Assembly (NCBI GenBank): GCA_031081715.1 | Contig: JAVHMA010000008.1 | Location: 1 to 64,000, forward strand | From: Armatimonadota bacterium | GTDB taxonomy: Bacteria > Sysuimicrobiota > Sysuimicrobiia > Sysuimicrobiales > Humicultoraceae | DNA: 64,000 bases | Direction: 5' to 3' | Shown here: piece after piece, positions 1 to 64,000 of the stretch | How positions within the stretch are numbered: position 1 is the stretch's first letter | Layout: each line of letters begins with the position of its first letter | Position numbers and translations under genes: made by a program | The notes under the pieces: generated by a model | The model's input: the letters and a program-made list of their open reading frames with translations, nothing else | Told to the model about the DNA's origin: nothing | Databases searched by the model: none

Positions 1-74
1 CCGCGGGGCCGTCCGGTCGATGACCTTCATCGCGGCCGTCGGAATGTAGACGATGATCTACATCCAAGTAAATC

Positions 75-92
75 ACCGGCTACGGAGCCGGT
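75..92 (-). terminator. Weak hairpin after the AtuA/DUF4387 operon
   Basis: A perfect 7 bp stem (ACCGGCT / AGCCGGT) with a 4-base loop lies 20 bases beyond the stop codon of the DUF4387 gene. Read on the minus strand it is followed by GATTTACTT, a poor U-tract, so it may be a weak terminator or only an mRNA 3' end hairpin. A second inverted repeat (ATGTAGA / TCTACAT, 44-63) follows. I see no supportable gene in the first 111 bases. Confidence 0.4.
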
Positions 93-111
93 CAAGTCGC
101 GTCCGCCCGGT

Positions 112-423
112 CTAGGGCACCTCGAGGTCGAACAGCGGCGGGTACTGCTGCGAGCCGAAGACGTCGGTCTCGCCGGGATCGCCGCTGGGCCGCCTCCGGC
201 GAAGGGTGAACTTCACCGCCGGCGCGGCCTCGACGTGGACGAAGTGGGTCACGTCCCGAAGGGGCACCCGGTAGAGCCGCGCCACGGCCTCGCGCGTGAG
301 CACGCCCGAAGCCCGGACCCGCTCGTAGGCCGCCCGGTCGGCGAAGATGACATCGAACGTCACGTGGTCGACGCCCGCGTTCTTGCTGCGAATGGTCGTG
401 GCCAGGTCGAAGAGCCGCGGCAT
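112..423 (-). CDS. DUF4387 domain protein
   Basis: This 103-residue protein matches the small DUF4387 family, which is usually encoded next to AtuA-type proteins. The family core is visible as LATTIRSKNAGVDHVTFDV near the N-terminus and a Phe/Asp-rich C-terminus. I chose the ATG at 423, which gives MPRLFDL, rather than the longer frame that would overlap the upstream gene. The gene lies 8 bases after the AtuA stop codon and is the last gene of the GntR-led operon. Its biochemical role is not established; co-occurrence with AtuA suggests the two proteins act together, possibly as a complex. Confidence 0.8.
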   Translation of the reverse strand: MPRLFDLATTIRSKNAGVDHVTFDVIFADRAAYERVRASGVLTREAVARLYRVPLRDVTHFVHVEAAPAVKFTLRRRRPSGDPGETDVFGSQQYPPLFDLEVP

Positions 424-431
424 CGCCCCGC

Positions 432-1808
432 TCACCTCACCCCGGCGCCCACGTCTACCAGGCGCATCGGGAAGATCTCGCACGGGTCCTCGAGCGGCAG
501 CAGATGGTTGACCGTCCACGAGTAGGCCGGCCGTCCAAGCAGCACCTCGTCCACCGGGAGCGCCGCGGTGCCCGCGGTCCCCCTCAGCCCCGGGAACCGG
601 GCGAAGAAGAAGTTGCGCTGCGCGAGCGCCGCGATCGCCGCCGCCTCGTCGTCGGTCGGCGCCACGGCCTCGATCAAGAGCGCCACCTCATGCCCCGGGG
701 CGTCCCGCCGCGGCTCGCGCGCGCCCAGCACCCCGTCGCGGCCGAAGACGCGGAAGAACAGCTCGTACCGGCCGGGGCCCGGCGCCCCGTGCCGCTCCTC
801 CACCTTGGCGCGCGCCCACGCCTCCATGCGATCCACCAAGCCAATCGCGTGCGGGTCGCGCAGCGCCGCGAACGCGAACGCCCGCGCCCCCACGCGGCCG
901 GCGCCCTCCAGTTTCACCGCGTAGCCCGCGGCGGGTACCCAGCGCGCGCCGGTGACGCGCGTCCGCCGGGCGTCGACCGCCTCGTACCGGCAGGCGCGCA
1001 GGTCGAGGGCCCCGCCGGGCACCGCGTGGGTGAACGGGTCCTCGCGCTCGTACATGCTGTGGCTGATGACCGACGCGGGCGTGCACCGCTGGTCAGGGTG
1101 CATCGGCTCGAACTCGACCGCCTCGCGACTGATCGTGCCCAGCACGGTCTCCTTGGCCATGAACGGCTCCGCACACAGCGACGCGCACTCCAGGACCTTG
1201 CCGAGGTGGAAGGCCAACGCGCGCGGGAAGCCGGCCCGCAGCGGGAGCGCGGCGAAGATGGCGTCGTCGCACGAGCGGCCGCAGACGACCACATCGGCCC
1301 CGGCGTCGAGCGCGCGGACGATGGGCTCCACGCCCATCATCGCGACGATGTGATCCGTGCGCTCCACCACCGCAGGCGTCAGGGGCGGCCGCCCGCCGAG
1401 CCCCGGGGCCGGCGCGCGGCGCAGGCGGTCGAGCAGCGTGTCGCGCGCCACCTCGGCGTAGACCGCCGCGACCCGAAACGGGGGTAGGCGGCGCGCGCGG
1501 GCGATCTCCTCGAGCAGCCCGACGAACAGATCCACCCCGCGGTTCGTCCCGGTGTCCGACGCCGATCCGATGATCATCGGCGCGCCCTGCGCGCGCGCGG
1601 CGACCAGCATCAGCTCCAGGTCATGACGCTGCCAGTCTACCGGGCTGTGCTGCGCGTCCGCGCCGAGCGGGTAGGGCCCGATGTCACAGCTCCCCGAGTC
1701 GGCGACGTAGGCGTCGGGCCGGCGCGCGGCGCCGGTGTGAAAGCTGGCCGCCTCGATCGGCGTGAACCCGAGGTGCCCGGTGGGCGACAGCAGCGTCATG
1801 CGCTCCAT
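432..1808 (-). CDS. AtuA-like protein (DUF1446, acyclic terpene utilization family)
   Basis: The 458-residue product matches the DUF1446/AtuA family, named after the acyclic terpene (citronellol/geraniol) utilization cluster of Pseudomonas. Family hallmarks are visible: an N-terminal SPTGHLGF segment, YVADSGSCDIGPYPLG, a Gly-rich IIGSASDTGTNRG loop, and VVVCGRSCDDAIFAALPL in the middle. It lies 10 bases after the C26-type hydrolase and directly before DUF4387. The family is widespread in metabolic operons unrelated to terpenes, so a terpene substrate should not be assumed. The ABC importer in the same operon suggests catabolism of an imported small molecule. Confidence 0.85.
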   Translation of the reverse strand: MERMTLLSPTGHLGFTPIEAASFHTGAARRPDAYVADSGSCDIGPYPLGADAQHSPVDWQRHDLELMLVAARAQGAPMIIGSASDTGTNRGVDLFVGLLEEIARARRLPPFRVAAVYAEVARDTLLDRLRRAPAPGLGGRPPLTPAVVERTDHIVAMMGVEPIVRALDAGADVVVCGRSCDDAIFAALPLRAGFPRALAFHLGKVLECASLCAEPFMAKETVLGTISREAVEFEPMHPDQRCTPASVISHSMYEREDPFTHAVPGGALDLRACRYEAVDARRTRVTGARWVPAAGYAVKLEGAGRVGARAFAFAALRDPHAIGLVDRMEAWARAKVEERHGAPGPGRYELFFRVFGRDGVLGAREPRRDAPGHEVALLIEAVAPTDDEAAAIAALAQRNFFFARFPGLRGTAGTAALPVDEVLLGRPAYSWTVNHLLPLEDPCEIFPMRLVDVGAGVR

Positions 1809-1818
1809 ACCGTCCTCC

Positions 1819-2550
1819 TCATCTCCGGTGGCGCGCGGCCTCGACCAGCGCGCGGAAGAGCCGCAGCCACCGCCGGTCCCGGCAGGCGAGCAGCTCGGGG
1901 TGGAACTGGACGCCGACGAGGAATCCCGCGCGCGGAGGGCCCTCGACGGCCTCGATGACGCCGTCGGGCGCCCAGGCCACGGCGCGCAGCCCCCGGCCGG
2001 GCGTACGGATCGCCTGCCGATGCAGGGAGTTCACCGTCCCCGGCGCACCGACGAGCGCCGCGAGCCGCGACCGGGCCGCCACCCGGATGGGGTGCGCGGC
2101 AGGCGTCCCGGGTCGCGCCGCCTGGTGGCGCAGCGCGCCGGGCCAGTCGAGCACCAGGTCCCGCACCAGCGTGCCGCCCAGCGCCTGGCTGAGGGTCTGC
2201 ATGCCGCGGCAGATGCCGAGCACCGGCAGCGCGCGGGCGCGCGCGGCCAGGACCAGGGCGCGTTCGAAGCGGTACCGGCCCGGGTCGATCTGCGCGAGCG
2301 TCGGCCGGCGGCGGGCGGCAAACGCGCCGCGCGGCACCGACCGGCCGCCGGTGAGCACGAGCGCGTCCAGCCGGCGCGCGAGCGCCGCGGCCGCCTGCCT
2401 GGACGACGAAGGCACCAGCATGGGCACGCCCCCGGCGCGTATGACGGCGTCGACGACGAGCGCGTCGCGCCTGGCCGCGACACCCCCCGGTGCCGCGGCG
2501 GCCACCGCGATGCCGACCACCGGCCCCCGCGCGGGCCGCGGGCCGCTCAT
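1819..2550 (-). CDS. Class I glutamine amidotransferase-like hydrolase (peptidase C26)
   Basis: This 243-residue protein belongs to the gamma-glutamyl-gamma-aminobutyrate hydrolase (PuuD-like, peptidase C26) group of the class I amidotransferase fold. The nucleophile elbow GICRGMQ and the GVQFHPE motif supplying the catalytic His and Glu are both present, and VLTGGRSV forms an N-terminal glycine loop. The ATG at 2550 overlaps the stop of the upstream permease by 4 bases, so translation is probably coupled. In this operon it could cleave a gamma-glutamyl or other amide linkage of an imported compound. The exact substrate cannot be read from the sequence. Confidence 0.82.
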   Translation of the reverse strand: MSGPRPARGPVVGIAVAAAAPGGVAARRDALVVDAVIRAGGVPMLVPSSSRQAAAALARRLDALVLTGGRSVPRGAFAARRRPTLAQIDPGRYRFERALVLAARARALPVLGICRGMQTLSQALGGTLVRDLVLDWPGALRHQAARPGTPAAHPIRVAARSRLAALVGAPGTVNSLHRQAIRTPGRGLRAVAWAPDGVIEAVEGPPRAGFLVGVQFHPELLACRDRRWLRLFRALVEAARHRR

Positions 2551-3449
2551 TCGGCGCGCAGCCGCGGGTCGAGCACGTCGCGCAGCCCCTCGCCCACCAG
2601 GTTGACCGCGAGCACCAGGGCGACGATCGCCAGCCCCGGGAAAGTGGATACCCACCACGCGGTGAGCATGACCTCGCGGCCTTCGGCGACCATCGTACCC
2701 CAGGCCGGCAGGCGCGGCGGCAGCCCCAAGCCCAGGAAGGACAGCGACGCCTCGAGCACGATGAAGTGCCCCATCCGCAGCGTGCCCAAAACTAGGCTGG
2801 TGTGCAGCATGTTGGGCAGGATGTGCCGGCCGACGATGCGCGCGCTCGAGGCGCCGACGGCCCGCGCCGCGTCCACGTACTCCCGCGCGCTCTGCGCCAT
2901 GGCCTCCCCGCGCGCGACGCGGAAGAACTCCACCCAGCCCTTGAACGCCAGCGCGGCCACGAGGTTCCAGAACCCGGGCCCCAGCGCCGCCATCACCCCG
3001 ATCGCGAAGATCAGGTGCGGGAAGGCCATCAGCAGCTCGGCGAAGCGCGAGAGCGCGCCGTCCACGCGGCCGCGGTAGAAGCCAGCGGCCAGCCCGAGCA
3101 CCAGCCCCGGTAGCAGCGAGAGCAGCGTCGCGGCCAGGCCGACGAGCAGGGAGACCCGGCTGCCGAAGATGATTCGCGACCAGAGGTCGCGACCCAACCC
3201 ATCCGTGCCCAGCCAGTGGCCTCCCGGCGTGGCCGCGAGCCACGACGGCGCCGCCAGGCGGTTCTCCAGGTCCGACGCGCCGGGGGCGTACGGGGCCAGC
3301 ACAGGCGCGAACACCGCGCCGGCGGCCACCGCGGCCACGATGAGCGCGCCCAGCACCGCCGAAGGGTGCCCGGCCAGCCGCGCCAGCGTGCCCCACGCGC
3401 CGCCGCGCCGGGCGGGCCGCTGCGGGACCCAGGCCGCTAGGGTGGCCAC
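2547..3449 (-). CDS. ABC importer permease, DppC-like
   Basis: The 300-residue membrane protein is a DppC/OppC-type permease of a peptide/nickel-family ABC importer. It has the usual N-terminal helix, the periplasmic HWLGTDGLGRDLWSRII segment typical of DppC proteins, and a C-terminal EAA-type loop (ESLSFLGLGLPP variant, seen as EASLSFLGLG). The start lies 7 bases after the DppB-like stop, and the end overlaps the C26 hydrolase start. No DppD/DppF-type ATPase genes occur in this operon, so the ATPases must be encoded elsewhere or shared. Confidence 0.92.
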   Translation of the reverse strand: MATLAAWVPQRPARRGGAWGTLARLAGHPSAVLGALIVAAVAAGAVFAPVLAPYAPGASDLENRLAAPSWLAATPGGHWLGTDGLGRDLWSRIIFGSRVSLLVGLAATLLSLLPGLVLGLAAGFYRGRVDGALSRFAELLMAFPHLIFAIGVMAALGPGFWNLVAALAFKGWVEFFRVARGEAMAQSAREYVDAARAVGASSARIVGRHILPNMLHTSLVLGTLRMGHFIVLEASLSFLGLGLPPRLPAWGTMVAEGREVMLTAWWVSTFPGLAIVALVLAVNLVGEGLRDVLDPRLRAE

Positions 3450-3456
3450 GGGAGGC

Positions 3457-4467
3457 CTACAGCGCCATGCGCGGATCGAGATAGATGTAGCACAGGTCCA
3501 CCAGCAGGTTCGCCAACACGAACGTGGCCGCGTAGAGCATGACCGCGCCCTGGACGACGGGGTAGTCGCGGCTGAAGATGGCGTCCACCACGAGCCGCCC
3601 CATCCCCGGCCAGCCGAACACCGTCTCCACGATCATGTTGCCGCCGAGCAGCACGCCGAGCTGGAGCCCGACCACGGTCACGGTCGGAATCAGGGCGTTG
3701 CGAAGCGCGTGGCGCAGCACGACGACGCGCCCGGTCAACCCCTTGGATCGCGCGGTGGTGACGAACTGCTCGCGCAGGACCTCGATCATGCTCGATCGCA
3801 TGACGCGCGCCACCACGGCCATCAGGCCGGCGCCCAGCACGACCGCCGGCAGGGTCAGGTGGCGGAGCCCGTCCCACAGCGCGGCCCAGTTGCGCGTGAG
3901 CACGCTATCCAGCACCACGAACCCCGTCACCGGCCGGAGGAACACCTCGAAGCCGATCCGGCCCGAGGTGGGGAACCAGCCGAGCCGGACGGCGAACACG
4001 ATGATGGCCACGATCCCCAGCCAGAACGCGGGCATCGAGATCCCGAGGAAGGCCCCGCCCATGGCCAGCCGGTCGAGCCAGGAGCGCTGGTAGACCGCGG
4101 AGAGCACGCCCACCGGCACCGCGACGGCCAGGGCCACAACCGTGGCGGCGACGGCCAGCTCCACCGTGGCGGGCAGCGCCTCGACGAGCATGGCGAAGAC
4201 CGGCCGGCGGCGCGCGAACGACGTGCCCAGGTCCCCGCGCGCGGCGCCGGCTAGGAACTGGTAGAGCTGCTCGGTCACGGGGCGGTCCAGATGGAAGTCC
4301 CGCCGCAGCCGGTCGAGGTCCTGCTGCGAGATCGCCCCGGTCTGGCCGAGCACGATGTCCACGGGGTCGCCGGGCAGCATCCGCATGACGACGAACACGA
4401 CCACGGCGACCCCGACCATGATGGGGACCGTGTTGAGGACGCGGCGCAGGACGAGCAGCGTCCGCAT
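3457..4467 (-). CDS. ABC importer permease, DppB-like
   Basis: The 336-residue protein is a DppB/OppB-type permease. It opens with the conserved TM1 region followed by MLPGDPVDIVLG and the DPHLDRPVTEQ-type periplasmic stretch, and carries RSKGLTGRVVVLRHALRNA, the EAA loop that contacts the ATPase. The family terminus is recognisable as VDLCYIYLDPRMAL. It pairs with the DppC-like permease 7 bases downstream and follows the substrate-binding protein by 25 bases. Together they form the transmembrane channel for an unknown peptide-like or small organic substrate. Confidence 0.93.
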   Translation of the reverse strand: MRTLLVLRRVLNTVPIMVGVAVVVFVVMRMLPGDPVDIVLGQTGAISQQDLDRLRRDFHLDRPVTEQLYQFLAGAARGDLGTSFARRRPVFAMLVEALPATVELAVAATVVALAVAVPVGVLSAVYQRSWLDRLAMGGAFLGISMPAFWLGIVAIIVFAVRLGWFPTSGRIGFEVFLRPVTGFVVLDSVLTRNWAALWDGLRHLTLPAVVLGAGLMAVVARVMRSSMIEVLREQFVTTARSKGLTGRVVVLRHALRNALIPTVTVVGLQLGVLLGGNMIVETVFGWPGMGRLVVDAIFSRDYPVVQGAVMLYAATFVLANLLVDLCYIYLDPRMAL

Positions 4468-4492
4468 GCGTCTACCTCACGGCGTCCCCGGT

Positions 4493-6037
4493 CTACCGCA
4501 CGGTGTACCCGGCCTCGCGCAGCAGGGTCCGGGCCCGGGCCAGGTCGTAGGGGTACGCCTGCTGCCTGGGATTGTAGCCGAACCCGCTGGGCAGGAACGC
4601 GGTGGACAGGCGCGTGGCCGTGCCGCGGTAGACCGACCGCAGGATCGCTTCCCAGTTGACCGCGTAGTTGAGCGCCTGCCGCACCTTGGCGTCGTTGAAC
4701 GGGGGCCGCCGGTTGTTGAGCTCGACGCCGTAGACGCGCGTTCCCTGCGTGGTCTTCAGCGTCGTGCGCGGATCGCGCTCGATCTCCGGGATCAGGTCCA
4801 CCGGCAGGTCCTCGATGATGTGTACCTCGCCGGCCTTGAGCGCGGCCACGCGGGTGGCCGGTTCGGGCATCATCCGGAAGACCGCGCCGCGCAGGGGCGC
4901 GGGCCCGACCGGCGGCAGGTCCGGGGCGCCGCCGTAGTACTGGTCGTAGCGCTCGAGCACGATCTGCGAGTCCACCCGGCCGGTCACGTACCGGAACGGC
5001 CCGGCGCCGACCGGCCGCTCCGCGAACGCCCGGTCGCCCACGGTCTGGATGTAGCGCCGCGGGACGATCTGGAAGTGCACCAGCGCCTGCAGGAACACCG
5101 GGAACGGCCGCTCCAGGACGAAGCGGACCGTCCGGTCGTCCACGCGCTCCACCCGCTGCAGCGGGCCGAGCAGCGCGCGGCGCGGGCTGCTCTCTCCGCC
5201 GACACCCCGCTCGCGCAGAATGCGCTCGAACGTGAAGACCACGTCGTCGACCGTCAGCGGGTCGCCGTTGTGAAACGTGACGCCCTCCCGGACCGTGAAC
5301 TCGTAGAGCGTGGGCGAGGGCTGCCGCATCGCCGAGGCCAGCTCGAGGACCACCCGGTCGCGGGTCGTCCGCGTCACCAGACCGTCGAAGATGTTGCGCA
5401 GCACGGTCTCGGTCTTGCGGTCGCGGAACATCGCCGGGTCGAAGGTCACGATGGCGTTCGTGTTCATCCCCACCACCACGAGCCCGCCGCGCGCCATCCG
5501 GACGTCGTGGAGGTTGATCCGGCTGTCCATCGAGGGTTCCCAGTTCTCCACCAGGGTGCTCGCGCCGTGGATGTCCTGGCGGAAGTAGCCGAAGATCCAG
5601 GGCGCCTCGCGGAAGAGGATCTCCTGGACCTTGAAGTACGCCTCGCGCCGGCGGGCCGCATCGGTACCGGTCACGCCCTCCACCAGCAGGCTATCCACCT
5701 CGCGGTTCGAGTAGAAGGAGTAGTTGCCGCGGCCGCCCGTGGTGAACTTGGGCTCCGCCAGGTCGAAGGGATCGAAGTAGGCGCTGCCCCAGTCGGTGAG
5801 GTAGGCCTGGCGTTCGCCGGCCTGGATGCGGGCGATCAGGCTGGTGCGCTCCCACACGCGCACCTCGGTCTGCACACCGAGGCCCCGGAGCCCCTCGGCG
5901 ATCGCCTCGGCCTCCGGGCGCCGGAAGGCCTCGGTGTCCAGCGCGAACGAGAGCGTGCGGTCCTGGGCGCCGGCCGGCGCCAGGATCGCGAGGGCCACAC
6001 TCAGCAGAACGACGCCCGCGAGCAGATGTCTCCTCAT
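4493..6037 (-). CDS. Substrate-binding protein of SBP_bac_5 type with permuted domain order
   Basis: The 514-residue exported protein (signal peptide about residues 1-25, cut after PAGAQ) is a family 5 solute-binding protein, but the usual order is inverted. Residues 27-183 look like the normal C-terminal part: EAIAEGLRGLGVQTEVRVWE, a TDWGSAYFDP segment, NYSFYSNREVDSLL, and the terminal WEP motif. Residues 185-514 look like the normal N-terminus onward: LVVVGMNTNAIVTFDPAMF, ending at the ARTLLREAGY motif that ordinarily precedes the C-terminal lobe. The two natural ends are thus joined and new ends opened after LLREAGY, as expected for circular permutation. It is read as one uninterrupted frame just after the GntR gene and before the two permeases. 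Confidence 0.88.
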   Translation of the reverse strand: MRRHLLAGVVLLSVALAILAPAGAQDRTLSFALDTEAFRRPEAEAIAEGLRGLGVQTEVRVWERTSLIARIQAGERQAYLTDWGSAYFDPFDLAEPKFTTGGRGNYSFYSNREVDSLLVEGVTGTDAARRREAYFKVQEILFREAPWIFGYFRQDIHGASTLVENWEPSMDSRINLHDVRMARGGLVVVGMNTNAIVTFDPAMFRDRKTETVLRNIFDGLVTRTTRDRVVLELASAMRQPSPTLYEFTVREGVTFHNGDPLTVDDVVFTFERILRERGVGGESSPRRALLGPLQRVERVDDRTVRFVLERPFPVFLQALVHFQIVPRRYIQTVGDRAFAERPVGAGPFRYVTGRVDSQIVLERYDQYYGGAPDLPPVGPAPLRGAVFRMMPEPATRVAALKAGEVHIIEDLPVDLIPEIERDPRTTLKTTQGTRVYGVELNNRRPPFNDAKVRQALNYAVNWEAILRSVYRGTATRLSTAFLPSGFGYNPRQQAYPYDLARARTLLREAGYTVR

Positions 6038-6095
6038 GCTCCTTCCCCCCTTCTGCGCATCGTTCCCGCAGCCGCGCCCCGAAGACGGCCCGGCC

Positions 6096-6854
6096 TCACA
6101 GCGCGTACGCCCGGCGGATCGTGAACCGGTAGCGATCGCCGCGGTAGTAGGCGTGGTCGTAGGTAATGGGCGCGCCGGTCGCGGTGAGCACGGTCCGGCT
6201 GCTGGCGATCAACGCCTCGCCCTCGGCTGTGCCGAGCAACCCCGCGATCTCCGCGGACGCCGGCGCGGCCTCGTAGGTCTGCACGACTTGCGCGGGCTCC
6301 AACCCGGCCACGCGTCGGACGTGCTCGAGCACCAGCCCGAACGTCACCCGGCCCTCGGCTTCCGCGGCCAGCAGCGCGCGGGCGGTCGGGTCGCCGGTCT
6401 CCGACGGCAGGTGGATGCGGTAGAGCGCGAGCGGCGCACCGTTGCCCAGGCTGAGCAACTCCACCACGACGACGCGCTCGCCAGCGGGCAGGCCCAGCGC
6501 CCTGGCGACGTCCGCCGGCGCGGCGGCGGTCCGGATTCCGAGCAGGCGGGCAGCGGGCCGGTAGCCGGCCGCGGACACCGCCTCGGAGAACCGCACGACC
6601 CGGGTCAGGTCCTGCTCGATGCGCGGCCCGGCCACGAAGGTCCCCTTGGCCGGGACGCGGACGAGCAGGCCGGAGGCGACCAGGTCGCTCATGGTCTGTC
6701 GCACGGTCGTGCGGCTGACACCGTAGGCCTCGCAGATCTCGCGCTCGGAGGGTATGCGCTCACCGGGCCGGAACCGGCCGCCGCGGATGTGCCCGGCGAG
6801 CACCGTGGTCAGCTGGCGGTGGAGCGGGGTGGCGTCCTGACGCCGGAGTTTCAC
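6096..6854 (-). CDS. GntR family regulator with UTRA domain (HutC type)
   Basis: The 252-residue protein has an N-terminal GntR winged helix (about 5-75, with PSEREICEAYGVSRTTVRQT as the recognition region) and a C-terminal UTRA ligand-binding domain (about 95-245), the HutC subfamily layout. Translation starts at a GTG at 6854. It is the first gene of the operon that continues through the ABC importer to DUF4387. A symmetric operator at 6891-6912 lies 37 bases before the start, which supports autoregulation and substrate-induced derepression of the whole operon. The effector is probably the imported substrate or a derivative. Confidence 0.92.
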   Translation of the reverse strand: MKLRRQDATPLHRQLTTVLAGHIRGGRFRPGERIPSEREICEAYGVSRTTVRQTMSDLVASGLLVRVPAKGTFVAGPRIEQDLTRVVRFSEAVSAAGYRPAARLLGIRTAAAPADVARALGLPAGERVVVVELLSLGNGAPLALYRIHLPSETGDPTARALLAAEAEGRVTFGLVLEHVRRVAGLEPAQVVQTYEAAPASAEIAGLLGTAEGEALIASSRTVLTATGAPITYDHAYYRGDRYRFTIRRAYAL

Positions 6855-6890
6855 CGCAGGCCTCCCAGCGGGCTCAAGGCGCCCGCAATC

Positions 6891-6912
6891 TGGTCATGAC
6901 CAGTCATGACCA
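6891..6912. promoter_or_regulatory. Double palindromic GntR operator
   Basis: A perfect 12 bp palindrome TGGTCATGACCA (6891-6902) is followed by a second copy of its core GTCATGAC (6903-6910, then CA). The two centres are exactly 10 bp apart, one helical turn. GT-N-AC half sites are typical for GntR/HutC regulators, and this pair lies 37 bases upstream of the GntR start codon. Confidence 0.75.
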
Positions 6913-7012
6913 ACACGATACGCCCCCGTGGCCTGTGGTTCCTCCCTCGATGAGTCACGACAGGGCCGCCCGCACGCAGCCCGGAGGCCTGGGCCCGACC
7001 GGGTGCTGGCGG

Positions 7013-9025
7013 TCAGTCGCCGGCGGCCGCGGCCGGCGCCGCCGGGCCCAGGTGCCGGTCGAACCAGGCGACCGCGCGCCGCAACCGCTCCAGCCGCGGC
7101 TTCGGCCGGCCCGCGCTACTCATCAGGTGGCTCTCGCCCGAAAAGCGCAGGAACTCGGCCTCCTTGCCGAGCTTGCGCAGCGCGATGAAGAACTGCTCGG
7201 ACTGCTCCACCGGGCAGCGGTGATCGGCTTCGTTGGCCGTGATGAGCACCGGGGTGGTGACCTGCGGCGCGTAGGTGATCGGCGAGCGCCGCAGCAACCG
7301 GTCCGCGCCCTCCCACGGCGAGGCACCCCACTCCACCTCGCCCCAGGTCGCGCCGATATCGCTGGTGCCGTAGAAGCTGTGCAGGTTGCTGACGCAGACC
7401 TCGGTCAGGGCGCACCGGAACCGCGTCGTGTGGCCGATGAGCCAGTTCGTCATGAACCCGCCGTAGGAGCCGCCGGTTACCGCGACCCGGTCCGGGTCGA
7501 TGAACCCCAGGCCGATCGCGTGGTCGAGGCCGAGCAGGATGTCCTGGCTGTCCTTCCCGCCCCAGTCCTCGACGACGGCCCGCGCAAACGCTTCGCCGTA
7601 GCCCTGGCTGCCGCGCGGATTGGTCCACACGACCACATAGCCGCGCGCGGCCAGCACGGCGACGTAGTGGTTCCACGCGTCGCCGTACGCGGCGTGCGGC
7701 CCGCCGTGGATGCGCAGGATCGCCGGGTACCGTCGGCGGGGATCGAAGCCCGGCGGGGTGAGCACCCAACCGTCCATCGGCCAGGCGTCCGCACCTCTGA
7801 AGACGAAGCGCCGCGGCTCGGCGAGTTCAAGCTCCGCGGACAGCGCGTCGTTGGGCGCGACCAGACGATAGGGCTCGCCGAGCGGCGGCAGCACCCAGAG
7901 CTCGTCGAGCGTCGTCGGAGCCATGCGCTGGTAGACGACCGTCCCCGCGGCCGCGGTCAGGTCGGCGACGACCTCGGCGCCGGCCGTGAGCTGGTGCACC
8001 CACCGGTTCGCGACGGTCACGCGGTAGAGGTGCGTGCTCCCGCGGTCGGTCGCGTAAAACGTGATGCCGCTCCCGTCCGGCGTCCAGGCGATCGAGGGCA
8101 CGGACGGGGTCAGCCGCGCGTCGCTGCCCACCGCGTTGCCCACCGAGCGGTCGAACGCGGCGGTCAGGTTCACCGCCTCCCCGCCCTCGGCCGGCACGAC
8201 CCAGACGCCCATGTTCGTCGCGCTCTTCGCGTGGAAGTCGTGCCCGACGAAGGCGACCCAGCGCCCGTCCGGCGAGGGCGCCGGCGCGAGCGCCGGGCCG
8301 GGATGCTCGGTCAGGCGCCGCAGCGCGCCGGTCCGCGCGTCGGCGGCCCACAGGTCGCGGGCGAACGAGAAGTCCGCGCCCGCGGTCCGGTTCGCGACGA
8401 AGACGATCTCGCCTCCGCCGGGCAGCCACGCGGGCGCCTCGTGGTCGAAGTCGCCGTCGGTGACCCGGGCGGGCTCGCCCCCGGTCACGGGAACGGTCCA
8501 GACATGGCTGTAGCCATCCAGAAACCCCAGCCCGTCGAACTTGTACCTGGCGCGCGTAATCGCGCGCACCACGGGCGGCTCGTCGTCGGCGGCGCCCTCG
8601 ACCGCGCCCGGCGTGGCCCGCGTCACGAAGGCGATCGTCTCGCCGTCCGGGGACCACGCCGGCTGGGCGACGTCGGCGGCGACGTGCGTGAGCTGGCGGG
8701 CCTCGCCGCCGTCTGCGGGCATCACCCAGAGCTGCATCACCGGCTTCTTGCGTCCCAGCCGGCGGCCGCCGCGGGTGGAGAGGAACGCCAGCCACCGGCC
8801 GTCGGGCGACCAGACCGGCGAGGCGTCGCGTGCCTCGTCCGCGGTGAACGGCCGGGGTTCGCCGCCGCCGACCGGGACGACCCAGAGGGCGGCGCGCCAC
8901 TCGTTGGCCGCCTGGTCGAGCCGGCCGAGCGCGAAGACCACCCGGCGGCCGTCGGGCGACAGAGCCGCGTGGTGGGGGAACCGGATCCTGAGCAGGTCGT
9001 CGATCTCGACGGCACGGCGAGCCAT
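7013..9025 (-). CDS. S9 family prolyl oligopeptidase-type peptidase
   Basis: The 670-residue protein has an N-terminal beta-propeller built from TolB/WD40-like repeats (repeated SPDGRWVAF-type motifs, about 10-390) and a C-terminal alpha/beta hydrolase domain (about 410-660). The nucleophile motif GGSYGGFMTN, an Asp in ANEADHRCPVEQ and a His in GESHLM form the expected catalytic triad. It resembles dipeptidyl/acylaminoacyl peptidases. The frame remains open upstream of 9025, but the ATG there starts the recognisable domain. No export signal is evident. A paralogue lies at 17129-19228. Confidence 0.92.
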   Translation of the reverse strand: MARRAVEIDDLLRIRFPHHAALSPDGRRVVFALGRLDQAANEWRAALWVVPVGGGEPRPFTADEARDASPVWSPDGRWLAFLSTRGGRRLGRKKPVMQLWVMPADGGEARQLTHVAADVAQPAWSPDGETIAFVTRATPGAVEGAADDEPPVVRAITRARYKFDGLGFLDGYSHVWTVPVTGGEPARVTDGDFDHEAPAWLPGGGEIVFVANRTAGADFSFARDLWAADARTGALRRLTEHPGPALAPAPSPDGRWVAFVGHDFHAKSATNMGVWVVPAEGGEAVNLTAAFDRSVGNAVGSDARLTPSVPSIAWTPDGSGITFYATDRGSTHLYRVTVANRWVHQLTAGAEVVADLTAAAGTVVYQRMAPTTLDELWVLPPLGEPYRLVAPNDALSAELELAEPRRFVFRGADAWPMDGWVLTPPGFDPRRRYPAILRIHGGPHAAYGDAWNHYVAVLAARGYVVVWTNPRGSQGYGEAFARAVVEDWGGKDSQDILLGLDHAIGLGFIDPDRVAVTGGSYGGFMTNWLIGHTTRFRCALTEVCVSNLHSFYGTSDIGATWGEVEWGASPWEGADRLLRRSPITYAPQVTTPVLITANEADHRCPVEQSEQFFIALRKLGKEAEFLRFSGESHLMSSAGRPKPRLERLRRAVAWFDRHLGPAAPAAAAGD

Positions 9026-9057
9026 GACGCGTCTCCGGCGGTGCGCGCCGGGGGGAA

Positions 9058-10143
9058 CTACCCGACGCCGTCCAGCGGCACCACGTGCGCCACATCGAAG
9101 CCGATGGTGACGCCGACGCGCTCCCCCTCGGCGAAGATGCCTTCCTCCAGCGGGCTTTGGCCGATCGCCTGCAGCCGCAGGTCGCCCACCTCCACCTCGT
9201 ACTCCACCTGCGAGCCCAGGTAGGTGGTGCGACGCACCACCCCGCGCAGCGGACCGTCGCGCCTCAGGTGCACGGTTTCTGGCCGCACGACCACGCCCAC
9301 GCGGCCATCCGGCGGTACCGGCCCGCGGGCAGGCACGACCGCCTCCAGGCCGGCCAGCGCCACGCGCCACCGGTCGCCGTCGGCCACGGTGACGCGTCCT
9401 TCGAGCAGGTTCACCTTGCCGACGAACTCCGCCACGAAGGGAGTCGCGGGCCGCGCGTACAGCTCGGCCGGCGGGGCCACCTGCTGTACGCGCCCCCGGT
9501 TCATCACGACGATTCGGTCGGCGAGGGTCATCGCCTCGACCTGGTCGTGGGTCACGTAGACCGCGGTGATGCCCAGCTCGCGCTGGATGCGCCGGAGCTC
9601 CACGCGCATCTGCTCACGCAGCTTGGCGTCCAGGTTGGACAGCGGCTCGTCGAGCAGCAGCAGACGCGGCCGCGTGACGACCGCGCGCGCGAGCGCGACG
9701 CGCTGCTGCTGGCCACCGCTGAGCTGGTCCGGGGAGCGGCGCTCGAGGCCGGTCAGCCCCACCAGCGCCAGCGCCTCGGCCACGCGCGCCCCCAGCGATG
9801 GGGCCGCCACGCCCCGCACGCGCAGGCCGAAGGCGACGTTCTCGAAGACGTCCAGGTGCGGGAACAACGCGTAGGACTGGAAGACCATGGCGGTGTCGCG
9901 GCGGTTGGGCGGGAGCTCGGTGACCCGCTCGCCGGCGATGACCACCTCGCCCGCCGTCGGCGTCTCGAACCCCGCGACGATGCGGAGCAGCGTCGTCTTG
10001 CCGCACCCCGAGGGGCCGAGCAGCGAGACAAACTCGCCCGCGGCCACCGCGAGCGTGACGTCGTCCACCGCGACCACGGCCGCCCCCGCCGGGTCGGCGA
10101 AGACCTTGGTCAGGCGGTCGATCAGCAACGCCGGCGCGCTCAC
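9058..10143 (-). CDS. ABC transporter ATP-binding protein, FbpC/PotA-like
   Basis: This 361-residue ATPase carries Walker A (GPSGCGKTT), the Q-loop MVFQSYALFPHL, the signature LSGGQQQR, Walker B LLLLDEPLSNLD and the switch His in VTHDQ. A C-terminal TOBE regulatory domain follows (about 280-355). It starts at a GTG (10143) overlapping the permease stop by 4 bases (GTGA). It powers the importer formed with the fused permease (10140-11840) and the binding protein (11863-12873), most like ferric iron (Fbp) systems. Confidence 0.93.
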   Translation of the reverse strand: MSAPALLIDRLTKVFADPAGAAVVAVDDVTLAVAAGEFVSLLGPSGCGKTTLLRIVAGFETPTAGEVVIAGERVTELPPNRRDTAMVFQSYALFPHLDVFENVAFGLRVRGVAAPSLGARVAEALALVGLTGLERRSPDQLSGGQQQRVALARAVVTRPRLLLLDEPLSNLDAKLREQMRVELRRIQRELGITAVYVTHDQVEAMTLADRIVVMNRGRVQQVAPPAELYARPATPFVAEFVGKVNLLEGRVTVADGDRWRVALAGLEAVVPARGPVPPDGRVGVVVRPETVHLRRDGPLRGVVRRTTYLGSQVEYEVEVGDLRLQAIGQSPLEEGIFAEGERVGVTIGFDVAHVVPLDGVG

Positions 10144-11840
10144 AAGAACCGCCCCTGCACCGGGCTGTACCCGCGGCGTAGCAGCAGCCCGATCGCCGCG
10201 ATGGCCGCGACGACGATCGCCAGCAGCACCATGCTGTAGGCGGCCGCCGCGTTGTAGCGGCCCGAGCCGACCTCGCTGAGGATCTGCACGGTCATCAGGT
10301 TCCAGTTGGCGGAAACCAAGAACACCGCGGCGCTGATCGCGGTCATCGCCCGCACGAACGCGAACACGAGCGCCGAGAAGAACGCGGGCCGCACCAGCGG
10401 TAGGGTCACCCGGCGGAACGTCAACGCGCTCGAGGCGCCGAGGTTCTGCGCGGCCTCCTCGATGGCCGGGTCGATCTGCCGCAGGACCGCGATACCGGAC
10501 TGGATGCCCACGGGCACGTACCGGAAGACGAAGCAGGCGACCAGGATCAGCATCGTCCCGGTCAGCAGCAGCGGCCGCTGGTTGAACGCCAGGATGTAGC
10601 CGATGCCGACCACGGTCCCGGGGAGCGCGAAGTTCAACAGCGAGGTCATCTCGAGCACGCCGCGGCCGGGGAACCGCCTCCGGACCACCAGGAAAGCCAC
10701 CACCATCCCCAGGAGCCCGGAGACCGGCGTCGCGGTGACCGCGATGGTGAGCGTGTCGCGGATCGTCTCGCCCCCGACGCTGAGCACGTAGCGCAGGGCG
10801 TCCAGCGACGGCCGGTTGTCGACGCCCCAGGTGCGGGCGAGCGCGCCGGCCGCGATAACCGCATAGAACAGGACGACGAGCCCCGCCATCAGCGCGGTCG
10901 TCGCGAACAAGAGCCCGGTGGTGAGGGGGCTGGTCGCCTTCAGCGACGACCGGCCGGGCTTCCCGGTGATGGTGACGTAGCGCCGGCGCCCCACGATCGC
11001 GCGGTAGATCAGGAACGCGGCAATCGAGGGCGCCAGCAGGAGCACCGACAGCGCCGCGCCCGCGGGTAGGTTGAACATGCCGGTGATCTGGAGGTAGGCC
11101 TGCACCGAGAGAATCGGGAACGCGCTGCCCGCCAGCAGCAACGGATTGCCGAAGTCGGCCAGCGACTCGATGAACACCACCAGGAAGGCGCTCGCGATGC
11201 CGGGGGTCGCCAGCGGCAGCAGCACCCGGCGGAAGACGGTGAGGCGACCCGCGCCGAGGTTGAGGGCCGCATCCTCCAGGGTGGGGTCGATGCCTTCCAG
11301 CACGCCCCGCAGGATGAGGTAGGCGACCGGCGCGAACGTCATGACCTGCGCCAGCAGTAGCCCTTTGAAGCCGTAGATGTTGAAGTCCTGCAGCCCGAGC
11401 ACCCCTGAGGTGATGATGCCGCCCCGGCCGAAGAGCAGGATGATCGCGATCGACGACACGAACGGCGGCGAGACGATTGGCAGGATCGCGAGCAGGTGCA
11501 GGAGCCGGCGGAGGGGGACCGCGGTGCGTACCAGGGTGTACGCGTAGGCGAACCCCAGCACGACGCTGACGCCGGCGGTGAGCACGCCGACGAGCAGGCT
11601 GTTCACCACGGCGCGCTGGATGTACCACGACCGGAGCTGCTCGGCGTAGGCTGCTGTCGACCAGAGACCGCCCGGTGTCAGGCTGACGACCACCACGCGC
11701 ACGAGCGGCCACACGATGAAAACCAGCAGCAGAACCTGGATGGCCAGGGCCGCGGCCAGGACCGCGGGGTCGGCCGCCAGCCGGCGCCAGGCGCCGCGCG
11801 GGCGGGCCGGGTGCCCTGGGGCGGCGCCGTGCGCGATCAT
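10140..11840 (-). CDS. Ferric-iron-type ABC permease (two fused permease halves)
   Basis: The 566-residue protein contains two homologous transmembrane permease domains in tandem, the FbpB/SfuB arrangement with about 12 membrane helices. EAA-type cytoplasmic loops are visible in each half, as EDAALNLGAGRLTVFRRVLL and EEAAQNLGASSALTFRRVTL. It lies between the binding protein and the ATPase genes with a 4-base overlap into the latter. The importer most likely handles Fe3+ or a similar cation or anion, as judged from family only. Confidence 0.92.
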   Translation of the reverse strand: MIAHGAAPGHPARPRGAWRRLAADPAVLAAALAIQVLLLVFIVWPLVRVVVVSLTPGGLWSTAAYAEQLRSWYIQRAVVNSLLVGVLTAGVSVVLGFAYAYTLVRTAVPLRRLLHLLAILPIVSPPFVSSIAIILLFGRGGIITSGVLGLQDFNIYGFKGLLLAQVMTFAPVAYLILRGVLEGIDPTLEDAALNLGAGRLTVFRRVLLPLATPGIASAFLVVFIESLADFGNPLLLAGSAFPILSVQAYLQITGMFNLPAGAALSVLLLAPSIAAFLIYRAIVGRRRYVTITGKPGRSSLKATSPLTTGLLFATTALMAGLVVLFYAVIAAGALARTWGVDNRPSLDALRYVLSVGGETIRDTLTIAVTATPVSGLLGMVVAFLVVRRRFPGRGVLEMTSLLNFALPGTVVGIGYILAFNQRPLLLTGTMLILVACFVFRYVPVGIQSGIAVLRQIDPAIEEAAQNLGASSALTFRRVTLPLVRPAFFSALVFAFVRAMTAISAAVFLVSANWNLMTVQILSEVGSGRYNAAAAYSMVLLAIVVAAIAAIGLLLRRGYSPVQGRFL

Positions 11841-11862
11841 CCCCGGCCGGGCGGGCGGCTGA

Positions 11863-12873
11863 CTACCGGCCGCCCAGCACCTCGTTCACCCAGCGCGTGA
11901 CCAGGCGCTGCCGGTTCCGTCCCGCGAACTCGACGTCGTACTGGATGAGCGGGATCAGCCGCAGCGACGGGAGCCCCGCCTGCCGCCGCGCCCGGTCGGT
12001 CACGGGGAAGAAGAAGGTCTGCTGCTCGGCCAGCGCGTTCTGTCCGTCGAGCGAGGCGATCCAGTCTACGAGCCGCCGCGCCTCGGCCTCGCGGCGCGCG
12101 CCGCGTACGATGGAGATCGCCGGCGCCTCGAACCCGACGCCCTCGCGCGGGAACACGGTGAGCAGCGGGTAGCCCTGGAGGTAGAGCTGGTAGAAGGCGG
12201 GCGTGAACTGGATACCCACGGCCACCTCGCCGAACGCGACGGCGCGCGAGGGCGCGGTCCCGCTGGTCGTGTAGGTCTGGACGTTGGGGTGGAGCTGCCG
12301 CATGTAGGCGAACGCCCGGTCCTCGCCCATGATCTGGACCAGGGTGACCACCATGGTGTAGGCGGTCCCGGACGTCTGCGGGCTCGGCATCTGGATCAGC
12401 CCGCGCAGGTTCGGGCTCAGCAGGTCGTTCCACGAGGCGGGCCGCGGCAGCGACCGCGCCTGCAGGACCCGCGTGTTGACCGCCACGCCGAGCGGGTTCA
12501 TGTAGAAGCTCGTCCAGAAGCCCTCGGCGTCGCGGAACCGCGCGTCGAGCGCCGCCGCGGACGGCGACCGGTAGGGTACCGTCAGGCCTCGCGTCTTGGC
12601 GTCGATGTGGTTCTCGCTCGGCGCGCCGAACCAGACGTCCGCCTGCGGGTTGTTGCGCTCTGCCTCCAGGCGAGCCAGCGCCGGGCCGGTCGAGAGGAAC
12701 GTGACGCGCGTCTCGATGCCGGTCGCGCGGGTGAACGCCCCGAGGATCTTCCGCGCGTTCTCCTCGTCCACGCTCGAGTAGATCGTCAGCGACGGCGCCT
12801 GTGCCCGGACAGCCGGGGCGCCAACCGCCGCCAGGACGAGGATCAGACCCCACCACCGCAGCCATGGCCGCAT
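11863..12873 (-). CDS. Ferric-iron-type periplasmic substrate-binding protein
   Basis: The 336-residue exported protein belongs to the FbpA/FutA-like binding proteins. A signal peptide ends near APAVRAQ, followed by LTIYSSVDEENARKIL and the ADVWFGAPSENH segment typical of this family. I chose the ATG at 12873, which is preceded by a GGGGAGGG ribosome binding site, over an upstream frame extension. It heads the binding protein-permease-ATPase operon and is divergent from tag, leaving a 176 bp shared promoter region (12874-13049). The metal-binding Tyr pair cannot be assigned with confidence, so iron specificity is inferred. Confidence 0.9.
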   Translation of the reverse strand: MRPWLRWWGLILVLAAVGAPAVRAQAPSLTIYSSVDEENARKILGAFTRATGIETRVTFLSTGPALARLEAERNNPQADVWFGAPSENHIDAKTRGLTVPYRSPSAAALDARFRDAEGFWTSFYMNPLGVAVNTRVLQARSLPRPASWNDLLSPNLRGLIQMPSPQTSGTAYTMVVTLVQIMGEDRAFAYMRQLHPNVQTYTTSGTAPSRAVAFGEVAVGIQFTPAFYQLYLQGYPLLTVFPREGVGFEAPAISIVRGARREAEARRLVDWIASLDGQNALAEQQTFFFPVTDRARRQAGLPSLRLIPLIQYDVEFAGRNRQRLVTRWVNEVLGGR

Positions 12874-13049
12874 CGTACGAGCCCTCCCCTTCGATGACGT
12901 TGCGCCGGTCAGTCTCCCAATGGTGATGTTCCACGGCACCGCCGGCCCGCCCCTGCCATCCGCGGGGCCGCCCGCACGCGAGGAACGGCCGCGGCCGCGA
13001 CGAACACCCAGGGCGCGGCGCGCGCGCCGCCCGACGCACGGAGGCGCCC

Positions 13050-13628
13050 ATGACCGACCGATCCCTCGCCCGCTGCGGGTGGTCGAGTACCGACCCGCGC
13101 ATGATCCGCTACCACGACACCGAGTGGGGCGTCCCGGTGCACCGCGACCGGAAGCACTTCGAGTTTTTGCTGCTCGACGCGTTTCAGGCCGGCCTGAGCT
13201 GGGCGATCATCCTCCGGAAGCGCGACGCGTTCCGCCGGGCCTTCCAGGGGTTCGACCCGGAGCAGATCGCGCGCTACGGCGCCCGTGACGTCGGTCGCCT
13301 GCTGGCCGATCCCGGCATCGTCCGGAACCGGCTCAAGGTCGAGGCGGCGATCACCAACGCGCGACGCTTCCTCGAGGTCCGCGACGCGTTCGGCTCGTTC
13401 GACCGCTACGTCTGGGGGTTCGTCGACGGCGCGCCCATCGTGCACCGCTTCCGGACCCTGCGCGAGATCCCGGCGCGCTCGCGCCACTCGGACGTCCTGA
13501 GCCGCGACCTCCAGCGCCGCGGGTTCCGGTTCGTAGGCTCGGTGATCTGCTACGCGTACATGCAGGCGGCGGGACTGGTCAACGACCACGTCGTGGGCTG
13601 CTTCCGCCACCGGGAGGTGCAGCGGTGA
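13050..13628 (+). CDS. tag: DNA-3-methyladenine glycosylase I
   Basis: This 192-residue enzyme removes 3-methyladenine from alkylated DNA to start base excision repair. The family signature CGWSSTDPRMIRYHDTEWG is at the N-terminus, where C9 and H22 supply half of the zinc site. The second half is NDHVVGC near the C-terminus. QAGLSWAIILRKR is the conserved substrate-pocket helix. The length is normal. The stop overlaps the next gene's GTG start (GTGA), suggesting coupled translation. Confidence 0.95.
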   Translation: MTDRSLARCGWSSTDPRMIRYHDTEWGVPVHRDRKHFEFLLLDAFQAGLSWAIILRKRDAFRRAFQGFDPEQIARYGARDVGRLLADPGIVRNRLKVEAAITNARRFLEVRDAFGSFDRYVWGFVDGAPIVHRFRTLREIPARSRHSDVLSRDLQRRGFRFVGSVICYAYMQAAGLVNDHVVGCFRHREVQR

Positions 13629-14701
13629 GCGCGATCGCGACGCGGCCGGCGGTGGACCTAGCCGACACCCCGGTCGTGACCATCGACCTGGACGTCATGG
13701 AGGCGAACATCCGCCGGCTCCAGGCGTACTGCGACGCCCACGGCATCGCCAACCGCCCCCACATCAAGACGCACAAGATTCCCGAGATCGCGCGCGCGCA
13801 GCTCGCCGCGGGCGCGGTCGGGATCACCTGCCAGAAGCTGGGCGAGGTCGCGGTCATGCTGGAGGCCGGATTGCGAGACATTTTGGTGACGTACAACGTG
13901 CTGGGCGCGGCCAAGGTGCGCCGGCTGCGCGCGCTGGCCGACCACCCGGGGGCGCGGCTCACCGTCGCCATCGACGACCTCGCCGTCGCGCGCGCGCTGT
14001 CGGACGCGTTCGCCGGCGCCGGCGATCCGCTGCGGGTGCTGGTCGAGTGCGACACCGGCGCCGGTCGGATGGGGACGCCGACGCCCGCGGCGACCGTCGA
14101 GCTGGCGCAGGCGATCGCGGGGCTGCCGGGGCTGTGGTTCGAGGGCCTGATGACCTATCCGATCACGGACGACACGGCGCGTTTCTTCGAGGCCACACTG
14201 GCGAAACTGGACCGCGCGGGGCTGCGCGCCAACACGGTCTCCACCGGCGGGACGCCGGCCTACCCGCGCGCGCACACGGTCCCCGGGGTCACCGAACACC
14301 GCGCCGGGACGTACGTCTTCAACGACCGGGCGACCGTCGCCGCGGGCGCGGCCGCCTGGGAGGACTGCGCGATGCGCGTCCGCAGCACCGTGGTCAGCCG
14401 GCCCACCGCGGACCGCGCGGTCCTCGACGCCGGATCCAAAACGCTGTCCTCTGACCTGCAGGGCCAAACCGGGTACGGCCGCATCGTCGAGTACCCGGAG
14501 GCGGTCATCGTCCGGCTCAACGAGGAGCATGGCATTGTCGAGCTGGGGGCGTGCGCGCGCCGGCCACAGGTGGGCGAGATCGTCTCGATCATCCCCAACC
14601 ACACGTGCGTGGTGACGAACCTGCATGACGCGCTGGTGGGCGTGCGGGACGGGCAGGCCGAGGTAGTCTGGCGCGTCGCGGCGCGGGGCGCGGTGCGGTA
14701 G
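13625..14701 (+). CDS. D-threonine aldolase / D-serine dehydratase-like PLP enzyme
   Basis: The 358-residue protein belongs to the alanine racemase-fold, PLP-dependent D-threonine aldolase/DSD1 family. The N-terminal TPVVTIDLDVMEANI and RPHIKTHKIPEIA motif contains the PLP lysine, and a C-terminal segment with ACARRPQVGEIVSIIPNHTC provides the conserved metal-binding His and Cys. The GTG start at 13625 overlaps tag. It probably cleaves beta-hydroxy-D-amino acids to glycine and an aldehyde, with D-serine dehydration as an alternative. Its stop abuts the stop of the convergent gene with no gap. Confidence 0.88.
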   Translation: MSAIATRPAVDLADTPVVTIDLDVMEANIRRLQAYCDAHGIANRPHIKTHKIPEIARAQLAAGAVGITCQKLGEVAVMLEAGLRDILVTYNVLGAAKVRRLRALADHPGARLTVAIDDLAVARALSDAFAGAGDPLRVLVECDTGAGRMGTPTPAATVELAQAIAGLPGLWFEGLMTYPITDDTARFFEATLAKLDRAGLRANTVSTGGTPAYPRAHTVPGVTEHRAGTYVFNDRATVAAGAAAWEDCAMRVRSTVVSRPTADRAVLDAGSKTLSSDLQGQTGYGRIVEYPEAVIVRLNEEHGIVELGACARRPQVGEIVSIIPNHTCVVTNLHDALVGVRDGQAEVVWRVAARGAVR

Positions 14702-16549
14702 CTATCGGACCAGAGTGACCACGATGCCCAGGTGGTCGGAGGCCGTCCCCGACAGTACCCGGAAGCTGCGCGCCGACAGGTCGGGCGAGACGAAAATGTA
14801 GTCGATCCGGCGCTGTGGCCGGGTCGACGGGTAGGTGAATCCCTCGCCTTCGCCGGCCAGCACGAAGGCGTCCCGCAGGCCCGCGCGCCGCAGCACCTCG
14901 ATCTCGATCGCCTCCGGCGTCGCGTTGAAGTCGCCGAGCACGACCGCGCGCGGTCGCTCGTGCCACAGGTTGGCCACCGCGAACGCCTGCAACTCGCGCA
15001 CGTGGCCGTGCGCTTCCACGTGATGCAGGTGCGTGGCGATAACCAGCAGTGTCTCGCCGCCGCCCAGGTCCACCGCGGCCCACAGCGCGCCGCGCCGCAT
15101 TGGCACGCCGACGCGCGGGAGCGCCACGTGCCCGGCGGCGGCAATGGGCCGGCGCGAGAGGATCGCGTTGCCGAACGCCGGATCGGCAGCCGGCCCCCAG
15201 GCCGCGACCATGCCCAGCCGGCGCCCCAGCCAGGTGAGCATGTCCGTGGCGCCGTTGATCACCCAGCCGCGCGAGACCTCCTGAAGGGCGGCGACCTCGG
15301 CGCCCGAGGCCTCGATGGTGCGCGCGAGCGCCTCCAGATCCTGCATGCCGGACGTCGAGTATCCCTGGTGGAGGTTGTAGGCCATCACGCGCACGGGCCA
15401 CCCCGCCCCGGGGACCGGCCGCGGCGCCGGCGCGAGCGCCAGGGCCAGCGGGACGACCAGCAGCGCGGCCGCCACCGGAGCAGGCCCCCATCGTGCCGCC
15501 GACCGGGTCAACGGCCGCCCCGCCGGCGTCGCCGCGCCTGCGAGGTGCGTCGCGCGCACCGCCGGGAGCGCGCAGAGCGCGGCAAGGAAGCCAAGCAGCG
15601 GGGGGATCACGGCGTTCTCAAACGGCAGGCGCCGGTCGTATGCCACGTAGTAGAAAAACGCCGGCAGCACGAAGAGCAGCATCCCGAGGCCCCAGGCGAC
15701 GGCGCGGGCCAGCAGGCGCGCGGGGGCGCGCCCCGGCACCAGAAGCGCCGCCAGCACCGGGCCCGCGGCGACGGTCCCGATCGCGGCGCCGGCGAGCGCG
15801 GCGGGCCCGCTAGCGTGCGCGAGCGCGGCGGCGACGGGCAGGACAGCCGCCGCGGCCAGTGTGTAGGCCCCCTGCGTCCGCCACGCCGCCGCGACCGCGG
15901 CCGCGAGCGCGACCACCTGGAGGGCGAGCACCGCGGGAAGCGGTGCGTCGGAGGCTGCGGCAAGCCGCGCGGTGTTCTGCAACAGGAGCATCGTGAGCAG
16001 GAGCAGCGGGCCCAGCCCGGCGAGCCCCCACACCGGCGCTGGCCCCTCTGCTCGGGCACGGCCGCCTGGCGCCGCGGCCAGCACGCTCCACGCGCACACC
16101 GCGCCCAGGACGGCCGTCACCACGATCGCCCCGGCGGTCCGCTGCCAGACCGCATCCCAGGTCCAGAACGCGCCCGCGAGCGCGGTGTCGAGGCCGATCC
16201 CCAGCAGCACCCCCGCGGCGAGGGCGCGGGGGCCGATGCCGGCCACCGGGCCGGTGAGCAGCAGCGGCAGCGCCCACAGGAACGCGACCGTGCCCGCCGC
16301 GGCCAAAGCCAGCATCGCTGCCGGCCCGGTCACGTGCACGAGCAGGCGCGCCGCCACCAGCATGGCCGCCGCCAGCCGCAGGGTCGCCGCCTCGCCCAGG
16401 CGCCGCGCGGGGAGCGCGACCAGCGGCGCGGTGAGGAAGACCGCGATGGCGAGCAGGCCCATCTCGGTGGTCGTGGCGCCGGGCCGCCCGCCATACGCGT
16501 GGACGACCAGGGGGAAGAACGCGCGCAGCACCTGGAGGCCCAGCGTCAC
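14702..16549 (-). CDS. Membrane protein with C-terminal endonuclease/exonuclease/phosphatase domain
   Basis: The 615-residue protein has an N-terminal region of about 10 membrane helices (1-370), Ala/Leu-rich and MFS-like. A C-terminal EEP hydrolase domain (about 380-615) carries metal and catalytic motifs: YNLHQG, LQEVS, THLHH, GDFNATPE and SDHLGIV. Similar EEP proteins cleave phosphodiesters in nucleic acids or lipids; here the active domain is tethered to the membrane. The GTG start at 16549 is uncertain, because the reading frame stays open upstream and the first helix looks slightly clipped. Confidence 0.8.
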   Translation of the reverse strand: MTLGLQVLRAFFPLVVHAYGGRPGATTTEMGLLAIAVFLTAPLVALPARRLGEAATLRLAAAMLVAARLLVHVTGPAAMLALAAAGTVAFLWALPLLLTGPVAGIGPRALAAGVLLGIGLDTALAGAFWTWDAVWQRTAGAIVVTAVLGAVCAWSVLAAAPGGRARAEGPAPVWGLAGLGPLLLLTMLLLQNTARLAAASDAPLPAVLALQVVALAAAVAAAWRTQGAYTLAAAAVLPVAAALAHASGPAALAGAAIGTVAAGPVLAALLVPGRAPARLLARAVAWGLGMLLFVLPAFFYYVAYDRRLPFENAVIPPLLGFLAALCALPAVRATHLAGAATPAGRPLTRSAARWGPAPVAAALLVVPLALALAPAPRPVPGAGWPVRVMAYNLHQGYSTSGMQDLEALARTIEASGAEVAALQEVSRGWVINGATDMLTWLGRRLGMVAAWGPAADPAFGNAILSRRPIAAAGHVALPRVGVPMRRGALWAAVDLGGGETLLVIATHLHHVEAHGHVRELQAFAVANLWHERPRAVVLGDFNATPEAIEIEVLRRAGLRDAFVLAGEGEGFTYPSTRPQRRIDYIFVSPDLSARSFRVLSGTASDHLGIVVTLVR

Positions 16550-16586
16550 CGCGAGGGCGACGCCCGTAACCGCGGCGCGCCAGGGA

Positions 16587-17132
16587 CTACCGTCCGCGGC
16601 CGGCCTCCCAGGGCACGTCGGCGGTGCCGGCCCGCCGGTTGAGCTCGCGGGCCAGCACGAAGAGCGCGTCCGACAGCCGGTTGAGATAGCGGAGGATCTC
16701 CGGGTTCACGGGCGTGGCGCGGGCGAGTGCGACCACCCGCCGCTCGGCGCGCCGGACCACCGCGCGCGCCAGGTGACAGTACGCGGCAGCCCCGGCGCCG
16801 CCCGGCAGGATGAACGTGCGCAGCGGTTCGAGCGCGGCCTCCCAGCCGTCGATCAACGCCTCGAGGTCGCGGGTCGCCTCCCCGGTCACGGACGGGACGC
16901 GGCCGGGCTCCGGCGACGCCAGCTCCGCCCCGATGTCGAACAGCGCCCGCTGGATCACCCGAACCTGGGCGAGCGTCTCGCCGTCCAGGTGCGCGGCGAG
17001 CAGGCCGAGCGCGCTGTTGGCCTCGTCGAGCGCGCCGTACGCCTCGACCCGCGGGTCGTCCTTCGGGACGCGCCGGCCGCCGATCAAGCCCGTCTCGCCG
17101 GCGTCGCCCGTCCGCGTGTAGATGCGGGTCAC
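16587..17132 (-). CDS. Cob(I)alamin adenosyltransferase, PduO type
   Basis: The 181-residue enzyme transfers the adenosyl group of ATP to cob(I)alamin to form adenosylcobalamin. The PduO-type signature is clear: IYTRTGDAGETGLIGG at the N-terminus (ATP binding), EAYGALDEANSALGL, and a C-terminal R-A-E-R plus NPEILRYLNRLSDALFVLAR helix. It starts at a GTG overlapping the S9 peptidase stop by 4 bases. Its presence indicates use of B12 coenzyme, for example by methylmalonyl-CoA mutase encoded elsewhere. Confidence 0.95.
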   Translation of the reverse strand: MTRIYTRTGDAGETGLIGGRRVPKDDPRVEAYGALDEANSALGLLAAHLDGETLAQVRVIQRALFDIGAELASPEPGRVPSVTGEATRDLEALIDGWEAALEPLRTFILPGGAGAAAYCHLARAVVRRAERRVVALARATPVNPEILRYLNRLSDALFVLARELNRRAGTADVPWEAGRGR

Positions 17133-19228
17133 GCGTCCTCGCCCGGCACCCCGGCCAGCGTCTGCCCGGCGGGCGCCGGGCGCGCCAGCGGCGGGAGGTG
17201 GCGAGCGAACCAGTCGGCGATCAGCCGCAGGCGCTCGATCCGGTGGCCGGGCTGCCCGTTGCGCGAGAGGTCGTGGCTCTCATCGGGGAAGCGCGCGAAG
17301 ACGACCGTCTTGCCCTGCTTCTTCAGCGCGGTGAAGAGCTGCTCGCCCTCGCTGATCGGGCACCGCAGGTCCTGCTCGCTGTGGAGAATGAGCAGCGGCG
17401 TGTTGATCCGCCCCGCGTAGGCCAGCGGTGACCGCTCCCAGTAGAACGTCGGGTGCTCCCATGGGTCGCCGGGGAACTCCCAGCTGCTCTTGTGGTAGGC
17501 CAGGTCGCTCGTCCCCCACTGGCTGAGGCAGTTGGCGATCGACCGCATGGTCACCGCGGCCTTGAAGCGCGTGGTGTGCCCGATGATCCAGTTCGTCATG
17601 TAGCCGCCGTAGGACCCGCCCTGCACCCCGAGCGCGTCGGGGTCGAGGAATGGAAAACGGGCCAGGGCGGCATCCAGCCCGGCCATGATGTCGGCGTAGT
17701 CCTTGCCGCCCCAGTCGTGGTGGGTCGCCGCCGTAAACGTCTGCCCGTAGCCCTGGCTGCCGCGCGGGTTGGTCAGCACCACGGCGTAGCCCATCGCGCA
17801 CAGCACCTGGAACTCGAAGAAAAACGCCTCGCCGTAGGCGAAGTGCGGCCCGCCGTGCACGGCCAGGATCGTCGGGTAGCACATGCCGGGCTTTGCGCCC
17901 ACCGGCGGCATCACCCAGCCTTCGATCGTCCAGTCGTCGGCCCCGCGGAACGCGAAGCGCCGGGGCGCGCTGAGCGAGCGACCGTCGAGCAGCGACGCGT
18001 TGACCGCGGTGAGCCGGCGCTCGCTCGCGGCCGGAATCGCCGGCTGACCGGTCTCGAGGCCACCGACCTCGGCCATCCAGATGTCGCCGGGCGTGGCCGG
18101 GTCGGAGACTGCCAGCGCCACGCGACGGCAGCGCGCGTCGTACGACTCGCCGTAGATCTCGCGCCGCCCGGTGGTGAGCAGCCGCACCGTACCGGTCGCC
18201 ACCTCGACCGCGGCGAGCTGCGTGGTCCCACCCTCGGCGACCATCACGAAGACGAAGCGCCCGTCCGGCGACCAGGTCGGCCGGCCGGCCGGCGGGTGCG
18301 CGCGCATGTCCGAGAGGATGTGGTGAACCAGCGAGCGGTCGAAGTGGCGCGTCAGGCACCGGGGCGGCGCGCTCCCGTCCGCGGGGACCACCCACAGCAT
18401 GGTGTTCGACGCGCCCATGCAGACGTTGTCGTGGCCGAGGTAGGCGATGGTCGTCCCGTCGGGCGACCACGCGGGCGCCGAGACTGGGCCGGCGCCCGCG
18501 CTCAGGCGCCGCAGGTCCATGCCCTGCAGCGTCACCACCCAGACGTCGGCGGCGTTCGAGGCATCGGCATCCTCGCTGCGGTTGGCCACGAAGGCCAACC
18601 GGTCCCCCTCCGGACTCCAGGCCGGCTCACGATGGTCGAACTCCCCCGAGGTCACCTGGAGCGCGCTCCCGCCGTCGGACGGCACGATGAAGATGTGACG
18701 GTACCGACCGTCCCAGAACCCCTCGCCGTCGGCCTTGTGCCGCAGCCGCGTGATGATCTTCACGTCGCTGGCCGGCGGCTCGAGCAGCGGGGGCTTCCCG
18801 CTGAAGGCCACGCGCGTGCCGTCGGGCGACCACGCGGCGTCCGCCGGCGCGTGGTCGTGCTCGGTGATCCGCCGGGCCTCGCCGCCGGCGCGAGCGATGA
18901 CCCACAGGTGGCGCGGCCGCCCCCCGCGCGCCGGGCCCCCGCCCCCGGGCGCAAAGCGGTCCGAGACGAACAACAGCCGCGAGCCGTCGGGCGACCAGAC
19001 CGGGCGCCGGTCGCAGCCCGCGCCGGCGGTGAACGGACGGGGCGGCCCGCCGTCGGCGTCGACGAGCCAGATGGCGGAGCGGTAGCCGTGCGACGGCCGC
19101 TCCTCGACGCGCTCCTCGACGATGACCTCCTGCACGTAGGCCACGGTGCGGCCGTCCGGCGAGAGCGCGACGTCGGAGACGGCGCGCAGGGCCAGCAGGT
19201 CTTCGAGCGCGATGCGCCGCGTGCTCAT
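17129..19228 (-). CDS. S9 family prolyl oligopeptidase-type peptidase (second copy)
   Basis: The 699-residue protein has the same architecture as the peptidase at 7013-9025: an N-terminal TolB-like propeller with repeated WSPDG motifs (about 10-420) and a C-terminal hydrolase domain. The active-site motifs are GGSYGGYMTN (Ser), HSEQDLRCPISEGEQ (Asp) and DESHDLSR (His). The ATG at 19228 begins the conserved domain. It ends inside the start codon of the cobalamin adenosyltransferase gene (GTGA), so the two are co-transcribed, although no functional link is obvious. Confidence 0.92.
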   Translation of the reverse strand: MSTRRIALEDLLALRAVSDVALSPDGRTVAYVQEVIVEERVEERPSHGYRSAIWLVDADGGPPRPFTAGAGCDRRPVWSPDGSRLLFVSDRFAPGGGGPARGGRPRHLWVIARAGGEARRITEHDHAPADAAWSPDGTRVAFSGKPPLLEPPASDVKIITRLRHKADGEGFWDGRYRHIFIVPSDGGSALQVTSGEFDHREPAWSPEGDRLAFVANRSEDADASNAADVWVVTLQGMDLRRLSAGAGPVSAPAWSPDGTTIAYLGHDNVCMGASNTMLWVVPADGSAPPRCLTRHFDRSLVHHILSDMRAHPPAGRPTWSPDGRFVFVMVAEGGTTQLAAVEVATGTVRLLTTGRREIYGESYDARCRRVALAVSDPATPGDIWMAEVGGLETGQPAIPAASERRLTAVNASLLDGRSLSAPRRFAFRGADDWTIEGWVMPPVGAKPGMCYPTILAVHGGPHFAYGEAFFFEFQVLCAMGYAVVLTNPRGSQGYGQTFTAATHHDWGGKDYADIMAGLDAALARFPFLDPDALGVQGGSYGGYMTNWIIGHTTRFKAAVTMRSIANCLSQWGTSDLAYHKSSWEFPGDPWEHPTFYWERSPLAYAGRINTPLLILHSEQDLRCPISEGEQLFTALKKQGKTVVFARFPDESHDLSRNGQPGHRIERLRLIADWFARHLPPLARPAPAGQTLAGVPGEDA

Positions 19229-19305
19229 GCAGACCTCCGCGAGGGACGACGCGTGCTGTGTTCGGGTCGTCCGCGGCGCGCTCCTCTCGCGCGCCGCGCG
19301 GCGGG

Positions 19306-20037
19306 CTACCGGCCGAGCGCGAGCCGCTCGATCAGCGCCGCGGGCAGGCCGGCGGCCTCCATCTTGGTCTGTGTGACCTCGATGGGATAGGCGACGCGGT
19401 AGAGGGTGGCCGTGCGGGCGTGGGTGTCCACGATCACACAGGCCGCGCGCGGATCGCCGTCGCGCGGCTGCCCGACGCTCCCGACGTTTACGATGTACCG
19501 CGAGGCGCTCCGGAGCGGGAACGGCACCTCGGGGAGCAACCCTCTGGTGGCGACCCGGCTGCCAGCCTCCTCGAAGACCGCGGGCTGGTGTGTGTGTCCG
19601 ACCATGGCCACGCGGAAGCCACCGGCGGCGAAGCTCGCGCGCGCGCGGCGGGCATCGAGCAGGTACTCCTCCACCGGCTGGCGCGGGCTCCCGTGCACCA
19701 GGAGGAGACCCTCGCGCTCCTCGCGCTCGGGCAGCGCCCGCAGGTAGTCGCGCACGGCGTCGGAGAGGGCGCCCTGCGTCCACACGATGGCTTCCTGGGC
19801 CATCGGGTTGAAGTCGTCGATCGGGCGGGCGCCGGTCGCGGCCGCGTCGTGATTGCCGAGCACCGCCGCGGCCAGCCGCGGCCGCAGGCGCTCCACGCAC
19901 GCGGTGGGGTCGGGCCCGTAGCCGACGAAGTCGCCCAGGCAGACCAGCAGGTCGGGGCGCTCGCGGTCCAGGTGCGCGAGCACGGCGTCCAGCGCCTCGA
20001 GATTGGCGTGGATGTCGGAGATGACGCCGATGCGCAT
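19306..20037 (-). CDS. Metallophosphoesterase (calcineurin-like)
   Basis: This 243-residue protein is a compact calcineurin-like phosphoesterase of the YfcE/DUF-type group. Metal ligands are visible in order: DIHAN (D-x-H), GDFVGYGPDP, GNHD, HGSP and GHTHQP. The family usually hydrolyses small phosphodiesters or phosphomonoesters in the cytoplasm. The ATG at 20037 overlaps the CcmH stop by one base (TGATG), placing it at the end of a four-gene operon. The substrate is unknown. Confidence 0.9.
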   Translation of the reverse strand: MRIGVISDIHANLEALDAVLAHLDRERPDLLVCLGDFVGYGPDPTACVERLRPRLAAAVLGNHDAAATGARPIDDFNPMAQEAIVWTQGALSDAVRDYLRALPEREEREGLLLVHGSPRQPVEEYLLDARRARASFAAGGFRVAMVGHTHQPAVFEEAGSRVATRGLLPEVPFPLRSASRYIVNVGSVGQPRDGDPRAACVIVDTHARTATLYRVAYPIEVTQTKMEAAGLPAALIERLALGR

Positions 20038-20549
20038 CAGCGCGAATCGTCGAGCGCCCGGAGCGTCCGCTCGATCTGCTCGGCCTCCTCCGGCGTGGGC
20101 GGGGGCGGCGCGGGCGGCGGCGCGGCGGCGTGCCGGCGGAGATAGCCGCGGAGGATCAGCGCGCCGGCGAGCAGCGCGACCGGTAACGACAGCCAGAGCA
20201 CGAGCGCGCCCCCGCGCGGCGGCGGCGCGGCCAGCGCGCCCTCGCCGAACTGGGCGACGAAATAGGCGATGATCTCCTCACGGCTCTGCCCGGCCAGCAG
20301 GCGCCGGCGGATCTCGGCGCGCATCTGCCCGGCGAGCTGGCTGTTCGACTCGGCCACGGTCTGCCCGGCACAGACCGGGCACATCAGGTCCCGCGCGATG
20401 GCGTGCACCTGGTCCTCGATGGTGGGCGCGGCGACCGCAGCCGAGGCGCACGCGAGCGCCGCGGCACACGCCAGCACCACCGCGCATGCCCGCACCGCGG
20501 CCCGCCCAGGACCGCCTGCAAAGCGCCCGCCAGGGCCGCAGGCCCTCAC
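20037..20549 (-). CDS. ccmH: Cytochrome c-type biogenesis protein CcmH/CycL
   Basis: The 170-residue protein has an N-terminal signal/anchor, the redox motif LMCPVCAGQ (CPVC) with the downstream ESNSQLA segment, and a C-terminal transmembrane helix (about 112-132). This is the CcmH layout; the protein reduces apocytochrome CxxCH disulfides before heme ligation. The GTG start overlaps the upstream TPR-like gene. No other ccm genes are present nearby, so it is an isolated member of its pathway in this window. Confidence 0.88.
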   Translation of the reverse strand: MRACGPGGRFAGGPGRAAVRACAVVLACAAALACASAAVAAPTIEDQVHAIARDLMCPVCAGQTVAESNSQLAGQMRAEIRRRLLAGQSREEIIAYFVAQFGEGALAAPPPRGGALVLWLSLPVALLAGALILRGYLRRHAAAPPPAPPPPTPEEAEQIERTLRALDDSR

Positions 20550-21373
20550 GCGAGCGCCTCCTCGGCGCGCGCGAGCTCCCAGCGGCAGTCCAGCGCACGG
20601 AACAGTGCGACGGCCTCGGCCTGCGCGTCGAGCGCCTCGGCCCGGTCGAGCGCGAGCAGCACGCGCGCCAGGAGCAGGTGCGCGGCCGCGCGGTGGTAGC
20701 GGTCACCGAACCGCTCGAAGACCGCGAGCGCGTCGCGCAGCAACGGCTCGGCCTTCGCCGGCTCGCCCGCCGCGAGCAACGCCGCCGCCCCGCCCAGCGC
20801 GGCCTGGGCGCGGCCCTCCGCGTCGCGCGGCGGCCACCGGCGTCGCGCCTCGGCGTGCAGGGTCACGGCGCGGCGTCGCACGCGGCGGTCGGCGCCCGGG
20901 AGCCGGACCAGCAGGTCGCCCTGGCTGGCCAGCGCCGGCGCCAGGTAATCGTCGCGCGTCGCCAGACGCGCCAGACGCACCGTGCGTTCCGAGTAGGCGA
21001 GGCCCTCGGCCACGTGACGCGCGGCCTCGGCCGGCACGACGTCGGCCAGGTCGCGCGCGATCGCCTCCATGCGCGGTCGGTAGGCGACCGACGCGGTCTC
21101 GCCCTGCGTCCTCGCCACCAGGTTCACCAGTTCGCGCGCGCGGGCCAACCCGGCCTCCATAGGCTCCGGCCGGCGCGTGTACTGGAGCGCGGTCGCGGTT
21201 GCGAGCAGCCAGAGCACGAGCTGCGCCGGATCGCCCGAGGCACGCACCGCGGGCTCCGCCGCGGCCAGCGCCTCGCGCGCGCGCTCAAGCGCCGGCGTCC
21301 CCTCGCTGAAGAACGCGCGCAGCGCGGCCCAACCTGTGCGCAGCGCATCGGCCGGGGCGACCGGCGCGCTCAC
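20546..21373 (-). CDS. TPR-like helical repeat protein of unknown function
   Basis: I do not recognise a named family. The 275-residue product is Ala/Arg/Leu-rich with repeated amphipathic helix pairs, such as LLRDALAVFERFGDRYHRAA, resembling degenerate tetratricopeptide repeats. No signal peptide or membrane helix is seen. It overlaps the genes on both sides by 4 bases, between a PrsW-like membrane protein and CcmH, so a scaffold role for a membrane or cytochrome maturation complex is possible but unproven. Confidence 0.65.
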   Translation of the reverse strand: MSAPVAPADALRTGWAALRAFFSEGTPALERAREALAAAEPAVRASGDPAQLVLWLLATATALQYTRRPEPMEAGLARARELVNLVARTQGETASVAYRPRMEAIARDLADVVPAEAARHVAEGLAYSERTVRLARLATRDDYLAPALASQGDLLVRLPGADRRVRRRAVTLHAEARRRWPPRDAEGRAQAALGGAAALLAAGEPAKAEPLLRDALAVFERFGDRYHRAAAHLLLARVLLALDRAEALDAQAEAVALFRALDCRWELARAEEALA

Positions 21374-22047
21374 ACGCCCTCCTCGGCGACTCGCCGCAGA
21401 GCGAGGACGGCGACCACCGCCGCCAGGGCGGCGACCGCGAGCCCGAGCGGCACGCCGGCCACCACCGGCAGCCGGTCGGCGAACCCGAGCGCGCCCTGGA
21501 ACACCATCGCCGCGGGCATGGCGACGCCCAGGCCCCCTCGCACCGCGGCACGCGCCACGTAGGCGGTCGTGGCGACCTGCGGCAAAATCCGAAAGAACCA
21601 GCCAGCGATCGCGGCGACCATGGAGACCGGCGTGATGAACGGCGAGCCGAGCAGCCCCAGCGCGAGGGCCACGCCCTGCTGCGCCACCACGAACCCGAAG
21701 CCGGCGCCAGCCGCGGCGCCGTAAGCGAGCGCGGTGCGCGCGTCGGCCGGGGCCAGGGTGAGGAGGGCGAGCGGCCCCAGCGCCTTCAGCAGCTCACCCA
21801 CCGCCGAGGCCACGACGATGTTCACCGCGGCGCCACCGGGACCGGTGGCGAGCGCGCTCACCGGCGAGACCAGATCGACGGCGAGCTTCACCGCCTCGCG
21901 CGCGAAGAAGCCCGCGGCCGCGCCCGCCAGTACGCAGAGCCACAGGACCGGCCGACGCCACGCGCCCCCGGCGAGCGTGAGCAGGCCGAGGAGCGCGAAG
22001 GCGGCCGCGATGGCCACGGCGGCATACTGCGGCGTCAGCAGCGTCAA
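21370..22047 (-). CDS. PrsW-like membrane protein lacking key protease residues
   Basis: A roughly 225-residue multi-pass membrane protein (about 7 helices). The order ASAVGELLKALGP, then an Asp, then YGAAAGAGFGF resembles PrsW-type glutamic intramembrane proteases (EExxK ... D ... YG..AG.GF..EN). The second Glu (EN motif) is replaced by AQQ, and both conserved His positions look like Gln (LPQ, FQG). It is therefore probably catalytically inactive, if related at all. The start is uncertain; I use a TTG at 22047 because a sigma70-like promoter lies just upstream. Confidence 0.55.
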   Translation of the reverse strand: MTLLTPQYAAVAIAAAFALLGLLTLAGGAWRRPVLWLCVLAGAAAGFFAREAVKLAVDLVSPVSALATGPGGAAVNIVVASAVGELLKALGPLALLTLAPADARTALAYGAAAGAGFGFVVAQQGVALALGLLGSPFITPVSMVAAIAGWFFRILPQVATTAYVARAAVRGGLGVAMPAAMVFQGALGFADRLPVVAGVPLGLAVAALAAVVAVLALRRVAEEGV

Positions 22048-22064
22048 CGCGGAGAACCCCGGCC

Positions 22065-22094
22065 ATTGTAGGATACCCTGGCGAAACCGGTCAA
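22065..22094 (-). promoter_or_regulatory. Sigma70-like promoter
   Basis: On the minus strand TTGACC (22089-22094) and TACAAT (22065-22070) are separated by 18 bp. Transcription would start near 22058, only about 11 bases before the TTG proposed for the PrsW-like gene, giving a very short leader. The -35 box overlaps the last codons of the upstream hypothetical gene. Confidence 0.55.
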
Positions 22095-22447
22095 TTTGCC
22101 GCGCGCGCCCGCTCGCACAGGGGCCGCAGGACCGCCAGCAGCTCCCGGTCGCGCCGCTGGGTGGGCGCGAGCGCCGCCACGACCACGCCGCGCTCGTACC
22201 GGTTGCGCACCGCTGTGGTGTAGAACGGCGCCCAGAACGTCTCGTGGTCGCCCTCGTGGACGACGACGATGCGGCCGCCCCACCGTGCCTCGAGCCGTAC
22301 ACCGCCTGGCGCGTGGACGACCCAGGCATCGGTCGCGCCGAACTCGCGGCGCAACAGCGCCCGCAGGCGGGCCGCGAGCAGCGGGCGGCCGGGCCACCGC
22401 CCGGCCGCCCGCGCCGGCGCGCCCGGTCCGTCGGGCCCGCTACTCAT
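22091..22447 (-). CDS. Hypothetical protein
   Basis: The 118-residue protein has no family I recognise. It has a basic, Pro/Ala-rich N-terminus and a beta-rich core (TDAWVVHAPGGVRLEARWGG, RIVVVHEGDHETFW) ending in a charged helix. It is not membrane-bound and has no cysteine motif. The ATG overlaps the preceding small gene by 8 bases (ATGAGTAG), indicating co-translation. Codon use is like its neighbours, so I regard it as a real but uncharacterised gene. Confidence 0.6.
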   Translation of the reverse strand: MSSGPDGPGAPARAAGRWPGRPLLAARLRALLRREFGATDAWVVHAPGGVRLEARWGGRIVVVHEGDHETFWAPFYTTAVRNRYERGVVVAALAPTQRRDRELLAVLRPLCERARAAN

Positions 22448-22700
22448 GCGCCAGACGCGCGCTCAGCTCGTCGAAGAACGCCCGCAGGTACGCCGCGCCG
22501 ATCTCCTGCGGCGAGGCGCCTTCCCCCGGCGCCGGCACGGGGAGCGCCGCGGCGATCTCGTGGGCGAGCGGCCGCAGCGCGCGCAGGTACATCTGCGCGG
22601 CCTTGCGCGCCGACCGCGTGTGCGGCACCGGCATCACGAAGCCGTGCCGGCGTTCCCCCGGGGGCAGTCTGCGCACATCCGGAGTCCTCGCAGCGCCCAT
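22440..22700 (-). CDS. Small hypothetical protein
   Basis: An 86-residue soluble helical protein of unknown function. The central part (RKAAQMYLRALRPLAHEIAA) and the acidic C-terminus (AAYLRAFFDELSARLAHE) suggest two amphipathic helices. An overlapping frame (22444-22716) is arginine-rich and looks like a shadow. It sits 12 bases after the YbaK gene and overlaps the next hypothetical gene, so it belongs to the same transcription unit. Confidence 0.55.
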   Translation of the reverse strand: MGAARTPDVRRLPPGERRHGFVMPVPHTRSARKAAQMYLRALRPLAHEIAAALPVPAPGEGASPQEIGAAYLRAFFDELSARLAHE

Positions 22701-22712
22701 CGGCTCCTCCCC

Positions 22713-23201
22713 TCACCCGCCGGCGGCGGGCGCCGGCTGCGCCGCGAAGTCGGCGATCGTCGGCCGGGCGAGTCGCTCGTAGTCGGCGCCCGCCATCGTG
22801 ATCGTCTCGCGGTGCGAGCAGGCGTTGAAGACCAGGCGCGCCTGTCCGGCCAGGCTGCGGTCCATGTACACGGGCACGCCGTAGAGGTGGCCGAACGGCG
22901 GCATGGCGCCGGGCTCGCAGTCGGGGAACCGCGGCGCGAACTCCTCCTCGCGCGCCAGGCGTGCGCTCCTTGCGCCAAGGGCCGCGCGCACCCGGAGCAG
23001 GTCGACGCGCAACGCGGCCGGCAGCACGAGCATCACGGTGGTACCGTCAACCTCGGCGATCACGACCTTGGCGAACTGGCGGCCGGAGACGTGCTCGGCG
23101 GCGGCGACTTCCTGGGCGGTGTAGGCTTCGGCGTGGGGCGTGACCTCATACCGGACGCCGTGTTCGCGCAGGTAGGCCTCGAGCCGCTCTCGTCCTTGCA
23201 T
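22713..23201 (-). CDS. YbaK/EbsC-type aminoacyl-tRNA deacylase
   Basis: The 162-residue protein belongs to the YbaK/ProX family, which hydrolyses mischarged aminoacyl-tRNAs in trans. The conserved Lys in GRQFAKVVIAEVDG and the Gly-rich region PPFGHLYGVPVYMD are present, and FNACSHRETI aligns with the end of the fold. The upstream AUG has a reasonable purine-rich site (GGAGAGG). It is a stand-alone editing enzyme; which tRNA it edits cannot be told from sequence alone. Confidence 0.87.
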   Translation of the reverse strand: MQGRERLEAYLREHGVRYEVTPHAEAYTAQEVAAAEHVSGRQFAKVVIAEVDGTTVMLVLPAALRVDLLRVRAALGARSARLAREEEFAPRFPDCEPGAMPPFGHLYGVPVYMDRSLAGQARLVFNACSHRETITMAGADYERLARPTIADFAAQPAPAAGG

Positions 23202-23228
23202 GGGCCTCTCCTCCCTTCTGCGCGGTCG

Positions 23229-23633
23229 TCATCTCGCACCCATCCCGGTCATCCACGCCCGGAGGATCAGCGCCGCCTCGGTCAGCGCGATCAGCGCGAC
23301 CGTGCGGGCCTCGCCCCAGGCGATCTCGCGGACGAACGCCCGACGCACGTACCCGCCGGGACGCAGGCTGTACAGAATGGCGCCCGCGGCGACCGCGAGG
23401 GCGCCGTAGAGTAGGTGGAGGCCGCGCGCGGGCCGGGTGCCCCCGAGCGCCACGAGCAGGCCGGCGGCGCCCTGGACCGCGACGAGCGCGAGCGCGATGA
23501 AGGTCAGGGTCCAGAACCAGGGAGGAAGCGGACGGCGGAGGAGCGCGCAGCCGCCCGCGAGCACGGCGAGCGCGGCGTACGCCACGAGCGGCCCATAGAG
23601 CAGGAACGTTGCGGCGTGCACGGTACCTGCCAT
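23229..23633 (-). CDS. Small four-helix membrane protein
   Basis: The 134-residue protein has four predicted membrane helices with His residues near helices 1 and 3 (GTVHAATF and RGLHLLYGAL). This layout resembles small heme- or COX15-like membrane proteins, but the match is loose. I chose the ATG at 23633 because the longer frame upstream overlaps the Nudix gene and is arginine-rich. Its function is unknown. Confidence 0.6.
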   Translation of the reverse strand: MAGTVHAATFLLYGPLVAYAALAVLAGGCALLRRPLPPWFWTLTFIALALVAVQGAAGLLVALGGTRPARGLHLLYGALAVAAGAILYSLRPGGYVRRAFVREIAWGEARTVALIALTEAALILRAWMTGMGAR

Positions 23634-23700
23634 GGCCAGGGCGCCCTCACCTTTCCGGTTCCACGCCGCCGGGGGGCGCCCCTGCCCCGCGCGTGCGCGG

Positions 23701-24243
23701 TCAGGGCGCTCGCGGCCCCCCGGCGAGCGCGCGTAGCGCCGCGCGGTTGTTCTCGAAGGCCAGCGGCTCGGGCAGCCGGTCGAGCGCGAACCACGCGGCC
23801 TCCGAGACGTCGCTGCCCGGCGTCGGCCGTCCGGCGCCGATCGCGACCTCGTAGTACAGGTTGAGCGTGGCGTCGCCGGCGGGCCCGTAGCGGTCCATGA
23901 ACACGCCGACGAACCGCACGACGTCCGCCTCGACCGCCAGCTCCTCGCGCAGCTCGCGGCGCAGCGCGTCCTCCGGGTGCTCGTCCGGATCGATGAAGCC
24001 GCCCGGGCAGTCCCATGCGCCGAGCGCCGGCGGCCGCGCCCGGCGCACGAGCAGGACCTCGGGCGCACCACCCGGCGCGCGCCGCACGATCAGGGCGGAC
24101 GCGGTGGGCTTGGGGTTCTGCCACTCGACGTGCCCGCACCGGCCGCAGACAGGCTGTGGGGAGCGTTCGTCAGCCAGCCGGCGCCACTCGAGCGTCCCGG
24201 CGCACTGTGTGCAGTAACGCGGTCTCACGGGCCGCAGCGACAC
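23701..24243 (-). CDS. Nudix hydrolase with N-terminal zinc ribbon
   Basis: The 180-residue protein joins a small zinc ribbon (CTQC and CGRC) to a Nudix domain. The Nudix box is intact: GGFIDPDEHPEDALRRELREE, with the metal-binding RE..EE glutamates. The ribbon-Nudix layout is shared with NADH pyrophosphatases, though the protein is shorter than NudC (about 257 residues). It probably hydrolyses a nucleoside diphosphate derivative. Confidence 0.88.
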   Translation of the reverse strand: MSLRPVRPRYCTQCAGTLEWRRLADERSPQPVCGRCGHVEWQNPKPTASALIVRRAPGGAPEVLLVRRARPPALGAWDCPGGFIDPDEHPEDALRRELREELAVEADVVRFVGVFMDRYGPAGDATLNLYYEVAIGAGRPTPGSDVSEAAWFALDRLPEPLAFENNRAALRALAGGPRAP

Positions 24244-24298
24244 GCCGCGGCGGGGCGCGTGCCCGCGCCCCGCCGCCGCCCTCGAAGAGACCGTCGCG

Positions 24299-24586
24299 CT
24301 ACCGCTTGCCCAGGATCGCGTCCTTCGCGGCCTTGGCCACGCGAAATCGCACGACGCGCCGCGCGGGAATCTTGATGGCCTCGCCCGTCTGCGGGTTGCG
24401 GCCCATCCGCGCCTTCCGGTTGACCAGCACCAGCTTGCCGATCCCTGGCAGGGTAAAGGAGTTCCGGGCCTCCTTGTAGGCCAGGCTCGCCAGCTCTTCG
24501 AGAAACTGGTTCGCCGTCTTCTTCGTGACGCCGAGCTTCCCAGCCAGGTGATCGGCGATCTTGGCCTTGCTCATCGGCTTCGCCAT
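24299..24586 (-). CDS. HU family DNA-binding protein
   Basis: The 95-residue protein is an HU/IHF-type nucleoid protein. The N-terminal helices (MSKAKIADHLAGKLGVTKK) are followed by the beta-arm consensus GIGKLVLVNRKARMGRNP, whose RNP tip with the intercalating Pro bends DNA. I chose the ATG at 24586, preceded by GGAGGT. It is divergent from the histidine kinase gene with 146 bp between them. It is probably constitutively expressed. Confidence 0.92.
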   Translation of the reverse strand: MAKPMSKAKIADHLAGKLGVTKKTANQFLEELASLAYKEARNSFTLPGIGKLVLVNRKARMGRNPQTGEAIKIPARRVVRFRVAKAAKDAILGKR

Positions 24587-24732
24587 TCCACGCACCTCCA
24601 GGCGCAAGAAAGGTCTTCGGATACGGCCTTTCCGCAGACGCGCGGGAATCCCTTCAGCAGCTGCGGCCCCACCGGGACCGCCCCTGGCCTGACTCGCGCC
24701 CTCCCCGAACGGGCACACCTCCAGCGGGAGCC

Positions 24733-26790
24733 ATGCCTGCCAGGAGACCGCGTCCCCGCCAGACCGCGCCCGTCTCGCGTCACCGGGACCTCGCCGTGCT
24801 GCGCGAGCGCGAGGAGCGCTACCGCCTGCTCGCCGAGACCTCCGCCGACCTCATCCTGGCGATCGACCTGGCGGGCCACATCACGTACGCGAACCGCGCG
24901 GCGCAGCGGTTGCTGGGCGTGCGCGGCGCCCGCCTCATCGGCACCGACATCATGACGTTCGTCCCGCCCGACCAGCTCCCGGCGCTGGCGGCGCGGCGCG
25001 CGGCCCGCGCGCGGGGCGTCGCCCGGACGTGGCACTACGAGTTCGAGGCGCTCACGGCCCGCGGTCGGCGCGTGCCGCTCGAGGTCACCTCGACCGCCCT
25101 GGTCAAAGCGGGAACGATGGCGGGCATCCTCCTCAGCGCCCGCGACGTCTCCGAGCGCCGGCGCTCGGAGACGGAGATCAGGCGGCTGAACGCCCGTCTC
25201 GAGCAGCGCGTGGCGCAGCGGACCGCCGAGCTGTCGCGGGCGACCGCGTTCCTTGAGCACCTGCTCGCCGCGGGCGTGAGCGTGGCGCTCGTGCTCGAGG
25301 GGCCGTACCACCGGCCGGTCTACGTGAGCCCGAACGTGGAGGCGGTGCTCGGGTATACGCCGGCCGACGTGCTGGCCACCCCTTCGTTCGTCACCGACAC
25401 CGTGCACCCCGACGACCTGGCGCGCCAGACCGCGATGTTCCGGCAGGCGGCCGCGCGCGGGCAGGACGCGGCCGAGGGCGAGGTGCGGTGGCGCCACCGC
25501 GACGGCTCGTACCGGTGGGTCACCGGCATCGTCCGCACCGGGGAGGACCGCGCGGGCGACCGCGCGCGCACCTATGTCTTCATCGTGGACGTCACGGCCC
25601 GGCGGCACGCCGAGCAGTCGGCCCTGCGCGCCCAGCGCGAGGCGGAGCGCGCGAACCGCGCCAAGAGCGAGTTCCTCTCGCGCATGAGCCACGAGTTCCG
25701 CACGCCGCTGAACGCGATCCTCGGGTTCGCGCAGCTCCTCCAGCTCGAGGCGGGCGCCGAGCACCAGGAGAGCGTCGGGCACATCATGACCGCGGGCCGG
25801 CACCTGCTCGATCTGGTGAACGAGATCCTGGACATCTCGGGCATCGAGAGCGGCCGGCTGCGCCTGACCTCCGAGCCGGTCGACGCGGCCGCCGTCGTCG
25901 CGGAGGCCGCCGACCTGATGCGGCCGATGGCCGAGGGACGGCGCGTCGCGGTCGAGGTGGACGCGGCCTCGCTACGCGGACTGCACGTGCTCGCCGACCG
26001 GCAGCGGCTCAAGCAGGTGCTGCTCAACCTGCTCTCCAACGCGGTCAAGTTCAACGTGGATGGCGGCCGCGTCATCGTACGCGGCGCCGGGGACGACGCC
26101 CCGCGGCTGTGCGTGACGGACACCGGCCCGGGCATCGCCCCGGAGGCGCGGTCGCGCCTGTTCCGGCCGTTCGAACGGCTGGGCGCGGCCCAGTCCGGGA
26201 TCGAGGGCACCGGGCTGGGCCTGGCGTTATGCAAGAGCCTGATCGAGGCGATGGGCGGCGCGGTCGGCGTGGACAGCGCGCCCGGGTGCGGGAGCACGTT
26301 CTGGGTCGAGCTGCCCGCGGCGGAGGCGCCCGCGCAGGACGCCCTCCGGGTTGACGCCGCCGGCGCGGGCGCGCCCGCGGACACCGCCCGACCGGCGGGC
26401 ACGCGGCGGACCGTCCTCTACGTCGAGGACAACCTGGCGAGCCTCGACCTGATCCAGCGGCTCGTCGCGCGCCGCCCGGCCGTGGTGCTCCTCTCGGCGC
26501 TGCAGGGCCGCATCGGCTTCGAGCTGGCCGTCCAGCACCGCCCCGACCTGATCGTGCTCGACCTGCACCTGCCCGATGTGCCGGGTGAGGTGGTCCTCGC
26601 GCGCCTCCGCGAGAACCCGCGCACACGCGACATCCCGGTGGTGGTCCTCTGTGCCGAGACCGCCTCCGCGCAGGCGTCGCACGCGCTCGCCGCCGGCGCG
26701 CTCCGCCACCTGACGAAGCCGCTGGACGTGCGGGCGTTCCTCGACACGGTAGACGCGGTGCTCGACGGACATGCCGCCTCGCCGGCCTGA
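24733..26790 (+). CDS. Hybrid PAS sensor histidine kinase with receiver domain
   Basis: The 685-residue cytoplasmic protein has two PAS domains (about 25-150 and 175-290), a HisKA dimerization helix with [11 protein letters not shown] (phospho-His H320), a HATPase domain with N-box [18 protein letters not shown] and GTGLGLAL, and a C-terminal receiver (about 555-680) whose phospho-acceptor is D610 in VLDLHLPD, with the Lys in LTKPLD. No membrane segment is present, so it senses an internal signal through PAS. No separate output regulator is adjacent; the receiver probably passes the phosphate to an unlinked partner. Confidence 0.92.
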
Positions 26791-26882
26791 CAGCCCGGTG
26801 CCTCCCTCCGCGCCCTCCAGACGGGAACCTCCAGGCGCGTCGCGTCGTTGCCCGGGTGGACCGTGATGCAGGAGGGATCTCC

Positions 26883-28031
26883 ATGGATCGCACGTGGTTG
26901 ATCGCCGTGCTCGTGGCGGGCCTGGCGGGCGCGCCGGCGCTCGGGCAGGATCAGGGGCCCGCACCCCGATCCCCGTCGCCGGCGCCCGTCGCCGCGCCGG
27001 TGCGCGTCGAGACGGTCGCGCAAGGGCTTGAGTTCCCGTGGGGCCTCGCGTTCCTGCCCGACGGCCGCATGCTCGCCACGGAGCGCCCCGGCCGGCTGCG
27101 GATCGTGGAGCGCGACGGCCGGCTCTCCGAGCCACTCCAGGGGGTGCCCCAGGTGCTGGCGGCCGGACAGGGCGGACTGCTGGACGTCGTGCTCAGCCCG
27201 GCGTTCGCCGAGGACCGCCTGGTCTACCTATCGTTCGCCGAGCCCGGCGAGGGTGGGGGCAGCACGGCCGTGGCCCGGGGCCGGCTGGGCGAGCGGGGCC
27301 TGGAGGGCACGCAGGTGATCTGGCGCCAGCAGCCCAAGGTCGCCGGCGCGAACCACTGGGGATCGCGGCTGGTCTTCCGCCGCGACGGCACCCTCTTCGT
27401 GACGACGGGCGACCGGTTCGCCTACCGCGACCGGGCGCAGGACCTCTCGGTGACCATCGGCAAGATCGTGCGCGTCAACGCCGACGGCTCCGTCCCGCGC
27501 GATAACCCGTTCGTCGGACGTCAGGGGGCGCGACCCGAGATCTGGTCCTACGGGCACCGCAACGTGCAGGCGGCCGCGCTGCACCCGCAGACCGGCGACC
27601 TGTGGACGGTCGAGCACGGCGCGCGCGGCGGCGACGAGCTCAACCGGCCCGAGGCCGGCAAGAACTACGGCTGGCCGGTGATCACCTACGGCGTGGACTA
27701 CTCGGGCGCCCGGATCGGCGAGGGCACCGCGAAGGCCGGCATGGAGCAACCGGTCTACTACTGGGATCCGGTCATCGCGCCGTCCGGCGCGGTGTTCTAC
27801 ACGGGCGAGGTCTTCCCGGACTGGCGCGGCAGCCTGTTCATCGGCGGGTTGGTCTCGCGCGTGCTGGTGCGGCTGGCCATCGACGGCACCCGCGTGGCGC
27901 GCGAGGAGCGCTACCTGGCCGACGTGGGCGAGCGCATCCGAAACGTGCGCCAGGGGCCGGAGGGGTTCCTCTATCTGCTCACCGACAACCCGGCGGGGCG
28001 GATTCTGCGGGTGCGGCCGACGGGGCGGTGA
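26883..28031 (+). CDS. PQQ-dependent sugar dehydrogenase family protein (periplasmic)
   Basis: The 382-residue protein is of the soluble aldose/glucose dehydrogenase (GSDH) beta-propeller family. It has a signal peptide ending near [26 protein letters not shown], a Gly-Gly region [12 protein letters not shown], and the HWGSRLVF and GHRNVQ motifs with the active-site and PQQ-binding residues of family members. The ATG at 26883 follows AGGAGG with a 7-base spacer. It probably oxidises a sugar in the periplasm if PQQ is available. Confidence 0.88.
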
Positions 28032-28040
28032 GGCACGTAC

Positions 28041-28714
28041 TCACTGTGTCCGGCAACGATACGCCTCGAGGTCGGCCGTCGTTAGATCATCTGGCCGCAC
28101 CAGGCGGTAGTGCTTCTCCGACACAACCGCCGCAAGCTGATCTGGGTGACCTTCCAGCTCGAACATCGAGATGAGGTCCGCGGCCATGAACTGCGCGGCA
28201 ACCGGCCGGCATACAAGATCAGGCCACTTCTCCCGGCACATCGCTAGGTCGTTCTGAGGTGGCTCTGCAAAGAATAGCAGGCGACACCCGTGAACACATC
28301 AACCAAGCGATTGTACCTGATCCTCGCCAGCAGCGCCTGCTCATCGGTTAGCGCGTACCTCGCGATGACGCCAGGCGTCGAATCCGGAACCTTCGTCTCT
28401 GCCAGATGAGTGTTTGGAATAATCCTCGCTGACCGTACCAGCGCGAATTGATAACGAGCCTTCCCGGCTGGAAGGATCACCCACTCGGCCCCTTCGGGTG
28501 CAGTCCGCCCAATGGCCTCGGGCAGAGAGGTGCGATAGCGGAACGAATAGATCAGATCACCGAGGTTCTTTGGCACCGGGATTCGTAGGGCCTTGGCTGA
28601 CCGCTCGATGTCTTCTCGTTCGAAGGGGACCGCGGTTGCCCCCTCGGTGTACCGATCGGTGAAGACGCGCACCATCAGGCGGACGTACCTGTTTGCGTTC
28701 CGCTTCGGGCTCAC
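28041..28714 (-). pseudogene. Type II-like restriction endonuclease, catalytic core deleted
   Basis: Two fragments of one gene remain. 28244-28714 encodes the N-terminal 156 residues (GTG start), ending SLQSHLRTT then a TAG stop. 28041-28241 encodes the C-terminal 66 residues (CREKWPDLVCRPVAAQFM to the end). Only 2 bases separate the TAG from the ATG of the second piece. From memory of this endonuclease family, about 45-55 residues that normally lie between these parts, carrying an IDEIYVG ... QAKGG type PD-(D/E)XK centre, are missing. The enzyme should be inactive. The region is visibly lower in GC than its surroundings. Confidence 0.7.
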
Positions 28715-28726
28715 TCGTAGTCCCGC

Positions 28727-30115
28727 CTACCCACCGAGCGACGCCTTGCCCCCAGGCCAGCGAAGTAACACCACCTCCTCACGCAACTGCTCCCTGGTGA
28801 CTGTGGCCAAGCGGGTGCGAAAGAGATCGATCCCCATGACCTCGTATCCGAGGGAGTGCCCGATGTCAGCCAGAAGCCGCCCGGTCCGGATCATCACGCG
28901 AAGGTACGATGCTTGATCCCCAACGACGTACGCCAACCGGGCACCCGGGCGAAGGACCTGTCGCAGTTCCGCCAGGTGCCTGGCCATCCCGCCGAAGTAC
29001 AGCTTGGTCACTCTTGCGTACAGTCTCTCGAAACCGGACGTCTTGCCGAGATGCTTCCGTCGGGTTTCAATCCTACGTGCGATGCGATCGATCTCGGCAT
29101 GGCCTGCAACCCAAGTATCGTCGTCGTCTACTCTGAAGACATTGCGGGTGTTCGATCGCACCAACCCTGCCTTGAGCGCACGCAGCTCGGCTTTGTCCCT
29201 GATGAACCCCAGCAACACAGATTCGAGGCGCGTGGTACGCGTGTAGTCCTTCTCGTTCGGATACGGAGGCGACGTGATCACCGCATCAATCGAGTACGGT
29301 TCAACAACACGGGCAATTTTCCTCGAATCTGCCATGTGAACCTGCGCCTCGACGTCTGGAAGTCTCCGCACGATGCGAAGATCGGTGGCCATGGTGTGCA
29401 CCGCTGAGAGCCAGGAGTGGACAACCATGGCATCTGCCTTTGGGGGCCCCACGCCGACCTCGGGGCCGAAGTGAAGATTGCTGACGGCGAACACTGCCGC
29501 TCTGGCAAGGGCGAGGAGCTCGTGGCTGCGATGACGTACATCCGCCCGTCGCCGCAGGCAGTCAAGCAGCACGAGCGTCTTGTGGAGTGGGAGCGGACTT
29601 ATTGAGTTCGCCAGTAGCAGACGTGCTGTCTCTGGCGGGAGCGTCCTCAGCGCCTTGGGGCTGATCGCGCTGTTAGAGCGAAACAGGTCGTCATGAATGC
29701 CTTCGCGAGAGAGCTGTGCCAGTGTGGCTTCGGCCACCTCCGCTGCGTGCTCCACGAGACCGTCAGGGTCGGGTGTCCAATCGACCTTTACCTGACTGGC
29801 AAAGTGCGCCATCGGATGGGCCTCGACCCCAACGCTCGGAATCCCCAGCTTCTTGCACTCGACCAGGGTCGTGCCGGTGCCGCAGAATGGGTCGAGCACG
29901 CGGTGAGATGCCCCTAGCGCGAAGCGTTGCACGTATTCGCGCACCAGATGGGGAGGGAACGAGAGCACAAAGCGATACCACTGGTGGACAGGCCTGTCCT
30001 CGGGGAGAAGACGGTTTGCCTCGCCATTCGGCTGCTGTCCGGGTGCAGATCCGGGGAGAGCAGTGCCGACTACGGCAGGATCGCGGGGTAACCGAAGGCG
30101 AGCTCGTTCAGTCAT
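28727..30115 (-). CDS. DNA methyltransferase of a type II restriction-modification system
   Basis: The 462-residue protein is an S-adenosylmethionine-dependent DNA methyltransferase. The AdoMet site VLDPFCGTGTTLVE (motif I) precedes the catalytic TSPPY motif (motif IV); SPPY favours N4-cytosine or N6-adenine methylation. I chose the ATG at 30115, preceded by GAGGAG, over longer frames. It ends 12 bases before the broken endonuclease gene, the usual methylase-first order. With the endonuclease damaged it may act as a solitary methylase. Codon usage and lower GC suggest horizontal transfer. Confidence 0.88.
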   Translation of the reverse strand: MTERARLRLPRDPAVVGTALPGSAPGQQPNGEANRLLPEDRPVHQWYRFVLSFPPHLVREYVQRFALGASHRVLDPFCGTGTTLVECKKLGIPSVGVEAHPMAHFASQVKVDWTPDPDGLVEHAAEVAEATLAQLSREGIHDDLFRSNSAISPKALRTLPPETARLLLANSISPLPLHKTLVLLDCLRRRADVRHRSHELLALARAAVFAVSNLHFGPEVGVGPPKADAMVVHSWLSAVHTMATDLRIVRRLPDVEAQVHMADSRKIARVVEPYSIDAVITSPPYPNEKDYTRTTRLESVLLGFIRDKAELRALKAGLVRSNTRNVFRVDDDDTWVAGHAEIDRIARRIETRRKHLGKTSGFERLYARVTKLYFGGMARHLAELRQVLRPGARLAYVVGDQASYLRVMIRTGRLLADIGHSLGYEVMGIDLFRTRLATVTREQLREEVVLLRWPGGKASLGG

Positions 30116-30388
30116 GCGCTCCTCACCCCGGTGTGATCCGTCGGCCGGTCGGCTGCTTTTCGACATGCGAAGGACCCGCCTCCTGCTGCCGTCCCATACA
30201 TGTGGGGCGACAAGGCATCCGCTGCCCCAACATCTGGGACGGCCTCCCATGCCTCCCGTTCACTGAATCGACGTTCCTAGGGCATTCGTGCAGGACTGGC
30301 CAGCACGAGAGGCGCTGACGTCTGCGCTGTCCGCCGCCCAAGACGCGGCGCTTGGCACCGGCTTCTCCTGCGGGGGACCGGGACGATC

Positions 30389-30464
30389 TGGCGCGCCCGG
30401 AGGGACTTGAACCCCCGACCTACGGCTCCGGAGGCCGCCGCTCTATCCGCTGAGCTACGGGCGC
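30389..30464 (-). tRNA. tRNA-Arg (anticodon CCG)
   Basis: A complete cloverleaf is read on the minus strand: acceptor GCGCCCG/CGGGCGC, D-arm GCTC...GAGC, anticodon stem GCGGC/GCCGT with loop CTCCGGA (anticodon CCG, Arg), and T-arm with TTCAAGT. The CCA end is encoded. Its 3' end faces the restriction-modification island (28041-30115). Confidence 0.97.
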
Positions 30465-30476
30465 GCGCCGCCTTGC

Positions 30477-30485
30477 ATTATACCA
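30477..30485 (-). promoter_or_regulatory. Extended -10 promoter for tRNA-Arg
   Basis: On the minus strand the sequence TGGTATAAT is a consensus extended -10 element (TGn-TATAAT), located 12 bases upstream of the tRNA 5' end. No good -35 box lies 16-18 bp further upstream, as is common for extended -10 promoters. Confidence 0.7.
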
Positions 30486-30534
30486 TCGGCCGGCGCGCGC
30501 TGGGCAGAGCGCGCGAGGCGTCGTCGGCGACCGG

Positions 30535-33500
30535 CTAGTCCCGCCCGTCTTGCTCACCGTTTCCCGCTCCCGCCACCGGCGCCACCTCGGCCGGCCGTGG
30601 GCTCTCCGCCGCCGCCCCGCCGAAGATGCGCCGCACCGCGCCGTCCACCAGGGTGTAGACCACAGGGATGACGAGCAACGTCAGGAACGTCGAGGTCGCC
30701 AGCCCGCCGAGCACAGCCACGCCGAGCGGCCGGCGCCACTCGGCGCCGCTCGTCCCGATGCCGAGCGCCACTGGCAGGCCGCCCAGGATGGTCGTCAGCG
30801 AGGTCATCAGGATCGGCCGCAGCCGCGTCCGGCCCGCCTCCAGCAGCGCCTCGGTTCGGGCCAGGCCGCGCGCGCGCAGCCGGTTCGTGTAGTCCACCAG
30901 GATGATCGCGTTGTTTACGATGATCCCGGTGAGCATGATGATGCCGAGCAGCGACATGATGCTGACGTTGATCCGGGTCAGGAACAGCAGCGGGAACACG
31001 CCCACCGCCGCCAGCGGAATGGTAAACAGGATCGTGAAGGGGTGGGCGAGCGATTCGAACTGCGCGGCCATGACCATGTAGACGAACAGGATCGCCAGCG
31101 CGAGCGAGATGAGCATGTCGCGGAACGCCTCGGCCTGGAACTCCGCCTCGCCGGCGAAGGCGATCGCGAAGCCGGGCGGGAGCGTCATCGCGTCGGTCCG
31201 GCGCTGGATGTCGGCGATCACCGCGCCCAGGGGCCGGTCCTGCAGGTCGGCCGAGATGAGCGCGAACTGGACGCGGTTCTTGCGCTGGACCGACGCCGCG
31301 CCGCGCCGCTCGGTCATGGTCGCGACGTCGCGCAGCCGGATCGCGGTGCCGTCCGGCGCGCGGCCGACCGCGATCTCGCCGAGCCGGTCCACGGAGGCCC
31401 GGTCCTCGGGCCGCGCGCGCACCGTGATGTCGTACTCGTCGCCACCGATCCGGTAGCGCGTAACCGCGCTGCCCTCCACCGCGCTGCGGATCGCTGCCCC
31501 CACGACCGCGCTGCTCAGGCCGAAGCGGGCGGCCCGCTCGCGGTCGAGCCGCACCTCGATCTCGGGCTTGCCGGCGGCCAGGGTGTTGTCCACGTTGATG
31601 GCGCCGGGGACCTCCCGCACCGCGGCCTCGACCTGCGCGGCCAGGGCCTGCAGGCGCGCGGGATCGGGGCCCGAGACCTCCACCTGGATCGGCGCCTGGC
31701 CGCCACCGGCCTCGCTGGAAGCCGAGATCTTCACCTTCGCGGCGGGCACGCCGGCCAGCCGGCCGCGCAGGTCCTCCATGATCTCGAAGACCGAGCGGCG
31801 GCGCTGGTCCTTGCCGACCAGGCTCACCGCGATCTCGGCGATCTGCGAGCCCGGTGTCTGGAACCCGAACCCCTGCGAGAGCGCCCCGACCTGGGTGAAG
31901 AACGTCTTCACCTCCGGGGTCCGGCGCAGCGCCTCCTCCGCCTGCCGGGCCGCCGCGTCGGCCACCGCGAGCGAGCTGCCGATCGGCATCTCGATCCGGA
32001 TGCGAAACTCCCCGGCATCGGAGACCGGGAAGAACTCCTTGCCGATGAGCGGCGAGGCGACCAGCGCCAGGCTGGCGACGAACGCCGCGGTGGCGACGCC
32101 GAGCGTGGCGAAGCGATGGCGCAGGCACCAGGCGAGCACGGCCTGGTAGCGGACGGCCAGCCGATCGTAGGCAACGTCCCACCGGTCGAAGAACCGTCCC
32201 AGGCGTGTGCGGCTCTCCTCCCTCCGGCGCAGCCAGCGCGACGAGAGCATCGGGGTGAGGGTGAAGGCGATGAACACCGACAGCAGGTTGGCGAAGACCA
32301 CGGTCAGGCCGAACTGCCGGAAGAACTGCCCGACGATCCCGCGCGTGAACGCGATGGGCACGAAGACCGCCACGTTCGTCAGCGTGCTGGCGAGCACGGC
32401 CAGCTCGATCTCGCGGGCCCCCTCGCGCGCGGCATCCCGCGGGGTGGGGTCGAGCTCCAGGTGCCGGTTGATGTTCTCGGTGACGACGATGGCGTTGTCC
32501 ACGAGCACGCCGACCGCGACCGCCATCCCCAGCAGCGACATGATGTTGATGGTGAACCCCGAAAAGTACAGGGGCATGGCCGTCGCCACGATTGCCGTCG
32601 GCATCGAGAGCGCGATGATCGCCGTGCTCCGCACGTTGTGGAGGAACAGAAACACCACGATCGCGACCAGGACCGCGCCGAGCACCAGGTTGCCCTGGAC
32701 GTCGGCGACCGAGGAGCGGATGAAGAGTGACTGATCCTGGGCGATCCCGAAGGTGATGTCGCCGGGCAGGGTACGCTGGAGCTCGGCGATGGCGCGGCGC
32801 ACGCCGTCGGCGATCGCCACGGTGTTGGCGCCGGCCTGCTTCTGGACGGTCAGGCCCACGCTGTCGCGTCCGTTCAGCCGGGTGTACTGCGTAGGGTCGC
32901 GCTGGAGGTCGCGGATGACCGCGACGTCGTCCAGGCGTACGAGCGCTCCGCCGGGCCGCGCGATGCGCAGGGCAGCGATCTCCTCTAGGCTGGTGAACTG
33001 CCCGGCGAGCCGCACCAGGAACTCCCGGGTGCGCTCGGTGATCCGGCCGCCGGGGATGTTGACGTTCTCCGCCCGCAGCGCCTCCTCGACCTGCCCGACG
33101 GTCAGGCCGTAGGCGCGGAGGCGATCCTGGTCCACCTCGACGCGGATCTCGCGGACCAGCCCGCCGCTTACGTTGACCGCGGCCACGCCCGCCACGCGCT
33201 CGAACCGCGGCTTGACGATATCGTCCGCCAGCCGGCGCAGCTCGCGCGGCGACCGGGCGCCGCTCAGCCCAATGTTGAGGACGGGTTCCGAGGCGAAGTC
33301 GAACTTGGCGACGATCGGCTCCTCGGCGTCGCGCGGAAAGCGCACCTTCGCGATGTCCACGCGCTGGCGGACGTCGGCCGTCGCCGCGTCCACGTTCGTC
33401 CCCAGCGCGAACTCCACGCCCGTGAACACCTGCCCCTCGGTCGCGAGCGTGCGCACCTGGCGCACGTTGGGCAGGCTGGAGAGCTGCTCCTCGAGCGGCT

Positions 33501-33687
33501 CCGCGATGAGCTGCTGGACCTCGTCCGGCCCTGCGCCGGGGTAGAGGACGGTCACCGACACGAAGGGGAACTGGATGTTGGGAAACAGCTCGACCGGGAG
33601 CCGCACGTACGACACGAGCCCCAGCACCATCAGGGCGCTGATGAGCATCAGGACGAAGACGGGTCGCCGGACGGCCAGCGCCGACAC
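30535..33687 (-). CDS. RND family efflux transporter, inner-membrane pump
   Basis: The 1050-residue protein is an AcrB/HAE1-type RND pump with the usual duplicated layout: 12 helices and two large periplasmic domains. MSALAVRRPVFVLMLISALM begins the first helix, LPVELFPNIQFP follows, and the transmembrane proton-relay region VAVGVLVDNAIVVTENI is intact. The second-half counterpart is also present (GIIMLTGIIVNNAIILVDYTN, cut here for length). The GTG start shares one base with the adaptor stop (TAGTG). It forms a tripartite pump with the adaptor and an outer-membrane channel not encoded here. Confidence 0.95.
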   Translation of the reverse strand: MSALAVRRPVFVLMLISALMVLGLVSYVRLPVELFPNIQFPFVSVTVLYPGAGPDEVQQLIAEPLEEQLSSLPNVRQVRTLATEGQVFTGVEFALGTNVDAATADVRQRVDIAKVRFPRDAEEPIVAKFDFASEPVLNIGLSGARSPRELRRLADDIVKPRFERVAGVAAVNVSGGLVREIRVEVDQDRLRAYGLTVGQVEEALRAENVNIPGGRITERTREFLVRLAGQFTSLEEIAALRIARPGGALVRLDDVAVIRDLQRDPTQYTRLNGRDSVGLTVQKQAGANTVAIADGVRRAIAELQRTLPGDITFGIAQDQSLFIRSSVADVQGNLVLGAVLVAIVVFLFLHNVRSTAIIALSMPTAIVATAMPLYFSGFTINIMSLLGMAVAVGVLVDNAIVVTENINRHLELDPTPRDAAREGAREIELAVLASTLTNVAVFVPIAFTRGIVGQFFRQFGLTVVFANLLSVFIAFTLTPMLSSRWLRRREESRTRLGRFFDRWDVAYDRLAVRYQAVLAWCLRHRFATLGVATAAFVASLALVASPLIGKEFFPVSDAGEFRIRIEMPIGSSLAVADAAARQAEEALRRTPEVKTFFTQVGALSQGFGFQTPGSQIAEIAVSLVGKDQRRRSVFEIMEDLRGRLAGVPAAKVKISASSEAGGGQAPIQVEVSGPDPARLQALAAQVEAAVREVPGAINVDNTLAAGKPEIEVRLDRERAARFGLSSAVVGAAIRSAVEGSAVTRYRIGGDEYDITVRARPEDRASVDRLGEIAVGRAPDGTAIRLRDVATMTERRGAASVQRKNRVQFALISADLQDRPLGAVIADIQRRTDAMTLPPGFAIAFAGEAEFQAEAFRDMLISLALAILFVYMVMAAQFESLAHPFTILFTIPLAAVGVFPLLFLTRINVSIMSLLGIIMLTGIIVNNAIILVDYTNRLRARGLARTEALLEAGRTRLRPILMTSLTTILGGLPVALGIGTSGAEWRRPLGVAVLGGLATSTFLTLLVIPVVYTLVDGAVRRIFGGAAAESPRPAEVAPVAGAGNGEQDGRD

Positions 33688-35033
33688 TAGCGGTTCACCA
33701 CCGTGACCGCGGTTCCGGCGCTCAACCCCTCGGGGCCCAGCACCACGACCTCCTCGCCCTCCGCGACGCCCGAGAGGACCTGGACGACCTCGCCTTGCGC
33801 CAGACCGAGCGTCACGGACCGGACCTGCACCACGCCGCCGGTGATCACGCGCACCACCGGCCGCTCGCCGCCGTCCACCGCCACGCGCGGCACGACCACG
33901 ACGCCCGCTCGCCGCTCCACGACGATCTCACCGCGCGCGAACGTGCCCGGGGTGGCTCCCTCCGGAGGCGCGTTCAGGCGGAGCCGCACGGCCGCCGCGC
34001 GGCTCAGCGGGTCGGCGGCCGGCGAGACCAGGCGCACCACCGCGCGCACCGGTGTCTCGGGTGCACTCTCCAGGCGCACAACGGCCGGCTGCCCGGCGCG
34101 CACCAGGCCGATGTCCCGCTCGCCCACCGTGACCTCGACCTCCAGGGCGACCTCGTCGTAGACCTGCGCGACAGGCTGCCCGCGGCCCGCGAAGTCGCCG
34201 GAGACCAGGAAGTCGCCGGGCACGGCGGCGAGACCGGTGACCCGGCCCGCGAACGGCGCGCGGATCGTCATGGCGGCCAGGCGCTGCCGGGCGATCGCCG
34301 CGACCGCGCGCGCCTGGGCGACCTGCGCGCGCGCGGCGGCCAGGTCCTCGTCGCGCGCACCGGCCTGGGTCATCTCCCACTGCTGTCGCGCGGAGTCGGC
34401 CGCGGTGCGCGCGATCTCCAGCTGCGCCTGCGCCGCCTGCACCTGCGCGCGCGCCTGCTCGTAGCGGAGCCGCGCCTGGTCCACCTGCGCCTGCGCAACC
34501 GCGCCCTCGCGCAGCAGGGCCTCCTGACGCCGGAGGTCGCTCTCGGCCACGCGCAGGGCAGCCTCGGAGACCGCGACCTGCGTCTCGGCGGCCTTCACCT
34601 GGTTCTGGGCCTGGGTGAAGGCGTTGTAGACTACCTGCCGCTCCTGCGGCCGCTGACCGCGCTCGAGCAGCGCGAGGCGCGCCTCGGCCGCGGCCACCGC
34701 GGCCTCGGCCTGGCGCAGCTCGGCGCGCTGGTCGCTCGCGTCGAGCTCGAGCAGCGCGGCGCCGGCGGCCACCCGGGCGCCGTCCTGCACCAACACGCGC
34801 GCCACGCGGCCACTGATCTTCGGATAGAGACTCGCCGTCCGCGCGGACGTCACGGTCCCGCTGACCTCGACCGCGCGGACCACGTCGGCGCGGCGCGCCG
34901 CGGCCACCTCCACCGGCACGCGCGACGGCGCGGCCTGGCTCGCGGGCGCCGCGGACCGTCCCCGGCCCAGCAGCACACCCGCGGCGGCCAGCGCGGCCAC
35001 GACGACCACGAGCCCCACCCACCAGCGACGCAT
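33687..35033 (-). CDS. RND efflux periplasmic adaptor (MFP)
   Basis: The 448-residue protein is a membrane fusion protein. A membrane anchor (residues 3-25) precedes a lipoyl half-motif (EVSGTVTSARTASLYPKISG), a long alpha-helical coiled-coil hairpin rich in Ala/Gln (about 95-230), then the second lipoyl half and beta-barrel domains. I place the start at 35033 (MRRWWVGL) because AGGGAGGAG lies 9 bases upstream. It links the inner-membrane pump to the outer-membrane channel. Confidence 0.93.
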   Translation of the reverse strand: MRRWWVGLVVVVAALAAAGVLLGRGRSAAPASQAAPSRVPVEVAAARRADVVRAVEVSGTVTSARTASLYPKISGRVARVLVQDGARVAAGAALLELDASDQRAELRQAEAAVAAAEARLALLERGQRPQERQVVYNAFTQAQNQVKAAETQVAVSEAALRVAESDLRRQEALLREGAVAQAQVDQARLRYEQARAQVQAAQAQLEIARTAADSARQQWEMTQAGARDEDLAAARAQVAQARAVAAIARQRLAAMTIRAPFAGRVTGLAAVPGDFLVSGDFAGRGQPVAQVYDEVALEVEVTVGERDIGLVRAGQPAVVRLESAPETPVRAVVRLVSPAADPLSRAAAVRLRLNAPPEGATPGTFARGEIVVERRAGVVVVPRVAVDGGERPVVRVITGGVVQVRSVTLGLAQGEVVQVLSGVAEGEEVVVLGPEGLSAGTAVTVVNR

Positions 35034-35165
35034 GATCCCAAACTCCTCCCTCATGCGGGCCGGCGGCACATGCCGCCGGCCCGCAGCCCATTCTGCCACG
35101 TTCCTGCGGGCCTGAACATGGACGGACGACCGCTTCGGCGGTGGGCAGCCCGGGCGGACGAGCGG

Positions 35166-36266
35166 CTAGCCGTCCAGCCGGCGGCGCCGGATGTCCTCGT
35201 CGATGGCGTTCCGCAGGCGGGTCATCACACCGGTGGCCGCCTCGCGCGGCGACGCGACGCCGGGGGGCAGGTCGTCGGCGCCGAACCGCAGCACGGCGAA
35301 GCCGCGAGCGAAGACGCCCCAGCCGCCGTCGGTCTCACGCGCGGTCACCTCGTAGGGCTCCAGGTCGCTGTCGAACAGCCGGTCGAGCGTCTCGGCGGCC
35401 TCGCGGATCCGCTCCAGGCTCCGCAGCCGCACGATGGGACGGTCGTTCACGACGATCTCGGCGTAGGGCGCGCCACCCTCGCTCCCGCCTCGCACCGACA
35501 GCACCAGATAGTTCATCGGCGTGCGCCGGTTGAGCGGAATGCCGCGCGCCCGCAGCGCGTCGTGCACGTACTGTACGCGCTCGGCCGTCCGCGGGTGATC
35601 GGCGAACGCGTACACCTCGAGCTGCCCGGTGAACCGCTCCAACCGGTGGAGGCGCTCCAGCACCGTGAGCACGCCGACCGGGCTGTACGGTGTCCGGGTC
35701 AGGTAGTCCACCGAGGCCAGGTCCGCCTCCCGCTCGAGGTCGCGGCTGTAGCCGGCCATGAACCCGGCGGCGAGCAGGCTCGCCCCCTGGAAGAGGGTGG
35801 GGTCGCGGGTGAAGATCGCGACCAGCAGTGTGAGGAAGAGCGCACGGTTCGCCCGTCGCTGCATCTCCATCCCGTGGCCGAGCGCAGCGTGGGCGGCCTC
35901 GTGGGCCAGCACCGCCGCGAGCTCGTGATCGCTGCGCACGAACCCGAGCAACCCCGCGGTCACGTAGATGAAGCCGCCGGGCAGCGCCACGGCGTTGACC
36001 TGGGGGATGTCCACGATCTTGAAGGTATATGGCAGGTGCGGCCGGGGCGTCTGCGCCGCGACGACCGCGCCGATGCGCGCCACGCGCGCCACCGCCGCCT
36101 CATCGGTGACGAGCTTGTACCGCGACTCGATCTGCTGCGCCGCCTGGCGACCCGCCTGAATCTCGGCGGCCTCCACGGACGGCGCGGCGACCGCGCGGAG
36201 CGGAAGCAGCGCCGCGACCAGCAGCGCGGCGAGCAGGACGATCGTCGGCCGTCGGAGCCGGGTCAT
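35166..36266 (-). CDS. M48 family metalloprotease
   Basis: The 366-residue exported protein has a signal peptide (about 1-28) and the zinc motif AHEAAHAALGHG (H122-E-A-A-H126), with a third ligand in the EREADLASVDYL segment (E-x3-D type). This is a BepA/YfgC-like periplasmic M48 protease, which handles outer-membrane protein quality control in relatives. The start ATG at 36266 follows GGGGGAC. It lies directly downstream of TatD on the same strand but has its own 63 bp gap. Confidence 0.88.
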   Translation of the reverse strand: MTRLRRPTIVLLAALLVAALLPLRAVAAPSVEAAEIQAGRQAAQQIESRYKLVTDEAAVARVARIGAVVAAQTPRPHLPYTFKIVDIPQVNAVALPGGFIYVTAGLLGFVRSDHELAAVLAHEAAHAALGHGMEMQRRANRALFLTLLVAIFTRDPTLFQGASLLAAGFMAGYSRDLEREADLASVDYLTRTPYSPVGVLTVLERLHRLERFTGQLEVYAFADHPRTAERVQYVHDALRARGIPLNRRTPMNYLVLSVRGGSEGGAPYAEIVVNDRPIVRLRSLERIREAAETLDRLFDSDLEPYEVTARETDGGWGVFARGFAVLRFGADDLPPGVASPREAATGVMTRLRNAIDEDIRRRRLDG

Positions 36267-36329
36267 GCCGCGTCCCCCATTCCCTGCCGGCATCGTCCCC
36301 ATCCCCTTGCGGTATTGTAACGCGGAATG

Positions 36330-37124
36330 CTACTCGCGGGTTGCGAGCCGGGTCAGCCCGAACGCCTCGCGGGCGTTCGCGGACGCCACCTCGGCGACCG
36401 TGCCGGGCGCCACGCCGCGCGCGGCGGCGGCGGCACGGGCGACGAGCGGCAGGTAGGCGGGCTCGTTGCGACGGCCGCGGTGCGGCTCGGGCGGTAGGTA
36501 CGGCGCATCGGTCTCGAGCAGGAACCGGTCGGGCGGGACGTAGGCGACCACCTCGAGCGCCCGGCGCGCGTTCCGGTAGGTGAGCGGGCCGCCGAATCCC
36601 AGATAGTACCCGCGGTCCAGGCAGCGCCGCGCCACCTCCAGCGAGCTCGAGAAGCAGTGCATGACCACGCGCGCCGGCTCCTCTTCCGCCAGCACGCGCA
36701 GCACCTCGGCGTACGCGTCCCGGCAGTGGACGATCACCGGGAGCCCGCTGGCGCGCGCGAGCGCCAGGTGCGCGCGGAACGCGCGCTCCTGTGCCTCGCG
36801 CGGCGCGAAGTCGCGGTAGAAGTCCAGCCCGGTCTCGCCGATGGCCACCACCCGCGGGTGCCGGGCCAGGAGCGCCAGCGTCGCGAGGGCCTCCGCGGAA
36901 ACCGCAGCCGCATCGTGCGGGTGCACCGCAACCGCCGCATAGACATCGGGGTGTGCCTCCGCGAGCGCCACCGCGCGGCGGCTGGACTCGACCGAGGTCC
37001 CCACGGTGACCAACCCGCCGACCCCGGCCGCGCGGGCCCGCCGCAGCACGCCGTCGCGATCGGCGTCGAACGCCTCGTCGTCCAGGTGCACGTGCGAGTC
37101 GAACAAGTCCAGCGTCACGCCCAC
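36330..37124 (-). CDS. TatD family metal-dependent hydrolase
   Basis: The 264-residue protein is a TatD-type TIM-barrel hydrolase. Metal ligands appear in FDSHVHLDD, in GETGLDFYRDF (Glu), VIVHCRDA (His), VVMHCFSSS (His) and LLETDAPYLPPEP (Asp). Such enzymes have DNase activity and D-aminoacyl-tRNA related roles. It follows metG by 48 bases and could be the last gene of the T-box-controlled operon. Confidence 0.93.
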   Translation of the reverse strand: MGVTLDLFDSHVHLDDEAFDADRDGVLRRARAAGVGGLVTVGTSVESSRRAVALAEAHPDVYAAVAVHPHDAAAVSAEALATLALLARHPRVVAIGETGLDFYRDFAPREAQERAFRAHLALARASGLPVIVHCRDAYAEVLRVLAEEEPARVVMHCFSSSLEVARRCLDRGYYLGFGGPLTYRNARRALEVVAYVPPDRFLLETDAPYLPPEPHRGRRNEPAYLPLVARAAAAARGVAPGTVAEVASANAREAFGLTRLATRE

Positions 37125-37172
37125 CAGTCTACTGGAGGCCGCGCAGTGGCCGCAACCGAAGGGGTTCCGCCG

Positions 37173-39107
37173 TCAGGTCACTCTCGCGCCGGTCGGGGCG
37201 GCGCCGTCCACCGTGAGGATCGCGACGTCGTCGCCCCACGTGGCCGCCAGCAGCATCCCGCGCGACTCGACGCCGCGCACCTTCCGGGGCTGCAAGTTGG
37301 CCACCACCACGATGCGCCGACCCACCAGGTCCTCCGGGCGGTAGTGCGTGGCGATGCCGGCGACCAGCGTGCGCACCTCGTCACCGACGTCAACGGTGAG
37401 CTTGACCAGCTTCTCGGTCCCGGCGACCCGCTCGGCGGCCTTCACCTCCGCCACCCGGAGGTCGACCCGCCTGAACTCGTCGATCGTGATCTGGTCCACC
37501 ACCGTGCCCTCCTTCGTCTCGCGCGGCGCGGGCGCCCCCGCCGGCGGCACGCGGGTCTCCACCCGAGGGAACACCGGCGCGCCGGGCCGGACCTGGCAGC
37601 CGGCCGGCAGTCCGCCCCAGCGCGCGGCGTCCGCCAGTCGCTGGCCGTCGAGCGGGGCCGGCGCGCCGAGCTGCTCCCAGACGCGCGCGGCCGCGACGGG
37701 CAGTACCGGCGCGAGCACGATCGTCGCGACGCGCAGCGCCTCCAGCGTATTGGAGAGAATGGTCCCGGCGCGCTTGGGGCTGCGCCGCAGCACCGTCCAA
37801 GGCGCCTCCTCGTCGATGTACTTGTTTGCCGCGCCGAGCAGCCGCCAGACCTCGGCGAGCGCGCCGCTGAAGTTGAACCGGTCCACCTGCGCCAGCACCG
37901 CGACGGGGGTTGCCTCGCCGAGCGCCCGCAGCGCCGCATCGCCCCCTTCCTCGGGCCCGCGCGCGGGCAGCCGGCCGCCGAACTCGCGGGCCACCAGCGG
38001 CAGCGTACGGTTGAGCAGGTTGCCGTAGTCGTTGGCCAGGTCGGCGTTGAAGCGGGCGACGAGCGCCGCGCGGCTGAAGTCGCCGTCCTCGCCGAACGGC
38101 ACGTCCCGCAGCAGGAAGTAGCGCACGGCGTCCACGCAGACATCGTGCGCGCCGCCCGAGCGAGCTGCCAGCTCGCGCGCGACCTCCACCGGGTCGATGA
38201 CGTTGCCGAGCGACTTGCTGATCTTCTGCCCCTCGACGGTCAGGAACCCGTGCACGATGACCTGGCGCGGCGGTTCGAGCCCCGCCGAGAGCAGCATGGC
38301 GGGCCACAGCAGCGAGTGAAACCGGTTGATGTCCTTGCCGATGACGTGGTGGGCCGGCCACCAGCGCCGGAACTCCTCCTCGTCCCGACCGAAGCCGACC
38401 GCCGAGATGTAGTTGGTCAGGGCGTCGAACCAGACGTAGACCAGATGCGCCGGGTCGCCGGGCACGGGGATGCCCCAGCCCCGGAGCTTGTCCACGGGCC
38501 GCGAGACCGAGATGTCCTCGAGCCCCTCGATGAGGTTGGCCATCTCGGCGTAGCGGCTCTGCGGCACGACGAAGTCGGGCCGCGACTCGAACAGGCGCCG
38601 CAGGTGCGTCCGATAGCTGGACAGCCGGAAGAAGTAGTTCTCTTCCTCCACCACCACGGGCTCGGTCCCGTGGTCGGGGCACTTCCCGTCCACCAGGTCG
38701 CTGAGCGTCACGAACGCCTCGTGACCGACGCAGTAGAGCGCCCGGTAGTTCTTCTTGTAGAGGTCCCCGGCGGCCGCCACGCGGCGCCAGATCTCGGCTA
38801 CGCCCGCGGCGTGCCGGGGTTCGGTGGTGCGGATGAAGTCGTCGATCGACAGGTGGAGCTGGTCCTGCAGCGCTCGGAACTTCGCCGCGTTCTCGTCCAC
38901 AAAGTCGCGTACCTCGCGCCCGGCGGCCTGCGCCGAGGTGACGTTCTTCTGCCCGTGCTCGTCGGTGCCGGTGAGGAAGTGGACGTCCCAGCCGCGCAGA
39001 CGATGATAGCGCGCGAGCGCATCGGCCAAAATCTTCTCGTACGCGTGGCCGATGTGCGGGCTCGCGTTTACGTAGTCGATGGCGGTGGTCACGTAGAACC
39101 GGGCCAT
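37173..39107 (-). CDS. metG: Methionyl-tRNA synthetase
   Basis: The 644-residue enzyme charges tRNA-Met. ASPHIGHAYEKILADA carries the HIGH motif and KISKSLGNVIDP is the KMSKS equivalent. The C-terminal tRNA-binding (Trbp111-like) domain (about 545-644) begins near EFRRVDLRVAEVKAAERV. The zinc-type insertion is reduced (single CPDHG remains). ATG at 39107 gives the clean start MARFYVTTA; 39116 is an alternative. It follows the MetE-like gene by 13 bases in the T-box operon. Confidence 0.96.
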   Translation of the reverse strand: MARFYVTTAIDYVNASPHIGHAYEKILADALARYHRLRGWDVHFLTGTDEHGQKNVTSAQAAGREVRDFVDENAAKFRALQDQLHLSIDDFIRTTEPRHAAGVAEIWRRVAAAGDLYKKNYRALYCVGHEAFVTLSDLVDGKCPDHGTEPVVVEEENYFFRLSSYRTHLRRLFESRPDFVVPQSRYAEMANLIEGLEDISVSRPVDKLRGWGIPVPGDPAHLVYVWFDALTNYISAVGFGRDEEEFRRWWPAHHVIGKDINRFHSLLWPAMLLSAGLEPPRQVIVHGFLTVEGQKISKSLGNVIDPVEVARELAARSGGAHDVCVDAVRYFLLRDVPFGEDGDFSRAALVARFNADLANDYGNLLNRTLPLVAREFGGRLPARGPEEGGDAALRALGEATPVAVLAQVDRFNFSGALAEVWRLLGAANKYIDEEAPWTVLRRSPKRAGTILSNTLEALRVATIVLAPVLPVAAARVWEQLGAPAPLDGQRLADAARWGGLPAGCQVRPGAPVFPRVETRVPPAGAPAPRETKEGTVVDQITIDEFRRVDLRVAEVKAAERVAGTEKLVKLTVDVGDEVRTLVAGIATHYRPEDLVGRRIVVVANLQPRKVRGVESRGMLLAATWGDDVAILTVDGAAPTGARVT

Positions 39108-39120
39108 GACGGCCATCTCC

Positions 39121-40236
39121 TCAGGCGCGGGCGCCGACCGCCTCGCGCGCCAAGCGGGCGCCCTCCACCAGGTTCCGCAGCTTCGCGAACGCCACGTCCC
39201 AGGTCCGCGTTCGCAGCCCGCAGTCGGGGTTGCCCCAGATCTTCTCCGCGCCGAGCACGCGCGCCGCCGCCAGCAGTTTGTCGCGGACCTCCTCCGGCGT
39301 CTCCAGCACGTCGGAGTGGACGTCGAGCACGCCGAGCCCGAGTTCGCGCGTATCCCCGAACTCCTTGAACAGGTGCACCACGTTGTAGTCGCCGGTGTTC
39401 TTGAACTCCAGGGCCAGGTGGTCCACCCGCATCTTCAGCAGCTCCGGGTAGAGCACCCGGTAGTTGCTGTAGCAAATGTGGATGCTGATCTTGGCGCGCA
39501 CACCGTCGGTCGCGGCGTTGAACGCCTCGACCAAAATCGGCACCTCGTCGGGGTGCGTGGCCGCCGCCGGCTCGTCGATCTGGATCCAGTCGGCCCCGGC
39601 CGCGGCGAGCGCCTGCAGCGTCGGGTGCAGCACCTCGCGGGCCAGATCGAGCGTGAACGCGCGCTTCGCCTCGTACGCGCGCCGGCGCAGGTCGCGCTCG
39701 GCCGGATCGACCGTCTTCAGATAGTACTCGTTGAACGACCAGTCCGCGAGCGTGTACGGACCGGTGATCGGGACCTTGACCGGTCGGCGCGCCACGGCCT
39801 TCACGTACTTCAACTCCTCCAGGTGAAACGGCTCGGTGAGCCGGACCCGGTCCACGACGGCCGCCTTCCGGTAATACTTGTTGTCGAACGACCGGACGTG
39901 GCCGTAGAAGTGGAAGCCCGCGATCCGCCGCACCGGATACTCGTACATCTCGATACGGCGGGCCTCGCCGTCGTAGACGACGTCGAGACCGGCCGCCTCC
40001 TGGAGTCGGATCGCGAAGAGCGCGGCCCAGTCGCGGACGCGCTCCTTGTCGGGGCGCTCCGCGGCAAGCAGGGCCCGCAGCTCGCCCACCCCCGGAATCT
40101 CCAACCGCTCGGCCCAGCGGTCGAGCTCGGCCAGGTCGGCGGCCGAGGGCCGCTGCCCGCGCGTGGCCCGGACCAGCCAGCCCGGCTTCGCCAGGCTGCC
40201 GATCTCCTGCGTCGGGAAAAGCTTGGTCGGGTTCAC
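39121..40236 (-). CDS. MetE-like methionine synthase (C-terminal-domain type), zinc ligands intact
   Basis: The 371-residue protein corresponds to the catalytic C-terminal half of cobalamin-independent methionine synthase, a core-MetE protein. The zinc ligands are visible as HICYSNY (His and Cys), the Glu in LALEFKNTG and the Cys in GNPDCGLRTR. QIDEPA is the family motif near homocysteine. Core-MetE proteins often use a methyl donor other than methyl-folate, such as a methylated corrinoid protein. It lies 9 bases after a second MetE-like gene and directly before metG, under the Met T-box. Confidence 0.88.
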   Translation of the reverse strand: MNPTKLFPTQEIGSLAKPGWLVRATRGQRPSAADLAELDRWAERLEIPGVGELRALLAAERPDKERVRDWAALFAIRLQEAAGLDVVYDGEARRIEMYEYPVRRIAGFHFYGHVRSFDNKYYRKAAVVDRVRLTEPFHLEELKYVKAVARRPVKVPITGPYTLADWSFNEYYLKTVDPAERDLRRRAYEAKRAFTLDLAREVLHPTLQALAAAGADWIQIDEPAAATHPDEVPILVEAFNAATDGVRAKISIHICYSNYRVLYPELLKMRVDHLALEFKNTGDYNVVHLFKEFGDTRELGLGVLDVHSDVLETPEEVRDKLLAAARVLGAEKIWGNPDCGLRTRTWDVAFAKLRNLVEGARLAREAVGARA

Positions 40237-40245
40237 CTCGTCACC

Positions 40246-41196
40246 TCACCCTCGCCGCAGCACGGCCGCGGCCTCGCCCAACCGGCGCGTCTTGGCGGCG
40301 GCCACGTCCCACGGCAGGAACTCGAGATCGCAGTTTGGCACCAGCGCCACGTCGTCCGGCGCAAGCCGGTCGCGCGCCCGCATCGCCTGCTCGACGAGCG
40401 CGCCGGTCTCCTCGACGAGCGAGTTCCGACCGTCCAGCGCCCCGACCAGCAGCGTCTTGCCGGCCGCCCGCGCCCGCGTCCCGTCGAGCGTCGTCGCGTA
40501 GAGGTCGATCCCGATCTCGTCCACCGGGAACTCCACCAGCGCGGGCAGCACCGGCGTGGCGTCGCCGAAGAACGTGTGCAGCGCCGTGCGCGCGCGCAGC
40601 CCGGTCACCACCGCGGCCAGCGCCGCGCGGGCGCGCGGGATGTCGTCGGGCGTGGCGCGCGTCACCAGCACCGGGTCGCTGAACTGGAGGTAGACGCAGC
40701 CCGCGGCCTCCAGGGCCTGCGCCTCGGCGCGCAACACCGCCGCGGCGTCGTCCAGCACCTGCGCGAACGAGCGCCCCGACCGGTTCTCCGACAGCGCGGC
40801 CAGCGCGAACGGCGACGGCAGCACGGCCTTCCAGCGCACACCCGCGAGCGCCGCCAGGTTCGTGACGGCGAGCACGGCCTTCCCGGTGGGCCGCAGCGGG
40901 CCCGTGATCACCGGATGGCGGAAGAACGAGTTGTTGTCGAACCAGCGCACGATGCCGCCGGGTTCCATGCCGGGGACGCCCGACGACAGCGGCCGCAGGA
41001 GGTCCTGCCAGCGGAGCAGGCCGTCGGTGATGTAGTCCAGCCCGGCCTCCCGCTGCAGCGCGATCACCGCACGCTCGTCCTCCTCGACCGCGGCGGCCAG
41101 CGCCTCGGGCGTCGCGCGGCCGCGGTCCACCGAGCGGCTCAGCTCGACGACCTTCTCGGACCGCGGGTAGATCCCCACCAGATGCGCGAACGGCAT
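40246..41196 (-). CDS. MetE-like protein with incomplete zinc site
   Basis: The 316-residue protein is a shorter MetE C-terminal-domain relative. Its best preserved zinc motif is VPNCDLEFLPWD (Cys). The expected His-x-Cys reads ALHTFFGD, so the Cys is replaced by Phe, and the Glu position looks like Asp (IGIDLYAT). It may be a partner or a divergent methyltransferase rather than a zinc-dependent one. The ATG at 41196 is preceded by GGAGGGAGC; the longer frame runs into the terminator. It is the first gene of the T-box operon. Confidence 0.82.
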   Translation of the reverse strand: MPFAHLVGIYPRSEKVVELSRSVDRGRATPEALAAAVEEDERAVIALQREAGLDYITDGLLRWQDLLRPLSSGVPGMEPGGIVRWFDNNSFFRHPVITGPLRPTGKAVLAVTNLAALAGVRWKAVLPSPFALAALSENRSGRSFAQVLDDAAAVLRAEAQALEAAGCVYLQFSDPVLVTRATPDDIPRARAALAAVVTGLRARTALHTFFGDATPVLPALVEFPVDEIGIDLYATTLDGTRARAAGKTLLVGALDGRNSLVEETGALVEQAMRARDRLAPDDVALVPNCDLEFLPWDVAAAKTRRLGEAAAVLRRG

Positions 41197-41239
41197 GCTC
41201 CCTCCCGTCGGGTCCGGCCGCCTGCGGCGACCGGTGAGC

Positions 41240-41277
41240 ATCAATAAAGACGACCTTCCGTCCGTGGACGGAAGGTC
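41240..41277 (-). terminator. Intrinsic terminator of the Met T-box leader
   Basis: Read on the minus strand, GACCTTCCGTC and GACGGAAGGTC form an 11 bp perfect stem with a 4-base loop, followed by GTCTTTATT. It lies about 45 bases upstream of the first MetE-like start codon. The 5' arm containing CCGTCC is the segment that would pair with the T-box element in the antiterminated state. Confidence 0.85.
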
Positions 41278-41283
41278 GGCCTC

Positions 41284-41528
41284 CGTGGTCCCACCAGGGT
41301 TCGCGCCGGCCTCGCGGCACGGCGCCTCCGCGGGTGGCCGGGGGGCCACCCTCGCTCGCTCACGGGAGCACCCGTTCAGGCTACTGGCCCCGTCCTCGTG
41401 CCGCGGAGCGTTCCCCTGAAAGCTCCGGAGCCATGTTCGGCGTCGCCCCGCCGCCGGCTTCCACCTGGCCCGGCTCGCTCCGGACGGTCCCCGGCGCCTA
41501 CTCCCGCTCCGTCATCGCCGCTGGAAGT
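41284..41528 (-). ncRNA. Met-specific T-box riboswitch leader
   Basis: On the minus strand a 7 bp closing helix (CGGAGCG 41505-41511 with CGCTCCG 41404-41410) bounds Stem I. Just inside it is GGGAGTAGG, matching the conserved AGTA element. The specifier-loop context is GCGAGCC on the 5' side and GAACATGGCTCCGG on the 3' side, placing AUG (41432-41434) as the specifier codon, flanked by a 7 bp helix TCCGGAG/CTCCGGA. A T-box-like GGTGGGACCACG lies at 41284-41295 before the terminator. Uncharged tRNA-Met should favour antitermination, turning on methionine synthesis and MetRS when methionine is short. Confidence 0.85.
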
Positions 41529-41535
41529 CACAGCC

Positions 41536-41564
41536 ATGATATGAGGACGTAAGGGCAGTGTCAA
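41536..41564 (-). promoter_or_regulatory. Sigma70 promoter of the Met T-box operon
   Basis: TTGACA (41559-41564) and TATCAT (41536-41541) on the minus strand are separated by exactly 17 bp, close to the sigma70 consensus. The start site would be near 41528, about 17 bases before Stem I of the T-box. The promoter lies within the remnant antitoxin sequence on the opposite strand. Confidence 0.8.
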
Positions 41565-41633
41565 CGCAACTTGGAGCGGAACGGCAAACCCGTGGCCCGC
41601 ATCGTGCCGCTGTCCTCGCAGCCCGCCGCCTGA
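41552..41633 (+). pseudogene. VapB/Phd-type antitoxin remnant
   Basis: Only the C-terminal tail of an antitoxin is left: [20 protein letters not shown] then TGA at 41631-41633. [12 protein letters not shown] is the typical end of Phd/YefM/VapB-like antitoxins. The upstream DNA-binding part is absent; that position is occupied by the methionine operon promoter and T-box on the other strand. No start codon in frame was found close by. Confidence 0.6.
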
Positions 41634-41910
41634 CACCAGCGCCCTGATCGCGGTTGAGCGTCGATCGGGGGCGTGGCCCGACGCGGTGCTCGCGCATATC
41701 CCTATTGTCAGCTTCGACACGGAGGTCGCCGAGCGATGGGCCGGCCTCTTTGCGGCCCTTAGCCGCAAAGACCGCCTGATCCCGGCGAACGACCTTGCCG
41801 TCGCCGCGACCGCGCTGCACCTGGGGTTCGGTGTTCTGGCAGGCCCTCGCGACGACGCCCACTTTCGCAGGGTCCCCGGGCTGTCCGTGCTGACCTTGTC
41901 GCCAGACTAG
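41632..41910 (+). pseudogene. VapC-type PIN toxin remnant with internal deletion
   Basis: The frame begins [13 protein letters not shown], the first catalytic Asp region of PIN domains, but without its normal start codon. It jumps at about [17 protein letters not shown] to the C-terminal half, which continues with [18 protein letters not shown] (the third acidic region) and ends LSVLTLSPD. About 60 residues from the middle are missing compared with VapC, including the central acidic residue. The toxin should be inactive. It overlaps the antitoxin stop, the usual vapBC arrangement. Confidence 0.65.
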
Positions 41911-42053
41911 CCCTCCGCACACGCCGCCCGTCGGCCCCACGAGAGCGACGCCCCGGCATGCGGCATGCGTCGGCGTTCCCTTTGCCGCCGCGGCGAACAT
42001 CAGCGGAACTAGTCTTTCGGCCCGCCGATTCGGGCACAATCCCTAGCGACGCC

Positions 42054-43355
42054 ATGCGCGGCCTGCCGATGCGCCTCACGCTGCTGGGCCGGTTCACGGC
42101 GGCGAGCGCCCTGGTCGCCGCCGCCTTCGCCGGCGTGCTGGGGTGGTTCGTCGCGAACGAGGTCACCCACGCGGCCTCCGACGAAGCCGTGGCCACCACC
42201 GCGCAGGCCGTCGAGATGCTGCTCGGCCCCTTCGTGGTCCGCGGCGACTTCGCGCACCCACTGTGGCCCTCGCGCGTCGACGACCTGAACCGCCTGATCC
42301 ATCCGCACCTGCGGACCCGCGGCATCATCCGGGTCACGCTGTGGAACCCCCAGGGAACGGCGATCTACTCCAGCGACGCGGCCCTGTTGGGCCGGCGCCG
42401 CCCACTCACGCCGCCGGTGCGGGCCGCCCTGGGTGGTCAGGTCGCCGCGGTGGTGGAGCAGGCGGCGCGCGATCCCGACGCTCTGGCGATGGCGGACGGG
42501 CGGATCCTGCGGGTCTACGTGCCCGTGCGCGTGCTGGGATCCGGCGCGCCGGTCGGTGTCTATGAAGTCCACCGCGACGCGCGGCCGCTGCTGGCGCGGC
42601 TGCGGGCGGCACGGCTCCGGGCTTGGGTGCTCATCCTGGCCGGCACCGCGGCCCTCTACGGATCCCTGTTCAGCTTGGTGCGCCGGGCATCGGGCACGCT
42701 GCTGGCGCAGCAACGGGCGCTGGAGCGCGCCTTCGACGGCACGGTGCGCTCGCTGGCCGCCGCCGTCGACGCAAAAGACGCGTATACGTCCGGCCACTCG
42801 TCCCGCGTGGCGGCCTACGCCCGCGCGACCGGGCACGCGCTCCGACTCCCCGACCCGGACGTGCGGGCGGTCGAGCTCGCCGGCCACCTACACGACGTCG
42901 GTAAGATCGGCATTCCCGACCACATGCTCGGCAAGCGCGGACCCCTCGAGCCGCACGAGTGGGCGGCGGTCCGACAGCACGCGCTCGTGGGCTACGCCAT
43001 CCTCGAACCCGTCCCTATCGACGACCGGGTAAAGCTGGCCGTGCGGCACAGTCACGAGCGTTGGGACGGGGCGGGCTATCCCGACCGCTTGAGCGGTGAC
43101 GCCATCCCCATCCACGCCCGCATCCTGGCCGTGGCCGACGCCTACGAAGCGATGACCTCGAACCGCCCCTACCGTGCCGCGCTCACGCACCGGGACGCGG
43201 CCGCCGAGCTCCGCCGCGGCGCCGGTACCCAGTTCGATCCTCGTGTCGTGCAGGCATTCCTCCACGTGCTGGAGGGCAGCGAGGGCCCGGAGCCCCGGGT
43301 GGCGCGCCCGCTGCCGGCTGCCGTGGCCGGGAGCGCGGGCGCCGCCGGCCGCTAG
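42054..43355 (+). CDS. HD-GYP domain c-di-GMP phosphodiesterase, membrane sensor
   Basis: The 433-residue protein has an N-terminal helix (about 8-30), a periplasmic sensor region (30-175), a second helix (about 182-205) and an HD-GYP domain (about 235-420). HD is in ELAGHLHDVGKIGIPD, and the GYP signature is in HERWDGAGYPDRLSG, with HARILAVADAYEAMTS after it. It should degrade c-di-GMP in response to an external signal. I chose the ATG at 42054; 42069 is possible. The c-di-GMP riboswitch about 11 kb away controls pilins. Its stop overlaps the convergent methyltransferase stop (CTAG). Confidence 0.92.
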   Translation: MRGLPMRLTLLGRFTAASALVAAAFAGVLGWFVANEVTHAASDEAVATTAQAVEMLLGPFVVRGDFAHPLWPSRVDDLNRLIHPHLRTRGIIRVTLWNPQGTAIYSSDAALLGRRRPLTPPVRAALGGQVAAVVEQAARDPDALAMADGRILRVYVPVRVLGSGAPVGVYEVHRDARPLLARLRAARLRAWVLILAGTAALYGSLFSLVRRASGTLLAQQRALERAFDGTVRSLAAAVDAKDAYTSGHSSRVAAYARATGHALRLPDPDVRAVELAGHLHDVGKIGIPDHMLGKRGPLEPHEWAAVRQHALVGYAILEPVPIDDRVKLAVRHSHERWDGAGYPDRLSGDAIPIHARILAVADAYEAMTSNRPYRAALTHRDAAAELRRGAGTQFDPRVVQAFLHVLEGSEGPEPRVARPLPAAVAGSAGAAGR

Positions 43356-44107
43356 AGCCGCTCGGCGACGAAGACCGCCGCCTCGGCGTCGAGCGTGTAG
43401 GGTGCGCCGTCCAGGCCGCCGTAGAGCGCGGCCAGCGCAAACCCTGCGGCATCGAGCATGGCACGAACCTCGGCGACTGTGTACGCGCGGATCGAGTGCG
43501 TCCACGCCTCGCGCCGGCCGTCGGGGAAGATGACGGTATTCACCCAGTTGAGCCGCCCGGCCAGCGGATCGAAGGTCCAGTCCTCGATCTCCAGGATGTC
43601 GTCGTCACGGCGGTCGAGCACCACGGGCTGGAAGTTGCGGATCTCCTGCTCGCGGTTCCAGAAGTCGATGAGCAGCCGGCCGCCCCGCCGCAGTACCCGC
43701 GCCACCTCGGCGAGCATCGCCTGGTTCTCGGCGTCGGTGGCGAAGTACCCGAAGGAGAGGAACATGTTGATGGCCGCGTCGAACGGCCCGGCCACCGGCA
43801 GCGCGCGGGCGTCGCCCACGACGAACGCCGCCGCGCTCCCCGCGGCGGCCGCGCGCGCCGCCGCGCGGCGCACCTGCATCTCCGAGATGTCCACGCCCAC
43901 CACGTCGAACCCGCGCCGCGCCAGCTCTACGCTGTGCCGGCCGTACCCGCTGCAGAGGTCGAGCACGCGCGCCGGCGGGTGCAGGTCGAGCAGCCGGACG
44001 ACCTGCTCGACCTGGGTCGCGGCGCGCTCGACGTCCGCGCGCTCGTAGAGTTTCAGGAACGTGGGCCGGTCGAAGACGTCCCGCCACCACTCCCGCCGTC
44101 CCCTCAC
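43352..44107 (-). CDS. Class I SAM-dependent methyltransferase
   Basis: The 251-residue protein has an AdoMet-binding Rossmann fold: VLDLCSGYGRHSVELARRGF (motif I), GVDISEMQV (motif II) and AFVVGDARALP. MFLSFGYFATDAENQ is the post-III region of a methyltransferase 25/11-like group. The GTG start overlaps the DUF2007 stop by 4 bases, so it ends the helicase-RsmI operon. Small-molecule methylation is likely; the substrate is unknown. Confidence 0.85.
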   Translation of the reverse strand: MRGRREWWRDVFDRPTFLKLYERADVERAATQVEQVVRLLDLHPPARVLDLCSGYGRHSVELARRGFDVVGVDISEMQVRRAAARAAAAGSAAAFVVGDARALPVAGPFDAAINMFLSFGYFATDAENQAMLAEVARVLRRGGRLLIDFWNREQEIRNFQPVVLDRRDDDILEIEDWTFDPLAGRLNWVNTVIFPDGRREAWTHSIRAYTVAEVRAMLDAAGFALAALYGGLDGAPYTLDAEAAVFVAERL

Positions 44108-44373
44108 GACCGCGAGGCCTCCTCGGGCGGCGGCGCGAGCGAGCGCAGGTAGTCTATGATCACGACGCGCGCCGCGGGCGCGTCCGCGGGCGCCACCAGC
44201 ACCTCGCCCCAGAGGCCGGGCGGCACTGCGACCTGATACCCCGGCACGAGCCGCGACCGCACCATCGCCGGGATCCCCGCCGCCTCCAGGAGCGAGTGGA
44301 TCGTGCGTGCCTCGAACTCGGTGGCGGCCTGGTGAACCGCGACGAGATCCGACGGCGGGGGCAGCAACGGCAT
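44104..44373 (-). CDS. DUF2007 domain protein
   Basis: The 89-residue protein has the DUF2007 (putative signal-transducing) fold, recognised by AATEFEARTIHSLLEAAGIP and VPPGLWGEVLVAPADAPAA. Such small proteins form ferredoxin-like dimers, and their role is unclear. It is encoded 2 bases after rsmI and 4 bases into the methyltransferase gene. Confidence 0.82.
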   Translation of the reverse strand: MPLLPPPSDLVAVHQAATEFEARTIHSLLEAAGIPAMVRSRLVPGYQVAVPPGLWGEVLVAPADAPAARVVIIDYLRSLAPPPEEASRS

Positions 44374-44375
44374 GC

Positions 44376-45221
44376 TCAGGACCTCCCGATCGACAGGCGG
44401 TACACCTCGCGCGACGGCATGCCGTACGCGGCCGCGACCGCGCGGGCCGCGTCGCGGCGGGACAGCCCTTGCGCCAGCAGGCGCTCGAGGAGCCGCGCCG
44501 GCGGCTCGCGACCCGCCGCCGAGGCCTCGTTCCGGCGCTCCGGCGCAGCCTCGACGACCAGGGTGATCTCGCCCCGCGGCCGCTCGTCGAGACGCGCCAG
44601 CACCTCGCAGGGCGTACCGCGGAGGATCTCTTCGTGCACCTTGGTGAGCTCGCGTGCGAGCACCAGGCGCCGCGCGCCGAGCTGCGCTGTCAGCTCCTCG
44701 AGGGTCCGGCGGATGCGGTGGGGCGCCTCGAAGATCACGAGCGCGAGCGGCAGCGCCGCCACCGACGCCAACAGCCGCCGGCGCTCGCCGGCCCGGCGCG
44801 GCAGGAACCCGAGGAACGCGAACCGCCCCGCCGGGAAGTCCGCCAGCGCCACCGCCGCGGTCACCGCGCTCGGCCCGGGCACCGCCTCCACCCGGAGGCC
44901 CTCGCGAGCCGCGGCCGCGACCAGCGCCGCCCCCGGGTCGGAGATCACCGGCGTGCCGGCGTCAGCGACCAGGGCCACCGTCTTCCCGGCGCGCAGTAGT
45001 GCCAGCACCTGGGGGATGCGCGCCCGCTCGTTGTGCTCGTGCAGGCTCAGCAGCGTCGCGCGCGCTCCCACGTGCGCGAGCAGCGGCCTGGTGTGCCGGG
45101 TGTCCTCGCAGGCGACGACGTCGACCTCGGTGAGCACGCGCGCCGCGCGGCGCGTCAGGTCCTCGAGATTGCCGATCGGCGTGGCCACCAGGTAGAGCAC
45201 ACCCGGCGCCGGCGCGCTCAC
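44376..45221 (-). CDS. rsmI: 16S rRNA (cytidine1402-2'-O)-methyltransferase
   Basis: The 281-residue enzyme methylates the 2'-OH of C1402 in the decoding centre of 16S rRNA. Family motifs are VATPIGNLEDLTRRA at the N-terminus, CEDTRHTRPLL, ALVADAGTPVISDPG and FEAPHRIRRTLEEL. The GTG start at 45221 overlaps the helicase stop by 4 bases. The length is normal for the family. Confidence 0.95.
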   Translation of the reverse strand: MSAPAPGVLYLVATPIGNLEDLTRRAARVLTEVDVVACEDTRHTRPLLAHVGARATLLSLHEHNERARIPQVLALLRAGKTVALVADAGTPVISDPGAALVAAAAREGLRVEAVPGPSAVTAAVALADFPAGRFAFLGFLPRRAGERRRLLASVAALPLALVIFEAPHRIRRTLEELTAQLGARRLVLARELTKVHEEILRGTPCEVLARLDERPRGEITLVVEAAPERRNEASAAGREPPARLLERLLAQGLSRRDAARAVAAAYGMPSREVYRLSIGRS

Positions 45222-47554
45222 GACCGCCGCGCCAGCCGCACCGCGTCCGGGGCGGCGGTGGGGCCGCCGCCCGCCGGTCCCGGCGGGCGGCGCAGGAGCC
45301 CCCCGAGCAGCACCAGCGCCGCCTGTTTGTCGAGCGGCTCGTTGAGGTTGCCGCACTTGGGCGACTGGATGCAGGATGGACAGCCGCCCTCGCACCCGCA
45401 CGCCTCGATCACGTCGAGCGTCGCCGCGGCCAGCGCCTCGATCAGCGCGTAGCCCTTCTCGGCGATGCCCACGCCACCCGGGTGGCCGTCGTAGATGAAA
45501 ACCGCCGGCGTGCCGGTCTGGGGGTGCGCCGGATACGAGACGCCACCGATGTCCCAACGGTCGCACATCGCGAACAGCGGCAGCACGCCGATCGCCGCGT
45601 GCTCCACCGCGTGGATGCCACCGGCGAAGTCCAGTCCTCGCTGGTGTACCGCCGCCTCGAGCGCGGGCGGGATCTCGAACCACAGCGCGGTGGTCCGCAA
45701 CCGCTGTGGCGGCAGGTCGAGCGGGTGCACCTCGAGGATCGTGTCCGCACACAGCCGCTTCCGGATGAACCCGGTGACCTGGCTAGCGACCTCCACCTCG
45801 CCGAAGCGGAGCGCCGTGGGACCCCACGGTCGCGACGCGAGCGGTCGCACGATGTTCAGATCGGTGGTGATCCGCGGCTGGGTGTGGTAGTCCACCCCGG
45901 TTGCCTCCACACGCGCCACGCGCGCGCGCAGGTCGAGCTCGCGGACCAGATACGCCTCGCCCTGATGCAGGTAGACGGCGCCGGGATGCACCTGCTCGCA
46001 CGCGCGTGCTTCCTCGACGGTGCCGATCGCGCGGCCGTCGGGACCGACGATGCGGACCGCCGCACCCTGCGTCGAGCGTACGTCCACCTCCTGCGCCGGG
46101 TACCGCTGCGCCCCGGTCCAGTACCACCGGCCCCGGCGCGCCGTCAGCTCACCGGCGCCCTCCAGCGCCGAGATGAGCTCGCGGGCCCGCGCGCCGAACA
46201 GCGTCAGGTCCGAGGCAACGAGCGCGATCTCAGCCGCCGCGCACCGCAGGTGCCGGGCGAGCACGTAGGGGGTCTCCGGGTCGATGACCGCGTGCTCGCA
46301 CGGCCGCCCGAACAGGTAGTCCGGATGACGCATCAGGTACTGGTCGAGCGCGTCGTCCTGCGCGACCAGCACCGCGAGCGACGCGGCGTTGCCGCGCCCG
46401 GCCCGGCCGGCGCGCTGCCACATCGAGGCGATGGTCCCGGGGAACCCCACGAGCACCGCGGCGTCGAGCCCCCCGACGTCGATCCCCAGCTCCAGCGCGC
46501 TCGTCGAGACCACGCCGATCAGGTCGCCGTCGAAGAGCCGGCGCTCGATGCGCCGGCGGTCCTCGGGCAGATAGCCGGCCCGGTAGGGACTGATGCGGTG
46601 GGCCGTCTGTGGCGCGGTCTTGCGCAGCCGCGCGGTCGCCTCGCGCGCGACAAGCTCCGTGACCTTCCGGGCCTTGGTGAACGCGATCGTCCGGACGCCG
46701 CGACCGACCAGATCGGCAAAGAGCCCGCTCGCCTCGCCGAGCGTGCTGCGCCGCACCCCACCGCCAGGGTCGAGCGGCGGCGGGTTCCACAGCACGAACC
46801 ACTTCGGCCCGCCAGGCGCGCCGTCGTCGTCCACCACGGTGACCGGCACACCGAGTAACCGCCCGGCGAACTCGGCCGGGTTGGCGATCGTCGCCGAGGT
46901 GCACAGGAACCGCGGGTCGGCGCCGTGCAGCCGGCAGACGCGCCGCAGCCGGCGCAGTACGTTCGCGACGTTGGACCCGAAGACGCCCCGGTAGACGTGC
47001 ATCTCGTCCACGACCACGAACCGCAACCGGCGCAGGAAGGGCTTCCACCGAAAGTGCTGGGGGAGGATGCCGACGTGGAGCATGTCCGGGTTGGACAGGA
47101 GCACGCGCGCCCCCTCGCGCGCCGCCCGGCGCTCGCGCGGCGGCGTGTCGCCGTCGTAGACCGCCACCGAAATGTCGGGCAGGTCGAGCTCGTGCAACGC
47201 GTCGAGCTGGTCCTGCGCCAGGGCCTTGGTGGGGAACAGGTAGAGCGCCCGGGCCTCGGGGTCCGCCAGCAGGGCGTCGAGGATCGGCAGGTTGTAGCAG
47301 AGGGTCTTGCCGCTTGCGGTCGGGGTCACCACGGCCACGTGCTCGCCGCGGCGCGCCGCGTCCACGGCGGCCGCCTGGTGCGCGTAGAGCGCGGTGATCC
47401 CGCGCGCCTGCATCCGCGCTTCCAGCAGCGGGTGCAGCGGGTGCGCGAGCGCGGCGGTGCGGGCGCGCCGCGGGGGTAGGAACCGCGCGTGCACGATCTG
47501 CCCGGCGTAGCCGTCGCGGCCGCGCAGCTCGTCGAGGAAGGTGGCGACGTCCAT
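45218..47554 (-). CDS. DEAD/DEAH helicase with DUF1998, MrfA/YprA-like
   Basis: The 778-residue protein is a superfamily 2 helicase of the MrfA type, implicated in repair of mitomycin C damage in Bacillus. Motif I is TPTASGKT, motif II VVDEMHVYRG, motif III CTSAT, and motif VI QRAGRAGRGN. The C-terminal DUF1998 zinc cluster is CGCEGGCPSCIQSPKCGN, with four Cys. It heads the operon with rsmI. A relation to RsmI is not functional as far as known. Confidence 0.93.
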   Translation of the reverse strand: MDVATFLDELRGRDGYAGQIVHARFLPPRRARTAALAHPLHPLLEARMQARGITALYAHQAAAVDAARRGEHVAVVTPTASGKTLCYNLPILDALLADPEARALYLFPTKALAQDQLDALHELDLPDISVAVYDGDTPPRERRAAREGARVLLSNPDMLHVGILPQHFRWKPFLRRLRFVVVDEMHVYRGVFGSNVANVLRRLRRVCRLHGADPRFLCTSATIANPAEFAGRLLGVPVTVVDDDGAPGGPKWFVLWNPPPLDPGGGVRRSTLGEASGLFADLVGRGVRTIAFTKARKVTELVAREATARLRKTAPQTAHRISPYRAGYLPEDRRRIERRLFDGDLIGVVSTSALELGIDVGGLDAAVLVGFPGTIASMWQRAGRAGRGNAASLAVLVAQDDALDQYLMRHPDYLFGRPCEHAVIDPETPYVLARHLRCAAAEIALVASDLTLFGARARELISALEGAGELTARRGRWYWTGAQRYPAQEVDVRSTQGAAVRIVGPDGRAIGTVEEARACEQVHPGAVYLHQGEAYLVRELDLRARVARVEATGVDYHTQPRITTDLNIVRPLASRPWGPTALRFGEVEVASQVTGFIRKRLCADTILEVHPLDLPPQRLRTTALWFEIPPALEAAVHQRGLDFAGGIHAVEHAAIGVLPLFAMCDRWDIGGVSYPAHPQTGTPAVFIYDGHPGGVGIAEKGYALIEALAAATLDVIEACGCEGGCPSCIQSPKCGNLNEPLDKQAALVLLGGLLRRPPGPAGGGPTAAPDAVRLARRS

Positions 47555-47621
47555 GCCTCCCAGGTTTGGCGCGCGCAGAACAGAGTCCTGTGCGGAGGGA
47601 GCACGTCGCCGCCCCGTCGCC

Positions 47622-47651
47622 TTGACGGCCGGATTTGGCCTGGCTTATGCT
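47622..47651 (+). promoter_or_regulatory. Sigma70 promoter for tRNA-Leu
   Basis: TTGACG (47622-47627) and TATGCT (47646-47651) are separated by 18 bp. They lie about 48 bp before the tRNA, in the gap next to the helicase gene, which is transcribed in the other direction. Confidence 0.65.
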
Positions 47652-47699
47652 GAGATGTGCTTCTCGGGATCTCGCGTCACGCGGGCGCCCGGGGACCGC

Positions 47700-47787
47700 G
47701 CGGAAGTGGCGGAACTGGCAGACGCGCAGGCCTCAGGAGCCTGTGGGCCAAAAGCCCGTGGGAGTTCAAATCTCCCCTTCCGCACCA
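47700..47787 (+). tRNA. tRNA-Leu (anticodon CAG)
   Basis: An 88-nt class II tRNA with acceptor GCGGAAG/CTTCCGC, anticodon stem CAGGC/GCCTG and loop CTCAGGA giving anticodon CAG (Leu). A long variable arm, T-loop TTCAAAT and an encoded CCA are present. Its 3' end is 5 bases from the stop of the convergent pilX-like gene. Confidence 0.97.
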
Positions 47788-47792
47788 CCCTC

Positions 47793-49232
47793 CTACTGGT
47801 CCTTCCAGGCTCGCAGGCGGTCGAAGTTGCTGTAGGTCCCCCCACCGATACTCGATCGCGGATCGTACGTGAAGGTCGTGTTGCGGTCGAACTGGATCCG
47901 CCGAGCCAGGATGGCGCCGTTTGTCAGCTGCGCCTGATCGAGCTGGTAGCCACCCTCGGGAATGACGAACGTGCCCGCGATCAGCCCCGACTGGTTGAAG
48001 CTGACCGCCGCGCACGCGCTCACCCCCGCGTCGAGGCAGTCGCCCGGGTCACCGAGGGGCTTCGACGACACCACGTTGATGGTGAACCGGTTGCCTTCGA
48101 TCGCCGCCGGGGTCGCGCCCGTCGCCGTGGACCCGAAGATGGAGAGCTGCTCGGCGTGCAGCGCCTGGCCGGCCGCCGAGGCGGGCGACGTGGCGGGCTC
48201 GAGCAGCCACAGCACCACCCGTCCTGAACCGGTGATCACCACCCGCGCGCACTTGCCGACCCACAGCGAGCGCATCCGGACGGTGACCGTGCCGTTGGGG
48301 TCCGTTCCCGAGTTGATGATGAGCGTCGCGCGGTCGTTGACGTTGGCGGGACACGACGCCGTTCCGGTGGACGCGAGCGTGACGCGACCGTAGTTGACAG
48401 CGGGATCGAGGGTCACGGTGGCACCCGGCCCCACGTTCAGGGGCGTCGTCCCCGGCGCTGACGGCGGGGAGAGGGTCACGGCCGGGCAGACCGACCCGGC
48501 CGGCTGGTTGGGTGCGATCGTGCCCTCGATCTGCGTGGAGTTGCACGCGCCGCCGCCGCAGGTGATGGTGCCCACGGCGTACGCGCTTCCGGTGTACGGA
48601 AACGGCGGGGTGATCGAGGGTGCCGGGCAGGCGCCGCCCGCCAAGGAATCGCAGATCCGGGACGGGGTCCCGCCGCGCGCCAGGGTGAGCGCGGCGTTGC
48701 TGCCTACATCGCCGTAGATGCGGACACCCTGGTCGAGGTTTACGCCGTCGTAGCCGCACACCGCGAACGAGCTCGTCGCCGAGGTGGTACCCTCGACGAT
48801 CGCGGTCACCACGCGAGCCGGACCGGCGGCCGCGAGCGTCCCGGTGGAGGTGATGCGCCGGAAGGCCGGCTGGGCGCCGGCGCAGGCCCCGGGGTTCGGG
48901 CTGCTGCCGTTGAGGCACCGGACGACGACCACCGCCTGGCCGAGCGGCACGCTGCCGTCGGTGATCGGGACGGTCTCACCGGTGTACGTGTCGGCGCCCG
49001 CGGTCTGGAGCCGCGCCATCGCGTAGTGCACGCCGGCCTCGGCCACGTTGAACACCTGCACCGCCTGCTGCTGCCGGATGCCGGCGGCCAGATCCGCGTT
49101 GGTAATCGCCATGACCATCAGGGTGATCAGAGCGATCAGCGTCACCATCAGGAGGACGGTGAGTAGCGCGGCCCCGCGCTCGCGCCCGTCGCGCCGAACG
49201 GTCAGGCGCCCCATCGCGCGCGGCGGGCTCAC
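47793..49232 (-). CDS. PilX-like type IV pilus accessory protein (cassette 2)
   Basis: The 479-residue protein has a PilX-type N-terminus: RERG/AALLTVLLMVTLIA, a prepilin-like cleavage site, then one hydrophobic helix. A large extracellular domain follows, with many Cys (for example CGGGAC, CDSLAGGAC) and Gly/Thr-rich beta structure. The GTG start overlaps the pilW-like stop. It ends the second minor-pilin cassette. The large domain suggests a tip adhesin-like role, which is an inference. Confidence 0.75.
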   Translation of the reverse strand: MSPPRAMGRLTVRRDGRERGAALLTVLLMVTLIALITLMVMAITNADLAAGIRQQQAVQVFNVAEAGVHYAMARLQTAGADTYTGETVPITDGSVPLGQAVVVVRCLNGSSPNPGACAGAQPAFRRITSTGTLAAAGPARVVTAIVEGTTSATSSFAVCGYDGVNLDQGVRIYGDVGSNAALTLARGGTPSRICDSLAGGACPAPSITPPFPYTGSAYAVGTITCGGGACNSTQIEGTIAPNQPAGSVCPAVTLSPPSAPGTTPLNVGPGATVTLDPAVNYGRVTLASTGTASCPANVNDRATLIINSGTDPNGTVTVRMRSLWVGKCARVVITGSGRVVLWLLEPATSPASAAGQALHAEQLSIFGSTATGATPAAIEGNRFTINVVSSKPLGDPGDCLDAGVSACAAVSFNQSGLIAGTFVIPEGGYQLDQAQLTNGAILARRIQFDRNTTFTYDPRSSIGGGTYSNFDRLRAWKDQ

Positions 49233-49927
49233 GGGTTGGTCTCCTGTCCGGGGATCCAGTTGCTGGTGTCCGGTCTCGGGTTCCGCAACATGATGAGGCG
49301 GCTGAAGGTCTGCGTCTGCACCCCGGACCTCCCTTCCTCGCCCTGCACGGTGAGGGAGACCCGGATCACTCGGATGCTGCGGATCGCCTCGGCGTCGGTC
49401 GTGGGCACGGTGATCGGGTCGCCGGTCCGCGTGAAGTACTCGAAGGCCAGGTTCGCCACGGCGATGCTCGGGTTCGACACCACCGACGACACCGGCACCC
49501 AGGCGCCGCTGCACGATCCGCGCTCCTCGACCACGCGGCCGCCCTGCAACCGGTAGCCGAGCGTGATGACCTCGTTGCCGGCCACGGTATCGCTGTTGAG
49601 GATCTCGCCGCTGACGTAGACGCGATCGGGCTGCGGCCGCAGCGAGGCGTCCAGGGCGACGACCATGTCCTGGCAGCGGACCTGGGGCTGCGCGCCCGGC
49701 AGGACGTTGAGACCCGCGTTGCGGAGCCGCTCCGCCATCCACTCCAGCGTCTGTCGGGCCGTCTCGGTGTCCGCGGAGCGGACGGCGACGATCATCTTGC
49801 TGCGGGTGGCCGCGCCCACGAGCACGGTCAACCCGCCGAGCACGAGCGCCATGACGCCGAGGGCCACCAGGACCTCAATCAGCGTCATGCCGCGTTCGCG
49901 GCTACGGGTAGTTGAAGCGCGCCACAT
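49229..49927 (-). CDS. PilW-like minor pilin (cassette 2)
   Basis: The 232-residue protein begins SRERG/MTLIEVLVALGVMAL, a classic prepilin peptidase site with Glu at +5. The rest matches the PilW pattern: TARQTLEWMAERLRNAGL, then an extracellular beta domain with a Cys pair. It overlaps the pilV-like gene by 26 bases and the pilX-like gene by 4. It is part of the T4P tip/priming complex. Confidence 0.85.
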   Translation of the reverse strand: MWRASTTRSRERGMTLIEVLVALGVMALVLGGLTVLVGAATRSKMIVAVRSADTETARQTLEWMAERLRNAGLNVLPGAQPQVRCQDMVVALDASLRPQPDRVYVSGEILNSDTVAGNEVITLGYRLQGGRVVEERGSCSGAWVPVSSVVSNPSIAVANLAFEYFTRTGDPITVPTTDAEAIRSIRVIRVSLTVQGEEGRSGVQTQTFSRLIMLRNPRPDTSNWIPGQETNP

Positions 49928-50366
49928 AGGTCACCAGGATCGTATACGGCGGGGAGGAGGGAGTCCGGTACAACCGCACCGCGAGCCGCTTCAGCGGCAG
50001 GCCCGGCACCTCGGTCACCTCGACCTCCGCCTGGAAGAACCCCGCGGGGATGCGCGGCTCCTGCAGGCCGCCGTAGTCGGGCAGGTAGCCGGTCGTCGGG
50101 TCGTTGGCCGGGTCGGTCGGGTCGGGAATCCGGCGCGGCGTGACGGTGGCGGCGATACCGTACCCCTGCACGCGCAGGAAGTCGAGCTCCGACTGCACCC
50201 AGGCCGCGGCCTGCGCGCGGTCGTAGCCCCGCCGCGTCTCGGTCATCGAGTTGAGCAGCCCGCCGAGCGACGTCGCCGCGACGAGACCGAGGATGGCCAT
50301 CGCCACGACGACCTCGACGAGGGTGAACCCGGCCTGCGTCCGCTCGGTGCTCGTCTCAGTTCTCAT
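49902..50366 (-). CDS. PilV-like minor pilin (cassette 2)
   Basis: The 154-residue protein has a canonical class III signal, RTQAG/FTLVEVVVAMAILG, with Glu at +5, followed by a small extracellular domain. It overlaps the FimT-like gene by 11 bases and the PilW-like gene by 26. Minor pilins of this kind prime pilus assembly. Confidence 0.87.
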   Translation of the reverse strand: MRTETSTERTQAGFTLVEVVVAMAILGLVAATSLGGLLNSMTETRRGYDRAQAAAWVQSELDFLRVQGYGIAATVTPRRIPDPTDPANDPTTGYLPDYGGLQEPRIPAGFFQAEVEVTEVPGLPLKRLAVRLYRTPSSPPYTILVTYVARFNYP

Positions 50367-50787
50367 CCACGAAAACCCGTCCGGTGCCCGGTTCGATCGT
50401 GATCGTGTACGACCGCCCGGTCGTGCTGCTCAGCGTCAACGTGCCGACGCCCGAGGGCACGCCGCGGCGGTCGAACGTGACGGTCTGCAGGGTGCTGCCG
50501 AAGGTGATATGGGAGGGGAGCACCTCGCGCCGGAGCGTCGTGCCCCCCGCGACGCTCACGGTGAACGTCCGGTCCTGAAACGTGGCGTTGACGGTCGTGC
50601 GGCGCGTGACCGCGGCCTGCTGCGCCGCGGTTAGCTCGTGCACGAGCGTGCGAGCCCAGCCATCGGCCTCCTCGCGCGCGAGCGCGGTGCGGAAGTTGCT
50701 CGCGCCCACGGCGAGCAGCACCGCCGCGAGCGCGCCGACAACGACGGCCTCGAGCAGCGTGTAGCCGTACTGGCCGAGCGTGCGCAC
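50356..50787 (-). CDS. FimT/GspH-like minor pilin (cassette 2)
   Basis: The 143-residue protein starts GQYG/YTLLEAVVVGALA, a prepilin site with Tyr at +1 and Glu at +5. LVHELTAAQQAAVTRRTTVNA and the C-terminal FDRRG...IEPGTGRVFV are typical of GspH/FimT proteins. It is the first gene of cassette 2. The 135 bp gap before it (50788-50922) holds no clear promoter or second riboswitch. Confidence 0.85.
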   Translation of the reverse strand: MRTLGQYGYTLLEAVVVGALAAVLLAVGASNFRTALAREEADGWARTLVHELTAAQQAAVTRRTTVNATFQDRTFTVSVAGGTTLRREVLPSHITFGSTLQTVTFDRRGVPSGVGTLTLSSTTGRSYTITIEPGTGRVFVDEN

Positions 50788-50922
50788 CGATGGGTCCCTC
50801 CCTCGGGTGGGCAGCCCTTCGCCACGACGCAGGCGTCAGGCGCCCGGGCGGTCGCAGGGCAACGCGTGCAGGCTGGTCCCGGTTAGAAGTATGCCCTCTG
50901 GAGTGGTAACCCAGACCCGGGG

Positions 50923-52653
50923 TCAGTAGAGCTCCCGCCAGTTCAGCACCTGGACCGGGTTCCCCGGCTGGAGGATGATCTCTCGCGTCCAGGCAGGCAG
51001 GTGCGTCAGCATGTCCGGCATCTGCCAGAAGTCCGGCACCTGGCCCAGGCCCATGCCGCGGGTCATCAGGATCCCATACCATTGCAGCTTGCGCACGATC
51101 GTGAAGAGCGCGGACGAACCCCGGGCGCCCACGATGGCCATCAGGTTCATCTCCTGGGCGCAGGCGTTGGCGTTGAGGTTCGCGTGAGCGCTCCCATTCA
51201 CGACGAACACGGCTACGTCCGGGCTGTTCGGGTGCGACGCGTTGACGCGCGCGTATGTCGAGAGCGGGTTGTCGGTGCCGGGGCTCCCCAGGCAGGGCGA
51301 AATGCGGGCCCGCAAGCTGTAGCCCGGGTGGCTGCCAGTCTGCGTCCCGCACAGGCTGTTCAGGTTGAAGTCGAGCGCGCATCCGGACTGCGCCGTCACC
51401 TGCCCCGGCGCCACGGCCGACGGCTGGTTCCCGACCACGATCGTGCCGCGCCCCTCGTACCGGATGTCCCGGCCGATCCTGACGCCGCCGGGCACGTAGA
51501 TGGGGCGCGTGTCGTTGCGGAAGACGAGCTGTGCCGTGGCGTCGGTCGGGTCCCACATGAGCCGGAACTGTCCCCCTGCCCGGACCTGGGAGATACTGGC
51601 CGGGTACCCACCGCACGGGTTGGCTGGATCGACGGTGGGAGGCGGCAGGAAGAACGTGTCGGTCGCCACGGTACCGGCGAGCACCAGGTTCGGCGGGCTC
51701 GGGGTCTCGGCGATCCACCCGCTCCCCTGCCAGCGGCACCGCACGAACTGCAGCGTACCGCCGCTCTGCCGCAGCAGGTTGCCGGGCGTGGTCAGGGCCC
51801 GCTGCGTCTCGGCGACCACGTCGGGGTAGAACGGCGGCAGGACCGTGCTGTCCAGGTTGGTCGGGTTGAAGTTGGTGCTCACCCGCCCGGTGATGCTGCC
51901 CCCGATGTGAACCCAGTGGTACGGGTTGCCGATCGTCGGGTTGCCGGTCGTCGTGTCCAGGTTGCGCTGGATGTACAGATGATTGAGGAAGCGCGGCGCG
52001 TCGGCGAGCGACACGTACCGGTCGTTGAAGAACCCGGCCTGCGCGGCGCCGCGCAGGACCAGGTTGCCCTCGATGTACGCCGACCCGTGGAACTGCAGGC
52101 TTCCGCCGCCGCTGATGGCGGTGGTGTCCACGTCCAGGATGGAGTACATCATGAAGTCGGCCCCGGTGGCCCTGCGCAGTTCGAACTCGATGGTCCGGGT
52201 GGCGCCGCGGACGGTTCCGATGGCGCGGACGGTGATGTTGGCGGCCGGGTCGCGTCCTGCGATGCGACGCACCGCCACGGTGAACGTGCCCACCGGGCAC
52301 GGCGAGGTCGCGCAGATCGGCGAGTCGGGGTCCGGGAACGCCGTGTTGGCGAGCGGTCGGGGCGAGTTGGCGCAACAGGTCGTCCAGGAGACGGACGAGG
52401 TCGCCTGATCGCTCCAGTCCGCATCGGGGTCGCCGCGCAGCAAGTCGATCGCCAGCTCCGCGCCGGCCTCGGCGGCGAGGAACGCCTGGCTCGAGCGATC
52501 GACCGTGGTCGCCGTCGAGTACTCGGACACGGCCAGATTCGCGAGCCCGGCCGAGACGATGGCCAGCACCATGATGACGACGAGCGCCATGAGCATGGCC
52601 ATGCCCGCCTCGCCGGCACCGCCGCGGCCCGGCCTCCAGCCTGCTGTACGCAT
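50923..52653 (-). CDS. PilX-like type IV pilus accessory protein (cassette 1)
   Basis: The 576-residue protein has the N-terminal EAG/MAMLMALVVIMVLAI helix followed by AFLAAEAGAELAIDLL, the PilX N-terminal pattern. A long extracellular region follows with Cys pairs and Asn/Thr/Gly-rich repeats (about 100-576). The ATG at 52653 is preceded by GGAGAGAG. It is the last gene of cassette 1 and the largest of the pilins in the operon. Confidence 0.75.
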   Translation of the reverse strand: MRTAGWRPGRGGAGEAGMAMLMALVVIMVLAIVSAGLANLAVSEYSTATTVDRSSQAFLAAEAGAELAIDLLRGDPDADWSDQATSSVSWTTCCANSPRPLANTAFPDPDSPICATSPCPVGTFTVAVRRIAGRDPAANITVRAIGTVRGATRTIEFELRRATGADFMMYSILDVDTTAISGGGSLQFHGSAYIEGNLVLRGAAQAGFFNDRYVSLADAPRFLNHLYIQRNLDTTTGNPTIGNPYHWVHIGGSITGRVSTNFNPTNLDSTVLPPFYPDVVAETQRALTTPGNLLRQSGGTLQFVRCRWQGSGWIAETPSPPNLVLAGTVATDTFFLPPPTVDPANPCGGYPASISQVRAGGQFRLMWDPTDATAQLVFRNDTRPIYVPGGVRIGRDIRYEGRGTIVVGNQPSAVAPGQVTAQSGCALDFNLNSLCGTQTGSHPGYSLRARISPCLGSPGTDNPLSTYARVNASHPNSPDVAVFVVNGSAHANLNANACAQEMNLMAIVGARGSSALFTIVRKLQWYGILMTRGMGLGQVPDFWQMPDMLTHLPAWTREIILQPGNPVQVLNWRELY

Positions 52654-52663
52654 GGGCTCTCTC

Positions 52664-53281
52664 CTACCGCCGCAGGTAGACATCGGTGGACATTCCCAGC
52701 GTGCCCGGGCTCTCGAGCCCGCGCGCCTGAATCGTGATCTGAATCCGCCGCACCGACGAGCGCACCAGCGGATCGGCGAGCGCGGCGGCGGCGAGCGGGG
52801 CACCGGCGCCGGGGGAGTCGTCGAAGTAGCGGAGCGAGAGGCCGGTCACCGTCAGGTTCCGGACCTCGACGTTCGCAGTGAGCGGGTCGCCCACCGCGGA
52901 GCCACACAGGCTGGTGTCGGCCGGGATCGGCTCGATGCGGCTGGCGTACACGACGGCCTCCGTGGTGTTGAGGTAGATGCGGTGGCACTCGATCACGCCA
53001 TTCCCGTCGGTGTCGCCCGCGAAGACCACGTCGGCCCCCTCCGCGCGCAGGAGCGGCACACCCTCGAAGCCGCTGCCAGCAGCCCGCAGCCGCCGCGCGG
53101 TCCAATCCAGCACCAGACGCGCGTTGTGCTGTTCTCCGGCGAACTGCTGCGCGGTGATCCACGCGCGCATCGAGCCCTTCAGCCCGGCGAAGATCCCGCC
53201 GGCCGCGAGCGCCATGACCGTCAGGCCCACCACGACGTCCATCAGCGCGGCGCCGCGCGCGCGTCTCAGGTCGATGCCCAT
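52664..53281 (-). CDS. PilW-like minor pilin (cassette 1)
   Basis: The 205-residue protein has the prepilin-like ARG/AALMDVVVGLTVMALAA. Position +5 is Asp in place of the usual Glu, a conservative change. HNARLVLDWTARRLRAAGS matches the PilW-like helix. Start ATG at 53281. It is followed 10 bases later by the PilX-like gene. Confidence 0.8.
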   Translation of the reverse strand: MGIDLRRARGAALMDVVVGLTVMALAAGGIFAGLKGSMRAWITAQQFAGEQHNARLVLDWTARRLRAAGSGFEGVPLLRAEGADVVFAGDTDGNGVIECHRIYLNTTEAVVYASRIEPIPADTSLCGSAVGDPLTANVEVRNLTVTGLSLRYFDDSPGAGAPLAAAALADPLVRSSVRRIQITIQARGLESPGTLGMSTDVYLRR

Positions 53282-53315
53282 GCAAGGCCCCTCCGGTCGC
53301 ATCGCATCCCCACCC

Positions 53316-53822
53316 CTACGGCCCGGGGACGCGCGCGGCCATTCCGGTGTGCGCGATCAGGAACGGCGGACCGCCCGGCGATCCACCCGGGCAGTTGGTG
53401 AAGATCTCGACGGTCACCAGCCGCAGCGTCGAAGGATCCCGCCCGCCGGCGCCGTCCCAATCGGCGAGCCGTACCACGCCGCACTGGAATCCCAACGGGA
53501 GCGCCGGCGCCTGCGCGTACCTGCTGCCCGCACCCGCCGGGAGCGGAATCGAGCACGGCACGGTGGGGCACTCCGCGACCAGGGCCGGAAACCCCAGCTT
53601 GCGCGTGTACTCGACGACACCCTGGGTCCAGGCGGTGGCCTGCGACCGTAGCCGCGCGCCGAGCTCGTCGTTGGCGCCCCGCCCGACGAGCGTGAGCGTT
53701 GTCACGATGACACGCCCGGTGAGCACGACCACGGCCACGATGAGCAGCAGCGCGACCAGCGACTCCAGTGTGGTGAACCCCGGAGCACCCGCGCGCGGCC
53801 GTCCACGTTCGACCGATCTCAT
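53316..53822 (-). CDS. PilV-like minor pilin (cassette 1)
   Basis: The 168-residue protein has the pilin signal GAPG/FTTLESLVALLLIVAVV with Glu at +5. It has a single N-terminal helix and a small extracellular domain with Cys at VAECPTVPCS and NCPGG. Start ATG 53822. It lies 5 bases after the FimT-like gene. Confidence 0.82.
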   Translation of the reverse strand: MRSVERGRPRAGAPGFTTLESLVALLLIVAVVVLTGRVIVTTLTLVGRGANDELGARLRSQATAWTQGVVEYTRKLGFPALVAECPTVPCSIPLPAGAGSRYAQAPALPLGFQCGVVRLADWDGAGGRDPSTLRLVTVEIFTNCPGGSPGGPPFLIAHTGMAARVPGP

Positions 53823-53827
53823 GGCAC

Positions 53828-54370
53828 CTACCTCGTGACGGTAATCCGCCCCGTGCTCGGGGCGACGACCACACGGTACTGGCGGCCGCGGTAGGTCAGC
53901 GTGATGGTCTGAACCGGAGCCTGCGCGCCCGCGGCGACGGGCGTCCCGGCCCCCGAGAAGAGAATCGCCTGGCCGCTGAACGGCGCCGCACACGCATCCG
54001 GGGGCGTGGGCGTGATCGTGATGACGATTCCACCCTGGAGTTCGTGGCCCACCGCCGCGCGCTTGATCACCGCGCCCGCCGTGGCACCGGTCCGCGCCAC
54101 CGCGTCGTCATAGTTGACCGGATACACCTGGTAGCCCCCGGCGTGGAGGCAGAACTCGACGCGCGGGCCGCTGCCGGCCCTGGCGATCGCCGTCTGCTGC
54201 GCGAACCGCAGGTCGGCCTGGATCAGGTGGGCGGCGGTCTGCAGCGTGCGGTCGGCCACGAACCCCAAATACGACGGCACCGCGAGCGCGAGCATCACGG
54301 CCACCAGCACCACGGCGACCACGGCCTCGATGAGGGCAAACCCGGCCGCGTCACCACGTCGTTTCATCAT
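53828..54370 (-). CDS. FimT/GspH-like minor pilin (cassette 1), first gene of the pilus operon
   Basis: The 180-residue protein starts at ATG 54370, preceded by GAGGT. The prepilin site is DAAG/FALIEAVVAVVLVAVM, with Glu at +5. The pseudopilin domain has DLRFAQQTAIARAGSG and a terminal YRVVVAPSTGRITV, as in GspH/FimT. It is the gene immediately under control of the c-di-GMP riboswitch upstream. Confidence 0.85.
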   Translation of the reverse strand: MMKRRGDAAGFALIEAVVAVVLVAVMLALAVPSYLGFVADRTLQTAAHLIQADLRFAQQTAIARAGSGPRVEFCLHAGGYQVYPVNYDDAVARTGATAGAVIKRAAVGHELQGGIVITITPTPPDACAAPFSGQAILFSGAGTPVAAGAQAPVQTITLTYRGRQYRVVVAPSTGRITVTR

Positions 54371-54395
54371 AATCCGCACCTCGCCCCACCCACTC

Positions 54396-54433
54396 CAAAA
54401 CACAAGAGGGCCTCACCAAAGCGAAGCCCTCTT
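54396..54433 (-). terminator. Terminator in the pilus operon leader
   Basis: On the minus strand AAGAGGGC and GCCCTCTT pair as an 8 bp stem with a 14-base loop, followed by GTGTTTTGG. The 5' arm shares GAGGG with the 3' strand of helix P1 of the c-di-GMP aptamer, so the two structures exclude each other. Confidence 0.75.
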
Positions 54434-54515
54434 CGGCAGTTCGGCCGGCCCGGCTCTGACCTGGCCCCGTAACTTTGCGCCCCGCGGATCGCTCCGGGGT
54501 TGCCCGTTCGGAGGG
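54427..54515 (-). ncRNA. c-di-GMP-I (GEMM) riboswitch aptamer
   Basis: Read on the minus strand: CCCTC (P1 5'), GGGCAACC, a P2 helix with GCGA tetraloop (CCCCGGA-GCGA-TCC-GC-GGGG, 54480-54499), GCGCAAAG then TTACGGGGCC, AGCCGGG and finally CTGCCGAA GAGGG (P1 3'). These are the conserved elements of the GEMM aptamer, with a G in place of the usual A in GACGCAAAG. It lies about 57 bases before the first pilin gene. Pairing of P1 with GAGGG would block the terminator, so ligand binding is predicted to switch the operon on. Confidence 0.85.
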
Positions 54516-54707
54516 TGACGCGCCCGGCGCGCCACGCGCCGTCTTCAGTTTACGTGACGGAGCCCCCGCGCGCATCGTTCGCCGGGGCAGAGGGCTCTCC
54601 TTCCGGCGGACGTTTCGAGGACCCACCGCCGGGCGGATCTGGACGATCCGAGGCGGGTCTGGTGGCGCCTCGGCGCAACCTTGGGGGAAGGTCGGAGGCG
54701 GTCACCG

Positions 54708-56786
54708 CTACGCGCGGTCCGGTGCGCCGCCGCCCAGGAGCCGGCTCGAGTTCAGCAGGATCAGCAGGTCGGGGACGACCTGCGCGGCCGCCGCCAGCAC
54801 CGGCGGGAGCAGTCCCGAGGCCGCGAGCGTGATCCCGACCACGTTGTACGTCACCGCGCCGATCAGGTTCTGGCGGATGACGCCGAAAGCGCGGCGGCCC
54901 AGCCGCACGACGTGCGGCACGAGCATCCAGTTCTCGGGCACGACCGCGACGTCGGCGGCCTCCAGCGCCGCGCCTGTCGCGGCGCCGACCGCGATGCCGA
55001 CATCGGCCGCCGCCAGCGCCGGCGCGTCGTTGATGCCATCGCCGACCATCGCGACGGTGCGCCCCTCACGCTGCAGCCGTCGGACGTGGTCGATCTTCCC
55101 TTCGGGCAATAGCGCCGCCTGGTAGTCCACGGCGAGCGCGCCGGCCACCGCGGCCGCGGCGCGCGGGTTGTCGCCGGTGAGCATGCTGATCTGGCGGAAC
55201 CCCAGGCGGCGCAGCGCGGCCAGCGCGGCCGGCACCTCGGGTCGCGGCGCGTCCGCGAGCGCGAGTAGCCCGACGGTCGCGCCGTCTTCGGCGACCAGGA
55301 CCACCGTGTGGCCCTCGGCTTCGAGCGTCCGACCCAACGCCTCGAGCCGCTCCGGCACGGGCACGCCCACCTCGTCGAGCAGCCGGCGGCTGCCGACGGC
55401 GATCTGCCCACGGGCCTCGCGCAGCACCACGCCCCGGCCCGGCGAGACGTCCACCACGGCGTCCGCGCCGGCGATGGGCGGCGTACCAGCGGCGGCCACG
55501 ATCGCGGCCGCGAGCGGGTGCTCGGAGAAGCGCTCGGCGCGGGCGGCCAGGGCGAGCACCTGATCGGCCGTGCGGCCGTCCGCCGGATGCACGCCGGTGA
55601 GGCGGGGCTGCCCGGCAGTCAGCGTCCCGGTCTTGTCGAGGAGCAGCACGTCCGCGCGCGCGAGCGCCTCGAGCGCCGCACCACCCTTGATGAGCACACC
55701 CTCCCGCGCGGCCCGGCCGACCGCGGCCAGCACCGCCACCGGGGTCGCGAGCGCGATCCCGCACGAGCACGAGACCACCAGCACCGCCACCGCGGCCTGC
55801 GGCGACCCGCCGAGGAGCCACGCCGCCGCCGCCGCCGCGGCCACGATCGGAATGTAGTACGCGGTGACGCGATCCGCGAACCGCTGCGCGCGGCTCTTGC
55901 GGATCTCGGCCTCCTCGACCAGCCGGATGATGCGGCCGAAGGTGCTATCGGGCCCGACGTGCTCGGCGCGCACCCGCAGCATGCCGTCGAGGGCAAGGGT
56001 GGCCGCGAGTACCGGCTGCCCCGGCTCGCGCTCCACCGGGACAGATTCGCCGGTGACCGGCGCCTGGTCCACGGCCGCGCGGCCGCCGATCACCGTGCCG
56101 TCTACCGGGATGCGCTCGCCCGGCTTGACGAGCACGACCTCGCCGCGCGCGACGGCGTCGGCAGGCACCACCACCTCTGCGCCGTCGCGCTCGACGCGCG
56201 CGTCCATCGGCCGCAGCGCCACCAGCTCGCGGATGGCCGCGCGCGCGCGGCCGGCGGTGTAGGCGTCGAGCGCGTCGGCCAGCCGCATGAAGAACACGAT
56301 GACCGCGGCCGCGCCGGCCTCGCCGATCGCCAGCGCGCCGGCGATGCCGAGTGTCATCAGCGCGTGCGGGGTCACCGTGCGCGCGCGCAGCGCAAGGGCG
56401 ACCTTGCGAAAGATGGGCAGGCCGCCGGCAAGCACCGCGGCCACGGCGACGGGCCACGGGACCCATCGGGACGCGACATCCGCCCACCCGAGACGCTCCG
56501 CCGCGAGCCCGGCGAGCACGGCCAGCGCCACGCCGACCACGAGCACGCCCGACGCGATCTCCGGGAGCCGCGGGGGCGCGTGCCGGTCCGGGAGCGCGCG
56601 GACCGTGTAGCCGAGCGCCTCGACCGTGCGGGCGAGGACGCCGGCGGAGGTCACCGCCGGGTCGAAGACCACCGTGGCGCGCTCCGCGGCCAGCGAGACC
56701 TGCACGTCTCGCACGCCGGCGGTCCGCCGCAGCGCGCGCTCGATCTTCAGCGCGCAGTTGGCGCAGTCCATGCCGGCGATCGGCAA
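54708..56786 (-). CDS. Heavy-metal P-type ATPase (P1B) with CSC motif
   Basis: The roughly 692-residue exporter has an N-terminal heavy-metal domain (GMDCANC, CxxC), then membrane helices. TGES is in the actuator domain, DKTGTLT is the phosphorylation site, SEHPLAAAI carries the HP, and GDGINDAPALAAADVG is the hinge. The membrane metal site, normally CPC, reads SCSCGIALATP, so the Pro is Ser. The CmtR-like repressor next to it points to Cd/Pb/Zn rather than Cu. The start is uncertain; I use a TTG at 56786, because no ATG/GTG lies between the repressor stop and the metal domain. Confidence 0.85.
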   Translation of the reverse strand: MPIAGMDCANCALKIERALRRTAGVRDVQVSLAAERATVVFDPAVTSAGVLARTVEALGYTVRALPDRHAPPRLPEIASGVLVVGVALAVLAGLAAERLGWADVASRWVPWPVAVAAVLAGGLPIFRKVALALRARTVTPHALMTLGIAGALAIGEAGAAAVIVFFMRLADALDAYTAGRARAAIRELVALRPMDARVERDGAEVVVPADAVARGEVVLVKPGERIPVDGTVIGGRAAVDQAPVTGESVPVEREPGQPVLAATLALDGMLRVRAEHVGPDSTFGRIIRLVEEAEIRKSRAQRFADRVTAYYIPIVAAAAAAAWLLGGSPQAAVAVLVVSCSCGIALATPVAVLAAVGRAAREGVLIKGGAALEALARADVLLLDKTGTLTAGQPRLTGVHPADGRTADQVLALAARAERFSEHPLAAAIVAAAGTPPIAGADAVVDVSPGRGVVLREARGQIAVGSRRLLDEVGVPVPERLEALGRTLEAEGHTVVLVAEDGATVGLLALADAPRPEVPAALAALRRLGFRQISMLTGDNPRAAAAVAGALAVDYQAALLPEGKIDHVRRLQREGRTVAMVGDGINDAPALAAADVGIAVGAATGAALEAADVAVVPENWMLVPHVVRLGRRAFGVIRQNLIGAVTYNVVGITLAASGLLPPVLAAAAQVVPDLLILLNSSRLLGGGAPDRA

Positions 56787-56809
56787 CTCGAGGTGCGTGG
56801 CCGTGGTCG

Positions 56810-57145
56810 TTACGCCCCCCGCCGGTCCACCCGGGTGCAGCGGAAGATTTGGTCGCCGACGCGCTCCAGGAGCCGCTCGGCACCACGGAGCACATCGAGC
56901 ACGAGCCGGTCTGCGATCGTGTACTCGACGAACTGGCCGCGCCGACGCCGGCGCACGAGCCCGCAGTCCTCCAGGCACGCGAGGTGCATGGAGGCGTTGG
57001 GCTGGCTGAGCCCGGTGCGCGCGGCGATCTCGGAGACGCACGCCGGCCCCTCGCGCAACGTCTCGAGGATCGCCAGGCGCGAGGGTTCCGCGAAGCCGCG
57101 GAACAGCTTCCCCTTCAGCGCGCGGTCGTCCAGGGCGACGGGCAT
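56810..57145 (-). CDS. ArsR family metal sensor, CmtR-like
   Basis: The 111-residue winged-helix repressor has the recognition helix GLSQPNASMHLACLEDCGLV. The Cys-x3-Cys in ACLEDCG with a third Cys near the C-terminus (FRCTRVD) is the pattern of mycobacterial CmtR, a Cd/Pb sensor. It is the first gene of a two-gene unit with the ATPase. I chose the ATG at 57145 (MPVALDD); 57163 is possible. Confidence 0.88.
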   Translation of the reverse strand: MPVALDDRALKGKLFRGFAEPSRLAILETLREGPACVSEIAARTGLSQPNASMHLACLEDCGLVRRRRRGQFVEYTIADRLVLDVLRGAERLLERVGDQIFRCTRVDRRGA

Positions 57146-57164
57146 GCCTCGTCTCCGCAACACA

Positions 57165-57185
57165 TCAATCTATATTTATATCCTA
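57165..57185 (-). promoter_or_regulatory. AT-rich promoter/operator of the metal operon
   Basis: A 20-base AT-rich island, unusual for this GC-rich region, lies 20 bases before the repressor start. On the minus strand it reads GGATATAAATATAGATTGA, with a TATAAA or TATAGA -10 like sequence and partial dyad symmetry (ATATAAATATA). It is the natural site for repressor binding and transcription start. Confidence 0.55.
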
Positions 57186-57214
57186 ACAGAAGGGCTTGCG
57201 GGCGTCACCCCGCC

Positions 57215-58456
57215 TCAGGCCGCGGCGAAGACCGCGACGATGTTCTGCCCGCCAAAGCCAAACCCGTTGGCCAGGGCCGCGCGCACGGGGAGGCGGCGCG
57301 CGGTGTGGGGCACGCAGTCGAGCCGCACCTCGGGGTCCTGCCGGTCGAGGTTGATCGTCGGCGGCACGATGCCCTCGTGGATCGCCTTGACCGCGACCAT
57401 CGCCGACAACGCACCGGCCGCACCCATCAGGTGCCCGACCATCGCCTTCGGCGAGCTGACGACCAGGCGGTCGGTGTGCGCGCCGAATACCGCGCGGATG
57501 GCCCGCGCCTCGGCGACGTCGCCGACCGGCGTGGAGGTCGCGTGCGCGCAGACGTAGTCGATGTCGGCCGGCCCAAGCCCGGCATGCGCCAGCGCGCGCG
57601 CCATCGCCCGCGCCGCCCCCCGGCCCTGGGGGTCGGGCGCCGTAATGTGGTGGGCGTCGGCGGTGAGCGCGCCACCCAGCACGCGCGCGTAGATGCGCGC
57701 GCCGCGCGCCTGCGCGTGCTCGCGGCGCTCCAGCACCAGGGCGACCGCGCCCTCGCCGAAGACGAACCCGTCCCGGTCCGCGTCGAAGGGCCGGCTGGCC
57801 CGCTCCGGCGCGTCGTTGCGACGCGAGAGCGCGCGCATGTTGGCCATGCCGGCGAAGGCGAGCGGCGTCAGCGCGGCCTCGCTCCCGCCCGCGATCAGCA
57901 CGTCGGCGTCGCCGTCGCGGATGAGCCGCACCGCGTCCACCACCGCTTGCACCCCGGCCGCGCACGCCGCCGTGGACGTCACCGCGGGGCCGCGCAGGCC
58001 CAGGGCGATCGACACCTGGCAGGCGCCGATGTTCGGCATCATCATCGGCACGAACAGCGGGCTGACGCGGCGCGGGCCGCGCTCCAGCATGAGCTGCGTC
58101 TCGCGCTCCACCAGGCCGACCCCGCCGCCGCCGGTGTTCATTACGACCCCGATGCGGTCGGCGGTCGTCTCGTCCACCACGACCGCCGCATCGGCCAGCG
58201 CCTGCGCCGCGGCGGCGAGCGCGAACTGCGTGAACCGCTCGAGGCGACTCGCGGTCTTCGCGTCGACGTACGGCGTGGGATCGAACCCCTTGACCTCGGC
58301 GGCGATCTGCACGGGCAGCGCCGCGGGGTCGAAGAGCGTGATGCGCGCCACACCCGACCGGCCGGCGATCAGGGCCTCCCAGGTCTGGGCGGCGGAGTGG
58401 CCCACCGGGGTCACGGCCCCGAGGCCGGTGACCACGACGTCAGGGCGGGGCGTCAC
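57215..58456 (-). CDS. fabF: Beta-ketoacyl-ACP synthase II
   Basis: The 413-residue condensing enzyme has the catalytic Cys165 in TSTAACAAGVQA, a His in CAHATSTPVGD and a second His in MVGHLMGAAGA. GFGFGGQN is near the C-terminus. It elongates acyl-ACP with malonyl-ACP in fatty acid synthesis. No other fab or acpP gene is adjacent, so it may also serve a specialised acyl pathway. Confidence 0.92.
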   Translation of the reverse strand: MTPRPDVVVTGLGAVTPVGHSAAQTWEALIAGRSGVARITLFDPAALPVQIAAEVKGFDPTPYVDAKTASRLERFTQFALAAAAQALADAAVVVDETTADRIGVVMNTGGGGVGLVERETQLMLERGPRRVSPLFVPMMMPNIGACQVSIALGLRGPAVTSTAACAAGVQAVVDAVRLIRDGDADVLIAGGSEAALTPLAFAGMANMRALSRRNDAPERASRPFDADRDGFVFGEGAVALVLERREHAQARGARIYARVLGGALTADAHHITAPDPQGRGAARAMARALAHAGLGPADIDYVCAHATSTPVGDVAEARAIRAVFGAHTDRLVVSSPKAMVGHLMGAAGALSAMVAVKAIHEGIVPPTINLDRQDPEVRLDCVPHTARRLPVRAALANGFGFGGQNIVAVFAAA

Positions 58457-58494
58457 ACCGTGTATCGTAGCAGAGAGCCCGCGGCCCTCGCACG

Positions 58495-59178
58495 TCAGCC
58501 CGCAGCCGGCGGCGTCACGGCGCCGACCACCGCCCGCACGAGCTGCGGCTCCGGGACGGCGCCCACGACCTCGTGAACCTCGTTGATGACCGTCTTTGGC
58601 ACCGCGTAGACGTTATACTGCTGGGCCAGCGACGGAAACTCGCTGGCCTCCACGATGTCCGCGCGGACGCGCGGCGAGACGACCGCGAACGCGGCGGCCA
58701 GCCTGGCCGCCCGGGGGCAGTGCGGTCAGGTCGGGGTGACGAACACCTGGAGGTGCGCGTCGCCCGGCAGCGCCGCGAGCGCGGCCGCCGTCTCGGCCGA
58801 GACCGGCGCGCGCCCCCTCGAGACGTCGAGGATCACCTCGATGAGCGTGGCGAACTCGTAGCCCGCGGGCATGCCGTAGAAACGCACGCCGTAGTCCTCC
58901 GCGCCCACGACCGCGGTCGCCGGCGTGCGCGCGATCCCGTACGCGGCGGCGACCTCCGGCTCGCTGGCTACGCTGTGCTCTTCGAGGGTCACCCGGTCAG
59001 ACAGGCCGGTGACGTCCTTAAGGATGCGGCGGGTGTACTCCACCATCTCGACGTCCTCTCCCGGCAGCGCAATCCCGCCCACGCTCGGGGCGAAGAACAC
59101 GAGCCGCACGGGGTGTTCCAGCTCCTCGGCGAATCGCTTGCGCAGGAACGCGGCGTCCTGCTCGTTCAGCAGCGGCAT
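58495..59178 (-). CDS. Thioredoxin-fold oxidoreductase, probable selenoprotein (UPHC)
   Basis: The 227-residue product needs readthrough of an in-frame TGA at codon 151 (58726-58728). Upstream of the TGA the frame ends VFVTPT. Downstream it continues PHCPRAARLAAAF, then QQYNVYAVPKTVINE with the cis-Pro loop of thioredoxins, and stops at TGA 58495-58497. The TGA therefore occupies the first Cys of a CPHC active site, as selenocysteine does in UxxC proteins. The layout is that of double-thioredoxin PDO/glutaredoxin-like proteins, with the N-terminal fold lacking CxxC. ATG 59178 follows AGAGGAG. A SECIS-like hairpin lies after the TGA. Confidence 0.82.
58693..58711 (-). promoter_or_regulatory. 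Candidate bacterial SECIS hairpin
   Basis: On the minus strand GGCGGCC / GGCCGCC form a 7 bp stem around the loop AGGCT, starting 14 bases after the in-frame TGA. The loop is about 21 bases from the TGA, close to the distance in E. coli fdhF, whose apical loop is AGGUCU. A bulged U as in the fdhF element is not evident. Confidence 0.55.
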
Positions 59179-59272
59179 GACTCGGCTCCTCTCGGTCCCT
59201 CGGAGATCAACGCCGGGGCGGCGCCCGACATTCCGGGAGGGACGCCGCCGGCGGAGGGGAATTGCAGCGGCG

Positions 59273-59635
59273 ATGGAGGGCGACCCCTTCGCGGACGACC
59301 TGAAGGTGCTGGCGCACCTGCGCGGGTATCCCGACGACCTGCACCGTTTCAGCAACATGATCAAGCAGGCGCACCCGCGGGGAACCTCCGCGCTGCGGCT
59401 CGTCCTCGGCCGTCCCGTCGCGTCGAACTCGCTCGTCGCGGCCGTCTGCCGGGCGGTCGCCGACGGCGTCCCGATCGCGACCGCGGTCGAGGCCGCCGAG
59501 CGGTTCGGCGTGCCGCCCGCGCAGTTCCTCGCCGCAATCGCGTCACGGCCGGACTTCCCCCGCCCCCTGTTCGCGGCCGGGCACCGGCGCCTCTGGCGGC
59601 TGGCGGACCTGGACGCCTACGCGGCGCGCGCGTAG
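59273..59635 (+). CDS. Hypothetical protein
   Basis: I do not recognise this 120-residue protein. It is soluble and helical, and has a C-terminal LWRLADLDAYAARA tail resembling the wing of a MerR/excisionase-type helix-turn-helix, but the match is weak. An ATG at 59273 begins the frame MEGDPFADDL. Its stop shares a base with the start of the next gene (TAGTG), so the two are translated together. Confidence 0.55.
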   Translation: MEGDPFADDLKVLAHLRGYPDDLHRFSNMIKQAHPRGTSALRLVLGRPVASNSLVAAVCRAVADGVPIATAVEAAERFGVPPAQFLAAIASRPDFPRPLFAAGHRRLWRLADLDAYAARA

Positions 59636-59844
59636 TGGCGAAGTTCGCGCTCTGCGTCACCTGCCGGCGCTGCCGCCGCCCGTTCGACAGCGGGTTGCGC
59701 ATGGACGAGCGCTCGTTCCGGCGCGGCACGCTCGCGGCGAACTACCACACCTGTCCCCACTGCGGCGCGCGCGAGACCTACGCGAAGGCCGACTATACGC
59801 TGCGTGAGGCACCCGCCGGCCGCAGCGGGCCGGCCTGCGCGTAG
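59635..59844 (+). CDS. Small zinc-ribbon protein
   Basis: The 69-residue protein has CVTCRRC and TCPHCGA, two CxxC pairs that could form a zinc ribbon. The GTG at 59635 overlaps the stop of the preceding gene. The last 52 bases overlap the end of the HMG-CoA lyase gene on the other strand, so one of the two C-termini may be shorter than drawn. Its function is unknown. Confidence 0.5.
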   Translation: MAKFALCVTCRRCRRPFDSGLRMDERSFRRGTLAANYHTCPHCGARETYAKADYTLREAPAGRSGPACA

Positions 59845-60719
59845 CGCGACGGCACCCGCCGGCCCAGCGCGCGCTCCAGCGCGAGCGAGGCCGACCGCAC
59901 CTTCTCCAGGTCCACCCCGGTGGCGATCCCCATGCCGTGGAGCATGTAGAGAAGGTCCTCGGTCGCCAGGTTGCCGAGCGCGCCCGGCGCGAACGGGCAT
60001 CCGCCGAGCCCGCCGGCGGAGGCGTCCACGGACGCAAGACCGAGCTCCAGCGCCGCGAGCACGTTCGCCAGCGCGGTGCCGCGGGTGTCGTGCAGGTGCA
60101 CGCCAAGGCGATGCAACGCGATCTCGCGCAGCAGCCGCTCGAGGAGCGCACGGACCTCGACCGGTGTCGCGGCGCCGATCGTGTCGGCGAGCGTGACCTC
60201 CTCGCAACCCATCTCGAGGAGCGCGAACGCCACCCGCCGGACGGCGTCGGGTTCGACCGGGCCGCTGTAGGGGCACCACCAGGCCGTCGAGACCACGCCG
60301 CGCACCCACAGCCCGGCCGCGGCCGCGCCGGCGGCCACCTCGCGGAACCTGGCCAGCGACGCGTCGATCGAGGCGCCGAGGTTGGCCTGCGAGAAGGCCT
60401 CGGACGCCGCGGGGAAGACCACGACGCCGGCGAGGCCGGTCCCGAACGCGCGCTCCAGCCCCCTCCGGTTCGGGACGAGCGCCAGGTAGCGGACCCCGGG
60501 CCGGGACGGCAGTCGCCGCACGACCTCGTCCGTCGCGGCCATCTGCGGCACGCGGTCCGGTCGCACGAAGGCGCCCACCTCGATGACCGGAAGCCCGGCG
60601 TCCGCCAGCGCCTCGATGAACGCGACCCGCGCGTCCACGGACAGGACCTCGGGCTCGTGTTGCAGCCCGTCGCGCGGGCCCACCTCGACGATCCGCACGC
60701 GGCTGGGCAGGCCGCTCAT
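59793..60719 (-). CDS. Hydroxymethylglutaryl-CoA lyase
   Basis: The 308-residue enzyme cleaves HMG-CoA to acetoacetate and acetyl-CoA, the last step of leucine breakdown. EVGPRDGLQHEP is the family signature at the N-terminus, ADTIGAATP and GVHLHDTRGTAL carry metal ligands, and GLGGCPFAPGALGN contains the catalytic Cys. The start ATG at 60719 overlaps the BCCP stop (ATGA). Confidence 0.93.
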   Translation of the reverse strand: MSGLPSRVRIVEVGPRDGLQHEPEVLSVDARVAFIEALADAGLPVIEVGAFVRPDRVPQMAATDEVVRRLPSRPGVRYLALVPNRRGLERAFGTGLAGVVVFPAASEAFSQANLGASIDASLARFREVAAGAAAAGLWVRGVVSTAWWCPYSGPVEPDAVRRVAFALLEMGCEEVTLADTIGAATPVEVRALLERLLREIALHRLGVHLHDTRGTALANVLAALELGLASVDASAGGLGGCPFAPGALGNLATEDLLYMLHGMGIATGVDLEKVRSASLALERALGRRVPSRYAQAGPLRPAGASRSV

Positions 60720-61225
60720 CGGCCTTCCTCCACCTCCGCCACCTCCACGACGAGCTCGCCGGCGTCCACCCGGGCACCGGGCGTCGCGCGGACACGCGTC
60801 ACGCGGCCGGCGGCGGAGGCGCGCACCACGTGCTCCATCTTCATGGCCTCCACCGCGAAGAGGGGATCGCCGGGCGCGACCTCCTGGCCGACGTCCACGT
60901 AGACGCGCGTGACCTGCCCGGGCATGGGCGCGCGCAGGTCCTGCTGGTGCGCCGGCGTGCGCGGCGGCGCGGGACCGCCGGCCGCCAGCCGAAACCCATA
61001 CACGTGCCCGTCGAGCTGGAGCAGGGCGGTGGTGCCGTCGGTCGCGTAGTGCACGACGCGCCGGCGTCCGCCCGCGACGACCGCGTAGGCGCCGCCGCCG
61101 AGCGGCACGACTGACACCGTGATCTCGCGTCCCGCGCAGCGCGCGGTCACGGCCGCGGCGTCCTCGAGCAGCTCCACCTCGAACACGTCGTCGCCGAACG
61201 CGAGCCGCACCCCTCGCGCGGTCAC
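60716..61225 (-). CDS. Biotin carboxyl carrier protein subunit
   Basis: The 169-residue protein ends in a biotinyl domain with AVEAMKMEHV, biotinylated at K129. The N-terminal 90 residues (FEVELLEDAAAV, GHVYGFRL) resemble the BT region that joins the biotin carboxylase and biotinyl domains in fused methylcrotonyl-CoA carboxylase alpha subunits. It starts at GTG 61225, overlapping the biotin carboxylase stop by 4 bases, so the usual single alpha chain is split in two. Confidence 0.88.
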   Translation of the reverse strand: MTARGVRLAFGDDVFEVELLEDAAAVTARCAGREITVSVVPLGGGAYAVVAGGRRRVVHYATDGTTALLQLDGHVYGFRLAAGGPAPPRTPAHQQDLRAPMPGQVTRVYVDVGQEVAPGDPLFAVEAMKMEHVVRASAAGRVTRVRATPGARVDAGELVVEVAEVEEGR

Positions 61226-62760
61226 GGCAGCCGCCGGCCTGCCAGCCGCACCCAGGGGTCGGCGCTCGCAGGGTCGCCACCCGCGGAGCCCGCGCTCGCG
61301 GCACCACGCCCCGCCCCGGGTGGGGCCGGCCATCCCGTCCTCGCGCCGGCCTCACCCGCGCCGGCGGTCAGGACCGCGGCCACGACCGCCACCTCGGCCG
61401 AGGGCGCCGGCGGTCGCCAGTCCGCGAAGTGTTCCTCGAGGAACGCGGTCGAGAGCTCGGCCGCGGCGAACGCCGGGTGCGCCACGATCGCGCGCAGGAA
61501 CGGCAGGGTGGTGGTCGGGCCGAGGACCGCGTAGTCGTCCAGCGCCGCGCGCAGACGCCGCACGGCCGACGCGCGGTCGGGCCCCCAGGCCGCGACCTTC
61601 GACAGGATGGGATCGTAGTGCACCGGGATCTCCTGTCCTGCGCGGACCCCGGAGTCCACGCGCACGTGCGGCCAGGACGGCTCGGCCAGGTGCAGGATGC
61701 GACCGGGCGACGGCGCGAACCCGCGCGCGGGGTCCTCGGCGTACACCCGGCACTCGACGGCGTGCCCCCGGACCGCGGGCGCGCCCGCCACTGCCCGGAG
61801 CGGCTCGCCTGCCGCCAGCCGGAGCTGCGCGGCCACCAGGTCCACACCGGTCACCAGCTCGGTCACGGGGTGCTCCACCTGGAGCCGCGTGTTCACCTCG
61901 AGGAAGTAGAAGCGCCCGGCGCGGTCGAGGAGGAACTCCACCGTGCCGGCGTTCGCGTACCCCGCGGCGCGGGCGACCGCGAGCGCGGCCTGCCCGAGCC
62001 GCTCGCGCAGCGCGGCGTCGACCGCGGGCGACGGCGCCTCCTCGACGATCTTCTGGTGGCGGCGCTGGATGCTGCACTCGCGCTCCCCGAGGTGGACCAC
62101 CTGCCCGCGGCCGTCGGCCAGCACCTGCACCTCGACGTGTCGCGGCCGGTCGAGCAGCCGCTCCACGATGATGCGGCCGTCGCCGAACGCCGCCTGCGCT
62201 TCGCGGCGCGCCGAGGCGAGCAGGACGTCGAGGTCCGCCGCCTCGCGCACCACGCGCATGCCCTTGCCGCCGCCTCCGCCCGCGGCCTTCAGCAGCGCGG
62301 GCACCCCGAGCCGCGCGACCGCGGCCCGGATGGCGTCATCCGAGGCCCCCGGCTCGTCGTAGCCGGGCACCGGGGGCACGCCCGCCGCCTCCGCCAGGCG
62401 CCGTGCCGCGGCTTTGTCGCCCAGCCGAGCGATCACCTCGGCGGGCGGCCCGACGAAGACGAGCCCGGCGTCGCGGCAGGCGGCCGCGAACCCGGCGTGC
62501 TCCGCCAGGAAACCATAGCCCGGGTGGATCGCCTCGGCGCCCGTCGCGCGCGCGGCGGCGATCAGCCGTCCGCCGTCGAGGTACGACTGCGCGGCCGGCG
62601 CCGGCCCCAGGCGCACCGCCTCGTCGGCCAGCGCGACGTGGGGCGCGGTCGCGTCGGCGTCGGAGTAGACCGCCACGGCGCGCACGCCGAGCTCGCGGCA
62701 CGCCCGGATGATGCGCACCGCGATCTCCCCCCGGTTGGCGACCAGCACCGTGTGGAACAT
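61222..62760 (-). CDS. Biotin carboxylase subunit (methylcrotonyl-/acyl-CoA carboxylase alpha)
   Basis: The 512-residue ATP-grasp enzyme carboxylates biotin. LVANRGEIAVRIIRACRELG opens it, KAAGGGGGKGMRVV is the Gly-rich ATP loop, and FLEVNTRLQVEHPVTE binds metal. The last 60 residues are low-complexity Gly/Ala followed by DPWVRLAGRRLP, which looks like the beginning of a BT domain. It lies 4 bases after the hydratase gene. Confidence 0.92.
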   Translation of the reverse strand: MFHTVLVANRGEIAVRIIRACRELGVRAVAVYSDADATAPHVALADEAVRLGPAPAAQSYLDGGRLIAAARATGAEAIHPGYGFLAEHAGFAAACRDAGLVFVGPPAEVIARLGDKAAARRLAEAAGVPPVPGYDEPGASDDAIRAAVARLGVPALLKAAGGGGGKGMRVVREAADLDVLLASARREAQAAFGDGRIIVERLLDRPRHVEVQVLADGRGQVVHLGERECSIQRRHQKIVEEAPSPAVDAALRERLGQAALAVARAAGYANAGTVEFLLDRAGRFYFLEVNTRLQVEHPVTELVTGVDLVAAQLRLAAGEPLRAVAGAPAVRGHAVECRVYAEDPARGFAPSPGRILHLAEPSWPHVRVDSGVRAGQEIPVHYDPILSKVAAWGPDRASAVRRLRAALDDYAVLGPTTTLPFLRAIVAHPAFAAAELSTAFLEEHFADWRPPAPSAEVAVVAAVLTAGAGEAGARTGWPAPPGAGRGAASAGSAGGDPASADPWVRLAGRRLP

Positions 62761-62764
62761 CGGG

Positions 62765-63541
62765 CTACTCGGGCGCCCAGCGCGGCCGGCGCTTCTCCAG
62801 GAAGGCGAGCATGCCCTCCTGACCCTCGGGACTGACCGCGCTGCGCACGATCAGGTCCACGGTGAGCGCGCGCACCTCGTCCCAGGAGAGCTGCGGCAGG
62901 CGCCGCGCCAGGTGCTTGACCCCCGCGAGCGCCTCGGGCCCGCCGGCCAGCAGGTCTCGCCCCCACGTCGCCACGACGCCGTCCGGGTCCTCGGCGACCT
63001 CGTTCACCAGGCCCATCTCCAGCGCGCGGGCCGCCGGGAAGCGCTCGCCGGTCAGCGCGGCCCACAGCAGATGATGGCGTGCGACCTTGCGCAGCAAGAA
63101 CGGAAAAATCATGGCCGGGGGGACGCCCACGCGCACCTCGGTCAGCCCGAAGCGCGCCGCCGGATGCGCGACCGCCAGGTCGGCGGCGGCGACGAGTCCC
63201 ATCCCGCCGGCGAGCGCGGCGCCGTGGACGCGGGCGATGATCGGCTTGGGGCAGCTTACCATGGCGTCGAGGGTCTCGAACAGTGCCCCGGCCTCGACGC
63301 GGTTCACCTCGGCGGGCCGGCCGGCCATCGCCCGCATGAAGGCCAGGTCGCCCCCGGCGCAGAACGAGGGGCCCTCCCCGGCCAGCACCACGTAGCGCAC
63401 CTCGGGCAGCGCGGCCGCCTCCCGCACCGCGCGGCCCAGGGCCGCGATCAGCTCACCGTTGAGCGCGTTGTGGACCTCGGGGCGGGCCAGCGTGATCGAC
63501 AGCCGCGGGCCCTCGACCTGCAGGCGCAGCAGCGTCGTCAT
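62765..63541 (-). CDS. Enoyl-CoA hydratase family protein, probable methylglutaconyl-CoA hydratase
   Basis: The 258-residue crotonase has FCAGGDLAFM (oxyanion hole) and GAALAGGMGLVAAADLAVA, with the second glycine region. In this operon it fits hydration of 3-methylglutaconyl-CoA to HMG-CoA, between the carboxylase and HMG-CoA lyase. Another crotonase function cannot be excluded from sequence. Confidence 0.88.
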   Translation of the reverse strand: MTTLLRLQVEGPRLSITLARPEVHNALNGELIAALGRAVREAAALPEVRYVVLAGEGPSFCAGGDLAFMRAMAGRPAEVNRVEAGALFETLDAMVSCPKPIIARVHGAALAGGMGLVAAADLAVAHPAARFGLTEVRVGVPPAMIFPFLLRKVARHHLLWAALTGERFPAARALEMGLVNEVAEDPDGVVATWGRDLLAGGPEALAGVKHLARRLPQLSWDEVRALTVDLIVRSAVSPEGQEGMLAFLEKRRPRWAPE

Positions 63542-63544
63542 CGG

Positions 63545-64000
63545 CTAGATGCGCAACACACCCGGCTTCATGCCCTCGATCGGCGCGTTGAGCGCGGCGG
63601 AGAGCGAGAGCGCGACCACCTCGCGCGTGTGGACCGGATCGATGATCCCGTCGTCCCACAGCCGCGCGGTGCTGTAGTAGGCGTTACCCTCGTGCTCGTA
63701 CTTCTCGAGGATGGGCCGGACGATCTCGTCCTCGGCCTCGGGGGTCAGGGCTTTTCCCTCGCGGGCGAGCTGGTCGCGCTTGACCGTCACCAGCACGCCC
63801 GCCGCCTGCTCCGGTCCCATCACGCTGATCCGGGCGTTGGGCCACATCCACAGGAACCGCGGCTCGTAGGCCCGGCCACACATGGCGTAGTTGCCCGCGC
63901 CGTAGGAACCGCCGGTGATCACGGTGATGCGCGGCACCCCGCAGGTCGCCACGGCGTGCACCATCTTCGCGCCGGCGCGCGCGATCCCGGCGGCCTCGTA
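63545..64000 (-). CDS. Methylcrotonyl-CoA carboxylase carboxyltransferase (beta) subunit, C-terminal part
   Basis: 152 codons of the C-terminus lie in the window; the start is beyond the right edge. [20 protein letters not shown] and [18 protein letters not shown] are typical of the methylcrotonyl/acyl-CoA carboxylase beta subunit, which moves the carboxyl from biotin to the substrate. It is upstream of the hydratase by 3 bases, as in Liu/Mcc clusters. Confidence 0.9.

Follow-up and report, generated by a model that had tools for sequence, protein, structure and literature searches.

Codon 151 of a minus-strand frame in the window (the whole stretch of 64,000 nucleotides analysed) is a TGA, and the question raised by this locus is whether that codon ends a gene or is read as selenocysteine (Sec) within a longer one. 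The frame (59178..58495) starts with an ATG at 59178 and encodes MPLLNEQ...QVFVTPT over 150 codons ahead of its first in-frame TGA. The earlier note had claimed that it stays open beyond VFVTPT-TGA, and direct reading of the sequence bore this out: a further 76 codons, from PHCPRAARL to YAVPKTVINE and on to ...AAG, precede a second TGA, giving 227 codons plus a stop. The proportion of G or C at third codon positions (GC3) is 0.94 upstream of TGA 151 and 0.93 downstream from it; the downstream part is therefore still coding. The principal features are:

58495..59178, minus strand: putative gene for a Sec-containing protein disulfide oxidoreductase (227 amino acids with Sec; stop codon TGA at 58497..58495)
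59186..59190, minus strand: Shine-Dalgarno-like AGGAG, 7 nt upstream of the ATG at 59178
58726..58728, minus strand: TGA codon 151, predicted to be read as selenocysteine (the U of UPHC); TGA in 23 distinct genes and TGC/TGT in 15 Cys homologues

According to the earlier note, the TGA substitutes for the first Cys in a CPHC thioredoxin motif; an alignment of homologues at this codon was suggested as a check. A scan of the genome collection yielded 15 relatives, with TGA at codon 151 in 12 and TGC or TGT in three. In a search of 60 relatives of the source genome, every match above the cut-off had either no internal stop or one TGA. After the removal of duplicates, the homologue set comprised 23 TGA genes and 15 Cys genes, with TGA or TGC/TGT at exactly codon 151, in agreement with the proposal, and Cys codons were the sole replacement for the TGA. 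One TGA homologue (L033) ends at a contig border soon after its TGA. Taken alone, a single genome would display just such an in-frame stop if a nonsense mutation had struck the catalytic codon and left a pseudogene, or if a sequencing error had converted TGC or TGT into TGA. The earlier note considered such a mutation unlikely and named sequencing error as a threat to its claim. Both explanations are refuted by the recurrence of TGA at this one position in 23 distinct, independently assembled genes, whose proteins range down to about 37-44% identity with the window protein, and the coding signal persists downstream (GC3 0.93); the probability left to them is negligible.

The read-through protein matched NCBIfam model TIGR02187 (“PDO_seleno_TRX”) with 229.6 bits (2.4e-68), exceeding the curated cut-off of 185 that defines family membership, and the match covered the whole model (positions 2-207 of 209). 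Its C-terminal redox motif, U151-P-H-C154, is a UxxC, one of the two forms (CxxC or UxxC) expected for TIGR02187. Residues 142-218 matched Pfam Thioredoxin_3, and solved protein disulfide oxidoreductase (PDO) structures (PDB 1a8l and 1j08) matched residues 1-220 (1e-35). The fold is taken as given, because the homology to these structures is clear. A profile search found only one TIGR02187 gene in the source genome, the gene described here. The gene very probably encodes a selenoprotein belonging to TIGR02187, the protein disulfide oxidoreductase family, with two fused thioredoxin folds.

The source assembly is 97% complete and contains all the components required for Sec decoding in bacteria, for which the earlier note had advised a search. 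The selA (519.5 bits, C41:204064-205419) and selB (327.8 bits, C41:205449-207302) genes share a contig with a tRNA-Sec gene scoring above the cut-off (67.7 bits, C41:208712-208803), located about 1.4 kb beyond selB and identified by ARAGORN as a tRNA-SeC with anticodon TCA; selD lies elsewhere in the same assembly (388.8 bits, C15:14434-15357). Both selB and selC, the absence of which the note had named as fatal to its claim, are therefore present. Among the 21 TGA-form genomes, all from the same order, selB was detected above the cut-off in 16, and a further genome (G017) had part of selB at the end of a contig; completeness in the remaining four is 69, 72, 77 and 87%. selB was also found in three of the nine genomes in which the above-cut-off form is Cys only. 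These co-occurrence counts were tallied by hand from two search tables.

Some other form of readthrough, with TGA reassigned (to Trp or Gly, for example) or with low-level insertion of an amino acid other than Sec, giving regulated short and long forms, is conceivable on sequence alone as the source of a minor product, since UGA contexts leak to some degree. TGA is, however, an ordinary stop codon in the adjoining fabF gene and neighbouring genes and at the end of the Sec gene itself, and there is therefore no global recoding. The complete Sec machinery of the genome, the substitution of only Cys codons for TGA in homologues and the association of a SECIS-like hairpin with TGA rather than with the Cys codon also argue against this explanation, which we consider very unlikely, if slightly less so than a pseudogene or sequencing error. 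The reading of TGA 151 as Sec was retained. The features of the hairpin are:

58693..58711, minus strand: bacterial SECIS-like hairpin GGCGGCCA-GGC-TGGCCGCC (8 bp, GGC triloop, -15.3 kcal/mol)
58702..58704, minus strand: rare Arg codon AGG (codon 159), the source of the loop G residues; used for 2 of the 217 Arg residues encoded by five window genes

The published bacterial SECIS (bSECIS) model specifies a stem of 4-16 bp, a loop of 3-9 nt with a G in the first two loop positions, a distance of 16-37 nt from the UGA and a folding energy of at most -7.5 kcal/mol (PMC13188914). The SECIS prediction recommended in the earlier note gave a hairpin conforming to all these terms in the window (8 bp, GGC, 22 nt and -15.3 kcal/mol). 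The core of this hairpin, GCGGCCA-GGC-TGGCCGC (58710..58694), has 7 bp, or 8 bp counting the outer G-C pair, and its loop begins 22-23 nt past TGA 151. The 7 bp stem described previously was thus recovered, but the loop, described as AGGCT, folds as a GGC triloop and would read AGGCT only with the A-U pair open. The SECIS of E. coli fdhF is a stem-loop located just past the UGA, with G residues opening a small loop, as in the window hairpin. The window stem nevertheless differs in sequence, has a triloop, and places its loop a few nucleotides further from the UGA, such that the spacing, claimed to be fdhF-like, lies within the published range of 16-37 nt but slightly beyond that of fdhF.

In a single GC-rich gene, such a hairpin is only moderately surprising and constitutes weak evidence on its own. 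Only 0.34% of 20,000 synonymous recodings retained all seven stem pairs, and the z-score of the specific hairpin was about -2.9, but 7.5% of synonymous recodings gave an equally stable, model-conforming hairpin somewhere in the allowed range. The minimum free energy of the 45 nt past the TGA as a whole was not unusual (12% of recodings as stable; z -0.94). The Rfam SECIS_1 model gave no match in the whole genome, and equally none in any control genome; an Rfam scan of the gene region yielded only sub-threshold chance matches. The weight of this evidence lies instead in the finding that relatives conserve the hairpin and that Cys homologues lack it. With a strict version of the bSECIS model (perfect stem, and a loop opening with G followed by G or U), the hairpin was found in 15 of 23 TGA genes versus none of the 15 Cys genes; the eight Sec homologues missing the cut-off include several from other lineages. 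AGG encodes the loop Arg in 17 TGA genes of the window's order and in no Cys homologue. At one stem position, 15 sequences have a G-C pair and three have A-U, through a change from GCG/GCC to GCA/GCT that is both synonymous (all Ala codons) and compensatory, and shifting the stem partners relative to each other abolished pairing. This covariation is limited to one pair, in three sequences that are close relatives, and the counts, drawn from related rows, do not represent independent events.

Two homologues, L060 (from G015) and L033, have the Arg codon CGT rather than AGG at codon 159. A short hairpin with the loop CGTGT, in which G is followed by U, can form at nearly the same place in both, with a stability too low for the energy cut-off applied, and suggests an alternative SECIS loop in these sequences.

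The N-terminal half of the protein differs from that of most homologues:

59040..59110 (approximate limits), minus strand: N-terminal thioredoxin-fold half without CxxC, FFAPSVGGIALPGEDVEMVEY, versus ...DCETCEAT in Cys homologues

All members of the window's clade have VEMVEYT, with no Cys, at the position of CETCEAT. The N-terminal CxxC is common to most of the homologues studied, although not demanded by the TIGR02187 model: 13 of the 15 Cys homologues retain it, as do other Sec members (L030, L031, L046, L048, L059, L062 and L063). The window protein consequently lacks the second active site of a classical two-site PDO, such as that of PDB 1j08. Because the N-terminal CxxC has been lost, the predicted Sec site is the only recognisable active site left. 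It is possible, if rather doubtful, that a two-site PDO became a single-site selenoenzyme in this clade, with the acquisition of C-terminal Sec accompanying the loss of the N-terminal CxxC, and with a role as a reductase that has a new partner or substrate.

The literature on this type of selenoprotein goes back to 2006, when a UxxC selenoprotein described as a “homolog of AhpF N-terminal domain” was reported, with Carboxydothermus and Symbiobacterium among its hosts (Zhang 2006; PMC1794560). The family is listed with its UxxC motif in reviews from 2022 and 2026 (PMC9312934, PMC13188914), and the NCBI name of TIGR02187 (formerly GlrX_arch) already includes “seleno”. The window protein shares with this family a full-length match above the cut-off and a predicted Sec in the first position of the C-terminal UxxC, but its clade has no N-terminal CxxC and its motif is UPHC, whereas most Cys members have CPYC. 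The loss of the N-terminal active site appears to be a modest variation on the family. The window gene adds a member in a little-studied lineage, an uncultured bacterial order (with relatives titled Armatimonadetes or ANGP1) not named for the family in the available text of the cited literature. Whole-length homology and two thioredoxin folds are also shared with the archaeal and Aquifex PDO proteins (PDB 1a8l, 1j08, 2ywm and 2ayt). The CPYC of 1j08 aligns with the window UPHC, with the TGA exactly at its first Cys, but 1j08 has Cys in its C-terminal motif and HCQYCD in its N-terminal half, where the window protein has no Cys-containing motif.

The tree of homologues required six changes between Sec and Cys labels, at least two of which were forced by well-supported branches, so that exchange between Sec and Cys probably took place on more than one occasion in this family. 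Three related genomes (G001, G011 and G022) each contain a TGA form together with an uninterrupted Cys-type match above the cut-off, that of G001 being a partial match (positions 83-209).

The source genome may encode a further selenoprotein. Its selD gene (L035:935-1858, corresponding to G000:C15:14434-15357) has one in-frame TGA, ...ACAG-TGA-AAK..., which is codon 22 of the stretch translated; about 32 nt downstream of it lies a hairpin with the loop CGTGC. This gene, too, probably encodes a selenoprotein. A search of the source genome for formate dehydrogenase alpha, the selenoprotein most often found in bacteria, returned nothing above the cut-off.

The fabF gene lies 38 bp downstream from the Sec gene, an adjacency repeated only in the closest relative; no other conserved neighbours were found among relatives. 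This context was therefore dropped as a functional clue, and no function was inferred from operon context. Elsewhere on the minus strand of the window, translations examined by eye indicated a probable regulator of the ArsR type (57163..56810) immediately preceding a CopA-like heavy-metal P-type ATPase (54708-57163 for the two), and a run of genes (50923-54403) whose products seem to begin like type IV pilin-like (prepilin) proteins.

The machinery and the conservation of the hairpin support SelB-dependent Sec insertion at codon 151, in which UGA 151 would be decoded by tRNA-Sec delivered by SelB, itself recognising the hairpin 15-33 nt downstream of the UGA, with its GG-containing loop. The 227-residue product would have U-P-H-C as the redox motif of its C-terminal half. 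Homology to PDO and thioredoxin suggests that Sec151 attacks as the nucleophile and that Cys154 is the resolving residue. The oxidised Se-S bond might then be re-reduced by an NADPH-dependent flavoenzyme of the thioredoxin-reductase type, a putative partner being the product of the thioredoxin reductase gene found elsewhere in the source genome (C37:57834-58730, 419.7 bits). Termination at UGA 151 would yield a protein of 150 residues that lacks both active sites.

This gene is a clear case in which a standard gene caller would truncate the protein just ahead of its active site, and the conserved use of the rare codon AGG within the SECIS loop suggests that selection at the RNA level acts on a coding region. 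The mixture of Sec and Cys copies makes the family a usable case for the exchange of these residues, for which the genomes carrying both copy types should be useful. A well-supported selenoprotein is thus added for an uncultured bacterial order and, if the tentative scenario for its clade is correct, a two-site disulfide shuffler would have become a reductase that acts through a single, highly nucleophilic site.
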